DNA of 64,000 bases from Gammaproteobacteria bacterium (GTDB lineage: Bacteria; Pseudomonadota; Gammaproteobacteria; DSM-19610): positions 186,001 through 250,000 of the forward strand of contig JAPHQV010000015.1 in assembly GCA_026197075.1 (NCBI GenBank), read 5' to 3'. Of the stretch, positions 1 through 64,000 are shown one piece after another. A program made the translations under genes and the position numbers. The notes beneath the pieces were generated by a model. The model searched no databases. It was not told the origin of the DNA and saw nothing but the letters and a program-made list of their open reading frames with translations. The number at the start of each line of letters is the position of its first letter. Position 1 is the stretch's first letter.

Positions 1-160
1 GTGCAGGGCAAAACTTTAGGGCTTTTTTGCCAAGTCCGTCACCTGCATTACCTAAAGATTCCCGTCTCCCAACCGAATCCTTACCCAGGAGCACGTGCCA
101 CGCACGCCTCGCCAAACCGGAACGGTGCCACCATAATTCCAACCATAAGAACTGGTATCT
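1..160. other. Upstream intergenic region
   Basis: No gene is supported here. The stretch is less GC-rich than its surroundings and lies upstream of the small gene at 161. AT-rich hexamers such as the cataat at about 132 could be part of a promoter, but no convincing -35/-10 pair can be fixed. Confidence 0.3.
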
Positions 161-385
161 ATGAACATCAGCGATAAGGCACTGGAACTCATCATTCGTG
201 ATGTATTGAGCGGCATGGAAGAACTTGCCATCGGCCAGGGATACGGCGCCTGTCTGGAAAACATGGAAATCCTGGCGGTGGAACCCGCCGAGGGACCCGC
301 AAGCGCAGCCCCTGTGGCATCCGCATCGCAACCCCCCCAGGAAGCGGTGGTGTTGACCTTCCCGGGGCTGAAGAAAACCGCCTGA
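161..385 (+). CDS. Small hypothetical protein (74 aa)
   Basis: I do not recognise this protein. It starts MNISDKALELIIRDVLSG and has an acidic, helical N-terminal half with one Cys (residue 31), followed by an Ala/Pro/Ser-rich tail ending in LKKTA. There is no signal peptide or membrane segment. No clear Shine-Dalgarno precedes the ATG, so the start is moderately certain. A strong GC hairpin with a T-rich tail follows the stop directly, which supports it being a real monocistronic transcript. Nothing in the neighbourhood suggests a function. Confidence 0.5.
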   Translation: MNISDKALELIIRDVLSGMEELAIGQGYGACLENMEILAVEPAEGPASAAPVASASQPPQEAVVLTFPGLKKTA

Positions 386-389
386 ATCC

Positions 390-415
390 CCCCGCCCCGG
401 CGGGCGGGGTTGTTT
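390..415 (+). terminator. Rho-independent terminator
   Basis: Perfect 8-bp stem (CCCCGCCC at 390-397 with GGGCGGGG at 402-409), four-base loop, then TTGTTT. It begins 4 nt after the stop codon of the 74-aa gene. Confidence 0.75.
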
Positions 416-472
416 CACTTTCGTGACGCCTGTGCTATACCCTTTTTGACCCATGACAAAAAAGGGGGTTTT

Positions 473-811
473 GTGAAGCAGTTTCTGTTGTCGTTGTTCG
501 TTCCTCCCTTTGCCGCCTGCCGCTATGGTTGCGCCGGTTGCTGTGCCGCCCCCATCGGGGTGTTCTGGCTTGCCGGCATCACCGGCATCATCTACGGCCT
601 GGTGGGTGGTCCCACCAATCGTTTCGGGGTCGACTGGGAATTCGTAGGATTGGGCGTGGCCACCTGGCTGGTAGCCACCATCTGGGCACGGGTCACCATC
701 GCCGGCGCCGACGCCGACAAGTGCGCGCGCAAGACCAGCACCTTGTGCAGCAAGATCATGCCTAAAGTGGACGAAAGCGATCCCTTCGACGAGATCCGCA
801 AGGTGCGCTGA
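473..811 (+). CDS. Small Cys-rich membrane protein, function unknown
   Basis: A 112-aa product starting at GTG 473, chosen because a strong AAGGGGG (about 462-468) lies just upstream; an in-frame TTG at 410 would fall in the preceding terminator. The N-terminus is hydrophobic with a Cys cluster (C17, C21, C24, C25), and two membrane-spanning stretches are likely (about 27-45 and 57-75). The C-terminal third is hydrophilic, with two more Cys and an acidic/basic tail. I do not recognise a family. The clustered cysteines could bind metal or form disulfides, but this is only inferred. A 14-bp palindrome (GAATCAGCTGATTC) overlaps the stop. Confidence 0.5.
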   Translation: MKQFLLSLFVPPFAACRYGCAGCCAAPIGVFWLAGITGIIYGLVGGPTNRFGVDWEFVGLGVATWLVATIWARVTIAGADADKCARKTSTLCSKIMPKVDESDPFDEIRKVR

Positions 812-840
812 ATCAGCTGATTCTGGTATCCAAACGGATT

Positions 841-952
841 TCACCGCAAAGACGCAAAGAACGCAGAGAAAGGCCGTAGCTTGGCTTGTAGCAAGCCAAG
901 CACCGAAACATAGTAATAAGTTATCTTTGCGTTCTCTGCGCCTTTGCGGTGA
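841..952. repeat. Palindromic intergenic element, CGCAAAG type
   Basis: Left arm 841-868 and right arm 925-952 are inverted copies agreeing at 25 of 28 positions (core CACCGCAAAG.CGCA.AGAACGCA). A second nested hairpin (GCTTGGCTTG-TAG-CAAGCCAAGC, about 879-901) sits between them. It is non-coding, lies in the convergent gap before secF, and resembles the small palindromic elements scattered through many proteobacterial genomes. A degraded relative is at about 18637-18680. Confidence 0.75.
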
Positions 953-992
953 TTATGGGGTTTCAATACCCTCCGCCGCGTAAACTGATCCC

Positions 993-1925
993 CTAGGGAC
1001 TCTCGTCCGTCGCACCTTCCTTCTTCACGGGCATCAGGTCCTGCTTGCTCACGCCCATCGCCAATGCCACCAGGCTGGCGACGTAGATGGAGGAGTAGGT
1101 CCCCACCACCACGCCCAGCAACAGCGCCAGGGCGAAGGATCGGATCACTTCACCACCCAGCAGGTACAGGGCCAACAGCACCAGTATGGTTGTCAGGCCG
1201 GTGATGATGGTGCGCGACAGGGTCTGGTTGATGGAGAGGTTCACCACCTCCACGGCCGAACCCTTGCGCACCTTGCGGAAGTTCTCTCGAACACGATCGA
1301 ACACCACGATGGTGTCGTTCAGCGAATACCCGATCACCGCCAGCAGGGCCGCCAGGACGGTGAGATCGAATTCGATGCGGAACAGGGAGAACACCCCGAG
1401 GACCACGATCACATCGTGCACCAGGGCAGCCACCGCCCCGACCGAAAAGCGGTATTCGAATCGCAGCGCCACGTAGATCAGGACACCGATGAGGGTGTAG
1501 AGCATCGCCAGGCCACCCTGTTCCGTCAATTCCTGACCCACCTGTGGCCCTACGAATTCCTGGCGCCGCAACTCCACCTTGCTGTCACCCGCTTCCAGGA
1601 CGGACATGACCTCCTCGCTGAGCTGGGCACTGCTGCTCTCCCCGCGCGGCGCGAGGCGAATCAACACATCCCGTGCGGTACCGAAATGTTGAACCTGGGC
1701 GTCATCGAAGCCCGCCGCGGCCAACTTGTCGCGTACCTCTCCAAGCTCCACCGACTGCGGGTACCCCACCTCGATGACCGTGCCGCCGGTAAAATCGACG
1801 CCAAAGCTCAGCCCGCGTGTCAGCAGCAGCACCAGGGATGCAATGATGACCAACAGGGTCAGCGCCACCGCGATGCGGCGCTGTCCCATGAAGTCGATGG
1901 CGGTCTCTTTCCTGAAAAATTCCAT
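993..1925 (-). CDS. secF: Protein translocase subunit SecF
   Basis: Inner-membrane partner of SecD; together they use the proton motive force to assist late steps of SecYEG protein export. 310 aa, typical length. It shows TM1 at about 18-36, the DFTGGT motif at 44-49 beginning the periplasmic P4 domain, five further membrane helices from about 138 onward, and the conserved GYSLNDTIVVFDRVREN stretch at 199-215. GGAGGAG precedes the ATG. It is the last gene of the queA-tgt-yajC-secD-secF run, starting 15 nt after secD. Confidence 0.97.
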   Translation of the reverse strand: MEFFRKETAIDFMGQRRIAVALTLLVIIASLVLLLTRGLSFGVDFTGGTVIEVGYPQSVELGEVRDKLAAAGFDDAQVQHFGTARDVLIRLAPRGESSSAQLSEEVMSVLEAGDSKVELRRQEFVGPQVGQELTEQGGLAMLYTLIGVLIYVALRFEYRFSVGAVAALVHDVIVVLGVFSLFRIEFDLTVLAALLAVIGYSLNDTIVVFDRVRENFRKVRKGSAVEVVNLSINQTLSRTIITGLTTILVLLALYLLGGEVIRSFALALLLGVVVGTYSSIYVASLVALAMGVSKQDLMPVKKEGATDESP

Positions 1926-1940
1926 GAGTGCTCCTCCGCC

Positions 1941-3794
1941 CTATACCGACAGGCGCGTCACGCGCCGGCCGCCATAGATCAGGTTGATGACCGCGCGGGT
2001 GCCCATGATGGCGGTGAACATGGACGTGATGATGCCGATGGACAGGGTGACGGCAAAGCCCTTGATGGGACCGGTTCCGAAACTGAACAGCACGACGGCG
2101 GCAATCAGGGTGGTGATATTGGCGTCGGCAATGGTGGAGAAGGCCTTTTCATAGCCGGCATGGATGGCGGCCTGGGGACTGTTGCCGTTACGCAGTTCCT
2201 CGCGGATACGTTCGAAGATGAGCACGTTGGCATCCACCGCCATGCCCACCGTCAGCACGATACCGGCGATGCCTGGCAGGGTCAGCGTGGCCTGCAGCAT
2301 GGACAACACCGCAACGATGATGACCAGGTTCAGCGCCAGGGCCAGGTTCGCCACCATGCCGAACACCTTGTAGTAAAAAGCCATGTACAGCAGCACCAGC
2401 GCGAAGCCGATGACCACGGACTTGAAGCCCTGGTCAATGTTCTCCTTGCCCATGCTGGGACCGACGGTGCGTTCCTCGATGATGTCGATGGGCGCCGCCA
2501 GGGCACCGGCGCGCAGCAGCAGGGCCAGCTCGTGGGCCTCGCGCGGACTGTCCAGGCCGGTGGTCTGGAAATTGCGGCCGAACACCCCACGGATGGTGGC
2601 GACGCTGATCACCTCTTCCACCTTACGGGTACTGGTCACCAGTTCCCCGTCCACCTCGCGGGTGACCGTTCGGTTCTCGATGAACACCACGGCCATGGGA
2701 TTCCCTACGTTGTCCTTGGTGAAATCGAGCATGCGCTTGGCACCGCGACTGTCCAGGGTGACGGATACCATGGGGCCACCCCCCTGCTGGTCGAGACCGG
2801 AACGGGCGTTCACAATCTGGTCACCGGTGACGATCACCTGCTGGCGCAGCAACACCGGCTGGCCGTCACGGTCATGGTACAGGCGCGAACCCACCGGCAC
2901 CCGCCCCGCCACGGCGTCCTCGACACTGCCACGGAAATCCACGGCCCGGTATTCCAGGGTGGCGGTGGCGCCCAGGATATTCTTGGCGGCCACGGTATCC
3001 TGCACGCCGGGCAGCTGCACCACGATGCGGCTGTCGCCCTGCTGCTGAATGACCGGTTCGGCGACGCCCAGTTCGTTGACACGGTTACGCAGGGTGGTGA
3101 TGTTCTGCTGCAGGGCGAAACGGCGGATCTCGAGGGCTTCCTGCTCGCCGATGGTGCCGCGCAATTCCAGCTCCGCTCCCTCCACCTCTTCCAGCACCAG
3201 CTGGTTCAATTCACGCTCGATCAGGTCCCGGGCCTGGCCAAGCTCCTCCGCGCTGCGAAAGCGTATCCGCACGGTATCGCTGCTGGTCTGCACGCCCAGG
3301 TAGCGGACGCGGTTCTCGCGCAGCAGGGTACGCACTTCCGTGCCATACCGTTCAACCGCCTGGGCCAGTGCCGCCTCCATGTCCACTTGCATCAGAAAGT
3401 GCACCCCGCCACGCAGGTCGAGTCCCAGGTACATGGGGCGCGCGTTGAAGCGCTGCAGCCAGTCCGGCGTGGCCGGCGCCAGGTTGAGGGCCATCACCAA
3501 GCGTTCGCCCAGCACCGGTCGCAGCAGCTCCACGGCCTGCAGCTGCTCTTCACTGTCACGGAAGCGGAACAGCACCTGTTCCTGGCCGGGCTCCACACCC
3601 TTGGGACTCAAGCCACCCTCACGCAGGGCCAGCTGCATGGAATCCACCAGGGCGGGATCCAGTTCGGCGCCGCGCAGAGTGGATACCTGCACGGCGGGGT
3701 CCTCGCCATAGAGATTGGGCAGGGCATAGAGCAGCCCTGCCAGCAGTACGGCCAGGATGAGCACATACTTCCACAACGGATACTGATTGATCAT
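1941..3794 (-). CDS. secD: Protein translocase subunit SecD
   Basis: Large subunit of the SecDF complex. 617 aa, as in other gammaproteobacteria. TM1 at about 9-26 is followed by the GLDLRGGVHF motif (124-133) and a large periplasmic region (P1 head and base). The C-terminal half has five helices including the conserved VGMAVDANVLIFERIREE segment. The start is supported by AGGGGG about 9 nt upstream. It lies between yajC and secF, the classic gene order. Confidence 0.97.
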   Translation of the reverse strand: MINQYPLWKYVLILAVLLAGLLYALPNLYGEDPAVQVSTLRGAELDPALVDSMQLALREGGLSPKGVEPGQEQVLFRFRDSEEQLQAVELLRPVLGERLVMALNLAPATPDWLQRFNARPMYLGLDLRGGVHFLMQVDMEAALAQAVERYGTEVRTLLRENRVRYLGVQTSSDTVRIRFRSAEELGQARDLIERELNQLVLEEVEGAELELRGTIGEQEALEIRRFALQQNITTLRNRVNELGVAEPVIQQQGDSRIVVQLPGVQDTVAAKNILGATATLEYRAVDFRGSVEDAVAGRVPVGSRLYHDRDGQPVLLRQQVIVTGDQIVNARSGLDQQGGGPMVSVTLDSRGAKRMLDFTKDNVGNPMAVVFIENRTVTREVDGELVTSTRKVEEVISVATIRGVFGRNFQTTGLDSPREAHELALLLRAGALAAPIDIIEERTVGPSMGKENIDQGFKSVVIGFALVLLYMAFYYKVFGMVANLALALNLVIIVAVLSMLQATLTLPGIAGIVLTVGMAVDANVLIFERIREELRNGNSPQAAIHAGYEKAFSTIADANITTLIAAVVLFSFGTGPIKGFAVTLSIGIITSMFTAIMGTRAVINLIYGGRRVTRLSV

Positions 3795-3822
3795 GCGACA
3801 AGCCCCCTGCGGGCCAAAGACA

Positions 3823-4149
3823 TCAAAGATCTTGTTTGAGAGTGCCCTTGGGCATCAGCGAGGCCACCGCCTGGCGCTGTACCCGCACCTTGACGTTGGG
3901 CGCCGCCTCGATTTCCACGAAGTTCTCGCCCACCTCGACGATCCTGCCCAGCAGGCCGCCGTTGGTGACCACCTCGTCACCCTTGGCCAGGGCCGCCACC
4001 ATGGCGCGATGTTCCTTGGCGCGCTTGGTCTGCGGGCGGATGAGCAGGAAATAGAAGACCACGAAGATGAGGATCAGGGGCAGGAAGCCCAGCAGCGGAT
4101 CACCGGCCGGGGCCTCGGCTGCGTAGGCGTTGGAGATGAAGAAACTCAT
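3823..4149 (-). CDS. yajC: Sec translocon accessory protein YajC
   Basis: Small inner-membrane component of the SecDF-YajC complex. 108 aa with the start placed at ATG 4149 (MSFFISNAYA), preceded by AAGGA; the frame is open further upstream but that extension has no ribosome site. A single membrane helix at about 18-38 is followed by the conserved RPQ.KR.KEH motif, then a small cytoplasmic beta-rich domain with KGDEVVT.GG. It is the third gene of the queA operon; a hairpin lies between it and tgt. Confidence 0.95.
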   Translation of the reverse strand: MSFFISNAYAAEAPAGDPLLGFLPLILIFVVFYFLLIRPQTKRAKEHRAMVAALAKGDEVVTNGGLLGRIVEVGENFVEIEAAPNVKVRVQRQAVASLMPKGTLKQDL

Positions 4150-4183
4150 GGTTTTTCCTTGCGTTGCCTCGGTTGTAAGCGGA

Positions 4184-4211
4184 CCCGGATGGTGTCTGGA
4201 CGCCATCCGGG
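4184..4211. other. Hairpin between tgt and yajC
   Basis: Nine-base perfect inverted repeat (CCCGGATGG at 4184-4192 with CCATCCGGG at 4203-4211), 10-nt loop, no T-run on either side. More likely an mRNA processing or stability element inside the operon than a terminator. Confidence 0.5.
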
Positions 4212-4220
4212 AGCGCCGTA

Positions 4221-6411
<2,191 letters not shown>

Positions 6412-6444
6412 GGCGCGGCATGGTAGCACAATCCCCGCCCGCCC

Positions 6445-6472
6445 TTGCCCCGCGGGCGGAATACCTTATACT
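6445..6472 (+). promoter_or_regulatory. Promoter of tRNA-Leu
   Basis: TTGCCC at 6445-6450, 16-nt spacer, TATACT at 6467-6472, followed by a GC-rich discriminator (AGCGG) and the tRNA 13 nt downstream. The GC-rich discriminator is typical of stringently controlled stable-RNA promoters. Confidence 0.6.
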
Positions 6473-6484
6473 AGCGGACCTCTT

Positions 6485-6571
6485 GCCGGGGTGGCGGAAC
6501 TGGTAGACGCGCCGGATTCAAAATCCGGTTCCTTTGCGGGAGTGCGAGTTCGATTCTCGCCCTCGGCACCA
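6485..6571 (+). tRNA. tRNA-Leu(CAA)
   Basis: Class II tRNA of 87 nt including an encoded CCA. The acceptor arms GCCGGGG and CCTCGGC pair with one G-T. The anticodon arm CCGGA-TTCAAAA-TCCGG has anticodon CAA (reads UUG). A long variable arm and GTTCGATTC T-loop are present. It stands alone between queA (divergent) and glgP. Confidence 0.97.
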
Positions 6572-6722
6572 TTTTCCCGCCAGGCGGGCCGGCAACCAGG
6601 CCCGGCTGCGCAAGGCGGGCACCTTGCGGTTATAATTGTCTCCTGCTCGAACCCCGACCCTGCCTGAAATTCTGGCACGGAAAATGCGAGTCACCAGCAT
6701 CCATCACACTCTTGGGGATCCC

Positions 6723-9284
6723 ATGCCCGGCACACGTTTTTCACTGGAAGTCCAACCCACCATCCCGGAACGCCTGAACCATCTCCCGGTCCTGGCCAAC
6801 GACCTGCTGTACAGCTGGGACCGCAGCGTGCGCGGCCTGTTCTTCCGGCTTGATCGTGACCTGTGGGAAAGCTGCAAGCATAACCCCAAGCTGTTTTTGC
6901 GCCGGATCTCCCAGCAGGCCCTGGACGAGGCCGCAGAAGACCGGGTCTTCCTGGAGGACTACAACCGGGTCCTTTCCGCCTATAACAGCTACAACGAGGC
7001 CCAGATCCGCGACGACGTCGCCGAGCACCTGCAACCCGGACAGGACCTGGTGGCCTACTTCTGTGCCGAATTCGGCCTGCACGAGAGCCTGCCCATCTAT
7101 TCCGGCGGCCTGGGCATCCTGGCCGGCGACCACTGCAAGGCCGCCAGTGACCTGGGGCTGCCCTTCGTGGCGGTGGGCATGCTGTACCGCCAGGGCTACT
7201 TCACCCAGACCATCGACGAACACGGCAATCAGGTGGCCCACTACACCACCACCGATTTCGACCAGCTGCCGCTACGCCACGCCGTGGACAAAGAAGGCAA
7301 TTCCCTGCGCGTGAGCGTCGACCTGCCCGGTCGCGCGGTGCAACTGCAGGTATGGGAGGCCAAGGCCGGCCATATCACCCTCTACCTGCTGGACAGTGAC
7401 CTCCCGTCCAACCAGGAGGCCGACCGCGCCATCACCTACCAGCTCTATGGCGGGGATTCCAATACCCGCATCCAGCAGGAAATCGTGCTCGGGGTCGGCG
7501 GCGTACGCGCCCTGAGGGCCCTGGGTCTCACCCCCACGGTCTGGCACATCAACGAGGGCCATGCCGCCTTCATGATCCTGGAGCGTTGCCGGGAATGTGG
7601 TCAAAAACAGGGCATGGATTTTTCCAGTGCACTGGAAATGGTCGCTGCATGCACGGTATTCACCACCCACACCCCGGTGGCCGCGGGCCATGACATCTTC
7701 GATCACAGCCTGATCAGCAGCTATTTCGAGGATTACGTCAAGGAACTGGGCATCGACATGGCGCACTTTCTTTCCCTCGGCGCCAGCCCCGGCAATCAGG
7801 GCGGTTTCAACCAGACCGTACTGGCCCTGCGTGGCTCGCGCTTCCACAACGGGGTCAGCCGCATCCACGGCGAGGTGGCTTCGCGCATGGAAGGTTATGT
7901 GTGGCCGCAGATTCCCCATGAAGAAAATCCCATTCGCCATGTCACCAACGGTGTGCACGTGCCCACCTTCCTGGCACGCGAATGGGCAAACCTCTACGAC
8001 ATGCGTTTCGGCCTGGAATGGCGTTCGGAACTGCTCAACGAATCCTACTGGGAGCGGGTTGACGAGATCCCCAACCACAGTTTCTGGAGCCTGCGCCAAT
8101 CCCTGAAGTCGGAACTGATGACCAACGTACGCCGCCGCGCCGTGTTGCAGCACCGCCGCAACGGCTGCAGCGAGGCACTCATCGAGCGTATCACGCAACA
8201 CCTGAGCCCCCACGAGACCGACATCCTCACCGTGGGCTTCGCGCGCCGTTTTGCCACCTACAAACGTGCCACCCTGCTGTTCTCCGATCCGGACCGGCTG
8301 GCGCGGCTGCTCAATGACCCCAAGCGGCCCGTACTGCTGATTTTCGCCGGCAAGGCCCATCCCAGCGACCTGCCCGGCCAGCACCTGATCCGTGTCATCC
8401 ACGATTTCTCCCGGCGCCCGGAATTCATCGGCAAGATCATCCTGCTGGAAGGCTATGACCTGGCCCTGGGTCGCAAACTGGTGACCGGCGTGGACGTATG
8501 GCTGAACAATCCAGAATATCCCATGGAGGCCAGTGGTACCTCGGGTGAGAAGGCCGGCCTCAACGGTGTCATCAACCTGAGCGTGCTGGACGGCTGGTGG
8601 GGCGAAGGCTACAACGGCGAGAACGGCTGGGCCATCACGCCCCATGGGCCACAGTTCGACGCCACCTATCGCAACCAGGAAGAGGGCAGCGAACTGTTGG
8701 ATATCCTGGAACACCAGGTCATCCCGCTCTACTACGATCGCAACGGCCATGGCTACTCGGAAAAATGGGTACACATGTCCAAGGCTTCCATGAAGTCCAT
8801 CCTGCCCCAGTTCAACTCGCAACGCATGGTGATGGACTATGTGCGGGATTTCTACGGCCCTGCCAGTCGCCAGGGTCGTATCCTGCACCAGACAGGAGCG
8901 GCGGGTGCCAAGGCGCTGGCCCGCTGGAAGAGCCGGGTACTGGCCGCCTGGTCCGGGGTCAGAATGCGCCAGGTGGAGTCTGTACCACCGGCCATACATG
9001 CCGGGGAAAAACTGACCCTGACGCTGGCCGCGAAGCTCAACGGTCTCAAGGCCGACGATGTGGTGGTGGAATGCGTGGTAGGCACCGAGGATGAGCATCG
9101 CAAGTTCATCGCCCACGACCATATCCGTTTCACGGCCCGGGGCAACAATGACCAGGGCGAGACCCTGTTCAGCCTGGATCTCGATCCACCACTGCCGGGA
9201 CTGCAGCATTACCAGCTGCGCATGTACCCCTACCATCAGATGCTCAGCCACCCCTTCGAGACAGGGTGCATGATCTGGTTGTAG
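6723..9284 (+). CDS. glgP: Alpha-glucan phosphorylase
   Basis: Phosphorolysis of alpha-1,4-glucan to glucose-1-phosphate, PLP-dependent. 853 aa. The N-terminal ~110 residues match the DUF3417 extension of the short bacterial phosphorylase type, followed by the GT35 core: YSGGLGILAGDH near the start, HINEGHAAF, HDIFDHS, and EASGTSGEKAGLNG with the PLP lysine at about residue 610. ATG 6723 is preferred (GGGG about 7 nt upstream); in-frame starts exist at 6636 and 6684. Convergent with malQ. Together with malQ and the GH57 enzyme it forms the degradation side of the glucan locus. Confidence 0.95.
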   Translation: MPGTRFSLEVQPTIPERLNHLPVLANDLLYSWDRSVRGLFFRLDRDLWESCKHNPKLFLRRISQQALDEAAEDRVFLEDYNRVLSAYNSYNEAQIRDDVAEHLQPGQDLVAYFCAEFGLHESLPIYSGGLGILAGDHCKAASDLGLPFVAVGMLYRQGYFTQTIDEHGNQVAHYTTTDFDQLPLRHAVDKEGNSLRVSVDLPGRAVQLQVWEAKAGHITLYLLDSDLPSNQEADRAITYQLYGGDSNTRIQQEIVLGVGGVRALRALGLTPTVWHINEGHAAFMILERCRECGQKQGMDFSSALEMVAACTVFTTHTPVAAGHDIFDHSLISSYFEDYVKELGIDMAHFLSLGASPGNQGGFNQTVLALRGSRFHNGVSRIHGEVASRMEGYVWPQIPHEENPIRHVTNGVHVPTFLAREWANLYDMRFGLEWRSELLNESYWERVDEIPNHSFWSLRQSLKSELMTNVRRRAVLQHRRNGCSEALIERITQHLSPHETDILTVGFARRFATYKRATLLFSDPDRLARLLNDPKRPVLLIFAGKAHPSDLPGQHLIRVIHDFSRRPEFIGKIILLEGYDLALGRKLVTGVDVWLNNPEYPMEASGTSGEKAGLNGVINLSVLDGWWGEGYNGENGWAITPHGPQFDATYRNQEEGSELLDILEHQVIPLYYDRNGHGYSEKWVHMSKASMKSILPQFNSQRMVMDYVRDFYGPASRQGRILHQTGAAGAKALARWKSRVLAAWSGVRMRQVESVPPAIHAGEKLTLTLAAKLNGLKADDVVVECVVGTEDEHRKFIAHDHIRFTARGNNDQGETLFSLDLDPPLPGLQHYQLRMYPYHQMLSHPFETGCMIWL

Positions 9285-9290
9285 CTTGCG

Positions 9291-9308
9291 GTCGGGCTTC
9301 GGCCCGAC
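9291..9308. terminator. Stable UUCG hairpin between convergent glgP and malQ
   Basis: GTCGGGC-TTCG-GCCCGAC: a 7-bp stem closed by a C(UUCG)G tetraloop, 6 nt after the glgP stop and 4 nt from the malQ stop. It has no U-tract, so it is more likely a shared 3'-end or bidirectional weak terminator than a classical one. A near-identical hairpin occurs at 63327-63344. Confidence 0.5.
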
Positions 9309-9312
9309 ATGA

Positions 9313-10797
9313 CTACGGCAGGCGGTCGTACACCTCCACCAGGTGGCGGATGCGCTGCTCCAGCCCCTCCGGTACCTGTTCCCACTGGAAGCGCCATTGC
9401 CAGTTGCCGTAGTCGGTGCCGGGCCGGTTCATGCGTTGGCCGCTGTCCATGGCAAGAAAATCCTGCATGGGCACCATGCAGAGTCGGGCCACGGACATCA
9501 GGGCGGCGCGAACCAGCAGCCAGGGCATCTCTTCCTGGGAGTTGGCGAGGTAACCGCGCACCATGGCCTGTTGTCCGGCGTCCAGGGCATTGAACCAGCC
9601 CAGGCTGGTGTCGTTGTCGTGGGTACCGGTGTAGACCACGCTATCGGTCTCATGGTGATGGGGCAGGTACAGGTTCTTGGGATCTCCATCGAAGGCGAAC
9701 TGCAAGACCTTCATGCCCGGAAGGCCAAAGCGGGCACGCAGGGCATCCACCTCCGGGGTGATGGTGCCCAGATCCTCGGCCACCAGCGGCAGCGGATCGA
9801 AGCGCGCCTGCAGGCATTCGAACAATGCCTCGCCCGGCGCCTTCACCCAGTGGCCATCGACGGCCAGTTCCGCGCTGGCATCGATCTCCCAGTAGGCCTC
9901 GAAGCCGCGGAAATGATCGATGCGTGCGAGGTCGAACAGGTCCAGCTGAGTGGCGATGCGCTCCACCCACCACTGGAAGTTTCCCGCCTGCATCCGATCC
10001 CAATCGTATTGGGGATTACCCCAGCGTTGCCCGGTCTCGGAAAAATAATCGGGCGGCACCCCTGCCACCTTGATCGCCTGACCATGCTCATCCACGGAAA
10101 ATAATTCCCGATGCGCCCACACCTCGGCGCTGTCGTGGGCCACGAAGATGGGTATGTCACCGAACAGCAGCACCTGCCGTTCATTGGCATAACGTCGCAA
10201 CTGGTGCCATTGGCGAAAGAACACGAACTGTTCGAAACGCACGCCCTCGATGGTGGCCGCCAGCCGACGTCGCGCCTCTTCGAGGGCAACGGGTTCACGA
10301 TCACGCAGGGGAGCCGGCCATTGCACCCAGCTGCGGTCCTGCTGTTCACCACGCAGGGCCGTGTAGAGCGCGTAATCCTGCAGCCAGTGATCATGTGTCT
10401 GCACGAATTCACGATACTCGGCCTGCGCCGCCTCACCACCATGACGCTGAAAACCGTTGTGGGCTACTGCCAGCCAATCACTGCACGAAGCCGTGGGATT
10501 GAATCCCTGCTCCGCCAGCCAGCCCCACTCCACCAACAGGTCGGGGTTGATCAGGCGCGGATTACCTGCATGCACGGACAGGCACTGGTAGGGTGAGAAA
10601 TCCTCGTGGGTGGGACCCAGAGGCAGGGTTTGCCATACGGACAGGCCGCTGCGCGCCAGGAACTCCACGAACCGGTAGGCCTCGGGACCCAGGTCACCTT
10701 GTTCCCGCGGGCCCGGCAAGGATGTGGGGTGCAGCAATAGCCCGGCACGGCGGCCACCCAGCACCTGGCGTACGGGATGCGGCTGCGCCCCGCTCAC
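9313..10797 (-). CDS. malQ: 4-alpha-glucanotransferase (amylomaltase)
   Basis: Disproportionates maltooligosaccharides, feeding longer chains to the phosphorylase. 494 aa, GH77 family. N-terminal SGLLLHPTSLPGP-like segment (18-30), RIDHFRGFEAYWEI with nucleophile Asp294, AEDLGTI with acid/base Glu341, and TGTHDND with Asp394. GTG start 6 nt after the GH57 stop; no good Shine-Dalgarno, so translation is probably coupled. Last gene of glgC-GH57-malQ. Confidence 0.95.
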   Translation of the reverse strand: MSGAQPHPVRQVLGGRRAGLLLHPTSLPGPREQGDLGPEAYRFVEFLARSGLSVWQTLPLGPTHEDFSPYQCLSVHAGNPRLINPDLLVEWGWLAEQGFNPTASCSDWLAVAHNGFQRHGGEAAQAEYREFVQTHDHWLQDYALYTALRGEQQDRSWVQWPAPLRDREPVALEEARRRLAATIEGVRFEQFVFFRQWHQLRRYANERQVLLFGDIPIFVAHDSAEVWAHRELFSVDEHGQAIKVAGVPPDYFSETGQRWGNPQYDWDRMQAGNFQWWVERIATQLDLFDLARIDHFRGFEAYWEIDASAELAVDGHWVKAPGEALFECLQARFDPLPLVAEDLGTITPEVDALRARFGLPGMKVLQFAFDGDPKNLYLPHHHETDSVVYTGTHDNDTSLGWFNALDAGQQAMVRGYLANSQEEMPWLLVRAALMSVARLCMVPMQDFLAMDSGQRMNRPGTDYGNWQWRFQWEQVPEGLEQRIRHLVEVYDRLP

Positions 10798-10803
10798 GAG
10801 ACG

Positions 10804-12516
10804 TTACGCCGCCGGTTTGCCGTGACGCATGGTGCCGCCATGTTCTGGTCGTCCGTGGCCATGGGTGAAGGATTCCTGGAGATACGCCGGGGGTTCGTGA
10901 TCCAGCAGCCGGTAGAGATTGACCAGGTGGGTGCGGAACAGCCGTTCAAAATCACTGACTGTATCTTCCGGATTGTAGTCGCCGAACCACCAGAACCAGT
11001 CGGAACCTTCGCAGATGGAGAGCTGGTGACGAGCCACCAGCAACTGGTCGCCATCGAGACCACCCTCGGTGACCACCTGATCAAATACCCGCTTGGCATC
11101 CCCCAGCATCTCCCAGCCACGATTCTTGTCCTTGTCGCCGATCCAGGTGGAGAAGGTACCATACACCCAGCTGCCGCCCACCATTTTCGTAATGCTATCA
11201 CGCTGTTTCGTGGCTGCCAGGTAATCGCTGAAAGTGGTCATCACCAGGCGCGGGTGGGCGGCCAGTTGTTCATAGAGGGCGCTGAGGAAATAGTAGCCGT
11301 TCTCCGGATAGTGCTCCCAGGCATTTTCACCGTCGAGAATGATGGACACCACGGGATCGGCTTCATCACGAGTCGCTTCGGCAATGGTTTCCAGGTGATG
11401 CATCAGGTTCCCCACGGCATCATCCGCGTGCCAGGTGGAATACTTGAAACCGATGAGATCGGACAGGCCGTCGTCGCGGAAGAAACAGGCCAGTTTACCG
11501 TCCCCCAGGGTATAGGGGCGGTACATGGGACCAAGGCCCGCAGCCTCATCACTACGACCGCTGCGGTGCAGGCTGTTGCGCAATACGGATTCCCCGCTGG
11601 CCACCCACTGGAAGCCCGAGGCCTCGAACAGTTTCAGGCTTGCACCGCTCACCGCGCCCTCGGAGGGCCAGCAGCCGGCGGGACGAACATCGAAAAACTG
11701 CTCAAAGGTCGATATTCCCTCCCGTATATGCCACTGGGCCCGTTCCAGGCCACCGGGATAATGATCCAGCTTGGGCAGGGGTGCGTCGGGCATGGCCTCG
11801 TGTGTGCTGTCGAGATCCAGCAACAGGGGGACGATGGGATGGGCATAGGGGGTAAGCGACAGTTCCACCTGCCCGTTCGCCGCCAGGTTACGGTAGCGGT
11901 CGATGATCCCGGCCAGCAGTTCACCGAGAATCTCCACCAGCGCGCGCCGGTCCTGTGCACTGAAATTGGTAGCCTTCTCCTGCAGCGCCTGTATTTCCGG
12001 GCTTTCACGCCGTACTGTTTCCCCCATCCAGGCCAGGTGATACCAGACCAGAAGGTCATGCAGGTACTGGTCGTTCACATAATGCATGCCGTCGGGATTT
12101 TCCAGGAAACAGCGCGCCAGATCCGCCAGCTTCCGGTAGGCGGGGAAACGATCGATCATGCGAGTGCCGTGGGCGCGCAGACAGGCATGCAGCAGATCCA
12201 TACGTTGCTCGGCCGCCTCCGGCAGGCTGGGTTCCGCCAAGGCAGACAGCAGGGAGTCGCGGATGGTTTTGCCATCGCGCAGGAAGGCATGCACCTGTGC
12301 CGAGTAATCGGCGATCTGTTCCAGGAGAATGGGCGCGAAGTTCACCACGGCCCGTGCACGCGGCACCGCTTCCAGGTGGGCAGCCATGTCGGTGTAGTCC
12401 TTGATGGCGTGCAGGTAGGTCCAGGGCAGATGGTACTCGCCGGTCAGCAGGTCGCAATACTGGGGCTGGTGCATATGCCAGCACAGGACCACCTTCAGGC
12501 GTTTTTCAACGGACAT
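10804..12516 (-). CDS. Glycoside hydrolase family 57 protein (alpha-amylase/glucanotransferase type)
   Basis: Cytoplasmic alpha-glucan active enzyme, 570 aa. GH57 motifs are visible: HMHQP (14-18), CWPSEGAVS with the nucleophile Glu286, FRDDGLSDLIGF (346-357) with the general acid Asp, and DGENAWE (395-401). No signal peptide. AGGAG sits 7 nt before the ATG; the gene overlaps the 3' end of glgC by 11 nt. Whether it hydrolyses, debranches or transfers cannot be told from sequence. Its place between glgC and malQ indicates glycogen or maltodextrin turnover. Confidence 0.9.
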   Translation of the reverse strand: MSVEKRLKVVLCWHMHQPQYCDLLTGEYHLPWTYLHAIKDYTDMAAHLEAVPRARAVVNFAPILLEQIADYSAQVHAFLRDGKTIRDSLLSALAEPSLPEAAEQRMDLLHACLRAHGTRMIDRFPAYRKLADLARCFLENPDGMHYVNDQYLHDLLVWYHLAWMGETVRRESPEIQALQEKATNFSAQDRRALVEILGELLAGIIDRYRNLAANGQVELSLTPYAHPIVPLLLDLDSTHEAMPDAPLPKLDHYPGGLERAQWHIREGISTFEQFFDVRPAGCWPSEGAVSGASLKLFEASGFQWVASGESVLRNSLHRSGRSDEAAGLGPMYRPYTLGDGKLACFFRDDGLSDLIGFKYSTWHADDAVGNLMHHLETIAEATRDEADPVVSIILDGENAWEHYPENGYYFLSALYEQLAAHPRLVMTTFSDYLAATKQRDSITKMVGGSWVYGTFSTWIGDKDKNRGWEMLGDAKRVFDQVVTEGGLDGDQLLVARHQLSICEGSDWFWWFGDYNPEDTVSDFERLFRTHLVNLYRLLDHEPPAYLQESFTHGHGRPEHGGTMRHGKPAA

Positions 12517-13771
12517 GATGCAACTCCTGGCCGAGCATTTCCGGGGTCACCAATACCACGCCGCCGGGGGTGACATGAAAACGTTCGGAATCGGCCTTGG
12601 GGTCTTCCCCGATTACGGTCTTGGGCGGTATGCGGCAGCCACGATCGATAACCACCTTGTTCAGACGACTGTCATGGCCGATATCCACTCCGGGCATCAC
12701 CACGGCATCCTGCACCACTGCGCAGGAATGTACCTTTACGTTGGAGAACAGCAGGGAATGGCGCACCAGGGCGCCGGATATGACACAGCCACCGGAAACC
12801 ATGGAATCCACCGCCATGCCGCGCCGGTCATCGTCGTCGAACACGAACTTGGCGGGTGGAAGTTGTTCCTGGTAGGTCCAGATGGGCCATTCCTCGTCGT
12901 ACAGGTTGAGCTCCGGTGTCACGCCGATGAGCTCCAGGTTGGCTTCGTAGAATGCATCTACCGTACCCACGTCACGCCAGTAGGCCTGTTTTCCACTCTC
13001 TATATCGCGGAAGGGGTAGGCATGCACACGGTAGTTTGAAATCACCGATGGAATGATGTCCTTGCCGAAGTCATGGCTGGAAGAATCGGAATCGGCATCC
13101 TTGATCAACTGTTCGTACAGGAACCTGGTGTTGAAGACATAGATCCCCATGGAGGCCAAGGCCCGATCATTGCTGCCCGGCATGGGATGGGGTTTGTCCG
13201 GCTTTTCGTGAAATTGCACCACCTGGCCATCATCGTCCACGGTCATCACGCCGAATTCGCGTGCCCGTTCCAGTCCCACCTCGATACAGCCGACGGTCAT
13301 GTCCGCCTGCTGCTCCACATGGTGGGCAATCATGGGGCCATAATCCATCTTGTAGATGTGATCTCCGGCCAGTATCAGCACGTATTCAGGGTCGTGGTTG
13401 CGGATAATGTCCAGATTCTGGTAGACAGCATCGGCGGTACCGGCATACCAGGAGGACTCGATGCGCTGCTGGGCGGGCAGCAACTCGACGAACTCGCCGA
13501 ATTCACCACGCAGGAATCCCCAGCCCTTCTGGATATGCTGGAGCAGGGAATGGGCCTTGTACTGGGTCAGAATTCCAATACGACGAATACCGGAATTCAT
13601 ACAGTTGGACATGGGGAAATCGATGATGCGGAACTTGCCACCGAAGGGCACCGCCGGTTTGGCGCGCCACAGGGTCAACTGCCGCAGGCGGGAGCCACGC
13701 CCTCCTGCCAGAATCAGAGCCAGGGTGTTGCGGGTAAGACGGCTGACAAAACGCGGGGTTTGACTCATCAT
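12506..13771 (-). CDS. glgC: Glucose-1-phosphate adenylyltransferase
   Basis: Makes ADP-glucose, the glycogen precursor; the committed and normally allosterically regulated step. About 421 aa. Nucleotide-binding LAGGRGSRL at 21-29, KPAVPFGGKFRIIDFPMSNC, AGTADAVYQN, ILAGDHIYKMDY and a C-terminal left-handed beta-helix (DAVVMPGVDIGHDSRLNKV). Start at one of two adjacent ATGs (13771/13768) with GGGAG upstream. First gene of glgC-GH57-malQ, divergent from glgB. The glycogen synthase glgA is not in this window. Confidence 0.95.
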   Translation of the reverse strand: MMSQTPRFVSRLTRNTLALILAGGRGSRLRQLTLWRAKPAVPFGGKFRIIDFPMSNCMNSGIRRIGILTQYKAHSLLQHIQKGWGFLRGEFGEFVELLPAQQRIESSWYAGTADAVYQNLDIIRNHDPEYVLILAGDHIYKMDYGPMIAHHVEQQADMTVGCIEVGLERAREFGVMTVDDDGQVVQFHEKPDKPHPMPGSNDRALASMGIYVFNTRFLYEQLIKDADSDSSSHDFGKDIIPSVISNYRVHAYPFRDIESGKQAYWRDVGTVDAFYEANLELIGVTPELNLYDEEWPIWTYQEQLPPAKFVFDDDDRRGMAVDSMVSGGCVISGALVRHSLLFSNVKVHSCAVVQDAVVMPGVDIGHDSRLNKVVIDRGCRIPPKTVIGEDPKADSERFHVTPGGVVLVTPEMLGQELHHVR

Positions 13772-13874
13772 CCAAACAGCTCCCAAGGCGAAGATTCGAT
13801 CCATGTACCTGCCACTATGGTACCATCTGAATCGCTGCTGTGAATCGGCTCATATTCATTCTTGGAAATTCCAA
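13772..13874. promoter_or_regulatory. Divergent glgC/glgB control region with palindromes
   Basis: This ~90-nt gap must hold both promoters. It contains the 10-bp palindrome ATGGTACCAT (13817-13826), a direct repeat TGAATCG (13828-13834 and 13841-13847), and a near-perfect operator-like inverted repeat TTGGAA-A-TTCCAA (13862-13874) overlapping the furthest-upstream possible start of glgB. The factor that binds is unknown. Confidence 0.4.
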
Positions 13875-16090
13875 CTTCATGGCTTCAGGCTGACTTGACC
13901 TTGAAAACTCCAGCACACCAGACCGCCCCGCCCCTGCCAGCCGGACTCCGGCTCCTGGCCGAGGCCCGCCACCATGACCCCTTCGAGGTCCTGGGGCGCC
14001 ACCCCGAGGGGGAGCGGGTGCGGGTGCGCGCCTTTCTGCCCGACGCCGAATGGGTGCGGCTGGAGGACAGCGGGCTGGACCTGCGCCGCCGCGAAGGCAC
14101 GGATTTCTTCGAGATCCTGGCCGATGCCGGCCAGGTGCCGGAACGCTACCGCCTGCGCTGGGGACACAAGGATGGCGGTGAAACACTGAGCCATGACCCC
14201 TACGCCTTCCCGCCTCAAGTGGGCGATTTCGACCTCTACCTGTTCGGCGAGGGCCGTCACTGGCACTGTTACCGGGTGCTGGGCGCGCACTGCCACAACG
14301 CCGATGGTATCGATGGCGTCCATTTCGTGGTCTGGGCCCCCAACGCGGAGCGCGTCAGCGTGGTGGGGGATTTCAACCGCTGGGACGGTCGGGTACACGC
14401 GATGCGCTCGCGAGGGGGGGGTGGTATATGGGAACTGTTCATTCCCGGTCTCGGCAGCGGGGTACTGTACAAGTATGAAATCCGCAACCGCGAGCGCGGC
14501 AGCATCCATATCAAGACCGACCCTTATGGTCAGGAATTCGAGCTGCGACCGGGTACGGCCCCGCGTGTACGGGCGCCCAGCCGCCATGCCTGGGGCGACG
14601 CGGACTGGATGGCGCGACGCGGCCATGCCGACTGGCTGCACCAGCCCATGTCCGTTTACGAACTGCACCTGGGTTCCTGGCAGCGCGGCGAGCACAATGA
14701 ATTCCTCAATTACCGCACCCTGGCCGAGCGTATCGTCGCCCATGTGAAACCCATGGGTTTCACCCATATCGAACTGTTACCCGTCACCGAACACCCGCTG
14801 GACGCCTCCTGGGGCTACCAGACAACGGGCTACTTCGCGCCTACCAGCCGCTTCGGGACCCCGGACGATTTCCGCTATTTCGTGGACCATTGTCACCAGC
14901 ACAATATCGGGATCATCCTCGACTGGGCACCGGGTCATTTCCCCAAGGACGATCACGCCCTGGCCAACTTCGATGGCAGTCCCCTGTATGAGCACGAGGA
15001 TCCGCGCAAGGGCGAACATCGCGACTGGGGCACGCTGATCTTCAACTACGGCCGTAACGAGGTACGAAATTTCCTGCTCGCCAGCGCCGTTTGCTGGCTG
15101 GAGGAGTTTCATATCGACGGCCTGCGCGTGGATGCGGTTGCCTCCATGCTGTATCTGGATTATTCCCGCGAGGCCGGCGACTGGCTGCCCAATATCCATG
15201 GTGGCAGGGAAAACCTGGAGGCCATCCAGTTCCTGCGGGAGATGAACGAAGTGGCCCTGGGCCAGCATCCCGGGACCCTGGTGATCGCCGAGGAATCCAC
15301 TGCCTGGCCCCAGGTCACCCAGCCCACATACGTCGGTGGACTGGGTTTCAGCATGAAGTGGAACATGGGCTGGATGCACGACACCCTGGAGTACATGAGC
15401 AAACATCCGGTGCATCGCCAGTACCATCACGACTCGCTCACCTTCGGCCTGCTCTATGCCTTCACAGAGAATTTCGTTCTGCCCTTCTCCCATGACGAAG
15501 TGGTACACGGAAAAGGTTCCATGCTCGGCAAGATGCCCGGTGACGACTGGCAACGCTTTGCCAACCTGCGCCTGCTGTACAGCTATATGTTCACCTACCC
15601 GGGCAAGAAGCTGCTGTTCATGGGCAGCGAGTTCGCCCAATCCGGTGAATGGGACTTCGATGCCGCCCTGCCCTGGCACCTGCTACAGCATGCCCCTCAC
15701 CAGGGGATGCGCACCCTGATCGGCGACCTCAACCGTCTGTACCGTGAATTTCCGGCCCTGCATCAGAATGACTTCGATAGCAGTGGCTTCGAATGGATCG
15801 ACTGCCAGGATGCCAGCCAGTCCATCATCAGCTACCTGCGCAAGGCCGGGGATCAACAGCTTGTGATCGTGGTCAATTTCACTCCCGTACCACGGCCCGG
15901 CTACCAACTGGGCGTGCCCGTGGCGGGTGATTACCGGGTTCTGCTGAATTCCGACTCCGAGTACTATGGAGGCTCCAACTTCGCCGCCGGTGACGCCCTT
16001 CATACCCGTGACGCCCCCTGGATGGGGCGGCCGCACAGCCTGCACCTCAACCTGCCACCGCTGGGGGCATTGATCCTGGTGCGGGATTGA
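13862..16090 (+). CDS. glgB: 1,4-alpha-glucan branching enzyme
   Basis: Creates alpha-1,6 branches in glycogen. Up to 742 aa, GH13_9: N-terminal N1 and CBM48 beta modules, then [31 protein letters not shown] (catalytic Asp), [10 protein letters not shown] (catalytic Glu) and [13 protein letters not shown]. No ATG is available at the 5' end; TTG 13862 is the longest option, TTG 13895 has AGG 5 nt upstream and would free the palindrome at 13862-13874. The start is therefore uncertain by 11 codons. Divergent from glgC. Confidence 0.93.
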
Positions 16091-16121
16091 GCTTGACGCC
16101 GGGCGGATGCCCGACACCGGT

Positions 16122-16655
16122 TCAGGAGCTCTTCGGGCGAAAGGCCTTGATCACGGCGGGATCGGTTTCAATGTAGCCGGCGCCGGTAAGATCCAGGCAA
16201 TAGGGTACTGCGGCGAACACCGCCTCCAGACATTCTGCAATGGCCGCCGGCTTGCCCGGCAGGTTGATGATCAGGGTCTTGCCCCGGATACCGGCGATCT
16301 GCCGCGACAGGATGGCCGTGGGCACATGGCGCAAGGACACGGCTCTCATCTGTTCACCGAAACCATCCAACAGCTTTTCACACACGGCCGCAGTAGCCTC
16401 CGGGGTGATGTCGCGGGGTGCCGGGCCGGTACCACCGGTGGTCACCACCAGGTCGCAGCCTTCCCCATCGCACAAGTCGCGTAGCACGGTCTCCACCTGG
16501 ACCTGTTCATCGGGAATCAGGCGTGGCACCGCCTCCCAGGTCGATGTGATGGCCTTGTCCAGCCAGGCCTCGATGGCGGGGCCGCCCAGATCCTGATATT
16601 CGCCCCGGCTGGCGCGATCCGATACGGTGACAATGCCGATTCGTACCTTAGCCAT
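16122..16655 (-). CDS. mogA: Molybdopterin adenylyltransferase
   Basis: Adenylylates molybdopterin before molybdenum insertion in molybdenum cofactor synthesis. 177 aa; starts MAKVRIGIVTVSDRASRGEY and carries the MoaB/Mog fold signatures TTGGTGPAPRDITPEA and INLPGKP. It overlaps the 3' end of the upstream hybrid kinase gene by 8 nt, so the two are co-transcribed although no functional link is evident. Convergent with glgB. Confidence 0.93.
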   Translation of the reverse strand: MAKVRIGIVTVSDRASRGEYQDLGGPAIEAWLDKAITSTWEAVPRLIPDEQVQVETVLRDLCDGEGCDLVVTTGGTGPAPRDITPEATAAVCEKLLDGFGEQMRAVSLRHVPTAILSRQIAGIRGKTLIINLPGKPAAIAECLEAVFAAVPYCLDLTGAGYIETDPAVIKAFRPKSS

Positions 16656-18612
16656 CCACCTCTCCCGTCTCGTTCAGTAACTCGCCCACCCGGGCCAGCA
16701 ATTCACCGGCAATGACCGGTTTCTGGAAATAGGCCGCCACACGCAGTTCCTGGGCGCCGCGAGCATCGATTTCGTCACTATACCCGCTGCAGAGGATCAC
16801 GGGCAGGTCGGGGCGCAGTTCCAGCAACTGTCTTACCAGGCTGGCACCGGTCATTTCCGGCATGGTCTGATCGGTGATCACCAGGTCGATATCCCCCGGT
16901 GATCCACGAAAATAGCGCAAGGCCTCCCGGCCATCGGTAACACCGGTGACTCGATAGCCCTGCGCCTCCAGCACCTCGGCGTAATAGGCCACCAGGCGCG
17001 GCTCGTCATCCACCACCAGCACATGACCATGTCCCTGTACCTGGGTCGTGGCCACGTATTCTCGAGACTCCTCATGTACTTCCATGGCGGCCAGCGCCGG
17101 CAGCAGCAGCCGGAAACAACTGCCTTTCCCGATGGTGGTGTCCACCAGTAAATGACCGCCATGTTCATGCAGGATCCCGTGTACCACCGGCAGCCCCATA
17201 CCCGTGCCGCTGCCCACCGGCTTCGTGGTGAAATAGGGTTCGAACAACCGCGGCAGCACATCTGCCGCGATACCGGTACCGGTATCGCGGATTTCCAGTT
17301 GCACGAAATCGCCCTCCACGGGATGGTGGCAGGAGGCGCATATCGCGTGCAGGTCCCGTACCGGCGCGATGCATACATCCATGCGGCCATGGCCCTCCAT
17401 GGCATCACGGGCATTGATGCACAGGTTCATGATCACCTGGTGCAACTGAACCGGGTCGATACTGACCATGGAGGTTTCGGGCGCGAACTCGGTATGAAAT
17501 TCCATGGTGGCCGGCATGGCCGAGCGCAGCATCTTGATCACCTCGCGCACCACCGGCTCCATGGGCAGCACCTGGGTGGAGCTGCCACCTCCCCGGCTGT
17601 AGGCCAGCATCTGGGCGATGAGATCCCGCGCCCGCAAGGCGGCCCGATACACCTGGTTAAGATATTCACCCAACTTGCCTTCCCCGCCGGGCGCGAAACG
17701 TTCCAGGGCAAGATCGGTATAGCCGATGATGGCGCCGAGGATATTGTTGAAATCATGGGCAATGCCACCCGTTAGCTGCCCCAGGGCCTCCATCTTGTGG
17801 GCCTGCTGTAGTTGGCGTTGCAAGTCCTCGCGTTCACGGGCCGCACGCACGCGCTCGGTCACATCCTGCTGGATCACGATGAAATGAGAGATTTCCCCAT
17901 CCGCACGCCGTACCGAGGTGATGGATTGCTCTTCGATATATTCACTGCCATCCCGACGCCGATTCACCAGTTCACCATGCCAGTTGCGGCAATCCAGGAT
18001 GGTGTGCCACAGGCCTTCGTAAAATTGCTCCCCATGCTTGCCCGATTCGAGGATACTGATATGCCGTCCCTCCACCTCCTGGCGCGTATAACCGGTCAGT
18101 TCCGTGAAGGCCTGGTTGACCCATTCGATCAAGCCATCACGATCGGTGATCAGAATGCCATTGGCGGCCGAATCCAGGGCCGCGGCTTGCAATTGCAGCT
18201 GCTCCTCGTCGCGACTTCGCTGCTCGCGAAAATGCGCCTCGCCGAGTTCACGCCGTATTACAGGAGCCAGGCGGGCGAGATTCTGTTTCACCACGAAATC
18301 ATGGGCACCGGCCAGCATGATCTCCACGGCGCGCTCCTCCCCCACGGCCCCGGAAACCACGATAAAGGGCATATCCCGCCCCGTTTGCTGAATGAGATTC
18401 AGTGCATGCAGGGCGCTGAATTCCGGCATGTTGTAGTCGGAAATCACCACATCCCAGGTGTCGGCTTCCAGGCTGGCCAGCATGTCTTTCCGGTTCATTA
18501 CACGCTGCCAGCGGATTTCATAACCGCTGCGCTGCAGGGCACGCACCAGCAGCAGGGCGTCATCCTCGGAATCGTCGACGATCAGAACATTCAGCTTGGT
18601 TCTTGTGGGCAT
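16648..18612 (-). CDS. Hybrid sensor histidine kinase (REC-PAS-HisKA-HATPase-REC)
   Basis: 654 aa, soluble. N-terminal receiver with Asp59 (VISDYNMPEF); PAS domain about 140-255 with a PAC-like end (ITSVRRADGEISHFIVIQQDVTER); HisKA with His286 in GGIAHDFNN; HATPase with N-box NLCINARDAM, G-box DTGTGI (443-448) and GTGMGLPVVHG; C-terminal receiver with VITDQTMPEM and the conserved Lys in YFQKP. An unusual CASCH (425-429) is inserted in the ATPase domain just before the G-box. No output regulator is adjacent, so partner and signal are unknown. The ATG has no Shine-Dalgarno and follows a 9-base A-run on the coding strand. Confidence 0.9.
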   Translation of the reverse strand: MPTRTKLNVLIVDDSEDDALLLVRALQRSGYEIRWQRVMNRKDMLASLEADTWDVVISDYNMPEFSALHALNLIQQTGRDMPFIVVSGAVGEERAVEIMLAGAHDFVVKQNLARLAPVIRRELGEAHFREQRSRDEEQLQLQAAALDSAANGILITDRDGLIEWVNQAFTELTGYTRQEVEGRHISILESGKHGEQFYEGLWHTILDCRNWHGELVNRRRDGSEYIEEQSITSVRRADGEISHFIVIQQDVTERVRAAREREDLQRQLQQAHKMEALGQLTGGIAHDFNNILGAIIGYTDLALERFAPGGEGKLGEYLNQVYRAALRARDLIAQMLAYSRGGGSSTQVLPMEPVVREVIKMLRSAMPATMEFHTEFAPETSMVSIDPVQLHQVIMNLCINARDAMEGHGRMDVCIAPVRDLHAICASCHHPVEGDFVQLEIRDTGTGIAADVLPRLFEPYFTTKPVGSGTGMGLPVVHGILHEHGGHLLVDTTIGKGSCFRLLLPALAAMEVHEESREYVATTQVQGHGHVLVVDDEPRLVAYYAEVLEAQGYRVTGVTDGREALRYFRGSPGDIDLVITDQTMPEMTGASLVRQLLELRPDLPVILCSGYSDEIDARGAQELRVAAYFQKPVIAGELLARVGELLNETGEVDG

Positions 18613-18636
18613 GAATAATTATTTTTTTTTGAATAC

Positions 18637-18680
18637 GGATTGAACCGCCAAGGCCTCAGGAACGCAAAGAAAGCCTGAGA
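18637..18680. repeat. Degraded copy of the CGCAAAG palindromic element
   Basis: The segment ACCGCCAAGG...GGAACGCAAAGAAAG resembles one arm of the element at 841-952, and CTCAGG/CCTGAG flanking the middle form a short hairpin. It lies between the kinase start and the amrS stop. Confidence 0.45.
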
Positions 18681-18697
18681 AGGCCCTGATGATGTTC

Positions 18698-19789
18698 TCA
18701 TTCGACCGCTACGGCGAAATCCCCCAGGCGCACCGGCAGGCGTTTGGCGCCCCAGTCACCGGGACGCGCCTCGAACACCCCGGGCAAGGGGGTGCCACAG
18801 AAACCACATGTTCCCTCCTCGGTCAGATTCCACTCCGTCAGGACGTACCAGTCACGACCGATCAGCTTGTGGCCACAGTGGTGGCAATAGGTGCTGCCTC
18901 CCTCCGCATCGTGGACATTGCCCGTATAGGCATAGCGCACCCCCTGCTCCATGGCGATACGGCGGGCCTGGCTCAGGGTGGCCGCCGGAGTGGATGCCAC
19001 ATCGCGCATCTTCCAGTCGGGATGAAAGGCGGTGAAGTGCATGGGCACATCGGGGCCCAGGTGATCCACCACCCAGCGGCTCATCTCCTCGATTTCGCCG
19101 GGCGAATCATTTTCTCCGGGTATGAGCAGGGTGGTGAGTTCAAACCAGACCGAGGTCTCGTGTTTCAGATAAACGAGGGTATCCAGCACCGGCTGCAAAT
19201 GGCCCCCGGTGATCTTCCAGTAGAAACGTTCCGTGAAGGCCTTCAGGTCCACATTGGCGGCATCCATGTGGGCGAAGAACTCCCGGGCCGGTTCGGGACT
19301 GATGTACCCGGCGGTCACCGCCACCGATTTCACGTTCACGGCATGACAGGCATCGGCCACCGCGTCGGCGTATTCCATGAAGATGACCGGGTCGTTATAG
19401 GTATAGGCGACACTGCGGCAGCCGAGCCGGCTGGCGGTGCGCGCCAGCAGCTCCGGCGAGGCGGCATCGGCCAGGGTATCGATTTCCCGTGACTTGCTGA
19501 TGTCCCAGTTCTGGCAGAACTTGCAGGCCAGGTTGCAGCCGGCCGTACCGAAGGACAGGCTGGGCGTGCCGGGCAGAAAATGATTGAGGGGTTTCTTTTC
19601 GATGGGATCGACACAAAACCCGCTGGAACGTCCGAAGCTGGTCATCACCACCTTGCCATCCTGGTTGGCGCGCACGAAACACATGCCCCGCTGTCCCTCG
19701 TGCAACTTGCAGAACCGCGGGCACAGATCGCATTGCACCCGGCCATCCCCCAGATCGTGCCAGTAACGGGTATCGACGGTGGTTTCCAT
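18698..19789 (-). CDS. amrS: AmmeMemoRadiSam system radical SAM enzyme
   Basis: Radical SAM enzyme of unknown reaction, conserved with an AMMECR1-like and a MEMO1-like partner, both encoded divergently next door. 363 aa from ATG 19789 (GGGAGG 7 nt upstream). It has the CX3CX2C cluster GCNLACKFCQNW (Cys85, 89, 92), an N-terminal Cys set (C20, C23, C27, C37) and a C-terminal zinc-ribbon-like pair (YCHHC 301-305, CGFC 328-331). The TIM-barrel strands include DLKAFTERFY and VWFELTTLLIPGEND. Substrate unknown; a role in modifying a protein or small molecule is inferred from the family only. Confidence 0.93.
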   Translation of the reverse strand: METTVDTRYWHDLGDGRVQCDLCPRFCKLHEGQRGMCFVRANQDGKVVMTSFGRSSGFCVDPIEKKPLNHFLPGTPSLSFGTAGCNLACKFCQNWDISKSREIDTLADAASPELLARTASRLGCRSVAYTYNDPVIFMEYADAVADACHAVNVKSVAVTAGYISPEPAREFFAHMDAANVDLKAFTERFYWKITGGHLQPVLDTLVYLKHETSVWFELTTLLIPGENDSPGEIEEMSRWVVDHLGPDVPMHFTAFHPDWKMRDVASTPAATLSQARRIAMEQGVRYAYTGNVHDAEGGSTYCHHCGHKLIGRDWYVLTEWNLTEEGTCGFCGTPLPGVFEARPGDWGAKRLPVRLGDFAVAVE

Positions 19790-19896
19790 GGCGCTGCCTC
19801 CCGGTTGCATGTCCTGTAATCATATACCCGGATGACGGGCTTTGCGTCCTTGCAATCCGGCCGGAAGAGGCAAGAATAGATCTAGAGGTGGACATT

Positions 19897-20679
19897 ATGA
19901 ACATTCGCAATCCGGCCGTAGCGGGCATGTTCTATCCCGGGGAAGCCGGGGAACTGCACCGCCAGGTGCAGGGTTACCTGCGGGAGGCCGCCAGCGCGCC
20001 GCACAATCCCAAGGCCATCATCGTGCCCCACGCGGGCTATATCTACTCCGGACCGGTGGCTGCCACGGCCTACGCCAGCCTGGTGCCACGCCGCGGACGG
20101 ATCGAGCGAGTGGTCCTGCTGGGCCCCTCGCACCGGGTACCCCTGGAAGGCATGGCGGTGAGCAGTGTCGAATTCTTTGCCACCCCCCTGGGCGATATCC
20201 CCATCGATCGCGAGGCAGTGAAGCACCTGCTCACCCTGCCCCAGGTGAAGGTCATGGACGAGGCCCATCTGCTGGAGCACAGCCTGGAGGTGCAGCTGCC
20301 CTTCCTGCAGGAAATCCTGGGGGAATTCCGGTTGATCCCTCTCGTGGTGGGCGACAGTTCACCCGATGAAGTGGCCGAGGTCCTGGAGCTGCTCTGGGGG
20401 GGCGAGGAAACCCTGCTGGTCATCAGCTCCGATCTGAGCCATTACCAGGACTACGAAACCGCCCGGCGCCTGGACCGGGCCACCTCCGATGCCATCGAGG
20501 CCCTCGCCCCGCAACGCATTCACTACGACGACGCCTGTGGCCGCAACCCTGTCAATGGCCTGCTGCTGGCGGCGCGGCGGCGCGGCCTGCACGCCAGCAC
20601 CCTGGACTTGCGCAACTCCGGTGACACCGCCGGCCCCCGCGACCGGGTGGTGGGTTACGGTGCCTATGTCTTCGAATGA
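19897..20679 (+). CDS. amrB: AmmeMemoRadiSam system protein B (MEMO1 family)
   Basis: MEMO1/extradiol-dioxygenase-fold protein, 260 aa. Start ATG 19897 is preferred over GTG 19888 because AGAGGTGG lies 6 nt upstream. Candidate metal ligands equivalent to those reported for human MEMO1 are kept: His45 in VPHAGYIYSG, His79 in GPSHRVPL, Cys214 in DACGRNPVNG; His182 is in SSDLSHY. It probably binds copper or iron, with no known enzymatic reaction. Divergent from amrS (about 107 nt shared promoter region), overlapping amrA by 14 nt. Confidence 0.93.
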   Translation: MNIRNPAVAGMFYPGEAGELHRQVQGYLREAASAPHNPKAIIVPHAGYIYSGPVAATAYASLVPRRGRIERVVLLGPSHRVPLEGMAVSSVEFFATPLGDIPIDREAVKHLLTLPQVKVMDEAHLLEHSLEVQLPFLQEILGEFRLIPLVVGDSSPDEVAEVLELLWGGEETLLVISSDLSHYQDYETARRLDRATSDAIEALAPQRIHYDDACGRNPVNGLLLAARRRGLHASTLDLRNSGDTAGPRDRVVGYGAYVFE

Positions 20680-21259
20680 GGGGGGACTGGGCCCCAATGA
20701 ACGAGGCATGCTGCTGCACATCGCCGCCGACTCCATCCATACGGGGCTGCGCGAAGGACATGCCTTGTCGCCAGACCTGGAGACACTGCCCGAGGCCCTG
20801 CAACAAAAGACCGCCTGCTTCGTGACCCTGCACCACACGGGACGGCTGCGTGGCTGCATCGGCAGCCTCGAGCCCCGCGAGTCCCTGGCGCAAAACGTGG
20901 CGGATAACGCCTTCAACGCGGCCTTTCGAGACCCCCGCTTCCCGGAACTGACCGCGATCGAACTGGCCGACCTGGAACTGGATATCTCGGTACTGGGCAC
21001 CCCGCATGTCATGTCCTTCCGTGACGAAGAGGACCTCGTCGCCCAGCTGCGACCGGGACGGGACGGCCTGATCCTGGAGGTGGGCGGGCGGCGCGGAACC
21101 TTCCTGCCTTCGGTATGGGACAGCCTGCCGGATGCGGGGGAATTTCTGCGCCAATTGAAGCAGAAAGCAGGGCTACCGGCGGAGTTCTGGTCCGCGGACA
21201 TCCGGGTGATGCGCTACGTCACCGAATCCTTCGGCGCCCGCTTCGTGGACGTGGAATAG
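20666..21259 (+). CDS. amrA: AmmeMemoRadiSam system protein A (AMMECR1 family)
   Basis: 197-aa AMMECR1-domain protein with the invariant LRGCIG motif (61-66) whose Cys is a candidate catalytic or modified residue. Other family segments are NVADNAFNAAFRDPRFPEL, LELDISVLGTP and GGRRGTFLPSVWDSLPD. The start ATG 20666 lies inside amrB and gives a family-like N-terminus; ATG 20708 with GAGG is the alternative. Together with amrB and amrS it completes the three-gene system. Biochemical role unknown. Confidence 0.92.
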   Translation: MSSNEGGLGPNERGMLLHIAADSIHTGLREGHALSPDLETLPEALQQKTACFVTLHHTGRLRGCIGSLEPRESLAQNVADNAFNAAFRDPRFPELTAIELADLELDISVLGTPHVMSFRDEEDLVAQLRPGRDGLILEVGGRRGTFLPSVWDSLPDAGEFLRQLKQKAGLPAEFWSADIRVMRYVTESFGARFVDVE

Positions 21260-21269
21260 GGGCGGTCGA

Positions 21270-21764
21270 TCAGGGCCAGATCGACACCAGCAAGGCCAGC
21301 CCCGCCAGCAGGCCCAACACCAGCACACCACGCATCGATCGACGCATGATCACGGGCTGAGGCGCCGGATTCTGGCAAAGTTCTCGCGCGCGCATGGCGC
21401 GCGGACACCCTTCGCTTGCAGCTTCCGGGCGCCGCCGCTCGTCCCCCGAACGGCGCTCCAGTTGCTCCCGGGTGGGATTGGCGTCCGCACGTCGATCCTG
21501 GATACCGCGTTCATCCGCCGCCCTGCGCGCCTGCTTCAGGCGTGCCAGATTGTCTTCCGTAAGCGGTTGGCGCAGCACCTCCGGGATCAGTTCTTCGCAA
21601 CGAAACGCCGAACGCCAGTCCCCGGCGCCAAGCCGCAGTTCGTCGGTCATGCGGATGCGGCCCAGGAGAATATAGCGGCGGATCCAGGCCGCCGGGAACG
21701 GCCCGCGTACCACGCCATCACGGCGCGTGAACCACAGCTTGTCGGTAGATGACGGCTCACTCAT
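21270..21764 (-). CDS. GYF_2-like domain protein with C-terminal membrane anchor
   Basis: 164 aa from ATG 21764. Residues about 8-50 (LWFTRRDGVVRGPFPAAWIRRYILLGRI) match the bacterial GYF_2/DUF4339 pattern of a Trp, a GPF/GPY turn and an aromatic helix, a fold that binds proline-rich or other peptides. The middle is highly charged (Arg/Glu-rich, probably coiled or disordered), and the last ~20 residues form one hydrophobic helix, so a tail-anchored inner-membrane protein is likely. No Shine-Dalgarno is visible. Convergent with amrA (10 nt apart) and divergent from the FliK-like gene. Function unknown. Confidence 0.6.
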   Translation of the reverse strand: MSEPSSTDKLWFTRRDGVVRGPFPAAWIRRYILLGRIRMTDELRLGAGDWRSAFRCEELIPEVLRQPLTEDNLARLKQARRAADERGIQDRRADANPTREQLERRSGDERRRPEAASEGCPRAMRARELCQNPAPQPVIMRRSMRGVLVLGLLAGLALLVSIWP

Positions 21765-21929
21765 AGAGGGACGGGCAACGTATTCAGAATCCGGCTGGGA
21801 AGACAGTATTCCTAGCGGCCGGCCAGCGCCATTCCCGAGGGGAATCCGGTCAAAAACCCGCCGCTGCACGGCCCACACGAATGAGACAGCACCGTTTCTT
21901 CCCGGCTGAATTTGCTGCACACTGAAGCC

Positions 21930-23480
21930 ATGGAAACCCGCGGCCCCCTGTCCGGCAATATCCCAGTATCCAGCGCGCGACCGAACGCCGTGAGCAGCGC
22001 CTGGCAGGTGGGCCAGATCCTGCGTGGCACCGTCCTGTCCAGCAGCCCCGGCGGACAGGCCCTGCTGCAGGTCGGCACGCAGACCCTGCAGGGCCAGAGC
22101 CCTATCCCCCTTGCCGCGGGCCAGACGGTCTCCCTGCAGGTGGACGGCCTCACGCCACTACCCCAGCTGCGTATCCTGCCGACATCGGGCACCGACCCCG
22201 TGGGTGATGCCATTCGCAACCTGTTGCCCAAGCAAGGCAGCCTCGCGCCCCTGCTCAACAACCTGGTGCAGCTGGGCAATGCCCGGCCCACGGTACTGCC
22301 GCCATTGTTGCAGGAACTCAGCCGTTCCCTGCTGCGCCAGTTGCCGGACACCCGCAGTGTCAGCACCGCTCCCGGCCTGCGCCAGGCGGTATCCCAGTCG
22401 GGCCTGTTCCTGGAAGCGCGTCTGCTGGCCAGCCGTGACAGCGGCCGGGTAGACCTGAACGCGGACCTCAAGACCAACCTGATGCGGCTGGTACAGCTGG
22501 TGCGCAACTGGCCGGGTGTATCCGGCGACAGCACCGCGGGCAGCCGGGGGACGCCCGGCACGACGCCAGGAGCGGCGCCTCCCCTCCCCCTGCCGCCAGG
22601 CGCGAGTCCGCCTGCACCCGGTCAGGTGGCCACCCCGCTTCCCGCCCTGGTCACGCCGCCGCTGCCGACGCCAGCGACGGTTCCGCCACTTCCTCCGGGC
22701 ACATCGGCCCCGCCCGCGCCGGGTACCGCCACCGGCCAGACACCCGCCGCCGGCCAGACCATCGGCGGAAACCCAGCCACCCTGGCCCGGGGGCTGCGGG
22801 CGGCGGCCGCCTTGCCCGCCGGCGCCGCCCCCTCCGCCGGTCCGCCCGCCAACCCCGCCGCCACACCCGCCAGTGCCCTGGCGCGGGTCTGGCTGACCGG
22901 CGGCCAGCCCATGCCCCTGCCACCGCCACCGCCCCTGCGCGGCCAGCCCCCCCATGCCCAGGCACGGGGGGTGGCCAGCCTGCAGGCCCAACTACCCGCT
23001 CCGCTGCTGCGCGCCGAGCTGTTGCAACAGGCCGAGGCCTCCGTGGCACGCCTGCAGATCAGCCAGCTCGCCTCCCTCCCCCAGAGCCGCGACACGGGCC
23101 TGGAGTGGTTGCTCGACCTGCCCGTGCGTCGGGGCGAGGAGACCGATGTCTGGTCCCTCGGCATTCGCCGTGATGAATCCCGGGGAGGCCGCGACCAGGA
23201 ACAGCAGGGGCCGTTGTGGACGGTGCAACTTGCGTTCGATCTGCCCGGTCTCGGGCCCATGCAGGCCCGGGTGAGTCTGCGCGGCGAGCAGGTGTCCACC
23301 TGGTTCTGGGCCACGCGGGAGGACACCATGCCCTTGCTGCAGGATCATCTGCAGGAGTTACGCCGTGAACTGGAGGCCAGTGGCCTGCAGGTGGACCAGT
23401 TGCACTGCCTGCGCGGTTCCATGCCGGGAAATCCCGAGGCCGCGGCCACGCGTGACCCCATCCTGGATGAACGGGTATGA
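21930..23480 (+). CDS. Flagellar hook-length control protein-like (second FliK homologue)
   Basis: 516 aa. The C-terminal ~130 residues (WTVQLAFDLPGLGPMQARVSLRGEQ ... EASGLQVDQLHCLRG) match the Flg_hook domain of FliK. The middle (about 190-340) is a very Pro/Ala/Gly-rich low-complexity linker, as in FliK-type rulers. It is clearly distinct from the canonical fliK at 50689-51948. Coupled by ATGA overlap to a stand-alone FlhB C-terminal domain gene. It could control export of an alternative substrate or tune the flagellar switch; the role is not established. Confidence 0.75.
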   Translation: METRGPLSGNIPVSSARPNAVSSAWQVGQILRGTVLSSSPGGQALLQVGTQTLQGQSPIPLAAGQTVSLQVDGLTPLPQLRILPTSGTDPVGDAIRNLLPKQGSLAPLLNNLVQLGNARPTVLPPLLQELSRSLLRQLPDTRSVSTAPGLRQAVSQSGLFLEARLLASRDSGRVDLNADLKTNLMRLVQLVRNWPGVSGDSTAGSRGTPGTTPGAAPPLPLPPGASPPAPGQVATPLPALVTPPLPTPATVPPLPPGTSAPPAPGTATGQTPAAGQTIGGNPATLARGLRAAAALPAGAAPSAGPPANPAATPASALARVWLTGGQPMPLPPPPPLRGQPPHAQARGVASLQAQLPAPLLRAELLQQAEASVARLQISQLASLPQSRDTGLEWLLDLPVRRGEETDVWSLGIRRDESRGGRDQEQQGPLWTVQLAFDLPGLGPMQARVSLRGEQVSTWFWATREDTMPLLQDHLQELRRELEASGLQVDQLHCLRGSMPGNPEAAATRDPILDERV

Positions 23481-23776
23481 AGGAACCTGGTAACAAGCGT
23501 CCGCCGCTGGCCGTGGCCCTGCGCTACGATGGCCAGCATGCGCCCCGGGTGACCGCCAAGGGCCGCGACCGGCTGGCCGAGGAGATCCTGGCCCTGGCCC
23601 GCGAGCACAATGTACCGTTACAGGAGAACGCCGAACTGGCAGGCCTGTTGGCGAAGCTGGATCTGGGAGAGGAAATTCCGGAGACGCTGTATCTGGCCGT
23701 GGCCCAGGTGATCGCCTTCGCCTATTACCTGTCGGGCAAGGCACCCCCGGTACCCGATGCCACGGTGGTGGAATAA
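23477..23776 (+). CDS. flhX: FlhB C-terminal domain-like protein (FlhX)
   Basis: 99 aa resembling only the cytoplasmic export-switch domain of FlhB: AVALRYDGQHAPRVTAKGRDRLAEEI, VPLQENAELAGLLAKLDLGEEIP and LYLAVAQVIAFAYYL line up with the C-terminus of the FlhB at 42666-43829. The NPTH autocleavage motif is missing, so it corresponds to the fragment left after cleavage. ATGA overlap with the FliK-like gene shows translational coupling. Similar stand-alone proteins can substitute for the FlhB C-terminal fragment in other bacteria (established for the family); here the role is inferred. Confidence 0.85.
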   Translation: MKEPGNKRPPLAVALRYDGQHAPRVTAKGRDRLAEEILALAREHNVPLQENAELAGLLAKLDLGEEIPETLYLAVAQVIAFAYYLSGKAPPVPDATVVE

Positions 23777-23812
23777 CGCAAAGGGACGTGGCCGGACGGC
23801 CGGCGGGATAGG

Positions 23813-24217
23813 CTAGCCAGTGCCCGTGCGCGCCATGCCGTGCAGCATGACGATGAGATCGGCCTCGCCCGGGGTCAGGCCACAATTCCGTACCAGCTCC
23901 CCGGCATCGGCTCCATGCTGCACCATCTGGATGGCCTGTTGATAGGAACGCTCGCTGCCGGAGCGCAACTCCCACTGATCCTGGCGATCCATCACCCGCC
24001 GCAATTGTTGCTCGAGTTTGACCAGGTGATCGCCGGCCCCGGCGGAAGCACGGCACAGGGCCGCCAGGTCATCGGCCAGCCGCTGGATGTGTGCTTCCTG
24101 CTCCGTTTCCCGCGCCAACCGACTCTGCCCCAGCACACGCAGCCGGCGCCACAGGTACCACTGGCCCGCCAGGCTTGCCAGCAACAGTAGCGCCATCAGT
24201 CCCAGTACCAGGTTCAT
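23813..24217 (-). CDS. DUF2802 family membrane protein
   Basis: 134 aa: one N-terminal membrane helix (about 3-22), a long coiled-coil (about 30-90, RLARETEQEAHIQRLADDLAAL), and a C-terminal DUF2802 motif (SYQQAIQMVQHGADAGELVRNCGLTPGEADLIVMLHG) resembling a small helix-turn-helix-like bundle. GAGGC precedes the ATG. It is the last gene of parC-parP-cheW-small-DUF2802, a neighbourhood also seen in Pseudomonas. The function is unknown; a polar or chemotaxis-linked role is suggested by context. Confidence 0.85.
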   Translation of the reverse strand: MNLVLGLMALLLLASLAGQWYLWRRLRVLGQSRLARETEQEAHIQRLADDLAALCRASAGAGDHLVKLEQQLRRVMDRQDQWELRSGSERSYQQAIQMVQHGADAGELVRNCGLTPGEADLIVMLHGMARTGTG

Positions 24218-24226
24218 CGTGCTGCC

Positions 24227-24400
24227 TCAGGCATATTCGTCAACATGGGGTAGATCCTCTTGCGGTTTGTCGCGCGCTTTATCGCGGGGTTCGCGCCGTG
24301 ATTGCGGGTCGCGCGGGCGCTTCTTGCGGCTCACCGGGGCGTGCGCCGGCCGGGTGGGCCAGACCGGGATCGTGGGTGGAATCTTCCCCGTATCCGCCAT
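24227..24400 (-). CDS. Small basic protein between cheW and DUF2802 gene (57 aa)
   Basis: Short reading frame starting MADTGKIPPT and ending PHVDEYA. It opens with a Pro-rich, tryptophan-containing stretch (TIPVWPTRP), then a strongly basic middle (RKKRPRDPQSRREPRDKARD) and an acidic C-terminus. It fits exactly in the 190-nt space between cheW (7 nt after its stop) and DUF2802 (9 nt before its start) with GGGG 3 nt before the ATG. The composition suggests a disordered linker-type protein. I do not recognise a function; it would be missed by length cut-offs. Confidence 0.6.
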   Translation of the reverse strand: MADTGKIPPTIPVWPTRPAHAPVSRKKRPRDPQSRREPRDKARDKPQEDLPHVDEYA

Positions 24401-24407
24401 GTCCCCG

Positions 24408-24890
24408 TCAGAAGCCGGATAATTCGGCCCATTCCTCGTCGGTCAGAAGTTTGTTGAGATCCACCAGGATCAACAACTCGTCATCATGGCTGGCGACGCC
24501 CTGGATGTACTTGGAACTTTCGTCATTACCGACATTGGGCGCCGATTCCACCTCGGACATGCGCAGGTCCACCACCTCGGCCACGCTGTCCACCAGGATA
24601 CCCACCACCTGCTTGTCCGCCTCGATGATCACGATACGGGTGGAATCGTCCACTTCCTTGCTGGAAAGACCCAGGCGTTCGCGGGTATCGATGACCGTTA
24701 CCACGTTGCCACGCAGGTTGATGATACCCAACACGTACTCGGGGGCACCGGGCACGGGGGCGATTTCCGATACCCGCAGCACTTCCTGTACCTGCATCAC
24801 ATTGATGCCGTAGATCTCCTCATCGAGCCGGAAGGTGACCCACTGCACGACAGGATCGTTTGACTTTGCATTCTGTACCGTTTGTTTCAT
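24408..24890 (-). CDS. cheW: Chemotaxis coupling protein CheW
   Basis: Adaptor linking chemoreceptors to CheA. 160 aa from ATG 24890 (GAGGC upstream); an extension to 24941 is unlikely. Single CheW domain: WVTFRLDEEIYGINVMQVQEVLR, VLGIINLRGNVVTVIDTR, RIVIIEADKQVVGILVDSVAEV and the C-terminal LLILVDLNKLL. Co-transcribed with parC-parP and separated by about 8 kb from the cheYZAB block it serves. Confidence 0.95.
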   Translation of the reverse strand: MKQTVQNAKSNDPVVQWVTFRLDEEIYGINVMQVQEVLRVSEIAPVPGAPEYVLGIINLRGNVVTVIDTRERLGLSSKEVDDSTRIVIIEADKQVVGILVDSVAEVVDLRMSEVESAPNVGNDESSKYIQGVASHDDELLILVDLNKLLTDEEWAELSGF

Positions 24891-24983
24891 GTTCTGCCTC
24901 TGTCCGCGATCACGCCGGGGGGCGGCGCGCCATACAGTCAAATATCGGTCACCGAACCGGATTAATTAGCCCGTTTGCAGGAT

Positions 24984-25700
24984 TTATGCCATGGCATTGC
25001 CATGGGTACCCCTTCCCAGCTGTTCCAGGAAGGCCTCCACCTCCAGCAGGGCGCACATATGCTGGATCACGGTACCGGCCAGCCAGGGGCGTGTGCCCAG
25101 GCTGCCGCGCCATTTCACGTCCTCGGGGTGCAGGCTGACGACCTCGCCGATGCCGCTGGCGGCCAGGCCCCAACGCCCTTTCCCGATGAGCACCAGGTGG
25201 GAGGCACGACCGGCCGCCGCGCCAGCTGCCGCCAGGCGCTCGGGCGGCAGTACCACCTGGGCGGTGTCCACCACCCGTACCTGCTGCCCCAGGTGGTCAA
25301 TCAGGCCCAGAAACAGGGCCGAATGGCCGGGCATGGGGGTCACGGCATCCAGATCCAGGGGCAGCACGCCATTGAGTGCCGTGAGCGGGACCGCCAGGGT
25401 GAGGCCCGCGACCTGGAACAACAGGCACTGGAACTCCGTCCTGGCCCAGGCGGGGCGCCCATTGGCCTGGACCACCGGGGTGGCAAGCGCTTGCGGCCCG
25501 GGAGCGGGTGCGGCCACCGGCGTGGCTTCCTCTGCCACCGGGGCCGGCACGGGGTCTGGTGTCAGGCGTACAGCCGGGGCGGGGCCTGCGGATTCCACCG
25601 GCACCGATTCCGGTGTCTCGCCCAGCAGGGCCTCCAGATAGGCGCTCAGGGCCAGTTGCTGGTCGAGCAGCGCGCCGGTCTTGAGATCGACACCACTCAT
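24984..25700 (-). CDS. parP: CheW-domain polar localization protein, ParP-like
   Basis: 238 aa: a short helical N-terminus (about 1-30), an Ala/Pro/Val-rich linker (about 35-90), and a divergent C-terminal CheW-like domain (FQCLLFQVAGLTLAVPLTALNGVLPL, LFLGLIDHLGQQVRVVDTAQVV, HLVLIGKGRWGLAASGIGEVV). In Vibrio and Pseudomonas such proteins link ParC to the CheA linker and keep chemotaxis arrays at the flagellated pole. The ATG overlaps the parC stop (ATGA), showing tight coupling. Assignment as ParP is by architecture and order. Confidence 0.8.
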   Translation of the reverse strand: MSGVDLKTGALLDQQLALSAYLEALLGETPESVPVESAGPAPAVRLTPDPVPAPVAEEATPVAAPAPGPQALATPVVQANGRPAWARTEFQCLLFQVAGLTLAVPLTALNGVLPLDLDAVTPMPGHSALFLGLIDHLGQQVRVVDTAQVVLPPERLAAAGAAAGRASHLVLIGKGRWGLAASGIGEVVSLHPEDVKWRGSLGTRPWLAGTVIQHMCALLEVEAFLEQLGRGTHGNAMA

Positions 25701-26497
25701 GGGGCTGCTGCCTGCAGGGGTTCCAGTTCCTGGTCCAGCAGGGTCTCCAGCAAAACCTCGTAGGCATTGCCGCCGCGCGTGCCAGGCTGGTGGAAGCAGA
25801 TCGGCGCACCGGCCTGGCTCGCCTCGCGGAAGCGGGTGTCCAGGGGGACCACGCCGTTCCAGGCCGCAGCCCCGTGCTGCTCCCGCAGGGCGCGCAGGCA
25901 TTCGATGGAGGCGCGGGTGCGCTTGTCGAACATGGTGGGCATGATGGTGTAGGGTGGCATCACCCCCTTGGCCTTGCCCACCATCTGCAGGGTATGCAGC
26001 ATGCGCTCCAGACCCTTGAGGGCAAGGAATTCCGTTTGTACCGGGATGATCAGCTGATGGCAGGCCGCCAGGGCATTGACCATCAGCATGCCCAGCACCG
26101 GGGGACAATCGATGAATACATATTCAAACCGTTCGCGCAGCCCCGCCAGGGCCTGGGCGATCACCAGTCCCATGCCATCCTGGGCCCCCAACTGCCGATC
26201 CAGGGTGGCCAGCGCCGTGGAGGCGGGCATCAGGTGCAGGCCCGGGAAGGCGGTGGGCCGCACCAGGGCCTCCAGGTCCGGCAGCGGCGATTTGTTGGCA
26301 CGGGCCTGGAACAGGCTGTAGACGCTGGGGTCCAGGCGGTCCGGGTCGAGACGGAAATAGGAGCTCAGGGAACCCTGCGGATCCAGGTCGACCATCAGTG
26401 CGGAATGGCCACGCTGGGCCAGCAGCCCCGCCAGGCTGACGGTGGTCGTGGTTTTGCCTACGCCTCCCTTCTGGTTGGCGATGGTCCAGATCTTCAT
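25697..26497 (-). CDS. parC: ParA-family ATPase for polar chemotaxis array placement (ParC-like)
   Basis: 266 aa from ATG 26497. Deviant Walker A KGGVGKTTT (10-18), Walker A' LMVDLDPQGSLSSYF, and Walker B VFIDCPPVLGMLMVNA. It is more like the orphan ParA proteins of flagellar/chemotaxis loci than chromosomal ParA, because parP and cheW follow with ATGA coupling and no parB is present. It is expected to form a polar gradient or cap that positions chemoreceptor arrays and segregates them at division. A sigma-54 type promoter lies about 46 nt upstream. Confidence 0.88.
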   Translation of the reverse strand: MKIWTIANQKGGVGKTTTTVSLAGLLAQRGHSALMVDLDPQGSLSSYFRLDPDRLDPSVYSLFQARANKSPLPDLEALVRPTAFPGLHLMPASTALATLDRQLGAQDGMGLVIAQALAGLRERFEYVFIDCPPVLGMLMVNALAACHQLIIPVQTEFLALKGLERMLHTLQMVGKAKGVMPPYTIMPTMFDKRTRASIECLRALREQHGAAAWNGVVPLDTRFREASQAGAPICFHQPGTRGGNAYEVLLETLLDQELEPLQAAAP

Positions 26498-26525
26498 GCC
26501 GAATGGCTCCTGCAGACTGCGCGCT

Positions 26526-26537
26526 TGTCTATAGACA
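26526..26537. promoter_or_regulatory. Palindrome at the parC transcription start
   Basis: Perfect 12-bp palindrome TGTCTATAGACA, overlapping the start point expected from the sigma-54 promoter at 26543-26559. A candidate operator; no binding factor can be named. Confidence 0.3.
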
Positions 26538-26542
26538 GTAGC

Positions 26543-26559
26543 AGCAGCAATCATGCCAA
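26543..26559 (-). promoter_or_regulatory. Sigma-54 promoter of parC-parP-cheW
   Basis: On the minus strand TTGGCATGATTGCTGCT: -24 element TTGGCATG and -12 element CTGCT, with GG and GC at the exact 12-nt register. Two departures from the consensus (C to T in -24, T to C in -12). Predicted start about 26532, 35 nt before the ATG. Confidence 0.55.
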
Positions 26560-26576
26560 TCCCGGCGTAACTTGGT

Positions 26577-26604
26577 TTGTATTTATATTTCAGTAAATTA
26601 TAAT
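26577..26604 (+). promoter_or_regulatory. Candidate sigma-70 promoter for opgG operon
   Basis: TTGTAT (26577-26582), 16-nt spacer, perfect TATAAT (26599-26604) in an unusually AT-rich patch. A second candidate, TTGGTC-N16-TACTAT, lies at 26663-26690. Both point to the opgG operon starting at 26794. Confidence 0.45.
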
Positions 26605-26662
26605 GCCCATCCCGGCAGACGGCCGGCTAGTGCGACAAGAATTTGCCGCTTTTCCGGAAATG

Positions 26663-26690
26663 TTGGTCCGGCAGGGAGTTAGGCTACTAT
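26663..26690 (+). promoter_or_regulatory. Second candidate promoter for opgG operon
   Basis: TTGGTC at 26663-26668, 16-nt spacer, TACTAT at 26685-26690. It would give a shorter leader (about 95 nt) than the promoter at 26577. Confidence 0.35.
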
Positions 26691-26793
26691 TGGCACGCCC
26701 GACCGGGACAGCATCCCGCCGGCCAGCCCTGGGGAGCGACTCCGTACCGGACCCGTAGCCCCACATCCACATCGAGATCACAAGGTTCTGCCC

Positions 26794-28338
26794 ATGCGTA
26801 CTCTCATCAAGGCCTGTGCCCTGATCATCAGCCTGTGCGGTGTGCAAACCGCCACGGCCTTTGACTTCGAGGATGTCGTCGAGAAGGCGCGCAACCTCGC
26901 CGCCAAACCCTACGCGGCACCGACCGCGATTCCGCGCTTCCTGCGCGAACTCAGCTACGATGAGTACCAGAACATTCGCTTCGACCCGGAGCAGAGCCTC
27001 TGGCGGGACAGCAATGCAAAATTCCAGGTACTGCTGACCTCACCGGGACTGTTCTATACCCACCCGGTGGCGATCCATATCGTCGATGCCGAGGGCATGC
27101 GACCCCTGCCCTATCGCAAAAGCTATTTCACCTTCGCGGACCCCGAACTGGAGAAACGCATTCCGCCTGACCTGGGATATGCCGGCTTCAAGCTCAGCTA
27201 TCCCCTGTCCGGCAACGACGAACAAAACCAGTTCCTGGTATTCGCCGGTGCCAGCTATTTTCGCGCCGTCGGCAAGCGCGACGCCTGGGGCCTGTCGGGA
27301 CGCGGCATCGCCGTCAATACCGGGCTGCCCAGTGGCGAGGAGTTTCCCTCCTTCACCCACTTCTGGCTGGAACGCCCCGCGCCGAATGCGCGCAACCTGC
27401 GCTTGTACGGGCTACTCGACGGCAAGAGCCTGACGGGCGCCTACCAGTTCGTGGTCACACCCGGTGAAACCACCCAGCTGCAGGTGGAAGCCGTATTGTT
27501 TCCTCGTGGTGATATACCACTGTTCGGCATCGCACCCTTGACCAGCATGTTCTTCTTCGGGGAAAACACACACCGTCCGCCGGGCGAGTGGCGACCCGAG
27601 GTGCACGACTCCGATGGCCTGCTGCTCAACGACGGTGCCAGCGGTGAATGGTTGTGGCGTCCCCTGCTCAATCCCCAGCGCCTGGAAATGGATTACCTCA
27701 AGGTCGAGGCGCTGCGTGGCTTCGGCCTGCTACAGCGCGACCGCGATTTCGATCATTACCAGGACCTGGGCGCCCTGTATGACCAGCGCCCCGGCGCCTG
27801 GGTGAAGCCAAGGGGTGAGTGGGGACCGGGCAAAGTGGTGCTGGTGCAACTCCCCACCCCCGCCGAAACCAACGACAACATCGTGGCCTTCTGGACGCCG
27901 GACAAATCACCGGCAACCAACCAAGCCTATCGCATCGCCTACGATCTGTTCTTCGGCCGTCCCGATATGACCCAGAACCCCATGGGCAAGGCCATCAACA
28001 GCTTCCTCGGCGATGGTGGCATCGTCGGTGGTGGCAACGTGGCGGGGGCCTACCGGGTCATCGTGGACTTCCAGGGCGGACCGATGGACAAGCTGAAACC
28101 CGGGGCACCGGTCACCGCCACGGTGAGCGCCCAGGAAGGCGGCGAGGTCATCGAGCACTTCGTGGAATACAATGCACCTCTACGCGCCTGGCGACTTTCC
28201 ATGCTTGCCAAGCCCGCGGAGGGCAAGCCGCTGGAACTGCGCGCCTTCCTGTCCCAAGGGGAACGCACGCTGACGGAAACCTGGACTTACCGCCTGCCAT
28301 CCGGCAACGGCATCCTCTCCGAAGGCAAGCGTCGGTGA
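26794..28338 (+). CDS. opgG: Osmoregulated periplasmic glucan biosynthesis protein OpgG
   Basis: Periplasmic protein needed to make the beta-glucan backbone of osmoregulated periplasmic glucans. 514 aa with a clear Sec signal peptide (about 1-21, cleavage after TATA before FDFEDVV). Family segments include FDFEDVVEKARNLAAKPY, YRKSYFTFADPEL, GASYFRAVGK, FWLERPAPNARNLRLYGLLD, LTSMFFFGENTH and NDNIVAFWTP. Followed with a GTGA overlap by a small gene and then opgH. Confidence 0.95.
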   Translation: MRTLIKACALIISLCGVQTATAFDFEDVVEKARNLAAKPYAAPTAIPRFLRELSYDEYQNIRFDPEQSLWRDSNAKFQVLLTSPGLFYTHPVAIHIVDAEGMRPLPYRKSYFTFADPELEKRIPPDLGYAGFKLSYPLSGNDEQNQFLVFAGASYFRAVGKRDAWGLSGRGIAVNTGLPSGEEFPSFTHFWLERPAPNARNLRLYGLLDGKSLTGAYQFVVTPGETTQLQVEAVLFPRGDIPLFGIAPLTSMFFFGENTHRPPGEWRPEVHDSDGLLLNDGASGEWLWRPLLNPQRLEMDYLKVEALRGFGLLQRDRDFDHYQDLGALYDQRPGAWVKPRGEWGPGKVVLVQLPTPAETNDNIVAFWTPDKSPATNQAYRIAYDLFFGRPDMTQNPMGKAINSFLGDGGIVGGGNVAGAYRVIVDFQGGPMDKLKPGAPVTATVSAQEGGEVIEHFVEYNAPLRAWRLSMLAKPAEGKPLELRAFLSQGERTLTETWTYRLPSGNGILSEGKRR

Positions 28339-28589
28339 TCGCCACCCCCGGTGAAGTCGCCCTGACCCGGGTGCTGGCCTACCTGCGCCTGGGCCGGATG
28401 CCCATTACCCGTGAAGTCATGATCGAGGCATTGACACTGGTGCAGGAAGAACTGCGCGAGGAAGAACGGCTGCAGCCCCTGATAGAACGGTTGATGGTGC
28501 GACTGCAGGCTCGTTTCGCCTTGCCGAACCCGGCACTGCCACCGGTGTGCCCACCCCTGCACCGTGGCAGCATTCAGTATGAGGACTGA
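28335..28589 (+). CDS. Small unknown protein encoded between opgG and opgH (84 aa)
   Basis: Starts at GTG 28335, overlapping the opgG stop (GTGA) and running 11 nt into opgH, so it is embedded by overlaps on both sides. The product is mostly helical and charged (LGRMPITREVMIEALTLVQ, then an Glu/Arg-rich helix LREEERLQPLIERLMVRL), with a Pro/His-rich tail. No signal peptide or membrane helix, so cytoplasmic. I do not recognise it; position implies a role with OpgG/OpgH. Confidence 0.7.
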   Translation: MIATPGEVALTRVLAYLRLGRMPITREVMIEALTLVQEELREEERLQPLIERLMVRLQARFALPNPALPPVCPPLHRGSIQYED

Positions 28590-30714
28590 AGCGACGTCCC
28601 CCGCGGAACCAACGGCTTCCCCCCGCTGGCGCCGTGCCGCCATGGTGCGGCGCACCCTGTTGACCAGCCTGGTGCTGGTGCAGACCCTGGCAGGCAGTTT
28701 CTTCCTGGCCTGGGTGCTGCCCTACCATGGCGGCAACCTGGTGGAGCAAGGGCTGATCCTGTTGTTCGCCCTGCTGTTCGCCTGGATCTCGGTGGGTTTC
28801 TGGGTCGGGCTGTTCGGCTTCGTGATACGACGCATGGGCGGCGACCGTCACTCCCTGCTGCATCGGCATGGGCCGGAAACCCTGGCCAGGCAGCCCCTGG
28901 CACGCACCGCCGTGGTGATGCCCATCTATCACGAGCCGGTGGAACGGAGCCTCAACGGCCTGCGTGCCACCTACCGGTCCCTGCGGGACACGGGACAGCT
29001 GGAACACTTCGATTTTTTCATTCTGTCCGACAGTCGTGATCCCAAGGTATGGCTGGCTGAACGGGAGGCCTGGTACCATCTGTGCGAGGAGCTTGGTGCC
29101 GGCGGCCGCCTGTTCTATCGCCGGCGGCGGCTCAACCAGCATTACAAGAGCGGCAACATCGCCGATTTCCTGCGCCGCTGGGGGCGGGATTATCGCTATA
29201 CCATCGTGCTCGACGCCGACAGCCTGATGGCCGGTGACACCCTGGTCAGCATGGTACGGCTGATGGAACGGGAACCACGGGTCGGCATTCTGCAGACCAG
29301 TCCGACCATCATCAACGGCCGTACCCTGTTCGCCCGTGTTCAGCAATTCGCCAGCCAGGTATACGGACCCATCTTCACCAGCGGCCTGGCCGCCCTGCAG
29401 CTGGGCGAGGCGGCCTACTGGGGTCACAATGCCATCATCCGCAACTCCCCTTTCATGCGCCATTGCGGCCTGCGCAAGCTGAGTGGCTTCGGACTGTTCA
29501 GCGGTCCCATCTCCAGCCATGATTTCGTGGAAGCCGCCTTCATGGGGCGGGCCGGCTACGAGGTATGGCTGGAACCGGCGCTGGGCGGCAGTCACGAGGA
29601 ATCGCCTCCGGCGCTGATGGAGGAACTCAACCGCGACAAACGCTGGGCCAAGGGCAACCTGCAGCATCTGTGGCTGTTGTTGTTTTCACCCCGGCTGCGC
29701 ATGGCCCATCGCATCGCCCTGTTCAATGGCGTGATGTCCTACCTGGCCGCGCCACTGTGGTTCGGCTTTCTGGCCCTGACCACCGTCGCCGCGGCACGCC
29801 TGTTCCTGCTGCCCATCGAATACTTCAGCGCGGAACCCAGCCTGTTTCCCCAGTGGCCGAAATGGAATCCCGAATGGGCACTGGGGCTGGCCGCCACCAC
29901 CCTGTTCCTGCTGTTCTTTCCCAAGCTGGTGGCCGCTGTCGACCTGGCCTTCAGCAGGCGACTGGCGCAGCATGGCGGCGCGCTGCGGCTCACCACCAGC
30001 ATCCTCATCGAAATGCTGGCATCCGCCCTGCTGGCGCCCATTCGCATGCTGGCCCACACACGCTATGTCCTGGAGGCCCTGCTCAACACCACCCTGCGTT
30101 GGGCGGGACAAAACCGCAGCCATGAAACCCGCTGGCGTGACGCCTTCCTCAACCAGAGTCCGGGAACCCTGCTGGCCCTGGCCTGGGCCGGCTTCGCCTG
30201 GTGGATGGACCCCGTCTTTTTCTACTGGACGCTGCCGGTGGCCCTGCCCCTCATCCTGGCCGCGCCCACGTCCGTGCTGTTGGGACGCATCTGGCTGGGA
30301 CAGTGGTTGCGGAATCGAGGCCTGCTCCTGGTCGGCCAGGAACTGCGCCCGGAGCCCGTACTGCGGGAACTGCACAGGGCACCAGGCTTCCCGCAACCGG
30401 CGGACGAAACCACCGCCTTCAGCCGCGCCGTGATCGATCCCGTGCTGAATCGCATGCACCGTTCCTGCGCGCGCCAATCCCATCGCGGCGCCAAGGCGAG
30501 ACAGGTGCGGCGACTCACGCAACTGTGCCTGGAACAGGGGCCGGACAGCTTCAGCCGCCGGCAACTCAGCCTGCTGGCGGACGATGCCACGGCCCTGCAG
30601 CACCTGCACGAACAGGCCTGGTGTGCTCGCCCGGACAGCTATTGGGGACGGGAAATGGCAAAATTCCAGGGTATCGATTACCTGATCGAACCAACGGGAG
30701 GAGTCGCACAATGA
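28579..30714 (+). CDS. opgH: Glucans biosynthesis glucosyltransferase OpgH
   Basis: Inner-membrane GT2 enzyme polymerising and probably exporting the beta-1,2-glucan backbone from UDP-glucose. 711 aa, shorter than the ~850 aa E. coli protein mainly at both ends. Two N-terminal membrane helices (about 30-75), a cytoplasmic glycosyltransferase domain with VLDADSLM and HEESPPALMEELNRDKRWAKGN (the RW motif), then about six C-terminal helices. ATG 28579 lies inside the preceding small gene. The stop overlaps the antiporter start (ATGA). Confidence 0.95.
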   Translation: MRTEATSPAEPTASPRWRRAAMVRRTLLTSLVLVQTLAGSFFLAWVLPYHGGNLVEQGLILLFALLFAWISVGFWVGLFGFVIRRMGGDRHSLLHRHGPETLARQPLARTAVVMPIYHEPVERSLNGLRATYRSLRDTGQLEHFDFFILSDSRDPKVWLAEREAWYHLCEELGAGGRLFYRRRRLNQHYKSGNIADFLRRWGRDYRYTIVLDADSLMAGDTLVSMVRLMEREPRVGILQTSPTIINGRTLFARVQQFASQVYGPIFTSGLAALQLGEAAYWGHNAIIRNSPFMRHCGLRKLSGFGLFSGPISSHDFVEAAFMGRAGYEVWLEPALGGSHEESPPALMEELNRDKRWAKGNLQHLWLLLFSPRLRMAHRIALFNGVMSYLAAPLWFGFLALTTVAAARLFLLPIEYFSAEPSLFPQWPKWNPEWALGLAATTLFLLFFPKLVAAVDLAFSRRLAQHGGALRLTTSILIEMLASALLAPIRMLAHTRYVLEALLNTTLRWAGQNRSHETRWRDAFLNQSPGTLLALAWAGFAWWMDPVFFYWTLPVALPLILAAPTSVLLGRIWLGQWLRNRGLLLVGQELRPEPVLRELHRAPGFPQPADETTAFSRAVIDPVLNRMHRSCARQSHRGAKARQVRRLTQLCLEQGPDSFSRRQLSLLADDATALQHLHEQAWCARPDSYWGREMAKFQGIDYLIEPTGGVAQ

Positions 30715-31661
30715 TGAACCTGACCCTGTTGATCACCGGCATCCTGCTCTTGACCCTCGGTGGCGAGGCCCTGGTACGGGGCGCGCTGGCCGCGGCCAAG
30801 CGACTTGGTGTCTCGCCACTGTTGGCGGGACTGGTCATCGTGGGCTTCGGCACCTCGGCACCGGAACTGGTGGTGTCCGTGGATGCCGCCCTGAACCAGC
30901 AGCCGGATATCGCCATCGGTAATGTGGTGGGCAGTAACATCGCCAATATCCTGCTCATCCTCGGGGTCTGCGCCCTGATCACCCCGCTGACCACGAGCCG
31001 TGCGGCCCTGTTCCGGGATGGCATGACGGTGATCGGCGCCAGCCTGCTGTTCCTGGTCCTGGTTGGCGGCGCCGCCCTGGAACGGTCGGATGCCGCGATC
31101 CTGTTGCTCTGCCTGCTGCTGCACCTGGGGTATGCCTACTGGACGGAGAGCCGCACCCATTCCGCCACCGCCGAACTGCATCGCCACGAGGCGGAAGAAT
31201 TGACCCTGTTGCCACCCACGACCCTGGCCACGACCCTGACCCTTGTGATCGGACTGATTGCCCTGGTGGCGGGCGCACGCATCCTGCTCATGGGAGCAAC
31301 GGGCATCGCACGGGAATACGGTGTCTCGGAGGCGGTCATCGGCCTCACCATCGTGGCCGTTGGCACCTCCCTGCCCGAACTGGCGGTGTCACTGGTGGCC
31401 GCCCTGCGCCGTCATGCCGACGTGGCGGTAGGCAACATCCTCGGCAGCAACATCTTCAACCTGCTCGGCATCCTCGGGCTCTCGGCCCTGCTGCAACCCT
31501 TGCCGGTGAATGCCCGCATCATCGCGCTGGACCAGTGGGTGATGCTGGGTGCCGCCGTCATACTCATGCTGTTCCTGTATACGGGTCTGCGCCTGTCGCG
31601 TCTCGAGGGCGGCCTTCTGCTGGCCGCCTACGCGGGCTACCTGGCATTTGGCGTGTTATAG
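30711..31661 (+). CDS. Calcium/sodium antiporter (CaCA family)
   Basis: 316-aa inner-membrane exchanger with the two inverted alpha-repeats of the family: GFGTSAPELVVSVDAAL/GNVVGSNIANILLILG in the first half and VGTSLPELAVSLVAAL/GNILGSNIFNLLGILG in the second. Ten membrane helices expected, with a hydrophilic His/Glu loop (HRHEAEE) in the middle. GGGAGGAG precedes the ATG, which overlaps the opgH stop. Its coupling to opgH suggests a shared envelope/osmotic context. Confidence 0.9.
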   Translation: MMNLTLLITGILLLTLGGEALVRGALAAAKRLGVSPLLAGLVIVGFGTSAPELVVSVDAALNQQPDIAIGNVVGSNIANILLILGVCALITPLTTSRAALFRDGMTVIGASLLFLVLVGGAALERSDAAILLLCLLLHLGYAYWTESRTHSATAELHRHEAEELTLLPPTTLATTLTLVIGLIALVAGARILLMGATGIAREYGVSEAVIGLTIVAVGTSLPELAVSLVAALRRHADVAVGNILGSNIFNLLGILGLSALLQPLPVNARIIALDQWVMLGAAVILMLFLYTGLRLSRLEGGLLLAAYAGYLAFGVL

Positions 31662-31757
31662 CGAAGGCCATACCCGGTCGGCGCGCGCCAGGGCGTGGCG
31701 GTATACACCCTGGTTATGTTGTGATGGATGCGCCACAAGCGTCGAATCCATGAACCC

Positions 31758-33074
31758 ATGAGCGAGAAGACCGGCACCCTCGAAGCCCTCTACAACCGCA
31801 TCAGCGGCGACGAGGATGCGCGCGTCCGCAGGGACATCCCGGACGCGGCCTGCAACGACCAGCCGCGCAATTTCTTCGCCTACCTCTGGGCCAACCTGCT
31901 GGGCAAGGTCGCCGACGAGATCGCCAGTGCCAAGCTGGTAATCCCCTGGCTGTTCGGTGCACTGGGAGTGCCCGCCGCCTTCACGGGCTTCCTCGTGCCC
32001 ATCCGCGAGGCAGGTGTGCTGGTACCGCAACTGGTGGTCGCGGCCGCGATACGCCGACTCGCGGTCCGCAAGGGTGTCTGGCTGCTCGGCGCCATCCTGT
32101 CCGCGCTGAGTCTGCTGGGCATGGCGGCGGCGACCCTGACGCTCGAGGGGGCGGCCGCGGGCAGTGCCATTCTGTTGATGCTGGTCGTATTCAGCCTGGC
32201 GCGCGGCCTGTGTTCCGTTTCGGCAAAGGATGTCCTCGGCAAGACCGTTTCCAAGAGCCGCCGTGGCCGCCTGATGGGTTGGAGTGCCAGTCTGTCCGGC
32301 GTTGCCGTACTCGCCATCGGCCTGTGGATGGGACTGGTCGACCTGGAAGGCAGCGGCATGCGGGTATTCGCGGGGCTGCTACTCGCCGGTGGCCTGTTGT
32401 GGCTGGTCGCGGCGCTGTTTTTTGCCACCATCATCGAACAGCCGGGCGCCACCGAGGGCGGTGGAAACGCCCTGGCAGTGGCCATCCGGCAACTCGGCCT
32501 GCTGTACGGAGATGTGCTGTTTCGTCGTTTCGTGCTGGCGCGTTCCCTGCTGCTCGCCGTCGCGCTGGCACCCCCCTTCTATGTGCTGCTGGCGCAGGCA
32601 CATGCCGGCACCGGTCTGCTGGGCCTGGGTGCGCTGATCGTGGCCAATGGTCTGGCCGCCAGCCTGTCCGCACCCTTCTGGGGCTACATGAGCGACCGCT
32701 CCAGTCGTCAGGTGATGATCAGTGCCGCCTGCGGTGCCGGCCTGTTGGGGGTCTTCACCTACGCGGCCGTGGAACTGGAATGGAACTGGGCCACGGGTGA
32801 AATCGGCCTGGCAGTCATTTTTCTGATTCTCAACATCATGCACGGCGGTGTGCGACTGGGTCGCAAGGTATACCTGGTGGACATGGCCGACGGCGGCAAC
32901 CGCGCCGCCTATGTCGCGGTATCCAATACCGTCATCGGTGTCATGATGTTGTTCGGCGGTCTGATCGGCCTGATCGGTGACTGGCTGGGCGCCGCGGCGG
33001 TGGTATTGCTGCTGGGACTGCTTTCCCTGCTGGCAGCCGCCTATACCCGCACCCTGCCCGAAGTCAGCGAGTAG
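31758..33074 (+). CDS. MFS transporter
   Basis: 438 aa, about 12 hydrophobic segments after a hydrophilic N-terminus (MSEKTGTLEALYNRISGDED). An MFS-like loop SKSRRGRLMGWSASLSG and FWGYMSDRSSRQVMISA between helices are visible. Substrate unknown. The ATG at 31758 lacks a strong ribosome site. It lies 96 nt after the antiporter gene, so it may have its own promoter, and is convergent with cheB (11 nt). Confidence 0.75.
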   Translation: MSEKTGTLEALYNRISGDEDARVRRDIPDAACNDQPRNFFAYLWANLLGKVADEIASAKLVIPWLFGALGVPAAFTGFLVPIREAGVLVPQLVVAAAIRRLAVRKGVWLLGAILSALSLLGMAAATLTLEGAAAGSAILLMLVVFSLARGLCSVSAKDVLGKTVSKSRRGRLMGWSASLSGVAVLAIGLWMGLVDLEGSGMRVFAGLLLAGGLLWLVAALFFATIIEQPGATEGGGNALAVAIRQLGLLYGDVLFRRFVLARSLLLAVALAPPFYVLLAQAHAGTGLLGLGALIVANGLAASLSAPFWGYMSDRSSRQVMISAACGAGLLGVFTYAAVELEWNWATGEIGLAVIFLILNIMHGGVRLGRKVYLVDMADGGNRAAYVAVSNTVIGVMMLFGGLIGLIGDWLGAAAVVLLLGLLSLLAAAYTRTLPEVSE

Positions 33075-33085
33075 TCGACGGGGAC

Positions 33086-34153
33086 TTATTTTCCACGCGC
33101 CAGCGCGGGGCCGATCTCGGACAGGGGCAATACCTGGTCCGCGATGCCCGCCTCCACCACCGCCTGGGGCATGCCGTAGATGACACAGGTCGCCTCGTCC
33201 TGCGCCCAGACCGAGGCGCCAGCCTTCTTCAGGGTGCGCGCACCCTCACGGCCATCGGCACCCATGCCGGTGAGCACCACGGCCTGTACCTTGCCACCGT
33301 AAACGGCCGCCACGGAATTGAAGGTGACATCGGCGCAAGGCTTGAAATGCAGGGCGGGATCGCCGTCCTCGATGTGAACCTTCACCTGGCCGGTGCGCTG
33401 TTGCAGGCTCAATTGGCGCCCGCCGGGTGCGAGGTAGGCGGTGCCGGGACGCAGTACATCACCATCCACCGCTTCCTTGACGTTGATGGCGCATTGCTGG
33501 TCCAGGCGGTTGGCGAATGCAGGGGTAAAACTGGCTGGCATGTGCTGCACCAGCAGGATCGGCAAGGGGAAATCCTGCGGCAAGGAGATGAGTACCTGTT
33601 GCAAGGCCACGGGACCACCGGTCGAGCTCGCGATGGCAATCAATTGCGCCTGGGCCAGGCGTCCCACTTCATCACCACGGGTACGCTGTGTCGCCGCGGG
33701 GCCGGATCTTGCACCAGCGGCCGATGCAGGCGACGCCAACACGGGCTTGCCCATTTTCTGGGCCGCCAGCTGGCGTACCCGCGCCCGCAGGATGCGCTTG
33801 GCCTGTTCCCGGTCACGGGTGATATCGTCGAAACGCTTGGGAAGAAAATCCAGGGCCCCGGCGTCGAGGGCATCCAGGGTGGCCTGGGCGCCTTCATAGC
33901 TGAGCGAGGAGAACATCAGTACCGGGGTGGGCCGGATGGCCATGATGCGCCGCACGGCGGTAATACCGTCCATGACCGGCATTTCGATATCCATGGTCAC
34001 CACGTCGGGCTTCAGCAGGGATACCTGACGAATCGCCTCACGACCATCCGCCGCCGTGCCAACTACTTCGATGTGGGGATCGGACTCCAGAATCTCCACG
34101 ATGCGCTTGCGAAAAAACGCGGAGTCATCGACCACCAGGACCTTCGCAACCAT
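33086..34153 (-). CDS. cheB: Chemotaxis protein-glutamate methylesterase/deamidase CheB
   Basis: Demethylates and deamidates chemoreceptors for adaptation. 355 aa: receiver domain with DD (9-10) and phospho-acceptor Asp55 (VVTMDIEMPVMDG), linker, then the esterase domain with the catalytic triad in IASSTGGPVALQ (Ser), LVQHMPASFT (His) and VVLTGMGADG (Asp). Last gene of cheYZAB. No cheR is in the window. Confidence 0.95.
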   Translation of the reverse strand: MVAKVLVVDDSAFFRKRIVEILESDPHIEVVGTAADGREAIRQVSLLKPDVVTMDIEMPVMDGITAVRRIMAIRPTPVLMFSSLSYEGAQATLDALDAGALDFLPKRFDDITRDREQAKRILRARVRQLAAQKMGKPVLASPASAAGARSGPAATQRTRGDEVGRLAQAQLIAIASSTGGPVALQQVLISLPQDFPLPILLVQHMPASFTPAFANRLDQQCAINVKEAVDGDVLRPGTAYLAPGGRQLSLQQRTGQVKVHIEDGDPALHFKPCADVTFNSVAAVYGGKVQAVVLTGMGADGREGARTLKKAGASVWAQDEATCVIYGMPQAVVEAGIADQVLPLSEIGPALARGK

Positions 34154-34168
34154 ACGATTTCCTTATTC

Positions 34169-36262
34169 CTACATACGCCGCGCATGGGCTTTCATCAGGC
34201 TCGGCACATCCAGTATGAGTGCGATGCGGCCGTCACCGGTGATGGTGGCGCCGGCAAAACCGGCCAGTCCCTGCAACAGAGCACCCAGCGGCTTGATCAC
34301 CACTTCCTCCTGGCCAATCAGCTGCTCCACGACGAAACCGACCTTGGTATTCCCCACGTGTACCACCACCACGTGGCCAGGGCCTTCCGGTTCGGGTGAT
34401 TTGTGATCACGCACCAGCCACTTGCGCAGGTAGAACAGCGGTAATGCCTTCTCGCGCACCATGACCACCAGCTGGCCGTCCACTACATTGGTGCGATTGA
34501 TATCGAGGTTGAAGATTTCGCTGACACTGCCCAGCGGCAGGGCGAAGGGCTGCTTGCCCAGCACCACCATGAGGGTAGGCATGATCGCCAGGGTCAGCGG
34601 CACGCGAATGCTCAAACGACTGCCCCTGCCTTTCTGGGAGTCGATTTCCACCGTGCCATTGAGTTGGCCGATGCGGGTCTTCACCACATCCATGCCCACG
34701 CCGCGGCCGGAAACGTCGGAAATCTCCGTCTTGGTGGAAAAGCCGGGAGCGAAAATCAGGTTGAAGGCATCCTTGTCATCCAGGCGCGCGGCGGCCTCGG
34801 CATCCATGAGCCCCTTCTCCACCGCCTTGGCACGCAGAACTGCAGGATCCATACCCTTGCCGTCGTCCTCGATGGACAGGAGGATATGGTCACCCTCCTG
34901 CTCCGCCGCCAGCACCACGGTGCCGGCGCGGGGCTTACCGGCGGCCATGCGTTCCTCGGGACTTTCGATACCATGATCGACGGCATTGCGCACCAGGTGC
35001 ACCAGCGGGTCGGCAAGGGCCTCCACCAGGTTCTTGTCGAGATCGGTTTCTTCTCCGACCATCTCCAGATTGATCTCTTTTTTCAGGCTCCGGGCCAGAT
35101 CGCGCACCACCCGCGGGAAACGCCCGAACACCTTCTTGATGGGCTGCATGCGCGTCTTCATCACTGCGTTCTGCAGGTCCGCCGTGACCACGTCCAGGTT
35201 GGCCACCGCCTTGGCCATGTCCTCGTCGGCCATGGTGGCCTTGAGGGTGGCCAGGCGATTACGGGCCAGCACCAGTTCGCCCACCAGATTCATGATGTCA
35301 TCGAGGCGCTTGGTATCCACACGCACGGAGGTCTCTACCTGCGGTGCGGGAGCCTGGGACGGGGCAGCGGCGGCACGCGGCGCCGGCGCTGCCGGTGTGG
35401 GGCTGGGGGCGGCCGCGGGCTCGGCTGCCGCCGTTGCGGCCGGAGCCTTGCCGGCACCGTGCAACTGGTCCAGTAGCGCGTCGAATTCCTCTTCCGTGAT
35501 GCTGTCGTTCGCAGCGCCGGAAGCCGTGGCGGCTACGGGAGGTGCTGGCGCGGCCGTGGCCGCGCCAGGTCCCTTACCGGGACCATGCAATTCATCGAGC
35601 AGGGCATCGAACTCGTCCTCGCTGATCTCATCGCTGGAGGGTGCGGCATTGCCCGCGACGACGGCCTTGGGAACACCGGCCGGCCCGTGCAACTCCTCCA
35701 GCAGGGCCTCGAATTCCTCTTCGGTGATGTCATCGCTGCCGGCCTTGGCCGGTACCGGTTCGGCGCCCGCCGCCAGCATCTGCTCGAATTCCGCCTCGGC
35801 GGCATCCGCCGACTCCGCTGCCGGCTGCGCGACTGCCGGCGGCGCTGCGGCAGGGGTAGCCGGTGCCGCGCCACCGGGCACGGCCAGGGCCTCGAGGGTC
35901 TGCAATAAGACCGGGTCGGCGGACGCGGGCATGTTCCCGGCCTGGATATCGGCAAACATGCCGTTCACCACGTCCAAAACCTGCAGGACGGCATCCATCA
36001 GGTCTGAGTCCACCCCCCGTTCACCCTGGCGCAGGACGTTGAACACGTCCTCGGCGCGGTGGCAGACGTTGACCAGGGGATCGATGGCCAGGAAACCGGC
36101 TCCGCCCTTGATGGTGTGAAAACTGCGGAACACGGAATTGAGCATGTCCAGATCATCCGGACGCTGCTCCAGCTGCACCAGTTCCTCATTGAGGCGCTCG
36201 AGGATTTCCCCCGCCTCTACCAGGAAGTCCTGGAGAATTTCGTCATCGGCATCCAGTGACAT
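34169..36262 (-). CDS. cheA: Chemotaxis histidine kinase CheA
   Basis: 697 aa. P1 HPt domain with His49 (FRSFHTIKGGAG); an Ala/Pro-rich linker (about 105-310) holding three near-identical acidic motifs at 178-193, 211-227 and 253-269 (pattern D.I[TS]E.EF.ALL..LHG) and a weaker fourth at 156-166; P3 dimerisation; P4 ATPase with HLVRNAVDHGIE and GRGVGMDVVK; P5 CheW-like domain. No separate P2 domain is obvious. The linker corresponds to the region that binds ParP in related bacteria (LID). Between cheZ and cheB. Confidence 0.96.
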   Translation of the reverse strand: MSLDADDEILQDFLVEAGEILERLNEELVQLEQRPDDLDMLNSVFRSFHTIKGGAGFLAIDPLVNVCHRAEDVFNVLRQGERGVDSDLMDAVLQVLDVVNGMFADIQAGNMPASADPVLLQTLEALAVPGGAAPATPAAAPPAVAQPAAESADAAEAEFEQMLAAGAEPVPAKAGSDDITEEEFEALLEELHGPAGVPKAVVAGNAAPSSDEISEDEFDALLDELHGPGKGPGAATAAPAPPVAATASGAANDSITEEEFDALLDQLHGAGKAPAATAAAEPAAAPSPTPAAPAPRAAAAPSQAPAPQVETSVRVDTKRLDDIMNLVGELVLARNRLATLKATMADEDMAKAVANLDVVTADLQNAVMKTRMQPIKKVFGRFPRVVRDLARSLKKEINLEMVGEETDLDKNLVEALADPLVHLVRNAVDHGIESPEERMAAGKPRAGTVVLAAEQEGDHILLSIEDDGKGMDPAVLRAKAVEKGLMDAEAAARLDDKDAFNLIFAPGFSTKTEISDVSGRGVGMDVVKTRIGQLNGTVEIDSQKGRGSRLSIRVPLTLAIMPTLMVVLGKQPFALPLGSVSEIFNLDINRTNVVDGQLVVMVREKALPLFYLRKWLVRDHKSPEPEGPGHVVVVHVGNTKVGFVVEQLIGQEEVVIKPLGALLQGLAGFAGATITGDGRIALILDVPSLMKAHARRM

Positions 36263-36273
36263 CGTTCCCTACC

Positions 36274-37014
36274 TCAAAACCCCAGGCTGGACAACAGATC
36301 ATCCACGTCATCCTGACCAGAGACCACATCCACACTGTCTCCGCCCGGTACCTGCGGGCCCAGGCCGCGCATCATGCGATCTTTCTCCGTCTCCGCGTCG
36401 GCAGGCCGGGATAAGCGTTCCTGGCCGGAGATTCGAATCAGGCCAACCAGCTTGTCTTCCACTTCCTGCACCAGGTTGATTACCCGGCGAATGATCTGGC
36501 CGGTGAGATCCTGGTAATCCTGGGCCATCATCACTTCATTGAGCTTGCCATTGATGTCGCCGGCATGGCCCACGGTCTGGTTCAGGAAGCCATCCAGTTC
36601 TCGGCTCAGTTCGCGGAATTCCTCCACGCTCATGTCCTTGCTGCGAAAACGCATCCACTGGGCATGCAGTCGATTGGCGTTGTCTTTAAGCTCATCGGAA
36701 ATCGGCAGTGCTTCCTCCACCAGCCCAAGGGTCCGGTGGGCCGCCTCTTCCGTCATGGTGATGACGTAGTTGAGCCGCTCCTTGGCATCGGGGATATCGC
36801 TCTCGGTGATGTCCGTGATGCGATTGTCCAATTGAAAGTTGTTAAGGGCCTCATGCAGTTCGCGAGTCATCTTGCCCAGTTCCTGGAACAGGTGTTCCTC
36901 GCGCCGACGACCAAGATGATCGAGCAGGCGTTCCACCTCGGCGTCATTGCCGGATTCCAGGTTTTCGACCAGTTCACGGGCCTGGGCCAGATACAGCTCT
37001 TTGGGATCACTCAT
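36274..37014 (-). CDS. cheZ: CheY-P phosphatase CheZ
   Basis: 246 aa, long helical protein. The catalytic-helix region MAQDYQDLTGQIIRRVINLVQEVE holds the conserved Asp/Gln pair (QDYQDLTGQ). The C-terminus ends in DDVDDLLSSLGF, the CheY-P binding tail of CheZ proteins. Lies between cheY and cheA. Confidence 0.95.
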   Translation of the reverse strand: MSDPKELYLAQARELVENLESGNDAEVERLLDHLGRRREEHLFQELGKMTRELHEALNNFQLDNRITDITESDIPDAKERLNYVITMTEEAAHRTLGLVEEALPISDELKDNANRLHAQWMRFRSKDMSVEEFRELSRELDGFLNQTVGHAGDINGKLNEVMMAQDYQDLTGQIIRRVINLVQEVEDKLVGLIRISGQERLSRPADAETEKDRMMRGLGPQVPGGDSVDVVSGQDDVDDLLSSLGF

Positions 37015-37022
37015 ACTGTCCC

Positions 37023-37415
37023 CTACCCCGCCGCGGCAATGCGTTCGAAGATCTTGTCGATCTTTTCCTTGAGGGTGGCGGCAGTGAAGGGCTTGACGAT
37101 GTAGCCGTTCACGCCCGCCTGGGCTGCCTCGATGATCTGGTCACGCTTGGATTCCGCCGTAACCATCAATACCGGCAGATTCGCCAGCTTGGCATCGGCG
37201 CGCACGGCCTTGAGCAGCTCGATGCCGGTCATGCCGGGCATGTTCCAGTCGGTGACCAGGAAGTCGAAATTACCCGTTTGCAGCATGGGCAAACCGGTGG
37301 TGCCATCATCCGCTTCGTGGGTGTTATTGAAACCCAGATCCCGCAGCAGGTTTTTGATAATGCGCCGCATCGTGGAGAAATCATCCACAATCAGGATCTT
37401 CATGTTCTTGTCCAA
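37023..37415 (-). CDS. cheY: Chemotaxis response regulator CheY
   Basis: 130-aa single receiver domain with DD (11-12), phospho-acceptor Asp56 ([10 protein letters not shown]), Thr in VMVTAESK and Lys in VKPF. It starts at TTG 37415: an ideal AGGAGGT lies 5 nt upstream, while the ATG four codons later is 17 nt away, so the leaky TTG start ([10 protein letters not shown]) is preferred. Confidence 0.95.
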
Positions 37416-37463
37416 GGGGACCTCCTACTGCTCCTCGCTTGCCGTGCCGAACCGGGCCCGACC

Positions 37464-38195
37464 CTATTCCTGGGTCCATTCCCCCATGCGGGCGCGCAGG
37501 CGGATCAGGGCCTGGCCATGGATCTGACAGACCCGGGACTCGCTAACCCCGAGTACCTCGCCGATTTCCCGCAGGTTGAGTTCTTCATCGTAGTACATGG
37601 CCATCACCAGGCGTTCCCGCTCGGGAAGCCCCGCGATGGCCTCGGCCAGGGCGGCCTTGAAGCCCTGGTTCTGCAGGCTATCTAACGGCTCGTTCGGCTG
37701 GTCCTGAAGGCTGTAATCGGCCTCGTCGCCGGAATGGCCCGGTTCGTCGATGCTGAACACCCGGCAGCCGGTGGCATCCTGCAGGATCCGGTGATACTCC
37801 TCCAGGCTGATGCCCATGGCCTCGGCAACTTCGTTATCGCGTGCATCCCGACCCTTCTCGTTCTCGATGCCACGCACCGCTTCAGCCACCTGGCGCGCCT
37901 TGCGGTGCACCGAACGCGGTGTCCAGTCGGTACGGCGGATCTCGTCGAGCATGGCGCCGCGGATGCGGATCCCGGCATAGGTCTCGAAACTGGCGCCCTG
38001 GGAGGCGTCGTAGTTCTTGGCTGCCTCCAGCAGACCGATCATTCCCGACTGGATCAGGTCATCGGCCTGGACACTGGGCGGCAGGCGACTCATTAAATGA
38101 TAGGCAATACGTTTTACCAGTGGCGCGTGCTTCATCACCATGGCATCGGCATTGGCATTGTCCTGTGTGGCGGCGTACATGGCGGCTCCATTCAT
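37464..38195 (-). CDS. fliA: Flagellar sigma factor 28 FliA
   Basis: 243 aa. Region 2 MKHAPLVKRIAYHLMSRLPPSVQADDLIQSGMIGLLEAAKNYD, region 3 around ESFETYAGIRIRGAMLDEIR and region 4 helix-turn-helix LNLREIGEVLGVSESRVCQIHGQAL. ATG 38195 overlaps the flhG stop (ATGA); ATG 38180 with GGAG is an alternative. Drives late flagellar and chemotaxis genes; the anti-sigma factor flgM is not in the window. Confidence 0.95.
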   Translation of the reverse strand: MNGAAMYAATQDNANADAMVMKHAPLVKRIAYHLMSRLPPSVQADDLIQSGMIGLLEAAKNYDASQGASFETYAGIRIRGAMLDEIRRTDWTPRSVHRKARQVAEAVRGIENEKGRDARDNEVAEAMGISLEEYHRILQDATGCRVFSIDEPGHSGDEADYSLQDQPNEPLDSLQNQGFKAALAEAIAGLPERERLVMAMYYDEELNLREIGEVLGVSESRVCQIHGQALIRLRARMGEWTQE

Positions 38196-39079
38196 GACAG
38201 CATCTCCGCTCCGTTATTGCGGGATTGAATCAAACGTTCCACGAAAAATTCCAGATGTCCTGCAGCGGCCGAGGGGATCGGCCATTTCTCGGTTTTCTGC
38301 GCCAGGGTCTTGAAGGCCATGGCCGAACGGCTGCGCGGGAAGGCTTCCACGACCGCCTTCTGCTTGCGCACGGCCTTGCGCAGGTAATCGTCATAGGGGA
38401 TGGCGCCCATGAACTCCAGGGTGACATCCAGGTAGCGGTCGGTTACACGCAGTATCTTGTTATACAATTCCCTTCCCTCCTGGGCACTGTGGGCCATGTT
38501 GGCCAGGACCCGGAAATGTTGAATGCCGTATTCACGACTCAGCAGCTTGATCAGTGCATAGGCATCGGTGATGGATGCCGGTTCGTCACAAACCACCACT
38601 AGGACTTCCTGGGCGGCGCGACTGAAGCTCACCACGCTGTCGCTGATACCGGCGGCGGTGTCGATCACCAGGGTATCGATGTCGTGGCTGAGCTCACTGA
38701 AGGCGCGGATCAGCCCGGCATGCTCCATGGGACTGAGCTCGGCGAGGCGCTTGGTGCCCGAAGAGGCCGGCACTACCTTCATGCCGCCCGGACCTTCCAC
38801 CAGGATCTCCTCCAGGGTGCGCTCGCCGTCCAGCACATGGGTGAGGTTGTACTGTGGGTGCAAGCCCAGCATCACATCCACGTTGGCCAGCCCCAGATCG
38901 GCATCCATGAGCATGACGCGCTTACCGCTGTTGGCCAGCGACACGCACAGATTGACGGACACGTTGGTCTTTCCCACACCACCTTTGCCGCTGGTAACGG
39001 CGATGACACGTACGGGGTGCGGTTGAGCCATGCGACGGAGTCCTGCTGCCTGATCCAGCTTCATTTCAGACATGAGCAT
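38192..39079 (-). CDS. flhG: Flagellar number regulator FlhG (FleN)
   Basis: MinD-like ATPase that limits polar flagellar number by antagonising FleQ and stimulating FlhF GTPase. 295 aa with the N-terminal DQAAGLRRM activation helix (9-17), Walker A GKGGVGKT (31-38), MLMDADLGLANVDVMLG and DTAAGISDSVVSF. Overlaps flhF by 14 nt and fliA by 4 nt. Confidence 0.96.
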   Translation of the reverse strand: MLMSEMKLDQAAGLRRMAQPHPVRVIAVTSGKGGVGKTNVSVNLCVSLANSGKRVMLMDADLGLANVDVMLGLHPQYNLTHVLDGERTLEEILVEGPGGMKVVPASSGTKRLAELSPMEHAGLIRAFSELSHDIDTLVIDTAAGISDSVVSFSRAAQEVLVVVCDEPASITDAYALIKLLSREYGIQHFRVLANMAHSAQEGRELYNKILRVTDRYLDVTLEFMGAIPYDDYLRKAVRKQKAVVEAFPRSRSAMAFKTLAQKTEKWPIPSAAAGHLEFFVERLIQSRNNGAEMLS

Positions 39080-40316
39080 TCGCCATCACCCCCCCGAACC
39101 GTTCCGCCAATACGGCGTCGCCCGGGAACCAATCCGTCACCAGCATCTCGGCCGCCTTGTTTACCAGAACATGGGGCCGCGCCGGCTGCATGTCTTCCGG
39201 AACCCGCTGGCCATCGGCAACGTAGGCCAGGGGTAATTGCTGTTCACTGATCACCGACAGGGCCCCGCCAAGACTGGCGGTCTCGTCCACCTTGGTGAGG
39301 ATGCAGCCATCCAGGGACACACCCCGGAAGGCACGCACGGTCTCTTCCTGCACCGCCGGCTGGGCGGTGGCGGACATCACCAGGTAACTGCGGATGGGCA
39401 GGCCGGTGTGGGCCAGGGTGCTGAACTGTTCGGTAAGGCGCAGATCACGCTGGCTCATGCCCGCGGTATCGATCAACACCAGGTGCTTGTCCATCAGGCC
39501 CTTCAGGGTCTGGGCCAGCTGGTCGTGGTCGGATGCCACCTGTACCGGCACGCCGAGAATCTTGCCATAGGTCAGCAGCTGCTCATGGGCACCGATGCGA
39601 TAGCCGTCGGTGGTCACCAGGGCCACCCGCTTCTGGCCATGCCGCAGGGCAAAGCGCGCCGCGAGCTTGGCCACCGTGGTGGTCTTACCCACGCCGGTGG
39701 CGCCAACCAGGGCCACCATGCCACCGCGTTCGAGGATGTCATCGTTGGTCACGGGCAGGGACTGGGCGAACAGTCCGAGGGCCGCACGCCAGGCCTGTTC
39801 CGGGTCACTGCCGTGGCTGACCCGTTCCGCCAGGTGCAGGGCCATGGCCGGCTTCATGCCGAGTGCATGGAGACGGCGCAACACTTCCAGCTGCTGGGGA
39901 CGGTTGTGATTCATGTCGCCCCAGGCAAGGTGGGCCAGCTGGTGTTCCAGCAGGCCACGCAATTCACGGATTTCTTCCTTCATCGCCACCAGGGCCGGGT
40001 CCTGGGCCCACTGGATGCCCGCGCGGGGCGAGCCGGAAGCGGCCGGCGCCGGTCGCGCGGCGGCGGGCACCTCTGCTTCCGTGCGTGCAGCGGGCCTGGC
40101 AGTGGTAGTGGCGGGCCGGGGCTGATCCGGGGGATTGGTCGCACTTTCGTGCAGGGCCTTGTTGATTAGGGCCTCGTCGTAATCCACGGCGGAGACGATT
40201 TCCACGCCGCCATCGACCTTGCGATTGGAGAGAATGACCGCATCCGGGCCCTGCTCCTCGCGCACCTTGCGGATTGCCTGACGCATGTCCGCGGCAAAGA
40301 ACCGTTTAATCTTCAT
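39066..40316 (-). CDS. flhF: Flagellar biosynthesis GTPase FlhF
   Basis: SRP-type GTPase that sets the polar site of flagellum assembly. 416 aa starting MKIKRFFAADMRQAIRKVRE at ATG 40316. An Ala/Pro/Thr-rich B-domain linker (about 55-110) leads into the NG domain with GATGVGKTTTVAKLA, TTDGYRIGAHEQL and IDTAGMSQRD. Upstream of and overlapping flhG. Confidence 0.95.
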   Translation of the reverse strand: MKIKRFFAADMRQAIRKVREEQGPDAVILSNRKVDGGVEIVSAVDYDEALINKALHESATNPPDQPRPATTTARPAARTEAEVPAAARPAPAASGSPRAGIQWAQDPALVAMKEEIRELRGLLEHQLAHLAWGDMNHNRPQQLEVLRRLHALGMKPAMALHLAERVSHGSDPEQAWRAALGLFAQSLPVTNDDILERGGMVALVGATGVGKTTTVAKLAARFALRHGQKRVALVTTDGYRIGAHEQLLTYGKILGVPVQVASDHDQLAQTLKGLMDKHLVLIDTAGMSQRDLRLTEQFSTLAHTGLPIRSYLVMSATAQPAVQEETVRAFRGVSLDGCILTKVDETASLGGALSVISEQQLPLAYVADGQRVPEDMQPARPHVLVNKAAEMLVTDWFPGDAVLAERFGGVMANAHV

Positions 40317-40383
40317 ATCTGCACCCCACGCCTGGTTCCTGGCCGCATCCCTTTGCCCCTTCACTCGGCTTCATGTCGTGACC

Positions 40384-42498
40384 CTATCTCCGGGGACCAC
40401 CGAGGGAGGTATTACCCTGACCCACGCTGGCCACCACCTTGATCTGTTTGTTGTCCGGCACCTCGTCGTAGGCCAGCACATGCAGGTCCGGAATACTGTG
40501 GCGGACCAATCGCGCCAACCAGGGCCGGATGCCCGGCGACACCAGCAGGATGGCCGGTGCCCCCATCGCCTCCTGCCGCTGCGCGCTTTCCGCCAGCGAC
40601 TTGTGCATCCGTTCCGCCAGGCCGGGCTCGAAGCCCGCGCCGCCCTCGGAGGTGGCTTGCAGGGACTGTTGCAATATCTGTTCCAGCGCCGATTCCAGAG
40701 TAATAACCGGAAGTTCCTGCCCCATCCCATTGATATGCTGAACAATGGATCGGCCGAGCGACACGCGGCACGCGGCGGTGAGAACGCCGGGATCTTGACT
40801 CCGGTGACCGTGCTCGGCCAGGGTTTCGGCGATGGTGCGCATGTCGCGCACCGGCACCCGTTCGGCCAGCAGGTTCTGCAGCACCTTGAGCACCACGCCC
40901 AGGGGCAGGATGCCGGGTACCAGGTCCTCCACCAGCTTGGGCGCGTTCTTGGCCAGCAGGTCCAGCAACTGCTGCACCTCCTCGTGACCGATGAGTTCGT
41001 GGGCATGCTCCTGCAGCAACTGGCTCAGATGGGTGGCCACCACGGTACTGGCATCCACCACCGTATAGCCCATGGCCTGGGCATTCTCGCGTTGCGAGGC
41101 CTCGATCCATACCGCGTCGAGACCGAAGGCCGGGTCCTTGGTGGTGATACCCTGCAGGGTGCCGAACACGCGCCCGGGATTGATGGCCAGGTCCATTTCC
41201 GGGTGCACATCGGCCTCGCCCACGGGCACACCCATGAGCAGGATGCGGTAGGCATTGGGTGACAGTTCCAGGTTGTCGCGGATATGCACGGGCTGCACCA
41301 GGAAGCCCAGCTCCTGGGAGAGCTTTTTACGCACACCCTTGATGCGATCCATCATCTGCCCGCCCTGGTTGCGGTCGACCAGCGGAATGAGCCGATAACC
41401 CACTTCCAGGCCGATGATGTCCACCGGCCCCACATCCTCCCAAGACAGGTCCTTGGGTTTCTCCGTGGCGTCTTCCCTTGGCGCCTCTTCCACCACCGGC
41501 TCCAGGGCCGCGGCCTGCTGGCGCTGGTAAGTAAAATAGCCACCGGCCATGGCGGCTACACCCAGGGAGATGAAGGCCAGGTTGGGCATGCCGGGAATCA
41601 GGCCCAGCATGCCGATGACGCCACCGGTCACACCCAGCACCATGGGGTTGCCGAACAGCTGGCTGAGTACCTGTTCACCCATTTTCTGGCGACTGGATAC
41701 GCGGGTGATGATGATGGCCGTCGCGGAGGACAGTACCAGCGAGGGAATCTGTGCCACCAGGCCATCGCCGATGGTGAGCAGGGTGTAGACCCGCACCGCG
41801 TTGGTGAAGTCCATGCCATGCTGGATCATGCCGATGGAGAGGCCACCGATGATGTTGATGAACAGGATCAGGATGCCGGCGATGGCGTCACCGCGCACGA
41901 ACTTGCTGGAACCGTCCATGGCCCCGTAGAAATCCGCCTCGCGGGCGATGTCTTCGCGGCGCGCCCGTGCCTCGTCCTGGGTGATCAGGCCGGCGTTGAG
42001 GTCGGCGTCGATGGCCATCTGCTTGCCGGGCATGGCATCCAGGGTGAAGCGCGCACTGACTTCCGAGACGCGGCCCGCGCCCTTGGTGACCACCACGAAG
42101 TTGATGATCACCAGGATGGCGAATACCACCAGACCCACGGCATAGTTGCCGCCCACCACGAACTCACCAAAGGCCTCGATCACCTTGCCGGCGGCGTCGG
42201 TACCGGTATGCCCCTCCAGCAGCACCACGCGGGTGGAGGCGACGTTGAGCGCCAGGCGCAACAGGGTGGCCACCAGCACCACGGTGGGAAATACCCCGAA
42301 GTCCAATGGTCGCATGGCATAGATGACCACCAGCAGCACCACCAGCGAGAGGGCGATATTGAAGGTGAACAGCATGTCCAGCCCCAGCGCCGGCATGGGG
42401 ATGACGATCATGGTCAGCATCATGATCACCAGCAGCGGCGCGCCGATGCCACTGCTGCCGATAGCGCGCCAGGAAGGCAGGGTTGCGGGTAGTTGCAT
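40384..42498 (-). CDS. flhA: Flagellar export gate protein FlhA
   Basis: 704 aa. Eight N-terminal membrane helices, the FHIPEP-region equivalent between helices 4 and 5 (RFTLDAMPGKQMAIDADLNAG), and the large cytoplasmic substrate-docking domain. Forms the nonameric export ring. A large palindromic repeat separates it from flhB, unlike the tight spacing elsewhere in this operon. Confidence 0.97.
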   Translation of the reverse strand: MQLPATLPSWRAIGSSGIGAPLLVIMMLTMIVIPMPALGLDMLFTFNIALSLVVLLVVIYAMRPLDFGVFPTVVLVATLLRLALNVASTRVVLLEGHTGTDAAGKVIEAFGEFVVGGNYAVGLVVFAILVIINFVVVTKGAGRVSEVSARFTLDAMPGKQMAIDADLNAGLITQDEARARREDIAREADFYGAMDGSSKFVRGDAIAGILILFINIIGGLSIGMIQHGMDFTNAVRVYTLLTIGDGLVAQIPSLVLSSATAIIITRVSSRQKMGEQVLSQLFGNPMVLGVTGGVIGMLGLIPGMPNLAFISLGVAAMAGGYFTYQRQQAAALEPVVEEAPREDATEKPKDLSWEDVGPVDIIGLEVGYRLIPLVDRNQGGQMMDRIKGVRKKLSQELGFLVQPVHIRDNLELSPNAYRILLMGVPVGEADVHPEMDLAINPGRVFGTLQGITTKDPAFGLDAVWIEASQRENAQAMGYTVVDASTVVATHLSQLLQEHAHELIGHEEVQQLLDLLAKNAPKLVEDLVPGILPLGVVLKVLQNLLAERVPVRDMRTIAETLAEHGHRSQDPGVLTAACRVSLGRSIVQHINGMGQELPVITLESALEQILQQSLQATSEGGAGFEPGLAERMHKSLAESAQRQEAMGAPAILLVSPGIRPWLARLVRHSIPDLHVLAYDEVPDNKQIKVVASVGQGNTSLGGPRR

Positions 42499-42531
42499 GG
42501 TTCAGTCCTATCTCAATGCGATCGTAGTGTT

Positions 42532-42644
42532 CATCGACAGGGTCTCAACCCCACCGGCAGGACGCCGTTAATACGTCCCTGTAGGCTTGACGGCCGCATC
42601 CCTGCGGCCGACACCTGCCAGCGGGGTATGAGATCCTGTCGATG
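42532..42644. repeat. Large imperfect palindromic element between flhB and flhA
   Basis: Outer arms 42532-42561 and 42614-42644 are inverted copies of about 30 nt (core CATCGACAGG.TCTCA) with a few differences and one base of slippage. A second hairpin, CGGCCGCA-TCCC-TGCGGCCG (42591-42610), lies inside. It fills most of the flhB-flhA gap and has no reading frame. Confidence 0.8.
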
Positions 42645-42665
42645 TACCGTTCAGTAGCATGGCAT

Positions 42666-43829
42666 TCATGGTGTCGGGTCACTCTCCGATGTAGTGGGCC
42701 CCTGGAAGAATTCATCCGGTACCGGCAGATCCACTGGCCGGTGCGGCTCGAAGCCGCCCTTGCGGCGCGCGGTGCGCAACTGGTAGACGTAGGCCAGTAC
42801 CTGGGCCACGGCCAGGTAGAGACCGGCCGGCACCTCCCGGTCGATATCGGTGCTGTAATAGATGGCACGCGCCAGGGGCGGGGCCTCGAACAGGGGCACG
42901 CCATTGGCGGTGGCCACGGTACGAATCTGGCTGGCGATGAGATCGGCGCCCTTGGCCACCACCAGGGGCGCGCGCATGTTCTTGGGATCGTATTTCAACG
43001 CCACGGCGAAATGGGTCGGGTTGGTGATGACCACGTCGGCCTTGGGCACTTCCGACATCATGCGGCCCTGCGCCAACTCCTGCTGCATACGCCGGATCTG
43101 CGCCTTGACCTCGGGCTTACCTTCCGTGGTCTTGTACTCGTCCTTGATTTCCTGGCGGGTCATCTTCAGGTTCTTGGCGTGGTCCCAGATCTGGAAAGGT
43201 ACGTCGATGGCGGCAATCACCATCAGGGACAGGCTGAGGATCAGGAAGGACCAGCCCAGGATGGACCCGGCGTGGGCCAGGGCCTGGGGCACGGTCTCGT
43301 AGGCCAGGCCGTTGAAATGGGGCATGTAGTGCACCAGCAGCAGGGCACCCACGCCGCCGATGAGCAGGAACTTGGCCAGGGCCTTGACCAGTTCCACGAG
43401 ACCGCGCAGGGCAAAGATCCGCTTCAGTCCCTTGAGGGGATTGAGTTTTTCAAATTTGGGCGCCATCGCGTCGACACTGAAGGACCAACCACCCAGCGCC
43501 ATGGGCGCAAGGAGGGCCGTCACCAGCATCAGCACCATGAATGGCATCACCAGGGCAATGCCCTCCATGATGGAAATACTGAAGATGTCGATCATGGCCC
43601 AGGGGTCGAATACCGCTTCTCGTGACAAGGACAACCCGGTACGAAACAGCGCCTCCATGCGCCCGATCATGAAGGGAGCCATGCCCATCAGGCCGAGCGC
43701 ACCCAGCAACAGCATGGCCATGGTGTTGAGTTCTCGCGAGCGGGCGATCTGCCCCTTCTTGCGCGCATCCTCGAGGCGTTTGGGGGTCGCCTCTTCAGTG
43801 CGTTCCTGACCGTCGTCCTGCTGCGCCAT
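42666..43829 (-). CDS. flhB: Flagellar export switch protein FlhB
   Basis: 387 aa. Hydrophilic N-terminus (DDGQERTEEATPKRLEDARKKG), four membrane helices, and a cytoplasmic domain with the autocleavage motif NPTH (in VITNPTHFAVALKYDP), then LYLAVAQVLAYVYQL. It adjoins fliR without a gap. The stand-alone FlhX at 23477-23776 duplicates its C-terminal domain. Confidence 0.97.
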   Translation of the reverse strand: MAQQDDGQERTEEATPKRLEDARKKGQIARSRELNTMAMLLLGALGLMGMAPFMIGRMEALFRTGLSLSREAVFDPWAMIDIFSISIMEGIALVMPFMVLMLVTALLAPMALGGWSFSVDAMAPKFEKLNPLKGLKRIFALRGLVELVKALAKFLLIGGVGALLLVHYMPHFNGLAYETVPQALAHAGSILGWSFLILSLSLMVIAAIDVPFQIWDHAKNLKMTRQEIKDEYKTTEGKPEVKAQIRRMQQELAQGRMMSEVPKADVVITNPTHFAVALKYDPKNMRAPLVVAKGADLIASQIRTVATANGVPLFEAPPLARAIYYSTDIDREVPAGLYLAVAQVLAYVYQLRTARRKGGFEPHRPVDLPVPDEFFQGPTTSESDPTP

Positions 43830-44609
43830 TCAGCGTCCTCCCCGGCCGAACTGCTGTACGGAAATCAAGGCTTCCGTCATCAGGTTGCTCATTTGCGGGA
43901 ACAGGCCCGGCAGGGTGATCATCAACACCACGAAGCCGAGGGTCAGGGTGATCGGGAAACCGACACCAAAGATATTGAGCTGCGGGGCGGCCCGGCTCAC
44001 GACCCCGAAGGCCAGGTTGGTCAGCAGGATAGCGGACACCGCCGGTAGCGCCACCAATACCCCGCCGGCGAACAGGCGCGTACCCCAGTGCGCGATCTCC
44101 AGCAAGGTCTCGCGCCCCAGACCCGCGCCACCGATGGGCAGGGAATGGAAGCTGTCCGCAAGCACGGCAAGCAGTGCAAGATGACCGTTCATGGCCAGGA
44201 ACAGCAGGGTGGCCACCACCACGTAGTACTGCCCGATTACCGGAACCTGCACGCCATTCTGCGGATCCACCATGGAAGCGAAGCCCAGGCCCATGCTCAT
44301 GGCCACGGTCTGTCCGCCGACGATGAGGGCAGCGAAGATCAACTGCAGGGAAAAGCCGATGGCCATGCCGATGATCATCTGCTGCAGGGTGATGAGCACG
44401 CTGAGGGCGGAAAAGGGTTCCACCGCAGGTACCGACGGCAACAGCGGCAGCATCACCCAGGTAATCAGCAATGCCAGCACCAGCTTGATGCGCTTCGGCA
44501 CCAGGTTACCGCCGAATACCGGTGAGATCGTCATCATGGCGGTGACGCGCACGAACGGCCAGAACATACTGTTCAGCCATTGGATCATTTCGGCAGTGGT
44601 ATAGACCAT
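43830..44609 (-). CDS. fliR: Flagellar export gate protein FliR
   Basis: 259 aa from ATG 44609 (MVYTTAEMIQWLNSMFWPF). Six to seven membrane segments with FASMVDPQNGVQVPVIGQYY and a typical C-terminus (FGVGFPITLTLGFVVLMITLP). Part of the FliP5-Q4-R1 gate. Confidence 0.95.
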   Translation of the reverse strand: MVYTTAEMIQWLNSMFWPFVRVTAMMTISPVFGGNLVPKRIKLVLALLITWVMLPLLPSVPAVEPFSALSVLITLQQMIIGMAIGFSLQLIFAALIVGGQTVAMSMGLGFASMVDPQNGVQVPVIGQYYVVVATLLFLAMNGHLALLAVLADSFHSLPIGGAGLGRETLLEIAHWGTRLFAGGVLVALPAVSAILLTNLAFGVVSRAAPQLNIFGVGFPITLTLGFVVLMITLPGLFPQMSNLMTEALISVQQFGRGGR

Positions 44610-44641
44610 GGCGATGATACGTCCCGTTAGGCGATCGGGCG

Positions 44642-44911
44642 TCAGCCGATCAGGGTGGGAATTTCGCCGAACAAGCGCAGGGTGAAGCCCATCAGGGTCT
44701 TCAACAGCCAGGGACCGGCGATCATCAGTACGAGTCCCACGATCAGCATCTTGGGCACGAAGGTCAGCGTCATTTCGTTGATCTGGGTGGCGGCCTGGAA
44801 CATGCCCACGACCAGGCCCACGGCCAGCGCGGCCAGCAGCAGGGGCGCGGCCAGCAGGGCGGTGACATAAAGCGCCTGTTGCGCCACGGTGATCACGGTT
44901 TCCGGTGTCAT
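44642..44911 (-). CDS. fliQ: Flagellar export gate protein FliQ
   Basis: 89 aa with two membrane helices; MTPETVITVAQQALYVTALL, then VGMFQAATQINEMTLTFVPKM, the most conserved FliQ stretch. Start at ATG 44911; an in-frame extension to 44941 is not family-like. Between fliP and fliR. Confidence 0.95.
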   Translation of the reverse strand: MTPETVITVAQQALYVTALLAAPLLLAALAVGLVVGMFQAATQINEMTLTFVPKMLIVGLVLMIAGPWLLKTLMGFTLRLFGEIPTLIG

Positions 44912-44963
44912 GGTCTCTCCTGCTTTTCCCCCGCATCGCACGCGCGGACAAGGGTATTGCCTG

Positions 44964-45710
44964 CTAAACGTAGAAGCTCGTGGCGAGCGTGCCCATCACC
45001 AGCGACCAGCCGTCGATGAGCACGAACAACATGATCTTGAAGGGCAGGGAAATGATCATGGGCGAGAGCATCATCATGCCCATGGCCATGAGCAGACTGG
45101 CCACCACCAGGTCGATGATCAGGAAGGGGATCATGATCAGAAAGCCGATCTGGAAGGCGGTCTTGAGCTCACTGGTGAGGAAGGCTGGCATCAGCAGCGA
45201 GAAAGGCACCTTATCGGGGGTGTCCAGTTCGCCGGCACCGGAAATCTCCGCGAACAGGCCGATGTCGCTGTCACGGGTCTGGGCCATCATGAATTCTCGG
45301 AACGGCTGACTGCCCGTTTCCAGTGCCTGTTGCAGGGAAACCTGCTCGTCCATGTAGGGCTTGAGGCCCTGCTCGTAGGCCCGGTCGAACACCGGCATCA
45401 TGATGAACACCGTCAGGAACAGGGACAATCCCAGCAGGATCTGGTTGGAAGGCGTGGACATGGTGCCCAGCGCCTGGCGCAGGATCGCCAGCACGATGAT
45501 GATGCGCGCGAATGAGGTCATCATCATCAGCGCCAGGGGCAGGAAGGTCATGGCCGTCATGAAACCCAGCACCTGCAGGGTGACCGAGTAGGTCTGACTG
45601 CCATCCTCGCTCGGCGGTGATACTCGCAAGGCGGTGAATTCCGGTGCTGCCAGCGCGCCCAGCGGCAACAGGCCCAGCAACAGCAGCAACATCAGGCGCA
45701 AGGATTTCAT
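44964..45710 (-). CDS. fliP: Flagellar export gate protein FliP
   Basis: 248 aa with a cleavable signal-like N-terminus ([21 protein letters not shown]), then four membrane helices. Family segments: [67 protein letters not shown] overlap with fliO. Confidence 0.97.
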
Positions 45711-46180
45711 TGGGATTTGCTCCGGCCCATGGCCATGTCGAGGGCCTGGGCAAACCCGGCCTTGGGGCGCATAGCGGTCTCGGTGACATCGATGGGTTCA
45801 TCGAGTACGTGCAAGGTCTGGATGCGGCCCGGCGCCACCCCGACCAGCAGCTGCTGCTTTCCCACCTGTAACAGCACCACGCGCTCGCGGGTACCCATGG
45901 AAATACCGCCCAGTACTCGCAGCGCACCATGCATGCCCGTGGTGAAACGGCCACTGCGACGCAGCAACCAGGCCAGGCCGCCGAGCAGCAACAATACCGC
46001 CAGCAAACCCAGGGTGAGCTGCACCAGGTTACCCATGGCCAGAGGATCCGCGCCGGCGGCCTGCGTTCTGGGCAGGGCCTCTTCCGCGGCCCGCAGCCAG
46101 GGTGCGAGGCCGGCCAGCAGGACGGCGGTGACGAGTTTGGCGGAACGTGCAAGACGCATGGGGAATCGACCGTTTTTCAC
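45707..46180 (-). CDS. fliO: Flagellar export assembly protein FliO
   Basis: 157 aa. N-terminal signal-anchor (about 12-30), a second hydrophobic helix (about 52-72, [21 protein letters not shown]) and a cytoplasmic domain ([29 protein letters not shown]) typical of FliO. GTG start overlaps the fliN stop (GTGA); ATG 46159 is the alternative. Helps FliP complex assembly. Confidence 0.92.
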
Positions 46181-46587
46181 TTGAGTTTCTTGACCCGCTC
46201 GGCGGGGCTGATCACATCGGTAAGGCGGATACCGAATTTCTCGTTCACCACCACTACCTCGCCATGGGCCACCAGGGTGCCGTTCACCAGCACATCCATG
46301 GGTTCACCAGCCAGGCGATCCAGTTCCACCACCGAACCCTGGTTGAGTTGCAGCAGGTTACGAATGCTGATCTTGGTGCGGCCGATCTCCATGGAGATGG
46401 TGACCGGGATGTCGAGGATGACATCCAGGTTGGCTTCACCCTCGAGCGGGGGGGCGGAATCATCCAGGTCATCAAATTCCGCCACCGGCAACTGGCCGAC
46501 TTTCTTGCCGCTCTCGGCCTGCTCCGACAGGGCTGCGCCCCAGTCGTCGCCAAGCGCTTCCTCAGTAGTGTTGATTTCGTCACTCAT
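46177..46587 (-). CDS. fliN: Flagellar motor switch protein FliN
   Basis: 136 aa. Acidic variable N-terminus, then the SpoA/surface presentation domain (ILDIPVTISMEIGRTKISIRN, GSVVELDRLAGEPMDVLVNG, EKFGIRLTDVISPAERVKKL). C-ring component with FliM and FliG. Confidence 0.97.
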   Translation of the reverse strand: MSDEINTTEEALGDDWGAALSEQAESGKKVGQLPVAEFDDLDDSAPPLEGEANLDVILDIPVTISMEIGRTKISIRNLLQLNQGSVVELDRLAGEPMDVLVNGTLVAHGEVVVVNEKFGIRLTDVISPAERVKKLK

Positions 46588-46608
46588 CGTCTTGCTCCTG
46601 GCCGGAAC

Positions 46609-47592
46609 CTAGCGGTTGTCCGGGTTGGTCTGGATCTTGTCCACAATCTGTACCGCACGCATGCCCTCGTGGGTGCCGAAGCGGCCACGGAACACCGGGG
46701 TATTCTCCGCTTCCACCACTACCGTCTCGGGCAGGTCGACAGGGATCACGTCACCCGGCGCCATGTGCAGCAATTCGCGCAGGGTGAGAGAGGTTTCCAC
46801 CAACGTACAGTTGATATTCACCTCCGCTGAACGCATTTCCTCACGAATGGCCCGGCTCCAGCGTTCATCCACTTCGCTGCGGTCACTCTGCATACCGGCA
46901 TCGAGCAGGTCGCGAATCGGTTCCAGCATGGAATAAGGCATGGTCACGTGCAGGTCCCCGCCGCCTCCATCCAGTTCCACGCGGAAGGTATTCACCACCA
47001 CCACTTCCGTGGGGCTGACGATATTGGCGAAGTGGGGGTTCACTTCCGAATTCTGGTATTCGAATTCGATGGGCATTACCGGTTTCCAGGAGTGGGACAG
47101 ATCCTTGAAGGCCATCTGCAGCACCATCTGGATGACACGTTGCTCCGTGGGGGTGAATTCGCGGCCCTCGATCTTGGTATGAAAACGCCCTTCCCCGCCG
47201 AAGTAGTTGTCCACCAGGGCGAACACCAGCTTGGGTTCCAGCACGAACAGGGCGGTGCCGCGCAGCGGGGGCACCTTGACCAGGTTGAGGCTGGTGGGCA
47301 CGAACAGGCTGTGCACGTACTCGGCGAACTTGAGCATCTGCACTCCGGATACCGAAATCTCGCCGGAGCGACGCATCATATTGAAGATGCTGATTCGGAA
47401 ATGACGCGCGAATCGTTCATTGATCATTTCCAGCGTGGGCATGCGGCCGCGAACAATGCGGTCCTGGCTGGTGAAGTCGTAGTTGTTTACCTGTCCTTCG
47501 GGGATGTCATCGTCGGAATCGGTATCGATGTCGCCGCCGGAGACCCCGTGCAGAAGGGCATCGATTTCGTCCTGGGAAAGAAGATCATTCAT
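46609..47592 (-). CDS. fliM: Flagellar motor switch protein FliM
   Basis: 327 aa. N-terminal CheY-P binding peptide LLSQDEIDALLHGV (4-17), the middle domain with the conserved pattern around LFVFALVDNYFGG, and the C-terminal SpoA domain (VIPVDLPETVVVEAENTPVFRGRFG). Nine nt after fliL. Confidence 0.97.
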   Translation of the reverse strand: MNDLLSQDEIDALLHGVSGGDIDTDSDDDIPEGQVNNYDFTSQDRIVRGRMPTLEMINERFARHFRISIFNMMRRSGEISVSGVQMLKFAEYVHSLFVPTSLNLVKVPPLRGTALFVLEPKLVFALVDNYFGGEGRFHTKIEGREFTPTEQRVIQMVLQMAFKDLSHSWKPVMPIEFEYQNSEVNPHFANIVSPTEVVVVNTFRVELDGGGGDLHVTMPYSMLEPIRDLLDAGMQSDRSEVDERWSRAIREEMRSAEVNINCTLVETSLTLRELLHMAPGDVIPVDLPETVVVEAENTPVFRGRFGTHEGMRAVQIVDKIQTNPDNR

Positions 47593-47601
47593 GGAGGCGC
47601 C

Positions 47602-48159
47602 CTACTGCATCACGAAGTTGGTGAAATAGACGTTCTCGATCTTGTCCGACGCGCCTACCTGTTTCATGACCTTGCGGATCTCATCGAGCACCTGTTTGCG
47701 CAGCTGCTCCTTGCCTTCACGGGTCTCGAGATCGCTGGGTTTCTGGCTGGCAAACAGCAACACCAGGTTGTTCCGCACGGCGGGGTCATGTTCGATCATC
47801 TTGGGTGGGACATTGGGATCACGGGTAGCGATCTGCAGTTCGATCTGCAGGAAGCGCACATCGCTGTCGCCACTGAAATTCACCACGAAGGCAGGGTGCA
47901 GCGGCACATAGATGATGCGTCCGGTAGGAACGGTCCAGTCTTCCCCCTGCTCGCCCTCAGCGGCCTCCGTCGTGGCAGGGGTTGTGGCGGGGTCCGTGCT
48001 GGAATCCCCGGTCAGCAGCCAGAAGGTCAGCCCCCCGGAAACCAGCAGCAGGACCAGGATCGCGGCACCCACGATGAGGATGATTTTCTTGCGACCACCC
48101 TGTCCGCCGCCTTCTTCCGCGTCGATATCCAGGTCCAGATCGTCTTCTTGTACTGCCAT
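47602..48159 (-). CDS. fliL: Flagellar basal body-associated protein FliL
   Basis: 185 aa from ATG 48159 (AGGAA upstream); the frame is open to 48189. Acidic N-terminus, one membrane helix (about 22-42), Thr/Ala linker and the periplasmic FliL domain (YVPLHPAFVVNFSGDSDVRFLQIELQIATRDP). Interacts with the stator. First gene of the fliLMNOPQR-flhB run, preceded by a sigma-54 promoter. Confidence 0.95.
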   Translation of the reverse strand: MAVQEDDLDLDIDAEEGGGQGGRKKIILIVGAAILVLLLVSGGLTFWLLTGDSSTDPATTPATTEAAEGEQGEDWTVPTGRIIYVPLHPAFVVNFSGDSDVRFLQIELQIATRDPNVPPKMIEHDPAVRNNLVLLFASQKPSDLETREGKEQLRKQVLDEIRKVMKQVGASDKIENVYFTNFVMQ

Positions 48160-48194
48160 GGCGCATTCCTGATGATTCGGTTTCATCACAAGGA

Positions 48195-48210
48195 AGCAAG
48201 ACGTATGCCA
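48195..48210 (-). promoter_or_regulatory. Sigma-54 promoter of fliLMNOPQR operon
   Basis: On the minus strand TGGCATACGTCTTGCT: -24 TGGCA and a perfect -12 TTGCT at the correct 12-nt register. Predicted start about 48184, 25 nt before the fliL ATG. FleQ- or FleR-dependent activation is expected from the family. Confidence 0.7.
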
Positions 48211-48346
48211 TCGGGGCGATACTGAATTATCGCTTTATAAACAAAGGGGAAGAATCGGAAAAAACGGAGTGGTCAAGGAATTGACTGATTTCCGGCGGTT
48301 CTGCAGCCGGAAACTTGGCGGCAGGCGGGCGTCGGTCGTCCCGGTC

Positions 48347-50596
48347 CTACAGGCTCCAGGCGCCGTCGCTGAGCCAGTGGGTGAAGCCCTGGTGAGGCAA
48401 GGGCCGACTGATGTGGTAGCCCTGCCCCGCGTCGCAACCCAGGGTCTGCAGCAGATCCCAGGCGGCGGCATCCTCCACGCCCTCGGCCACCACCTTGCAA
48501 CCCAGGTGGTGGCCCAGGTCGATGATGGAACGCACGATCGCCAGGTCCTGGTCACTGTTCACCATGCCGCTGAGGAAGGTGCGGTCGATCTTGAGGGTGT
48601 GAATGGGCAGATGCCGCAGGTAGGCCAGGGAGGAATAACCGGTGCCGAAGTCGTCGATGGCCACCGCCACACCCAGTTCATGCAGGGCGCGCAACACCTC
48701 GGCGCCCTGGGCCAGGTCCGCCATCAGGGTCTCCTCGGTGATCTCGATCTCCAGGCAGGCACCGTCCACCTGCGCCTCCTCCAGGGCCGAGCGCACCTTA
48801 TCCACCAGCCCCGTGCCCTGGAAGGCGCGGGCCGAGACATTGATGGCCACCGGCATGTGGATGCCGGCCGCGCCCCAGCGTTTGCATTGTTGCAAGGCCG
48901 TGACCAACACCCACTGGGTGATGGGCGTACCCATGCCCAGTTGTTCCGCCAGGGGAATGAAGCGCCGCGGCAACACCAGGCCTTCCTGGGGATGTTGCCA
49001 GCGCAGCAGGGCCTCGGCTCCGCAGATGCGGCCGCTGCCGATGTCGATCTGCGGCTGGTAGTGCAATTCGAACTCGCCACGCTCCAGGGCATGGTGCAGT
49101 TGCCCGGAGAATTGCATCTGTTCACCGGGATTGATGTCCACGGTGGCCTCGTAGAAGAGCCAGGGCGCGCCGCTGCGCTTGGCGCGCTGCAGGGCACTGT
49201 CGGCATGGCTGAGCAGGTTGTAGGCATCCTCGCCATGCTCGGGATAAAGGGCAATACCCAGGGCGCCACTCAGACAGAGTTCACGATCCTGCAGGGTGAA
49301 GGGATGTTCGAAGCAGGCCAGCACCTCGTTGGCGACCCGTTCCACGGCCTGGCCGGCGCCCTGCACGGTCGGCAGGATGATGCCGAAGTCATCGCCGTCG
49401 AGTCGGGCCAGGGTATCGGTGTCGCGCACCAGGCCCTGCAGTCGACCGGCAAGTTGCTTGAGCAGGTCGTCACCCACGGGATAACCGAGGGTATCGTTGT
49501 ACATCTTGAACTGGTTGATATCGAGCACCATGACGGCCAGCCGCGTACCGGGATGGCGACGGCAGTTCGCCAGGGCGGTACCCAGGCGGTCATACCAGAG
49601 AGCCCGGTTGGCCAGGCCGGTGATATCGTCAGTGGTGGAGCGCTGTTGCAGGCGCTGGCGCGCCACATGGGCAGCATCGATGTCTTCCATCAAGGCATGT
49701 ATCCGCAACACCCGTCCACGCCGATTGGCCACCGGCGCGAACTGGAATCGATGCCAATGCGGGTCCTCGCCTTCCCGTTGCTGACGGACCTCCACCTCCA
49801 CCACCTCGCCCTGCAATGCCTTCTGCCAGGCGGTGAGGACCTTTTCCTGGTCTTCGGGCAGGATGAGGGACAGGCAGGGAATGGGAGCCCGCAGATCATC
49901 TCCGAGACAACGGGCCAGCCCCGGGCTGTGGTAGAGCATGCGATTGTCGCTCACATCCACCGACCACAATTGCTGGGGGATGCTGTCCAGCAGGTCCTCG
50001 GCGCGATCCCGGTACTCCCGCAATCCATCTCGCTGCTGCTGCAACTTGTCGGCGCCATATTGCCAGTACGCCTCGCTGACCATGCCGAAATCCCGCAACA
50101 CCAGCTTGACCAGGACGGCATTCAAGCGATCCCGGTCGGTGAGCGGGATGTCGGACTCCGCGGCGATGATTTCCTGCAGATGATTCAGAAACAGGCGATA
50201 CCCGCCGAGCATCCAGACGGGACGCACGCCATGTTCCTGGTGGTGTTCCCCGATGTGGTCGAGCCGCTCTGCCCAGGCCTCGTCGGAAGGAGCGCGCAGC
50301 AAGTCCACCAGGTGAGCAAGATGGCTGCGCACCAGGTCGCCGATGTGACCGCCGGCACGCTCATGGGCGTACAGCACATCGGCCGTGGCAGGATTGTCGA
50401 AAAGATAGTTGTAATAGACTTGGGCAAAGTGCGCCGTGCCCTGGGCGAGCAAGGCATGATAGTTGGCGAGAATACGCCTTTCATCCTCGCTGATCTGGAG
50501 GACATAATTGTATTCCCGCGTCTGCGCCAGGTGTGCGGAACGCCTTCCATTGCGCGCCCGCTTCACCCGCCTCCGGTCTTTGATGGTTCCAGACAT
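48347..50596 (-). CDS. Globin-coupled sensor GGDEF-EAL protein
   Basis: 749 aa. Globin/protoglobin-type sensor at about 35-180 (FAQVYYNYLFDNPATA, then HIGEHHQEHGV.P.WMLGGY with probable proximal haem His119). PAS-like region about 200-310. GGDEF domain (325-480) whose active-site motif is degenerate, DGDDF (400-404). EAL domain (about 495-745) with GAEALLRW (Glu528), NVSA, EITEE, IDDFGTGYSSL, LKIDRTFL, AEGVED: all key phosphodiesterase residues are present. Likely an oxygen- or redox-responsive c-di-GMP phosphodiesterase. Inserted between fliK and fliL on the same strand; weak ribosome site. Confidence 0.88.
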   Translation of the reverse strand: MSGTIKDRRRVKRARNGRRSAHLAQTREYNYVLQISEDERRILANYHALLAQGTAHFAQVYYNYLFDNPATADVLYAHERAGGHIGDLVRSHLAHLVDLLRAPSDEAWAERLDHIGEHHQEHGVRPVWMLGGYRLFLNHLQEIIAAESDIPLTDRDRLNAVLVKLVLRDFGMVSEAYWQYGADKLQQQRDGLREYRDRAEDLLDSIPQQLWSVDVSDNRMLYHSPGLARCLGDDLRAPIPCLSLILPEDQEKVLTAWQKALQGEVVEVEVRQQREGEDPHWHRFQFAPVANRRGRVLRIHALMEDIDAAHVARQRLQQRSTTDDITGLANRALWYDRLGTALANCRRHPGTRLAVMVLDINQFKMYNDTLGYPVGDDLLKQLAGRLQGLVRDTDTLARLDGDDFGIILPTVQGAGQAVERVANEVLACFEHPFTLQDRELCLSGALGIALYPEHGEDAYNLLSHADSALQRAKRSGAPWLFYEATVDINPGEQMQFSGQLHHALERGEFELHYQPQIDIGSGRICGAEALLRWQHPQEGLVLPRRFIPLAEQLGMGTPITQWVLVTALQQCKRWGAAGIHMPVAINVSARAFQGTGLVDKVRSALEEAQVDGACLEIEITEETLMADLAQGAEVLRALHELGVAVAIDDFGTGYSSLAYLRHLPIHTLKIDRTFLSGMVNSDQDLAIVRSIIDLGHHLGCKVVAEGVEDAAAWDLLQTLGCDAGQGYHISRPLPHQGFTHWLSDGAWSL

Positions 50597-50688
50597 GAGC
50601 TATATGTTTCTTATTGTTGTACAGCGGTACGGTAGCATACCGCCCGCCCCCAGGCAAAGCGGGCGAACGACCGATTGCAAGCCGGGTT

Positions 50689-51948
50689 TCAGGCAAAATA
50701 ATCGATGCTGCCGGAGCCTTCACGCAATGGAGTGACGGTGACGCTGGTCGGCTCTTCCTCCGCTTGGCCCGCCGCCGGGCGGGCGCCGCCATGGGCCTGG
50801 AAGGCCTGGGCATCCTGGCGCCGCTGTTCGGCAAGGGATTGATCCGAAACCGTGACCTGGTTCAGCTGCAATCCCGACTCACCGAGCATCTCGCGCAGAC
50901 GTGGAATGGCCGCTTCCAGGGCCTCGCGCGCCACGCCATGCTGGGCCGTGAAGGTGATGTTGGCCTGATCGTTCTGCATCTGGATGCGCACCTCCATCGG
51001 TCCCAGGTGGGCGGGATTGAGACGGATCTCCGCACCCTGCAGCCGGTTGCCCACCATCCACTGGACCTGTTCGCCCAGGGCCCGGTCCCAACCGGCCTGC
51101 CCCAGGGGCACGGCAACGGTCGTGGCAGGCAGGGTGGCTGCCGGGGCCTGCGGACTGGTCACGGTCTGGGGCCCGAAACCCGTCGGGGTCTCGACCCGCG
51201 GGCCGGGTTCCGTGCCACGCGTGGCCGCGGCGCGCATCAATTCACCGAAGCGCGATTCCCGTGCGCCCTCTTCCACACTGCGCTGTTGCAGGGCCTGGTG
51301 CACCGCAGTGGCCACCGCGCGAGCGGGTTCCAGGAGCGGCAAGGTCTCGGCCTCTTTCCCTGTCACCGCCGTGGGCAAGGCAGCCCCCGGCTGGGAAACG
51401 GTGTTTTGTATCAGCGGCCGACCGGACGGCACGGCCGCCTCGTCGGCCAGGGGCATCCCGGCTCCACCCAGCGCGGCACGAGCCAGGGCGGAGGTCGTAT
51501 CCGCCAGGCCGCCAGGTGCCTGGGCCGGTGTGCCGGCGGCCGCCTGGGCGCTGGCCTCCTGCCCGGCGAGCACGGCCTGCAAGGCTTTCTCCAGGTCCTC
51601 GGCCGTGGTTCCGACGGGAAGACCGGACAGTGCAGGGTCATCCGCGGGCAGGTCCAGGTGCTCACCAAGGTCTTCCAGGTCGAAGCCGGCCAGGGCCAAC
51701 AGCCGGGAGGCATCCGGCAACTCCTTGCCGTCGACGGCCGGCAGCTGCCCCTGTGGATTGCCGGCCAGCAGCGCCGACAATACCAGCGGCAGGCCTTCGT
51801 CTGGCACCGGCTTGTGCCCCGCCAGGAGCTGGGCGAAGGGGTGAGACTCACCTTCAAACAATTGTTTTTCTATCTGATTTCCGCCCATGCGCAAGGCGCC
51901 CTGGGCAATTTCGGGGTTGACGGCAAGCGCTAGCAGGGGGTCGGCCAT
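50689..51948 (-). CDS. fliK: Flagellar hook-length control protein FliK
   Basis: 419 aa. Variable Ala/Pro/Gly-rich N-terminal ruler (1-285) and a conserved C-terminal Flg_hook domain (WDRALGEQVQWMVGNRLQGAEIRLNPAHLGPMEVRI, NQVTVSDQSL). It interacts with FlhB to switch export specificity. In line after fliI-fliJ, with its own possible sigma-54 promoter. Confidence 0.93.
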   Translation of the reverse strand: MADPLLALAVNPEIAQGALRMGGNQIEKQLFEGESHPFAQLLAGHKPVPDEGLPLVLSALLAGNPQGQLPAVDGKELPDASRLLALAGFDLEDLGEHLDLPADDPALSGLPVGTTAEDLEKALQAVLAGQEASAQAAAGTPAQAPGGLADTTSALARAALGGAGMPLADEAAVPSGRPLIQNTVSQPGAALPTAVTGKEAETLPLLEPARAVATAVHQALQQRSVEEGARESRFGELMRAAATRGTEPGPRVETPTGFGPQTVTSPQAPAATLPATTVAVPLGQAGWDRALGEQVQWMVGNRLQGAEIRLNPAHLGPMEVRIQMQNDQANITFTAQHGVAREALEAAIPRLREMLGESGLQLNQVTVSDQSLAEQRRQDAQAFQAHGGARPAAGQAEEEPTSVTVTPLREGSGSIDYFA

Positions 51949-51989
51949 GATGATTCCTCGGTCCCATTGGCTGTGGATGAGGGAATCAT

Positions 51990-52005
51990 TACAAGGATCG
52001 TGCCA
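51990..52005 (-). promoter_or_regulatory. Sigma-54-like promoter of fliK
   Basis: On the minus strand TGGCACGATCCTTGTA: perfect -24 TGGCACG, -12 TTGTA with T in place of the usual C. Register is exact. Predicted start about 51979, 31 nt before the fliK ATG. Confidence 0.45.
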
Positions 52006-52014
52006 GGAGCAGAA

Positions 52015-52464
52015 TCAGGATTCGTCCAGGTCCGGGCGACGGGTGCGCTGGGCGCGTTCATCGGTGTCGAGCTGCTCACGACGCTCGGCCTGGTGCCGCT
52101 CCTCGCGCCGATAGCGATCCACCACCTTGCCCAGGGCCTGGGTGCGGGTGCGGGTGGACAGCCAGTTGAGCCGCTGGCGTTCACACTCCTGGTGACAACG
52201 TTCCACCAGGCGCTGTTGCTGCTCGATGGCCTCGTTGAGGCGGGCCAGGAACACCCGGAAGTCCTGCAGGCGCGCCACGCCCATGCCCTGCCCGCTACGC
52301 TGCTGGAATTCGCTGGAATACTGGTCGCGATAGGTCGCCAGCTCCGCGAGCTTGCGCTGTTGTTGTTCCAGGCGCTGCCGCGCCTCGCCCAGGATGCGGG
52401 CCGCCGCCTGCTCGCGGTTCTCGGCGACCTTCACCACGGGGGTCATGCGTTTGGAGCGGGTCAT
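52015..52464 (-). CDS. fliJ: Flagellar export chaperone FliJ
   Basis: 149 aa, almost entirely coiled coil (AENREQAAARILGEARQRLEQQQRKLAELATYRDQYSSEF), as expected for FliJ, the stalk of the FliI ATPase. Start ATG 52464 with AGGTG. Separated from fliI by a palindromic repeat element, so it may depend on read-through. Confidence 0.92.
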   Translation of the reverse strand: MTRSKRMTPVVKVAENREQAAARILGEARQRLEQQQRKLAELATYRDQYSSEFQQRSGQGMGVARLQDFRVFLARLNEAIEQQQRLVERCHQECERQRLNWLSTRTRTQALGKVVDRYRREERHQAERREQLDTDERAQRTRRPDLDES

Positions 52465-52556
52465 GCGCACCTGCCAGAAGGAAGAACTACGATGGAAACC
52501 TGATGCATCTCTGACCCTATACCTCGCGTGAGGCTGCTGCAAGCCGCGAAAACCGC

Positions 52557-52641
52557 GAAAACCGGGGACAGACCCCGTTTTTTACGCTTGTTATTTCGTC
52601 ATTGCCAGGAATGTAAAAAATGGGGTCTGTCCCCGGTTTTC
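52557..52641. repeat. Palindromic element between fliI and fliJ
   Basis: Arms 52557-52585 and 52613-52641 are inverted copies matching at 28 of 29 positions (core CGGGGACAGACCCC), with a 27-nt loop. GGGGACAGACCCC-type palindromes are dispersed in many proteobacteria. On the minus strand the hairpin directly follows the fliI stop and is T-rich internally, so it could attenuate transcription. Confidence 0.85.
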
Positions 52642-52650
52642 TGTCCCCTA

Positions 52651-54009
52651 TCACCCCGCCACCACCTTCTGCAGCTCCGCGATACTGGGCTTGAGCAGGT
52701 GGGACTCGCCCATGTCCTGGCGCAAGAAGCGATTGAGCGCGGGATGCAGGGTCACGGCCTCGTCCACCCGCGGATCGCTGCCCGGCTGGTAGGCCCCGAC
52801 GCTGATCAGGTCGCGGTGCTGGTTGTAGATCGAGTACAGCTGCTTGAAGCGCTGTGCCGCCTGCTGATGTTCCTTGGTGACGATGTCATTCATCACACGA
52901 CTGATGGAGGCCTCGATATCAATGGCCGGATAATGACCGGACTCGGCGATATGACGGGACAACACGATGTGGCCGTCGAGAATGGCGCGCGCCGCGTCGG
53001 CGATGGGATCGTTCTGATCGTCCCCTTCCGCCAGTACCGTATAGAAGGCGGTAATCGAACCGCCACCCACATCGCCGTTGCCGGCGCGTTCCACCAGGTT
53101 CGGAAGCTTGGCGAACACCGAGGGCGGATAACCCTTGGTGGCCGGCGGCTCACCGATGGCCAGGGCGATCTCGCGCTGCGCCTGGGCGAAACGGGTCAGG
53201 GAATCCATCAACAGCAAGACATTCTTGCCCTGGTCGCGGAAATGCTCGGCGATGCTGGTGGCCATCATGGCCCCATGCAGGCGCATGAGGGGCGAGTTGT
53301 CCGCCGGCGTGGCCACCACCACGGAGCGGGCCAGGCCCTTCGGGCCAAGGATGTTGTCGACGAATTCCTTTACTTCACGTCCACGTTCGCCGATCAGCCC
53401 CACCACGATCACATCGGCGTTGGTGTACTTGGTCATCATGCCCAGCAGCACACTCTTGCCCACGCCGCTGCCGGCGAACAGGCCCATGCGCTGGCCGCGG
53501 CCGACGCTGAGCAGGGCATTGATGGCGCGCACCCCCACGTCCAGCGGTTCGCGCACCGGCTTGCGGCTGAGTGGATTGATGTTGCGCCCGGTGAGCGGCA
53601 CATGGGTTTCCACCTGCAGCGGGCCCTTGCCGTCCAGCGGATTGCCGGCGCCATCCAGGACACGGCCGAGCAGGGCCACGCCGGCCGGCGCCTGGCAGAC
53701 ACGATGGGTGGGCACCACCCGGGCATTGGGCATCAGGCCCTGCAGGTCACCGATGGGCATGAGATAGAGTTTCTCGCCGGAGAAGCCCACCACCTCGGCT
53801 TCGATGGGCGCACCCTGGGCGGAGCTGATCATGCAACGCCCGCCAATGGCCGCCTGGACCCCGACCGCCTCCAGGGTCAGGCCCACCATGCGCGTCAGGC
53901 GCCCCTCCACCAGCAGGGGCGGTGTGGCGCGGGCCCGTTCGAGATAGGGCTGCAGGCGCTGCCGCCACAAGGCGCCGCGGCGGGTTTCGGGAACGGTCTT
54001 GAGGCTCAC
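52651..54009 (-). CDS. fliI: Flagellar export ATPase FliI
   Basis: 452 aa. Walker A GSGVGKS (180-186) in [16 protein letters not shown], Walker [21 protein letters not shown], and the export-ATPase signature [13 protein letters not shown]1-beta-like. ATGA-type overlap with fliH (4 nt). Confidence 0.97.
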
Positions 54010-54656
54010 GCAGAGGCATCCTCTTCGCGCTCGCCGCCCAGAACCTGGGCGATGAGGGCATTGAGGCGGGTCTCCACCGAGGCATCGATCTGGGAATTGT
54101 CGGTCTGTACCCGGCAGCCACCACGGCTTTGCACCGGGTCGTCCAGCACCTGGATATGGGCCTCCTCCTCGTTCAATGAAAAGGCCTCGCGCACCAGCGT
54201 TGCATCCTCGGGATGCAGGTGCAGGCGCACCATACGGCTGGTGATGGGCAGGGCCGCCAGGGCCTCGCGCACCACGGCGACGACCTGGCCGGGATCGGCC
54301 TTCAATTCGCGGCGCACCAGGTGGCGGGCCACCAGCATGGCCAGTTGCGAAAGTTGTTCCTCGACCGCCGCATCCAACTCGGCAAAGGGTTGCCGCAGGG
54401 CCACCAGCAATTGTTCCAGGCGCTGCACCTGCCTGTGGATTTCCTGCTGGCCGGCACGCAATCCCTCCTCGTGTCCCTGGGCATAGCCCTCCTTGCGGGC
54501 CTGTTCGATCTGCGCGGCGCTCATGGGCGCGGCCGGACGATTAGTCCTGGACCGCTCCTCATGGGCGCCGCGCCCTGCCCGCACACCCGCCACTTCCGGT
54601 ACCCGCCAGGCCTGATAGGCGGCCTCCACATCCTCCGAGCGGATCAGCTTAGACAT
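54006..54656 (-). CDS. fliH: Flagellar export ATPase regulator FliH
   Basis: 216 aa from ATG 54656 ([17 protein letters not shown]). Glycine-rich [15 protein letters not shown] repeat zone (GxxxG) after about 60, helical middle, and the C-terminal V-type ATPase E-subunit-like domain ([36 protein letters not shown]). Overlaps fliG by 8 nt. Confidence 0.94.
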
Positions 54657-55659
54657 ACTGCTCGCCACCCTTGCCGCCCAGTGCGATCTCGCCGGAATCG
54701 GCCATGCGCCGGGCGATGGCGAGGATTTCCTTCTGCGCGCCCTCCACTTCGCTGAGGCGTACCGGACCCTTGTTTTCCAGGTCGTCGCGCATGATTTCCG
54801 CGGCTCGCTTGGACATATTGGAGAAGATCTTCTCGCGCATGGTCTCGTCGGCCCCCTTGAGGGCCAGGATCAGGGTATCGGATGAGACCTCGCGCAGCAG
54901 CTGCTGCATGCCACGGTCATCCACCTCGATGAGGTTGTCGAACACGAACATCAGGTCCTGGATCTGCAGGCCCAGCTCGGCGTCCACGTCCTTGATCATC
55001 TCCATCACCTCACCCTCGATGGCGGTATCCACGAAGTTGAGAATATTCGCCGCGGCCTTCACGCCACCCACGGTGGAGGACTGCACGTTCTGGTTGCCAC
55101 TGAACTGGCGCTCCATGATTTCATCCAGTTCCTTGAGCGCCTGGGGCTGGATACCTTCCAGGGTGGCGATGCGCAGCAGCACATCGGGCCGCACCCGCTC
55201 ACTGAAGAAGTTCAGCACATCGGCGGCGTGATCCGCATCGAGATAGGACAACACGATGGCCTGGATCTGCGGATGCTCGAGGCGGATCAGTTCCGCCACG
55301 GCGCGCGCATCCATCCACTTCAATGCCTCCAGTCCCTTGGTGCTGGAGCCCATCATGATACGATCCATCAGGCCGCTGGCCTTGTCCTCGCCGAGCGCCT
55401 GGATCATCACCTTGCGCAGGTACTCCTCGGTGCCCACGCCCAGCGCCGTCTGCTGTTGTACAGTTTCCACGAAGTTTTCCAGCACATGACTCACACTGTC
55501 GCGGGACACGTTCTTGAGCGTGGCCATGGCGCTGCCGATGCGCTGCACCTCCTTCGGCCCCATGTGCTTGAGGACCTCCGAGGCCTGCGATTCACCCAGG
55601 GACAACAACAGTACCGCGGCCCGCTCCGTGCCGTTCAATTTATGCGCGACTTCAGCCAT
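54649..55659 (-). CDS. fliG: Flagellar motor switch protein FliG
   Basis: 336 aa. N-terminal FliF-binding domain (LNGTERAAVLLLSLGE), middle EHPQ motif in LEHPQIQAIVLSYLD, and the C-terminal torque helix (MFVFDNLIEVDDRGMQQLLREV, LALKGADETMREKIFSNMSKRAAEIMRDDLE) with the charged residues that contact MotA. Overlaps fliF by 8 nt. Confidence 0.97.
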   Translation of the reverse strand: MAEVAHKLNGTERAAVLLLSLGESQASEVLKHMGPKEVQRIGSAMATLKNVSRDSVSHVLENFVETVQQQTALGVGTEEYLRKVMIQALGEDKASGLMDRIMMGSSTKGLEALKWMDARAVAELIRLEHPQIQAIVLSYLDADHAADVLNFFSERVRPDVLLRIATLEGIQPQALKELDEIMERQFSGNQNVQSSTVGGVKAAANILNFVDTAIEGEVMEMIKDVDAELGLQIQDLMFVFDNLIEVDDRGMQQLLREVSSDTLILALKGADETMREKIFSNMSKRAAEIMRDDLENKGPVRLSEVEGAQKEILAIARRMADSGEIALGGKGGEQYV

Positions 55660-57304
55660 CTTCGTTCACCCAGTTCTTGACTACCTGCGCCACCCGTTTG
55701 GGATCCTCGCCCGCCACGCTCTGCGCCATGGCGAGATTACCCTGATAACTGTCCTGTCCCGGTCCCTTCAGCTGACGGGCCTGGCCACCGCCGGACAGGC
55801 TGACCTGATCCTCGCCGATCCCGCCCGTCGCGACGGCGGCTGCCGGCACCATGGCCGCGCTTTTCGCGCCGGCCTGGGCCAGCTGCTGCAAGGCGGGCCG
55901 CAGTACGGCGAACACCAGGATCAACAGGCCCAGGGCACCCGCGCCCCAACGCGCCGCCTCCCACACCCAGGGCTGTTCCAGCAGGGCCGGTTCCGGCAAG
56001 GGCTCCATCGCCTCGGGCTGCTGGAACGCGGCATTGATCACGTTGACACTGTCGCCACGCTCGGCATCGAAGCCCACCGCTTCCCGGATCAGGGCGGTGA
56101 AGCGCTCCAGTTCCTCCGGCGCCCAGGGCTCACGCGCCCCCCCGGCACCCGGCTTGTCATCCAGTACCACCGCCACCGACAGACGCCGGATGGTACCGCT
56201 GGCGAGGCGGGTATGGCTGATGGTCTTGTCCAGTTCGTAGTTACGGGTACTGCGTCGGCTGGAAGGTCCGCTGGTTTCGCCCTTGCCGTTGTCCCCATTG
56301 GCCTCGCCCTCGGCGCCTTCCGTACCCGCAGCCACCTGCTCCGGCGCCACGCCACCGGCGGGTGGCTGGTTGGTCAGGGCACCGGGCACGCCTTGCGCCA
56401 GGCCACCGGGACCCATGCGTTCCTCGATGAGCTGTTCGCTGCGCAGGGCCGCGAGCTCGGGGTTGTAGCTTTCCTGGGTGCGTTCGGTGACGGTGTAGTC
56501 GATATCCGCCGTGACCTGGGCACGCACGCCACCCAGACCGACCATGGGTGAGAGCAGGCTTTCGATCCGCTGCACGAAGGATTGTTCCAGCTGACGGGTG
56601 TGTGCGAACTGGCCGGTACCGGGGGCACTGCCCTCGCGATCCCGGGGCCGGGTCAGCAGGTTGCCGCGCTGGTCGACCACCGTCACGGCCTCGGCCTGGA
56701 GGTGAGGCACACTGGAAGACACCAGGTGCACGATGGAAGCCACCTGTTCCTCGTCGAGCGAGCGCCCGGAAAACAGGTTGACCATTACCGAGGCCGTGGG
56801 ATTATCGCGCTCGCGCACGAACACGGAGCGCTTGGGCAGCGCCAGGTGCACCCGTGCCGCTTCCACATTGCGCATGGTGCCGATGGTGCGCGCCAGCTCG
56901 CCTTCCAGGGCACGCTGGAAACGCGCCGTCTCGATGAATTGGGAGGTGCCGAAGCCCTGTTCTTCCTGCAGGATCTCGAAACCCATGCCACTGCCGGCCG
57001 GCAGGCCCTGCTTGGCCAGTTCCAGGCGCGCCTGGTGCAACTGGCTGGAGGCCACCATGACGGCACCGCTGCCCTCGTCCACCTTGAAGGGGATATTGGC
57101 CGTCTGCAAGGCATCCACCACCTGGCCGGCATCCTTCTGGGACAGGTTGCCGTACAGCAGGCTGTGGTTGGGGGTCTGCATCCACAGCACCAGGGACACC
57201 CCCACCGCCACGCTGGCGGCGATGGCGATCATGAACCACAGCTGCCGCATGGCGGGTAACTGGGTGAACCCCTGTGCCGCCGCTTCTGTTTTTACCAGTG
57301 CCAT
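55652..57304 (-). CDS. fliF: Flagellar MS-ring protein FliF
   Basis: About 550 aa from ATG 57304; GTG 57319 is an alternative. N-terminal membrane helix (about 25-45), two RBM domains (LYGNLSQKDAGQVVDALQ, VHLALPKRSVFVRE), a long periplasmic region with a charged low-complexity insert, second membrane helix (about 450-470), and the cytoplasmic FliG-binding tail (VAQVVKNWVNEDG). Follows fliE. Confidence 0.96.
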   Translation of the reverse strand: MALVKTEAAAQGFTQLPAMRQLWFMIAIAASVAVGVSLVLWMQTPNHSLLYGNLSQKDAGQVVDALQTANIPFKVDEGSGAVMVASSQLHQARLELAKQGLPAGSGMGFEILQEEQGFGTSQFIETARFQRALEGELARTIGTMRNVEAARVHLALPKRSVFVRERDNPTASVMVNLFSGRSLDEEQVASIVHLVSSSVPHLQAEAVTVVDQRGNLLTRPRDREGSAPGTGQFAHTRQLEQSFVQRIESLLSPMVGLGGVRAQVTADIDYTVTERTQESYNPELAALRSEQLIEERMGPGGLAQGVPGALTNQPPAGGVAPEQVAAGTEGAEGEANGDNGKGETSGPSSRRSTRNYELDKTISHTRLASGTIRRLSVAVVLDDKPGAGGAREPWAPEELERFTALIREAVGFDAERGDSVNVINAAFQQPEAMEPLPEPALLEQPWVWEAARWGAGALGLLILVFAVLRPALQQLAQAGAKSAAMVPAAAVATGGIGEDQVSLSGGGQARQLKGPGQDSYQGNLAMAQSVAGEDPKRVAQVVKNWVNEDG

Positions 57305-57404
57305 ATCGTTATCCGCCACCCTGTCTTGCTGCTCTCAGTAACTCCGGAAGTAACCCCGACTTCCCGAGCCATCGTCATGTCCGCGCAGGCGGACACAGCG
57401 CCGA

Positions 57405-57725
57405 TCAGATCGGCATGTTCATGATGTCCTGGTAGGCATTGACCAGCTTGTTGCGCACCTGGGTCATGGCCTGGAAGGACAGACTGGCCTTCTGCAGTTC
57501 CACCATCACCCGGGTGAGGTCCACGTCGGGATCGCCCGCCACGAAGCGGTCGCGCAGCTCGCCGGCGTTGGTCTGGGTTTCGTTGACCTTGTCGATGGAC
57601 TGTTTGAGCAGGTCACCAAAATTCTGTCCGGGGGTGGCGGCGGCCGCTTCCGGCCCCTGGCCCTGGGCCGTGGCGCGCAGGGCACGCATCTGGCTGAGGA
57701 TCTGGTTGACGTCGATTTCGCTCAT
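57405..57725 (-). CDS. fliE: Flagellar hook-basal body protein FliE
   Basis: 106 aa rod-base adaptor between FliF and the rod. Typical C-terminus VDLTRVMVELQKASLSFQAMTQVRNKLVNAYQDIMNMPI (split here for reading: DLTRVMVELQKASLSF and YQDIMNMP are the signatures). First gene of fliEFGHIJK. Confidence 0.95.
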   Translation of the reverse strand: MSEIDVNQILSQMRALRATAQGQGPEAAAATPGQNFGDLLKQSIDKVNETQTNAGELRDRFVAGDPDVDLTRVMVELQKASLSFQAMTQVRNKLVNAYQDIMNMPI

Positions 57726-57759
57726 GTTCCTGTACCTCTGTTATCGAACTACACGGCAC

Positions 57760-57839
57760 CGTCATTCCCGTGCAGGCGGGAATCCAGTGTCTCAATACTT
57801 GCTGTTAAAACCTGGATTCCCGCCTGCGCGGGAATGACG
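57760..57839. repeat. Palindromic element between fleR and fliE
   Basis: Arms 57760-57787 and 57812-57839 are inverted copies matching at 27 of 28 positions (core CATTCCCGxGCAGGCGGGAAT), loop 24 nt. Resembles the widespread CATTCCCGC-type repeats of proteobacteria. It begins about 30 nt upstream of fliE's ATG side and ends 31 nt from the fleR stop. Confidence 0.85.
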
Positions 57840-57869
57840 CAATTCGAATGCATCCGCATCATCATCCCC

Positions 57870-59216
57870 CTACGCGGGTACCGCGATACCCTGCTCGCGC
57901 ATGCGCGCCAGCTTGTAGCGCAGGGTGCGCGGACTGATGCCCAGCCGTTCCGCCGCCGCCTTGCGGCTGCCCCGATCGGCCTCCAGGGCCTCCAGGATGA
58001 GCTGGTATTCGCGACTCTTCAGGTCATCGCCCAAGCCTTCGCGAGTATGTTCGTTGTCCACCGCGACGACGCTGGTCTCGACCAACGGCGTGGCCGCTTC
58101 CCCGAAGCACAGGTCCGCCACCTCGATAATTTCACCATTGAGCAGGATCAGGGCGCGCTGGATGACATTGTCCAGCTCGCGCACATTGCCCGGCCAGTGA
58201 TGTTCCAGCAGCCGCTGTTGCGCGGCGGCGGACAGGCGCGGCCTGCCGCGCCCATGCCGGCAGTAGCGCTCCAGCAGGCCCTCGGCCAGGGGCAGAATGT
58301 CGGCAGGCCGTGCGCGCAAGGGCGGCAGGTTCAGGGGAAACACATTCAAGCGGTAATACAGGTCCTCGCGGAAACGCCCAGCCGCCACTTGCTCGCGCAT
58401 GTTGCGGTTGGTGGTGGCGAGCACGCGGACATCCAGGGAAATCAGCTCGCGGCCGCCGAGGCGTTCCACTTCACGTTCCTGCAGTACGCGCAGCAGCTTG
58501 GCCTGCAGCGCCAGGTCCATTTCGGAGATCTCGTCCAGCAACAGGGTGCCGCCCTGGGCCTGTTCGAACTTGCCGGCCTGGGCGCGATAGGCGCCGGTGA
58601 AGGCCCCCTTCTCGTACCCGAACAGCACGGCCTCCAGCATGTTTTCCGGGATGGCGGCACAGTTGATGGCGACGAAGGGCTTGGCGTTGCGGGGGGAATG
58701 TTCATGGATGAAACGGGCGAACACCTCCTTGCCGGAACCGGATTCGCCACAGATCATGACCGTGGCATCGGTGGCGGCCACGCGGGTGGCCAGCGCCGCC
58801 AGCTGGCGGCTGCGCTCATCCTCGGCCACCAGGCCGCTTTCCAGCCGGCGCTCGCCAGGCAGGTAGCGGCTCACCATGTCCACCAGTACACCGGCCTCGA
58901 AGGGCTTCACCAGGTAATCGGTGGCGCCATCGCGCATGGCCTCGACGGCTTTTTCAATGGTGCCGTAGGCGGTCATCAGCACCACGGGCAGGTCCGGCGC
59001 CTGGGCACGGATACGCGCCAACAGGGCGTGGCCGTCCATGCGACCCATGTTCACGTCACTCACCACCATGCCGATGTCCAGCTGTTCCAGGCGTTCCAGG
59101 GCGCCCTGGCCGTCGCAGGCCACGGTGACCGGATAGCCGGCCAGTTCCAGGGTGTCGCTCAGGGCCTCGCGCAGGGCCGGGTCATCTTCCACGATCAGCA
59201 CCGGTGCTGCATTCAT
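57870..59216 (-). CDS. fleR: Sigma-54-dependent response regulator FleR
   Basis: 448 aa. Receiver with Asp54 ([12 protein letters not shown]) and KPFE; AAA+ domain with GESGSGKE, the sigma-54 contact loop EKGAFTGA and [15 protein letters not shown]-terminal Fis-type helix-turn-helix ([24 protein letters not shown]). ATGA overlap with fleS. In Pseudomonas it activates class III (basal body/hook) genes. Confidence 0.95.
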
Positions 59217-60454
59217 ACCGCGTACCTCCGTTCAGCGGACAGGCGCTTGTCCGCATCGCTCAATTGAGTTTCCGCCAGTCGGCCACCGGGCAGCAGTTCC
59301 GGCTGGGTCATGGGCAGTTCCAGCACGAAACGGGTGCCGCCCTGGGCCGGTGTTTCGAGACGGATGCCGCCACCATGGGCCTGCAGTACCGTCTGCACCA
59401 CGGCCAGGCCCAGGCCGGTGCCTTCGGGACGGGTGGTGAAAAAGGGTTCGAAAATGCGCTCGCGCAGTTCCGTGGGGATCCCGGGTCCGTTGTCGGTGAC
59501 GGCGATTTCCAGCCGTCCATGGTCGGTCTCCTGCACGCTCACCCGCAGGCGCGCGCCCTGCCCCGTGGCCTGCACGGCGTTGGTGGCCAGGTTCACCAGT
59601 GCGCCGGCGAGGGCCTCGCGATTGCCCCGCAGGCAAGCGGCGGGGGCCTGGTTGTCGATGTTCAGGCGGGCGCCCGAGGCCAGCAGGGTGGCGACCATGG
59701 ATTGCTCCAGGTCGCGCAGCAATTCGCGTACCGGCACGGTTTCCGCCGCCGCGGCGCCACCGCGCGCGAAGCCGAGCATGTCGTGCACCACGCGTTCGAG
59801 CTGGCGCAGGCCCTGCAGGAGTTTTGTGGAAAAGCGCACCTGGTCGGCGGCCTTGAGTTGTCCACCGGACAACTGCGAGGCATACAGCAACGCCGAGGAC
59901 AGGGGAGTGCGAATCTGGTGGGCCAGGCGGGCGGTCATTTCACCCATGGCGGACAGGCGTTGCTGGCGGCTGACGGTTTCCTGCAGGGCACGAGTCTCGG
60001 TGACGTCGTGCAACAACAGGATCTGTCCCGGCTGGGAATCCAGGGTGCGACGCGAAATGCTCACCCGGCGGCCGTCCAGCAGGCGCACCTCGTGGGCATC
60101 CTGCTGCTCATCGCTCAGCACCCGCCGGGTCACCGTCTCCCAGGTTTCCCCCAGCAGGGGTTCGCCGAGCAGGTCGAGCGCGGCGGGATTGCATTCGCAC
60201 ACCCGACCCGTGCCATCCAGTACCACCACCCCACCGGGCAGGGCCTCCAGCAGGGTGCCGAGGCGGTCGGCGATGCGTTCCTTGTCGGCCAGCTGCGCCA
60301 GTCGTTCCGAGCGGGCCGCCGCCAGTTCCAGGGTCAGCCGTTCCGCGCGCTGTTCCAGCTCGCGGTAGGCACTTTCCAGCTGTGCCGACATGCCCATGAA
60401 GGCCTCGAAGGCCTGTTGCAGTTCGCGGGGATCGTGAATCCTGGTCTCGGTCAT
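59213..60454 (-). CDS. fleS: Flagellar sensor histidine kinase FleS
   Basis: 413 aa, no membrane helices, so cytoplasmic. Coiled-coil N-terminus, PAS domain about 62-160 (LLEALPGGVVVLDGTGRVCECN), HisKA with His179 (ARLAHQIRTPLSS), HATPase with NLATNAVQAT, DNGPGIP and GTGLGLAVVQ. Pairs with FleR. A strong sigma-54 promoter is upstream. Confidence 0.94.
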   Translation of the reverse strand: MTETRIHDPRELQQAFEAFMGMSAQLESAYRELEQRAERLTLELAAARSERLAQLADKERIADRLGTLLEALPGGVVVLDGTGRVCECNPAALDLLGEPLLGETWETVTRRVLSDEQQDAHEVRLLDGRRVSISRRTLDSQPGQILLLHDVTETRALQETVSRQQRLSAMGEMTARLAHQIRTPLSSALLYASQLSGGQLKAADQVRFSTKLLQGLRQLERVVHDMLGFARGGAAAAETVPVRELLRDLEQSMVATLLASGARLNIDNQAPAACLRGNREALAGALVNLATNAVQATGQGARLRVSVQETDHGRLEIAVTDNGPGIPTELRERIFEPFFTTRPEGTGLGLAVVQTVLQAHGGGIRLETPAQGGTRFVLELPMTQPELLPGGRLAETQLSDADKRLSAERRYAV

Positions 60455-60510
60455 GCTCTCGCCTGCCTGTGCGGGTGATCGCGGGTCTCATGGACCCACG
60501 TTCGCACAGA

Positions 60511-60526
60511 AGCAAGAGGCGTGCCG
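60511..60526 (-). promoter_or_regulatory. Sigma-54 promoter of fleSR
   Basis: On the minus strand CGGCACGCCTCTTGCT: -24 GGCACG and perfect -12 TTGCT at the right spacing. Predicted start about 60500, 46 nt before fleS. FleQ-dependence is known for fleSR in Pseudomonas. Confidence 0.75.
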
Positions 60527-60544
60527 AAAAGTTGGCTTTCTTTT

Positions 60545-60571
60545 AAATCAGGTAGTTACGAATCCTGATTT
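60545..60571. terminator. Inverted repeat after fleQ
   Basis: AAATCAGG (60545-60552) with CCTGATTT (60564-60571), 11-nt loop, 10 nt beyond the fleQ stop. A weak terminator candidate separating fleQ from fleSR; no long T-run. Confidence 0.35.
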
Positions 60572-60580
60572 ACGGGGACG

Positions 60581-62059
60581 TCAAATTCCTGCCGTTTCAT
60601 CGGCCCGTTGCAGGCCATACTTACGCAGTTTTTCCACCAGGGTGGTACGGCGCATGCCGAGCCGTTTGGCGGCACGCGCCACCACGCCGTCGGCATCGTC
60701 CAGGGCCTGCTTGATGAAGCCCACTTCCAGGTCACTGAGGTGCTGCTTGAGGTCCAGGCCATTGCGGGGCAGGCGCGGTTCCATGCTGTCGGCCGAGAAG
60801 CTGTGCATGGGATGGGGCTGGGGCGGGAGCATGGCGGGCGCGGTTTCCTCGTCATCCATGGACGCCAGCACCTGGCCGGCGCTGGCGGGAATCCCCTCGG
60901 CCTGGAATTTCTCCGGCAGGTCCTGGATGTCCACCACGCCGAAGGGACACAGGATCGCCATCCGCTCCACCAGGTTGGCCAGCTCGCGTACATTGCCCGG
61001 CCAGCTGTACTGGCACAGGGACAGCACCGCCGCCTGGGTGAAGCGCACGGACCCGCGCTTCTCGTACTCGATGCGGCGGATCAATTCGTTGATCAGCAGC
61101 GGGATGTCCTCTACCCGGTCGCGCAGCGGCGGCATCTCGATGGGGAACACATTGAGGCGGTAGAAGAGATCCTCGCGGAAACGGCCGTCGGCAATCGCCT
61201 CCTCCAGGTTCACATGGGTCGCGGCGATGACGCGCACATTGGTGACGATGCTCTTGTTGCTGCCCACGCGCTCGAAGGTACGTTCCTGCAACACGCGCAA
61301 CAGCTTCACCTGCATGGGCAGGCTCATGTCGCCAATCTCGTCCAGGAACAGGGTGCCGCCCTCGGCCAGCTCGAAACGGCCCTGGCGGGAACTGATGGCA
61401 CCGGTGAAGGCGCCCTTCTCGTGTCCGAACAGCTCCGATTCCAGCAGGTCAGCGGGAATGGCACCACAATTGATGGGCACGAAGGGTTGTTCGCGACGCG
61501 AGGAGTAATAATGGATATTGCGCGCCACCACTTCCTTGCCGGTGCCGGATTCACCCAGGATCAGCACATTGGCGTCCGAATCGGCCACCTGCTGGATCAT
61601 CTTGCGCACCTGGTGGATGGAACGGCTGGTCCCCACCAGGCTGCGGAACAGATCGACGGGCCGCTGGCGGCTGCCGTCGAGCTGGGATTCACGGTACACC
61701 TCGGCCTGGTGCAGGGCGCTGGTGAGCTGGGTGTAATGCGGCGGCAAGGCGATCTTGCCGAGGATGCAGGAGCTGGGTTCGATGGGTACCGTGGGTTCCC
61801 GGTCCTTTTCCGCCAGCAGGAAGATGGGCAGGTGCTCGTCATAGCCGTGCACCTCTTTCAGCAGCTTTTCCAGGGCCTTGTCGTTCTTGCAGCTGCCGAT
61901 CAGCACGGCCAGGCAGGGATCTTGTTCTTCCAGGGCCTTGGCCCAGCGGCTGCAATCGGCCACCCAGACTGCCTCGTAATTGATGAATCTCAGCACCGCG
62001 GCAAGCTCACGCCCGCGCTCCTCATCGGCCTCGATGATCAGTACCTTCGGTTCACTCAT
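60581..62059 (-). CDS. fleQ: Flagellar master regulator FleQ
   Basis: 492 aa sigma-54 enhancer-binding protein that starts the flagellar cascade. The N-terminal REC-like domain lacks the phospho-acceptor Asp ([10 protein letters not shown] at that site), as in other FleQ. AAA+ domain with LFRSLVG (137-143), GESGTGKE (169-176), Arg188/189 in [14 protein letters not shown] (216-221) and [11 protein letters not shown]; the first, Arg and VER elements correspond to c-di-GMP contact sites described in Pseudomonas FleQ. C-terminal Fis-type HTH ([21 protein letters not shown]). Its sigma-70 promoter is upstream. Confidence 0.96.
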
Positions 62060-62151
62060 GGTCTTCGTCCGCCTGTGTTGTCCCGCTGCTTTTGTGTTTT
62101 GGGCGATGTCACCGGGACGCTTCAGCCCTCCCGGGACGGTCCTGCGGGATT

Positions 62152-62180
62152 AGTTAACCACCGATTTTCGGTGATGTCAA
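62152..62180 (-). promoter_or_regulatory. Sigma-70 promoter of fleQ
   Basis: On the minus strand: perfect -35 TTGACA (62175-62180), 17-nt spacer, -10 TTAACT (62152-62157). It gives a leader of roughly 85 nt to the fleQ ATG. Confidence 0.7.
62159..62173. promoter_or_regulatory. Operator-like inverted repeat in the fleQ promoter spacer
   Basis: CACCGA-TTT-TCGGTG, a perfect 6-3-6 inverted repeat that fills 15 of the 17 spacer bases between -35 and -10 of the fleQ promoter. The position implies a repressor (or a promoter-distorting activator); the factor is unknown. Confidence 0.55.
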
Positions 62181-62344
62181 AATTTTGTCGGCAAACAGCG
62201 GACTCGGAACCAGGAGAAGAATCGCAGCTAAGCGATTATGGACGTTGGATAATCGCAACATCAAAAGGAAAGAGGGGGGATTTGGAACATGGGTCTGGAG
62301 GGGAAAAGACTGCCGGAAACGCGGCGGGGGTAGCAGTACTTCCC

Positions 62345-62422
62345 CCCCCTGTAGGAGCGGCCTCTGGCCGCGAACCGGTCCTGCCACTTCCGTTCGCGGC
62401 CAGAGGCCGCTCCTACAGGGGG
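62345..62422. repeat. Perfect palindromic element downstream of fliT
   Basis: Arms 62345-62375 and 62392-62422 are perfect 31-base inverted copies (core TGTAGGAGCGGCC..TGGCCGCGAAC) with a 16-nt loop. The GTAGGAGCGGC sequence is typical of dispersed palindromes in Pseudomonas-type genomes. Begins 13 nt after the fliT stop and may stop transcription before fleQ. Confidence 0.9.
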
Positions 62423-62434
62423 CTGTCGTTTAGA

Positions 62435-62770
62435 TCAAAGATGCTGACCGTAGGCCTTCTGCGCCTTGCGGGCGGTGCCGAAGCCCTGCAGGCTGGCGCC
62501 CAGGACATCGCGTTGGGCGCGCGTAAGGGAGGCGAGCTCGTCATTCACGACCAGTATGCGCCGCAGGGCCTCCGCCACCTGGGGGGCCTCCGCGGAGCTG
62601 GCCGCCACGCGAAAGCACTCCGTCACCAGCACACGGCGTTCCTGCTCACGCGCCTGCAGGCCCTCCCAATCTCCGGAACGGGCACTGTCCAGCATGGCCA
62701 GGCTCAGATCCAGGATCAGGTCCAGCTGATCCTGGCGGGTAGTCTCCCTTTTCAGCAGCGTGCTATTCAT
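62435..62770 (-). CDS. fliT: Flagellar export chaperone FliT
   Basis: 111 aa from ATG 62770 (MNSTLLKRET). Helical protein; the weakly conserved FliT pattern of a short export chaperone for FliD is consistent, and the place after fliD-fliS supports the name. In-frame extension upstream is not family-like. Confidence 0.75.
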   Translation of the reverse strand: MNSTLLKRETTRQDQLDLILDLSLAMLDSARSGDWEGLQAREQERRVLVTECFRVAASSAEAPQVAEALRRILVVNDELASLTRAQRDVLGASLQGFGTARKAQKAYGQHL

Positions 62771-62789
62771 CCTGATACGCTCGCGTGCC

Positions 62790-63212
62790 TCAGGCCGCCG
62801 GCTGGCCCGATGACCGTGCCGCCTCGGGGGCGATGGCATCCCAGGCGGTCTTGATCTGCAGCAGCAGGTCCGTTACCTCGTCCAGGATGGCCGGTTCGTT
62901 TTTCAGGTTGGCCTGGATCAGCTGGCGCACCATGTAGTCGTAGAGGTCTTCCAGGTTCTGGGCAATATCGCCGCCCTGCTCCTTGTCCAGGCTGATGCGC
63001 AAACCATCGATGATGGAGATGGCCCAGGTGATGTTCTGCGCCTTCTCGCCCAGCTGGCTGGACAGCATATGCGCGCGAGCCACGTTGATCTTCTCCAGCG
63101 CACCCTCCATGAGCATCTGAATCAGGCGATGGGGGCTGGCCGCTTCCACCATGCTGTGCGCATTGACCGACTTGTACTTGTTCAACGCTGCCCGTGCATT
63201 CGAATAACTCAT
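62790..63212 (-). CDS. fliS: Flagellin export chaperone FliS
   Basis: 140 aa from ATG 63212 with AGGAG 8 nt upstream. Typical start SNARAALNKYKSVNAHSMVEAASPHRLIQMLMEGAL and the helical core LYDYMVRQLIQANLKN. Binds the flagellin C-terminus before export. Between fliD and fliT. Confidence 0.96.
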   Translation of the reverse strand: MSYSNARAALNKYKSVNAHSMVEAASPHRLIQMLMEGALEKINVARAHMLSSQLGEKAQNITWAISIIDGLRISLDKEQGGDIAQNLEDLYDYMVRQLIQANLKNEPAILDEVTDLLLQIKTAWDAIAPEAARSSGQPAA

Positions 63213-63326
63213 CACCACCACTCCTGTTGATTGACTGGGTACATCACCACTCGCACCGTCTGCATCCTGTATCGGTATTCACGGGTTTTCCTGTACCCGG
63301 GATTACCCTTTCCTGTTTTCTTTTTT

Positions 63327-63344
63327 GTCGGGCTTCAGCCCGAC
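63327..63344. other. Hairpin in the fliD-fliS gap
   Basis: GTCGGGC-TTCA-GCCCGAC, 7-bp stem, flanked by a T-run on the plus-strand left side. On the transcribed (minus) strand an A-run follows, so it is not a normal terminator for fliD. It is nearly identical to the hairpin at 9291-9308. Confidence 0.5.
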
Positions 63345-63353
63345 ACCAGGGCC

Positions 63354-64000
63354 TTACCTGCGGTTATTGTTGTTCGCGCCGATCACCGGCAGCGCTTCCA
63401 ACTGCTGTGTGAGGTAATTCCCGGTGTTCTGCAACTGATTGACCAACTGGTCCATGGCCGTGAACTGGGCGCTGATGCGCTGTTCGAATCGTTCCAGGCG
63501 CGCGGCAAGTTTTTCCCGCTCCGTCGCGATGCCGGCCAGGCGTTCATCCAGGGATGCGCTCATGTTCTTGAACAGGCCGTCGTCCGCCAGCAATCCCCGC
63601 ACCAGGTCGTTCATCTGGTCGGCAAAGCCGCGACTGAAGGCGATCTCGCCGCGGTCACCCGTGGTGCCGCCGCTGATCAGAAGGCGCAGACCCTCGGCCG
63701 ACCCCGTACCGGTCAGGTTCTGGCCGGAGCCGGTGGCCCGCTGGCCGCCGATGGTGCCCGCCACGTCCTCGCCGGTGCTGGCCACGGGAGACCCGCCCAG
63801 CAGGGCGGTGGCGCCGTTGCCGCCGGTCACCTCCACCTTGGAAGCGGAGCCGTAGCGGTCGGACCGGAGGCTGAGCACCCCGCCCGCCTCGCTCACCCGC
63901 ACGCCACTGCCCAGATCGGCAAAGGCCTTGGTGCCGTTGATGCGTGATTGCAGCTCCGCCGCCAGTGAAGCGGCCGTATAGGTGCCGGCGGACAGGGTGA
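63354..64000 (-). CDS. fliD: Flagellar cap protein FliD (C-terminal part, cut by window end)
   Basis: The window holds the last ~215 codons; the 5' end lies beyond 64000. The visible part includes the D2/D3-like region (LTLSAGTYTAASLAAEL, GVRVSEAGGVLSLRSDRYGS) and the FliD_C coiled-coil end (DLVRGLLADDGLFKNMSASLDERLAGIATEREKLAARLERFEQRISAQF, shortened here to its LARL..FEQRISAQF signature). Forms the filament cap. Followed by fliS-fliT. Confidence 0.93.
   Translation of the reverse strand, partial: TLSAGTYTAASLAAELQSRINGTKAFADLGSGVRVSEAGGVLSLRSDRYGSASKVEVTGGNGATALLGGSPVASTGEDVAGTIGGQRATGSGQNLTGTGSAEGLRLLISGGTTGDRGEIAFSRGFADQMNDLVRGLLADDGLFKNMSASLDERLAGIATEREKLAARLERFEQRISAQFTAMDQLVNQLQNTGNYLTQQLEALPVIGANNNNRR

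Follow-up and report, generated by a model that had tools for sequence, protein, structure and literature searches.

The window analysed here, a stretch of 64,000 nucleotides, carries amrS on the minus strand, divergent from an amrB-amrA pair on the plus strand, and all three open reading frames are intact (Table 1). This divergent order is a common one in the class. amrB starts at ATG 19897 with AGGTGG upstream, amrA starts at ATG 20666, and the two genes overlap by 14 nt (20666-20679). The longer amrS frame begins at ATG 19810 and encodes 370 aa. Judged from the sequence, ATG 19789 (METTVD..., GGGAGG upstream) is the better start, and it numbers the radical SAM cysteines 85, 89 and 92, in agreement with the residues 85-92 given in the first-pass annotation. 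The layout with its 14-nt overlap, the two additional AmrS cysteine sets and the LRGCIG motif, all described there, were recovered as well.

Table 1. Features of the amr locus in window coordinates.
Feature	Position	Strand	Details and basis
amrS, AmmeMemoRadiSam radical SAM enzyme	18698..19789	-	363 aa from ATG 19789; TIGR04337 644 bits
CX3CX2C radical SAM cluster motif, C85/C89/C92 of AmrS	19514..19537	-	sequence; invariant in 16-sequence alignment
AmrS N-terminal CX2CX3CX9C set, residues 20/23/27/37	19679..19732	-	invariant in 16-sequence alignment
AmrS C-terminal zinc-ribbon-like CX2C...CX2C, residues 302/305/328/331	18797..18886	-	invariant in 16-sequence alignment
amrB, MEMO1-family protein, 260 aa	19897..20679	+	TIGR04336 280 bits; PF01875; MEMO1 3bcz/7kq8 E 1.5e-27
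AmrB His45 codon, predicted Fe ligand (= MEMO1 H49)	20029..20031	+	phmmer alignment; 87/87 homologues
AmrB His79 codon, predicted Fe ligand (= MEMO1 H81)	20131..20133	+	phmmer alignment; 87/87 homologues
AmrB Cys214 codon, predicted Fe ligand (= MEMO1 C244)	20536..20538	+	phmmer alignment; 87/87 homologues
amrA, AMMECR1-family protein, 197 aa	20666..21259	+	TIGR04335 199 bits; PF01871; 1vaj/1zq7/1wsc
AmrA LRGCIG motif, residues 61-66 (Cys64)	20846..20863	+	sequence; G63 75/75, C64 74/75

The three products score far above the NCBIfam cut-offs (644 bits against 220 for AmrS, 280 against 26 for AmrB, 199 against 99 for AmrA), which excludes a chance pattern, and the genome of the window contains one full copy of each gene. 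The families concerned, TIGR04335 (A), TIGR04336 (B) and TIGR04337 (rS), are all of the type hypothetical equivalog and already carry the name AmmeMemoRadiSam. Hence the earlier designation of the locus as an undescribed system does not hold: the window copy is an ordinary intact member of an already named system and not a new kind of system. PMC7159879 also cites "recently-described Memo-Ammecr1 systems", a 2019 description. Our literature searches on the AmmeMemoRadiSam trio found no paper assigning it a function, in line with the earlier remark that no reaction had been attributed to it.

The ligand sets, which had been described as intact, are under strong constraint. Among 87 homologues, the AmrB ligands His45, His79 and Cys214 and the second-sphere residues Asp179, His182 and Glu131 are invariant (87/87), and the second-sphere His128 is found in 86. 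AmrA Gly63 is kept in 75 of 75 aligned homologues and Cys64 in 74, and the three AmrS cysteine sets are invariant among 16 aligned members of the class. AmrB thus carries the predicted 2-His-1-Cys ligand set of the MEMO family; as had been proposed, its three residues align by phmmer with H49, H81 and C244 of human MEMO1, through which iron is bound in the crystal (PMC11081632). The human AMMECR1 disease variant G177D falls within the LRGCIG motif (PMC5502304).

The co-occurrence test used 140 class genomes, in most cases a single one per family. AmrA and AmrB were detected in an identical set of 77 genomes, of which 75 also had AmrS above its cut-off (Fisher p 3e-36, in a test blind to shared ancestry). 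Of the two genomes that fall short, G026 has only a 32-residue AmrS fragment and in G085 none was found; a single genome (G052) has an AmrS-like match alone, which is a paralogue beside yggX. According to the coordinates, 59 of the 75 complete genomes have the trio together on a single contig; in the other 16 the three genes are partly or wholly separated, in some cases on short contigs, and S-A, S-B and B-A pairs all occur. That the set is kept even where its genes are apart was counted in favour of one functional unit. The first-pass annotation had taken a scattered or degraded trio in relatives as an argument against its reading: scattering is indeed observed in these 16 genomes, but degradation is not, the ligands being kept and single losses almost absent. 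G042 has two tandem AMMECR1 genes after amrB (L146:2197-3504), the second of which fits the family better (154 against 68 bits).

In a second sample, of 120 genomes, AmrA and AmrB shared an identical set of 54, and 53 of those had AmrS (p 7e-32); this sample was drawn from the window's own phylum and overlaps the first (G186 and G050 give identical coordinates), and it is therefore not independent. Among 20 further AmrS-carrying genomes, whose record titles span many phyla, AmrA was matched in 17, and in 16 of those the score passed the cut-off. In the control genomes, AmrB and AmrA exceeded their cut-offs in Thermotoga maritima, Methanocaldococcus jannaschii, Sulfolobus acidocaldarius and Methanosarcina acetivorans. 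AmrS did so in four control genomes, which we read as the same four, the tally being without genome names. Haloferax volcanii gave an AmrA match and neither AmrB nor AmrS. Co-occurrence and control matches support the earlier statement that the three families recur jointly across bacteria and archaea, and it is practically certain that the trio is a complete AmmeMemoRadiSam system inherited as a set.

The clustering of neighbouring genes drew on the window, 80 named genome loci, 40 regions of the class and 14 regions around paralogues, 135 loci in all. The gene calls, restricted to open reading frames of at least 60 aa, were made with homology support because antisense frames in GC-rich DNA mislead calls by the longest frame. 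No fourth gene or short peptide gene of at least 60 aa recurs beside the trio in about 121 trio-type loci. The most frequent neighbours there were FliK (14), FlhB-like (13), GYF-like (11), ParA (10), MogA (10) and CheW (9) proteins, the names FlhB-like, ParA and CheW having been assigned by reading the neighbour sequences. The GYF-like, FliK, FlhB-like, ParA and CheW genes look like shared gammaproteobacterial gene order and not like partners. A fourth constant partner, for which the first-pass annotation had named the GYF-like protein, mogA or a kinase, was thus sought by neighbourhood statistics and only minority neighbours emerged.

MogA deserves separate consideration. It exceeds its cut-off in 21 of 77 trio genomes against 6 of 63 others (p 0.01), and 9 of the 77 have mogA no more than 5 kb from amr genes, as would be expected if the trio belonged to a larger neighbourhood pathway that also took in the molybdenum-cofactor gene mogA, the GYF-like protein or the kinase. 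However, 56 of the 77 trio genomes have no MogA over the cut-off, which largely refutes a constant link, and the GYF-like, FliK, FlhB-like, ParA and CheW genes accompany the trio in only 9-14 of the ~121 loci. Such a pathway is therefore highly improbable, and the MogA link is recurrent, not constant. A third step or a further partner may be encoded elsewhere in the genome. None of the three proteins matched any PADLOC family of anti-phage defence.

The absence of a recurring peptide gene weakens a model with a dedicated peptide substrate, whereas a widespread protein or a metabolite would fit equally well. Burroughs et al. (2019, J Biol Chem) are reported to have proposed, from gene context, the modification of a nucleotide base or an isoprenoid. 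A common metabolite of this kind would need no dedicated partner gene nearby, but no base-modification or isoprenoid gene recurs beside the trio in the ~121 loci either. The citation in PMC7159879 supports the existence of a Memo-Ammecr1 description, and we consider a small or nucleic substrate rather unlikely. For a polypeptide, hints come from the fold of AmrS, which is near that of the PFL-activating enzyme, from RiPP recognition elements (RRE domains) fused to Memo-like proteins (PMC12710340) and from peptide-processing conflict systems, in which a related radical SAM domain occurs (PMC7159879). A polypeptide is hence a possible, still doubtful, substrate of AmrS.

Natural AmrB-AmrA fusions were found nine times among the fetched loci, in several lineages. 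The AlphaFold model of one of them has a mean pLDDT of 96.0 and a pTM of 0.89, and Foldseek retrieved MEMO1 7kq8 (TMt 0.80) and AMMECR1 1vaj (TMt 0.78) for its two halves, followed at lower ranks by LigB-type dioxygenases (aminophenol, DOPA and gallate). Since unfixed domains of this size would be expected to score well below a pTM of 0.89, a defined interface is likely. AmrA and AmrB therefore probably form a stable complex, on the strength of an interface predicted within a covalent fusion.

The resemblance to dioxygenases raises the question of whether AmrB could be a genuine extradiol dioxygenase of class III (LigB-type), opening aromatic rings with O2. Its fold is that of the aminophenol, DOPA and gallate enzymes, the two metal histidines and a second-sphere histidine are kept, and the window's genome encodes haem-copper oxidases, so that O2 is encountered. 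The third ligand, however, is Cys instead of Glu in 87 of 87 homologues, and AmrB lacks the 2-His-1-Glu/Asp set of the class III enzymes. Peptide deformylase and LuxS hold Fe(II) with two His and one Cys and perform non-oxidative chemistry; the 2-His-1-Cys set alone is thus no pointer to a dioxygenase. Dioxygenase activity was, moreover, not found for MEMO1 (PMC11081632), and all three families match in strict anaerobes (T. maritima, M. jannaschii and M. acetivorans). AMMECR1 tops the listed anaerobe markers, with 50.7% of anaerobes against 3.4% of aerobes (PMC13386939). Within the class, no tie to the anaerobic ribonucleotide reductase NrdD was seen (6 of 77 trio genomes, 5 of 63 others). As the trio families occur both in strict anaerobes and in an oxidase-bearing genome, their chemistry cannot need O2 everywhere. 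Taken together, a ring-opening dioxygenase is very unlikely, and O2-independent Fe(II) chemistry at AmrA-AmrB is the somewhat favoured interpretation.

The AlphaFold model of AmrS is less confident (pLDDT 72.7, and under 50 in the cluster loop at residues 83-105). Its nearest fold is the PFL-activating enzyme 3cb8, which acts on a peptide substrate. This proximity, visible in both profile and model, would suit an activase that modifies AmrA or AmrB, by a radical or a derived cofactor, the matured AmrA-AmrB being the enzyme proper; so would the near-absolute co-occurrence of the trio and the duplication of the whole set in several genomes, where a second AmrS stands beside a second AmrB-AmrA fusion. 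On the other side, AmrS reaches only 48 bits with the PFLA model (cut-off 231.75) and passes no activase cut-off, and H. volcanii has AmrA without AmrB or AmrS. Animals keep MEMO1 and AMMECR1 without AmrS; the pair can dispense with AmrS there, which also counts against an activase. We consider this role distinctly unlikely. No glycyl-radical enzyme family was found as a recurring neighbour of the trio in the ~121 loci.

Several AmrS relatives were encountered outside the trio. A first paralogue (L114-L123, e.g. L118:6324-9550) scores 228 bits against the TIGR04337 cut-off of 220 and has no Memo or AMMECR1 gene near it. Among the 14 paralogue regions fetched, 10 have it next to yggX (Fe(2+) trafficking); mutY, an L-amino-acid-ligase-like ATP-grasp gene and an A-type Fe-S carrier are often beside it as well. 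It is something other than AmmeMemoRadiSam, but automatic annotation will give it that name. The operon that holds a second paralogue, of 461-487 aa (L126:6592-7977 and L127:5805-7268; 314 bits in L127), also encodes indolepyruvate ferredoxin oxidoreductase-like subunits and a PLP-type enzyme.

A divergent second copy of the entire set occurs in L178-L184 (e.g. L178:2941-5775), with AmrS2 near an AmrB-AmrA fusion. The second-copy AmrS keeps the N-terminal CX2CX3CX9C set and its ribbon reads C-D-C-C. Selenocysteine was considered at the single in-frame TGA of several second AmrS copies and rejected: the codon directly following ...GVWT is an ordinary stop, and the sequence beyond it shows no conservation. 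Fusions in L178-L184 and L189-L191 begin with an N-terminal hydrophobic segment, signal-peptide- or anchor-like, suggesting from their sequences that this second Memo-AMMECR1 fusion enzyme may be exported. In the second copies that were read, the Cys214 equivalent is kept in all but two. In L192 and L193, His79 is replaced by Leu or Thr and the Cys214 equivalent is lost; AmrA Cys64 is replaced by Ser in L192, and the AmrA part of L193 is poorly aligned.

As a tentative overall reading, which may well need revision, AmrS, AmrA and AmrB would work as one functional unit. AmrS would reductively cleave SAM, and the resulting 5'-deoxyadenosyl radical would act on a substrate, with a polypeptide as the likeliest candidate. 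A second, O2-independent step on the same substrate, which could be of Lewis-acid, hydrolytic, isomerising or redox type, would fall to AmrA and AmrB, presumably joined in a stable complex whose Fe(II) site has 2-His-1-Cys ligands. A more speculative extension, which we hold with little confidence, is that AmrA-AmrB completes a modification initiated by AmrS, is chemically nearer to peptide deformylase and LuxS than to dioxygenases, has MEMO1 and AMMECR1 as its descendants, and exists in some genomes in a second, exported or membrane-anchored version. MEMO1 and AMMECR1 have human disease links, and a co-inherited bacterial set with invariant ligands, in hosts that can be grown and mutated, offers a practical route to their biochemical activity.

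Compared with known systems, the window trio agrees with AmmeMemoRadiSam in that all three products exceed the curated cut-offs and the genes are adjacent, and no difference was found. With human MEMO1 (7kq8, 3bcz), AmrB has in common the fold and, by alignment, the iron ligands; the two are distant, with 28% identity between MEMO1 and the AmrB half of a natural AmrB-AmrA fusion. AmrA has the fold and the LRGCIG motif of the AMMECR1 family (1vaj, 1zq7, 1wsc and human AMMECR1), whereas the extensions vary in archaeal and human members. The class III LigB-type extradiol dioxygenases are similar to AmrB in fold and differ from it by Glu in place of Cys and by the occurrence of the AmrB family in strict anaerobes. 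Finally, AmrS has the radical SAM fold and CX3CX2C motif of the PFL-activating enzyme (3cb8), but differs from it by the extra N-terminal four-Cys set, the C-terminal ribbon and scores below the activase cut-offs.

Follow-up and report, generated by a model that had tools for sequence, protein, structure and literature searches.

In the polar-type flagellar cluster of the 64,000-nucleotide stretch of gammaproteobacterial DNA analysed here (the window), a gene that we call GCS is situated between fliK and fliL and encodes a protein with a globin sensor fold followed by PAS-like, GGDEF and EAL domains. The gene is fixed at this position in the window's family and recurs there in others. In one lineage that has lost nearly all flagellar genes, GCS is retained under purifying selection beside fleQ, flhG and fliA, with its EAL motifs conserved. 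It probably serves the flagellar master regulators rather than the motor.

The gene and its position

GCS occupies 48347..50596 on the minus strand, as an open reading frame of 749 codons that starts with ATG and encodes a 749-residue product. Pfam analysis revealed four domains, namely a protoglobin domain (residues 32–179; 50060..50503; 62.6 bits against a cut-off of 25), a PAS-like domain (residues 216–309; 49670..49951; PAS_4 28.7 and PAS_3 28.3 bits, which barely exceed the Pfam cut-offs), a GGDEF domain (residues 321–476; 49169..49636; 146.6 bits) and an EAL domain (residues 499–732; 48401..49102; 259 bits), all on the minus strand. A plus-strand open reading frame that overlaps the stretch was taken for a high-GC shadow. 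The upstream neighbour fliK (50689..51948; Pfam Flg_hook) and the downstream neighbour fliL (47602..48189; Pfam FliL) are on the same strand, separated from GCS by gaps of 92 bp and 157 bp, respectively. The same-strand, four-part gene between fliK and fliL described in the initial annotation was therefore recovered with both neighbours. The cluster runs fleQ-flrB-flrC-fliF...fliJ-fliK-GCS-fliL-fliM...flhA-flhF-flhG-fliA-che, with several of the names assigned by position and homology. Also on the minus strand are fleQ (60581..62059), flhG (ParA/MinD-like; 38192..39079; Pfam ParA) and fliA (sigma-28; 37464..38195; Pfam sigma-70 regions 2–4).

We compared this arrangement among 20 genomes of the window's family and 369 genomes sampled across the class. 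An orthologue exists in 19 of the 20 family genomes. The search itself found 18; the nineteenth, G009, was rejected as a member without the gene, since the last 68 GCS residues are encoded at the edge of a contig, upstream of fliL. The sole family genome without GCS (G007, 82% complete) also lacks FliM and FliL. Wherever a family genome has flagellar genes (19 cases), GCS is adjoined by fliK and/or fliL, and the one-sided neighbourhoods are mostly contig ends. The same junction is found in families f122 (G140, G254 and G350), f113 (G247, where the fliL side is visible) and f83 (G101). The initial annotation had considered that the gene might be a random insertion, absent or unlinked in all relatives; we rejected random insertion given that the fliK–fliL position is conserved in the family and in at least three others. 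Its premise that fliK and fliL are normally neighbours also agrees with the genomes lacking GCS, in which the two are directly adjacent in five of the ten checked, that is, wherever both are recognisable; in the other five, the variable fliK was unrecognised by tblastn.

Some loci deviate from this pattern. In L144 (G003) and L042, an additional stretch of about 1–3 kb lies between GCS and fliL; in L042 it contains a 253-residue open reading frame without a Pfam match. In L067 from Thiohalobacter thiocyanaticus, fliK and GCS are together and fliL-fliM lies about 15 kb off, and in L145/L146 the distance is 335 kb, in an assembled genome (G018) that is 71% complete and may be misjoined. Globin-PAS-GGDEF-EAL proteins also form a sister group (L071–L112, mostly Pseudomonas), some with EVL for EAL, which is encoded at loci of non-flagellar context as far as scanned. 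The window's genome has two further protoglobin proteins, L001 on contig C59 and L002 on contig C45; one of these frames has 953 residues with GGDEF-EAL, and the other has 369.

The gene in a lineage without flagella

In a remnant group of 11 copies, GCS directly follows fleQ (visible in 10), with flhG and fliA next in order (visible in 9). The gene order is that of the window minus the segments flrB-fliK and fliL-flhF and the che block. These loci are flanked by the glgB/glgC glycogen genes as in the window, with GlgC 76–80% identical over long stretches; FlhG and FliA share 49–54% and 72–78% identity, respectively, with the window copies. FliM and flagellin are each absent from 10 of the 11 genomes, and FlhA from 9. 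Incomplete assembly is an unlikely reason for missing flagella in 10 of the 11 genomes; two of these 10 have completeness ratings of 98–100%, and no rating is given for the other eight. The only genome of the lineage with flagella genes is G281 (copy L157); its set, on the separate contig C2, includes flagellins, FlhA and a FliM that is divergent (E 1e-55), and was either acquired later or is contamination.

In the protein tree, the remnant copies form one group (SH-aLRT 100) nested within the fliK–fliL group (99), and a clade of the main fliK–fliL copies that excludes them was rejected (AU p=3.5e-5). An independent insertion beside fleQ is disfavoured, since the copies beside fleQ nest within the fliK–fliL copies and both the window order and the glycogen flank are kept. 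The simplest reading is that the remnant locus arose by deletion in place, not by a new insertion. The remnant GCS is under purifying selection: pairwise dN/dS of the EAL domain is 0.02–0.08 in four remnant pairs, though several pairs approach saturation of dS, which makes these ratios rough.

Output and sensor domains

The EAL domain of the window protein possesses the EAL motif together with the metal- and substrate-binding residues typical of EAL-type phosphodiesterases (E528, N586, E618, E621, D648–D649, K669, E705 and Q725), and it is intact as first annotated. It is likewise intact in 25 of the 26 fliK–fliL copies. The exception, L155 (G350; 7561–8925), ends after GSDEF, with no EAL in any frame before fliL; at position 119 this copy has Tyr, with a His adjacent. 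Across the copies, the EAL motifs are intact wherever the domain is present, save for EVL in one outlying copy and in some Pseudomonas-type copies. In the GGDEF domain, the diguanylate cyclase signature GG[DE]EF is replaced by DGDDF (residues 400–404; 49385–49399, minus strand), with the inhibitory I-site RDTD kept (residues 391–394; 49415–49426, minus strand). The 26 fliK–fliL copies have GGDEF in 18 cases, GSDEF in 5, and DGDDF, SEDEF and GADRF in one each. From these counts, decay is recurrent in the cyclase motif and rare in the phosphodiesterase. The earlier description of the GGDEF as degenerate accordingly holds for the window's genus but not for the family, most same-junction orthologues of which have GGDEF or GSDEF; by motif comparison, the decay is genus-specific.

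Most fliK–fliL orthologues keep the GGDEF motif and may also synthesize c-di-GMP. GCS could then be a bifunctional switch resembling DcpG, in which one ligand state favours synthesis by GGDEF and another breakdown by EAL, with the window copy either recently drifted to a pure phosphodiesterase or still capable of both. We regard this as a rather improbable reading, albeit one with real weight: 23 of the 26 copies have GGDEF or GSDEF with the Mg and guanine-site residues kept, and the window DGDDF retains both acidic motif positions, but it is without the first Gly, and all 11 remnant copies combine a degenerate GGDEF motif (GGDQF or GGDRF) with perfect EAL motifs, which argues that cyclase activity is not the conserved part. 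Motif conservation suggests that the constant function of GCS is probably c-di-GMP breakdown, while the sensor changes.

For the sensor, we searched the PDB with a profile built from 18 orthologous globin domains, which matched HemAT, GsGCS, Tlr1989 and AfGcHK. In the profile alignment, H119 (50240..50242, minus strand) corresponds to the proximal haem His and the nearly invariant Y62 (50411..50413, minus strand) to the distal Tyr of HemAT and GsGCS, so these residues are the predicted haem ligand and distal-pocket residue. The AlphaFold2 model of the domain has a pLDDT of 94.6, and its top fold matches are AfGcHK, GsGCS and HemAT with TM scores of about 0.8–0.9. The protoglobin-type N-terminal domain, the sensor fold and the His/Tyr pair support the window protein as a globin-coupled sensor that would bind haem; the globin and the role of His119 suggested by the initial annotation agree with the model and with the solved sensors. 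Family orthologues, such as L005 and L016, have a variable, strongly basic tail of 25–30 residues before the globin, often containing an AT-hook-like KKRGRPKEE; in the window protein the tail is modelled with low confidence.

The putative input of the window protein is likely oxygen. Alternatively, the globin may respond to another ligand (NO, CO or haem itself) or act as a haem-free helical input domain, which we consider unlikely, and slightly more so than the bifunctional switch. H119 is lost in 5 of the 11 remnant copies (four Leu and one Arg) and is Tyr in L039, a family copy, as well as in L155; in the His-less pair L064–L068, the globin evolves faster than the EAL domain (rough dN/dS ratios of 0.15 versus 0.02). 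However, H119 is kept in 24 of 26 and Y62 in 26 of 26 fliK–fliL copies, and both are present in 42 of 42 Pseudomonas-type relatives. Because 5 of the 11 proteins of the flagella-less lineage are without the haem His, oxygen input would not be an invariant part of GCS function.

Regulatory partners and a proposed mechanism

The best PDB match of the window FleQ, the likely c-di-GMP reader, is Pseudomonas aeruginosa FleQ (8p53, E 4e-175). The window FleQ aligns with this structure and contains LFRS, KEVVARN (post-Walker A KExxxRN) and ExxxR, in keeping with the contact motifs first annotated, and all three are kept in 10 of 10 remnant FleQs. We take these to be the c-di-GMP motifs known from the FleQ structure literature. 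With kinship ignored, FleQ is found in 20 of the 21 class genomes with GCS versus 222 of 369 overall; the corresponding figures for FliM are 17 of 21 and 190 of 369. Since many other GGDEF-EAL proteins are encoded in the same cells, position alone does not imply that GCS is specific for FleQ. The evolutionarily kept partner is FleQ-FlhG-FliA, because GCS survives beside them after flagellum loss. The idea of c-di-GMP control encoded inside the machine it controls is correct as to the flagellar position; the partner that evolution keeps is not the machine. By gene order and motif retention, the constant role of GCS is probably that of a phosphodiesterase feeding FleQ-FlhG.

These observations enable us to propose, tentatively and at somewhat less than even confidence, that GCS is the dedicated c-di-GMP input of FleQ-FlhG(-FliA). 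In one lineage, the flagellum would have been deleted around this set, which would survive to regulate non-flagellar genes, those for adhesion, matrix or pili, under c-di-GMP gating, its oxygen sensor rebuilt or lost and its phosphodiesterase preserved. That GCS is instead an unrelated regulator settled in a highly expressed operon and not specifically linked to flagella or FleQ is very improbable: some related copies lie at unrelated loci with no constant partner among the neighbours scanned, G321 lacks both FleQ and FliM, and GCS has its own intergenic gaps with no consistent sigma-54 or sigma-28 promoter and no shared promoter motif upstream of its orthologues, but the position is fixed across several families and the gene stayed where it was, under selection, through the deletion of nearly all its flagellar neighbours.

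For the mechanism, we favour with reasonable confidence a soluble EAL phosphodiesterase controlled by a haem globin, activated by a gas, most likely O2, and shifting FleQ/FlhG to flagellar genes through lower c-di-GMP. The predicted haem globin, with H119 proximal and Y62 distal, would govern the EAL domain via the PAS/GGDEF part. Binding of the gas would switch on c-di-GMP hydrolysis; the activating sign is borrowed from the O2 form of DcpG. The resulting drop in c-di-GMP would move FleQ, together with FlhG, from its c-di-GMP-bound state. Finally, flagellar genes would be expressed and matrix genes repressed.

Several known systems resemble parts of this model. DcpG from Paenibacillus dendritiformis is a globin-coupled GGDEF-EAL protein whose O2 form is a phosphodiesterase and whose NO form is a cyclase (PMC10882959). 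It shares with GCS the globin sensor, both output domains and gas control of a c-di-GMP enzyme, whereas GCS has an intervening PAS-like domain, DGDDF, a gammaproteobacterial host and a fixed place in a flagellar cluster, DcpG being compared here by description rather than sequence. The Acidithiobacillus protoglobin-GGDEF-EAL proteins represent the same fusion in hosts that also have FleQ, but they differ in a CZB domain and in mobile-element locations, and the passages covered report no fliK–fliL position (PMC6416229). DosC (EcGReg), which affects motility when expressed, has the proximal His H98 and distal Tyr43 in its globin (PMC5549716); DosC and BpeGReg share the fold class and the His/Tyr pair with GCS, but they synthesize c-di-GMP and lack an EAL domain. 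Escherichia coli DosP (PdeO) is alike in its GGDEF-EAL part (PDB match E 4e-64) and in oxygen-linked c-di-GMP breakdown; its haem, however, is in a PAS domain, whereas the predicted haem domain of GCS is the globin, and the window protein scores 308.9 bits against the DosP equivalog cut-off of 857 (NF008467). In Stenotrophomonas, the phosphodiesterase SisP allows flagellar gene expression by lowering c-di-GMP, as proposed for GCS, but it responds to ferrous iron, acts via FsnR and has no globin (PMC9600515). Bulk surveys have already recorded regulators and FliA hits in non-motile genomes (PMC12199754). Lysobacter enzymogenes shows the reverse pattern of loss, with export genes kept and fleQ lost.

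The globin-GGDEF-EAL architecture is already known from DcpG (PMC10882959) and Acidithiobacillus (PMC6416229). In the literature searched, which left most subscription journals outside, we found neither a globin-coupled enzyme at fliK–fliL or fleQ-flhG-fliA nor survival of a GCS-type gene with fleQ-flhG-fliA after flagellar loss. A bacterium usually has many c-di-GMP enzymes, and it is usually unclear which enzyme serves which reader. Here, gene order offers a testable enzyme–reader pairing, in which one phosphodiesterase stands beside FleQ and FlhG even without a flagellum. Natural comparisons are on offer among the copies, including loss of the haem ligand, intact versus decayed GGDEF and one copy without EAL. 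Furthermore, a flagellar master regulator set that has outlived its organelle could allow its targets outside the flagellum to be identified cleanly.
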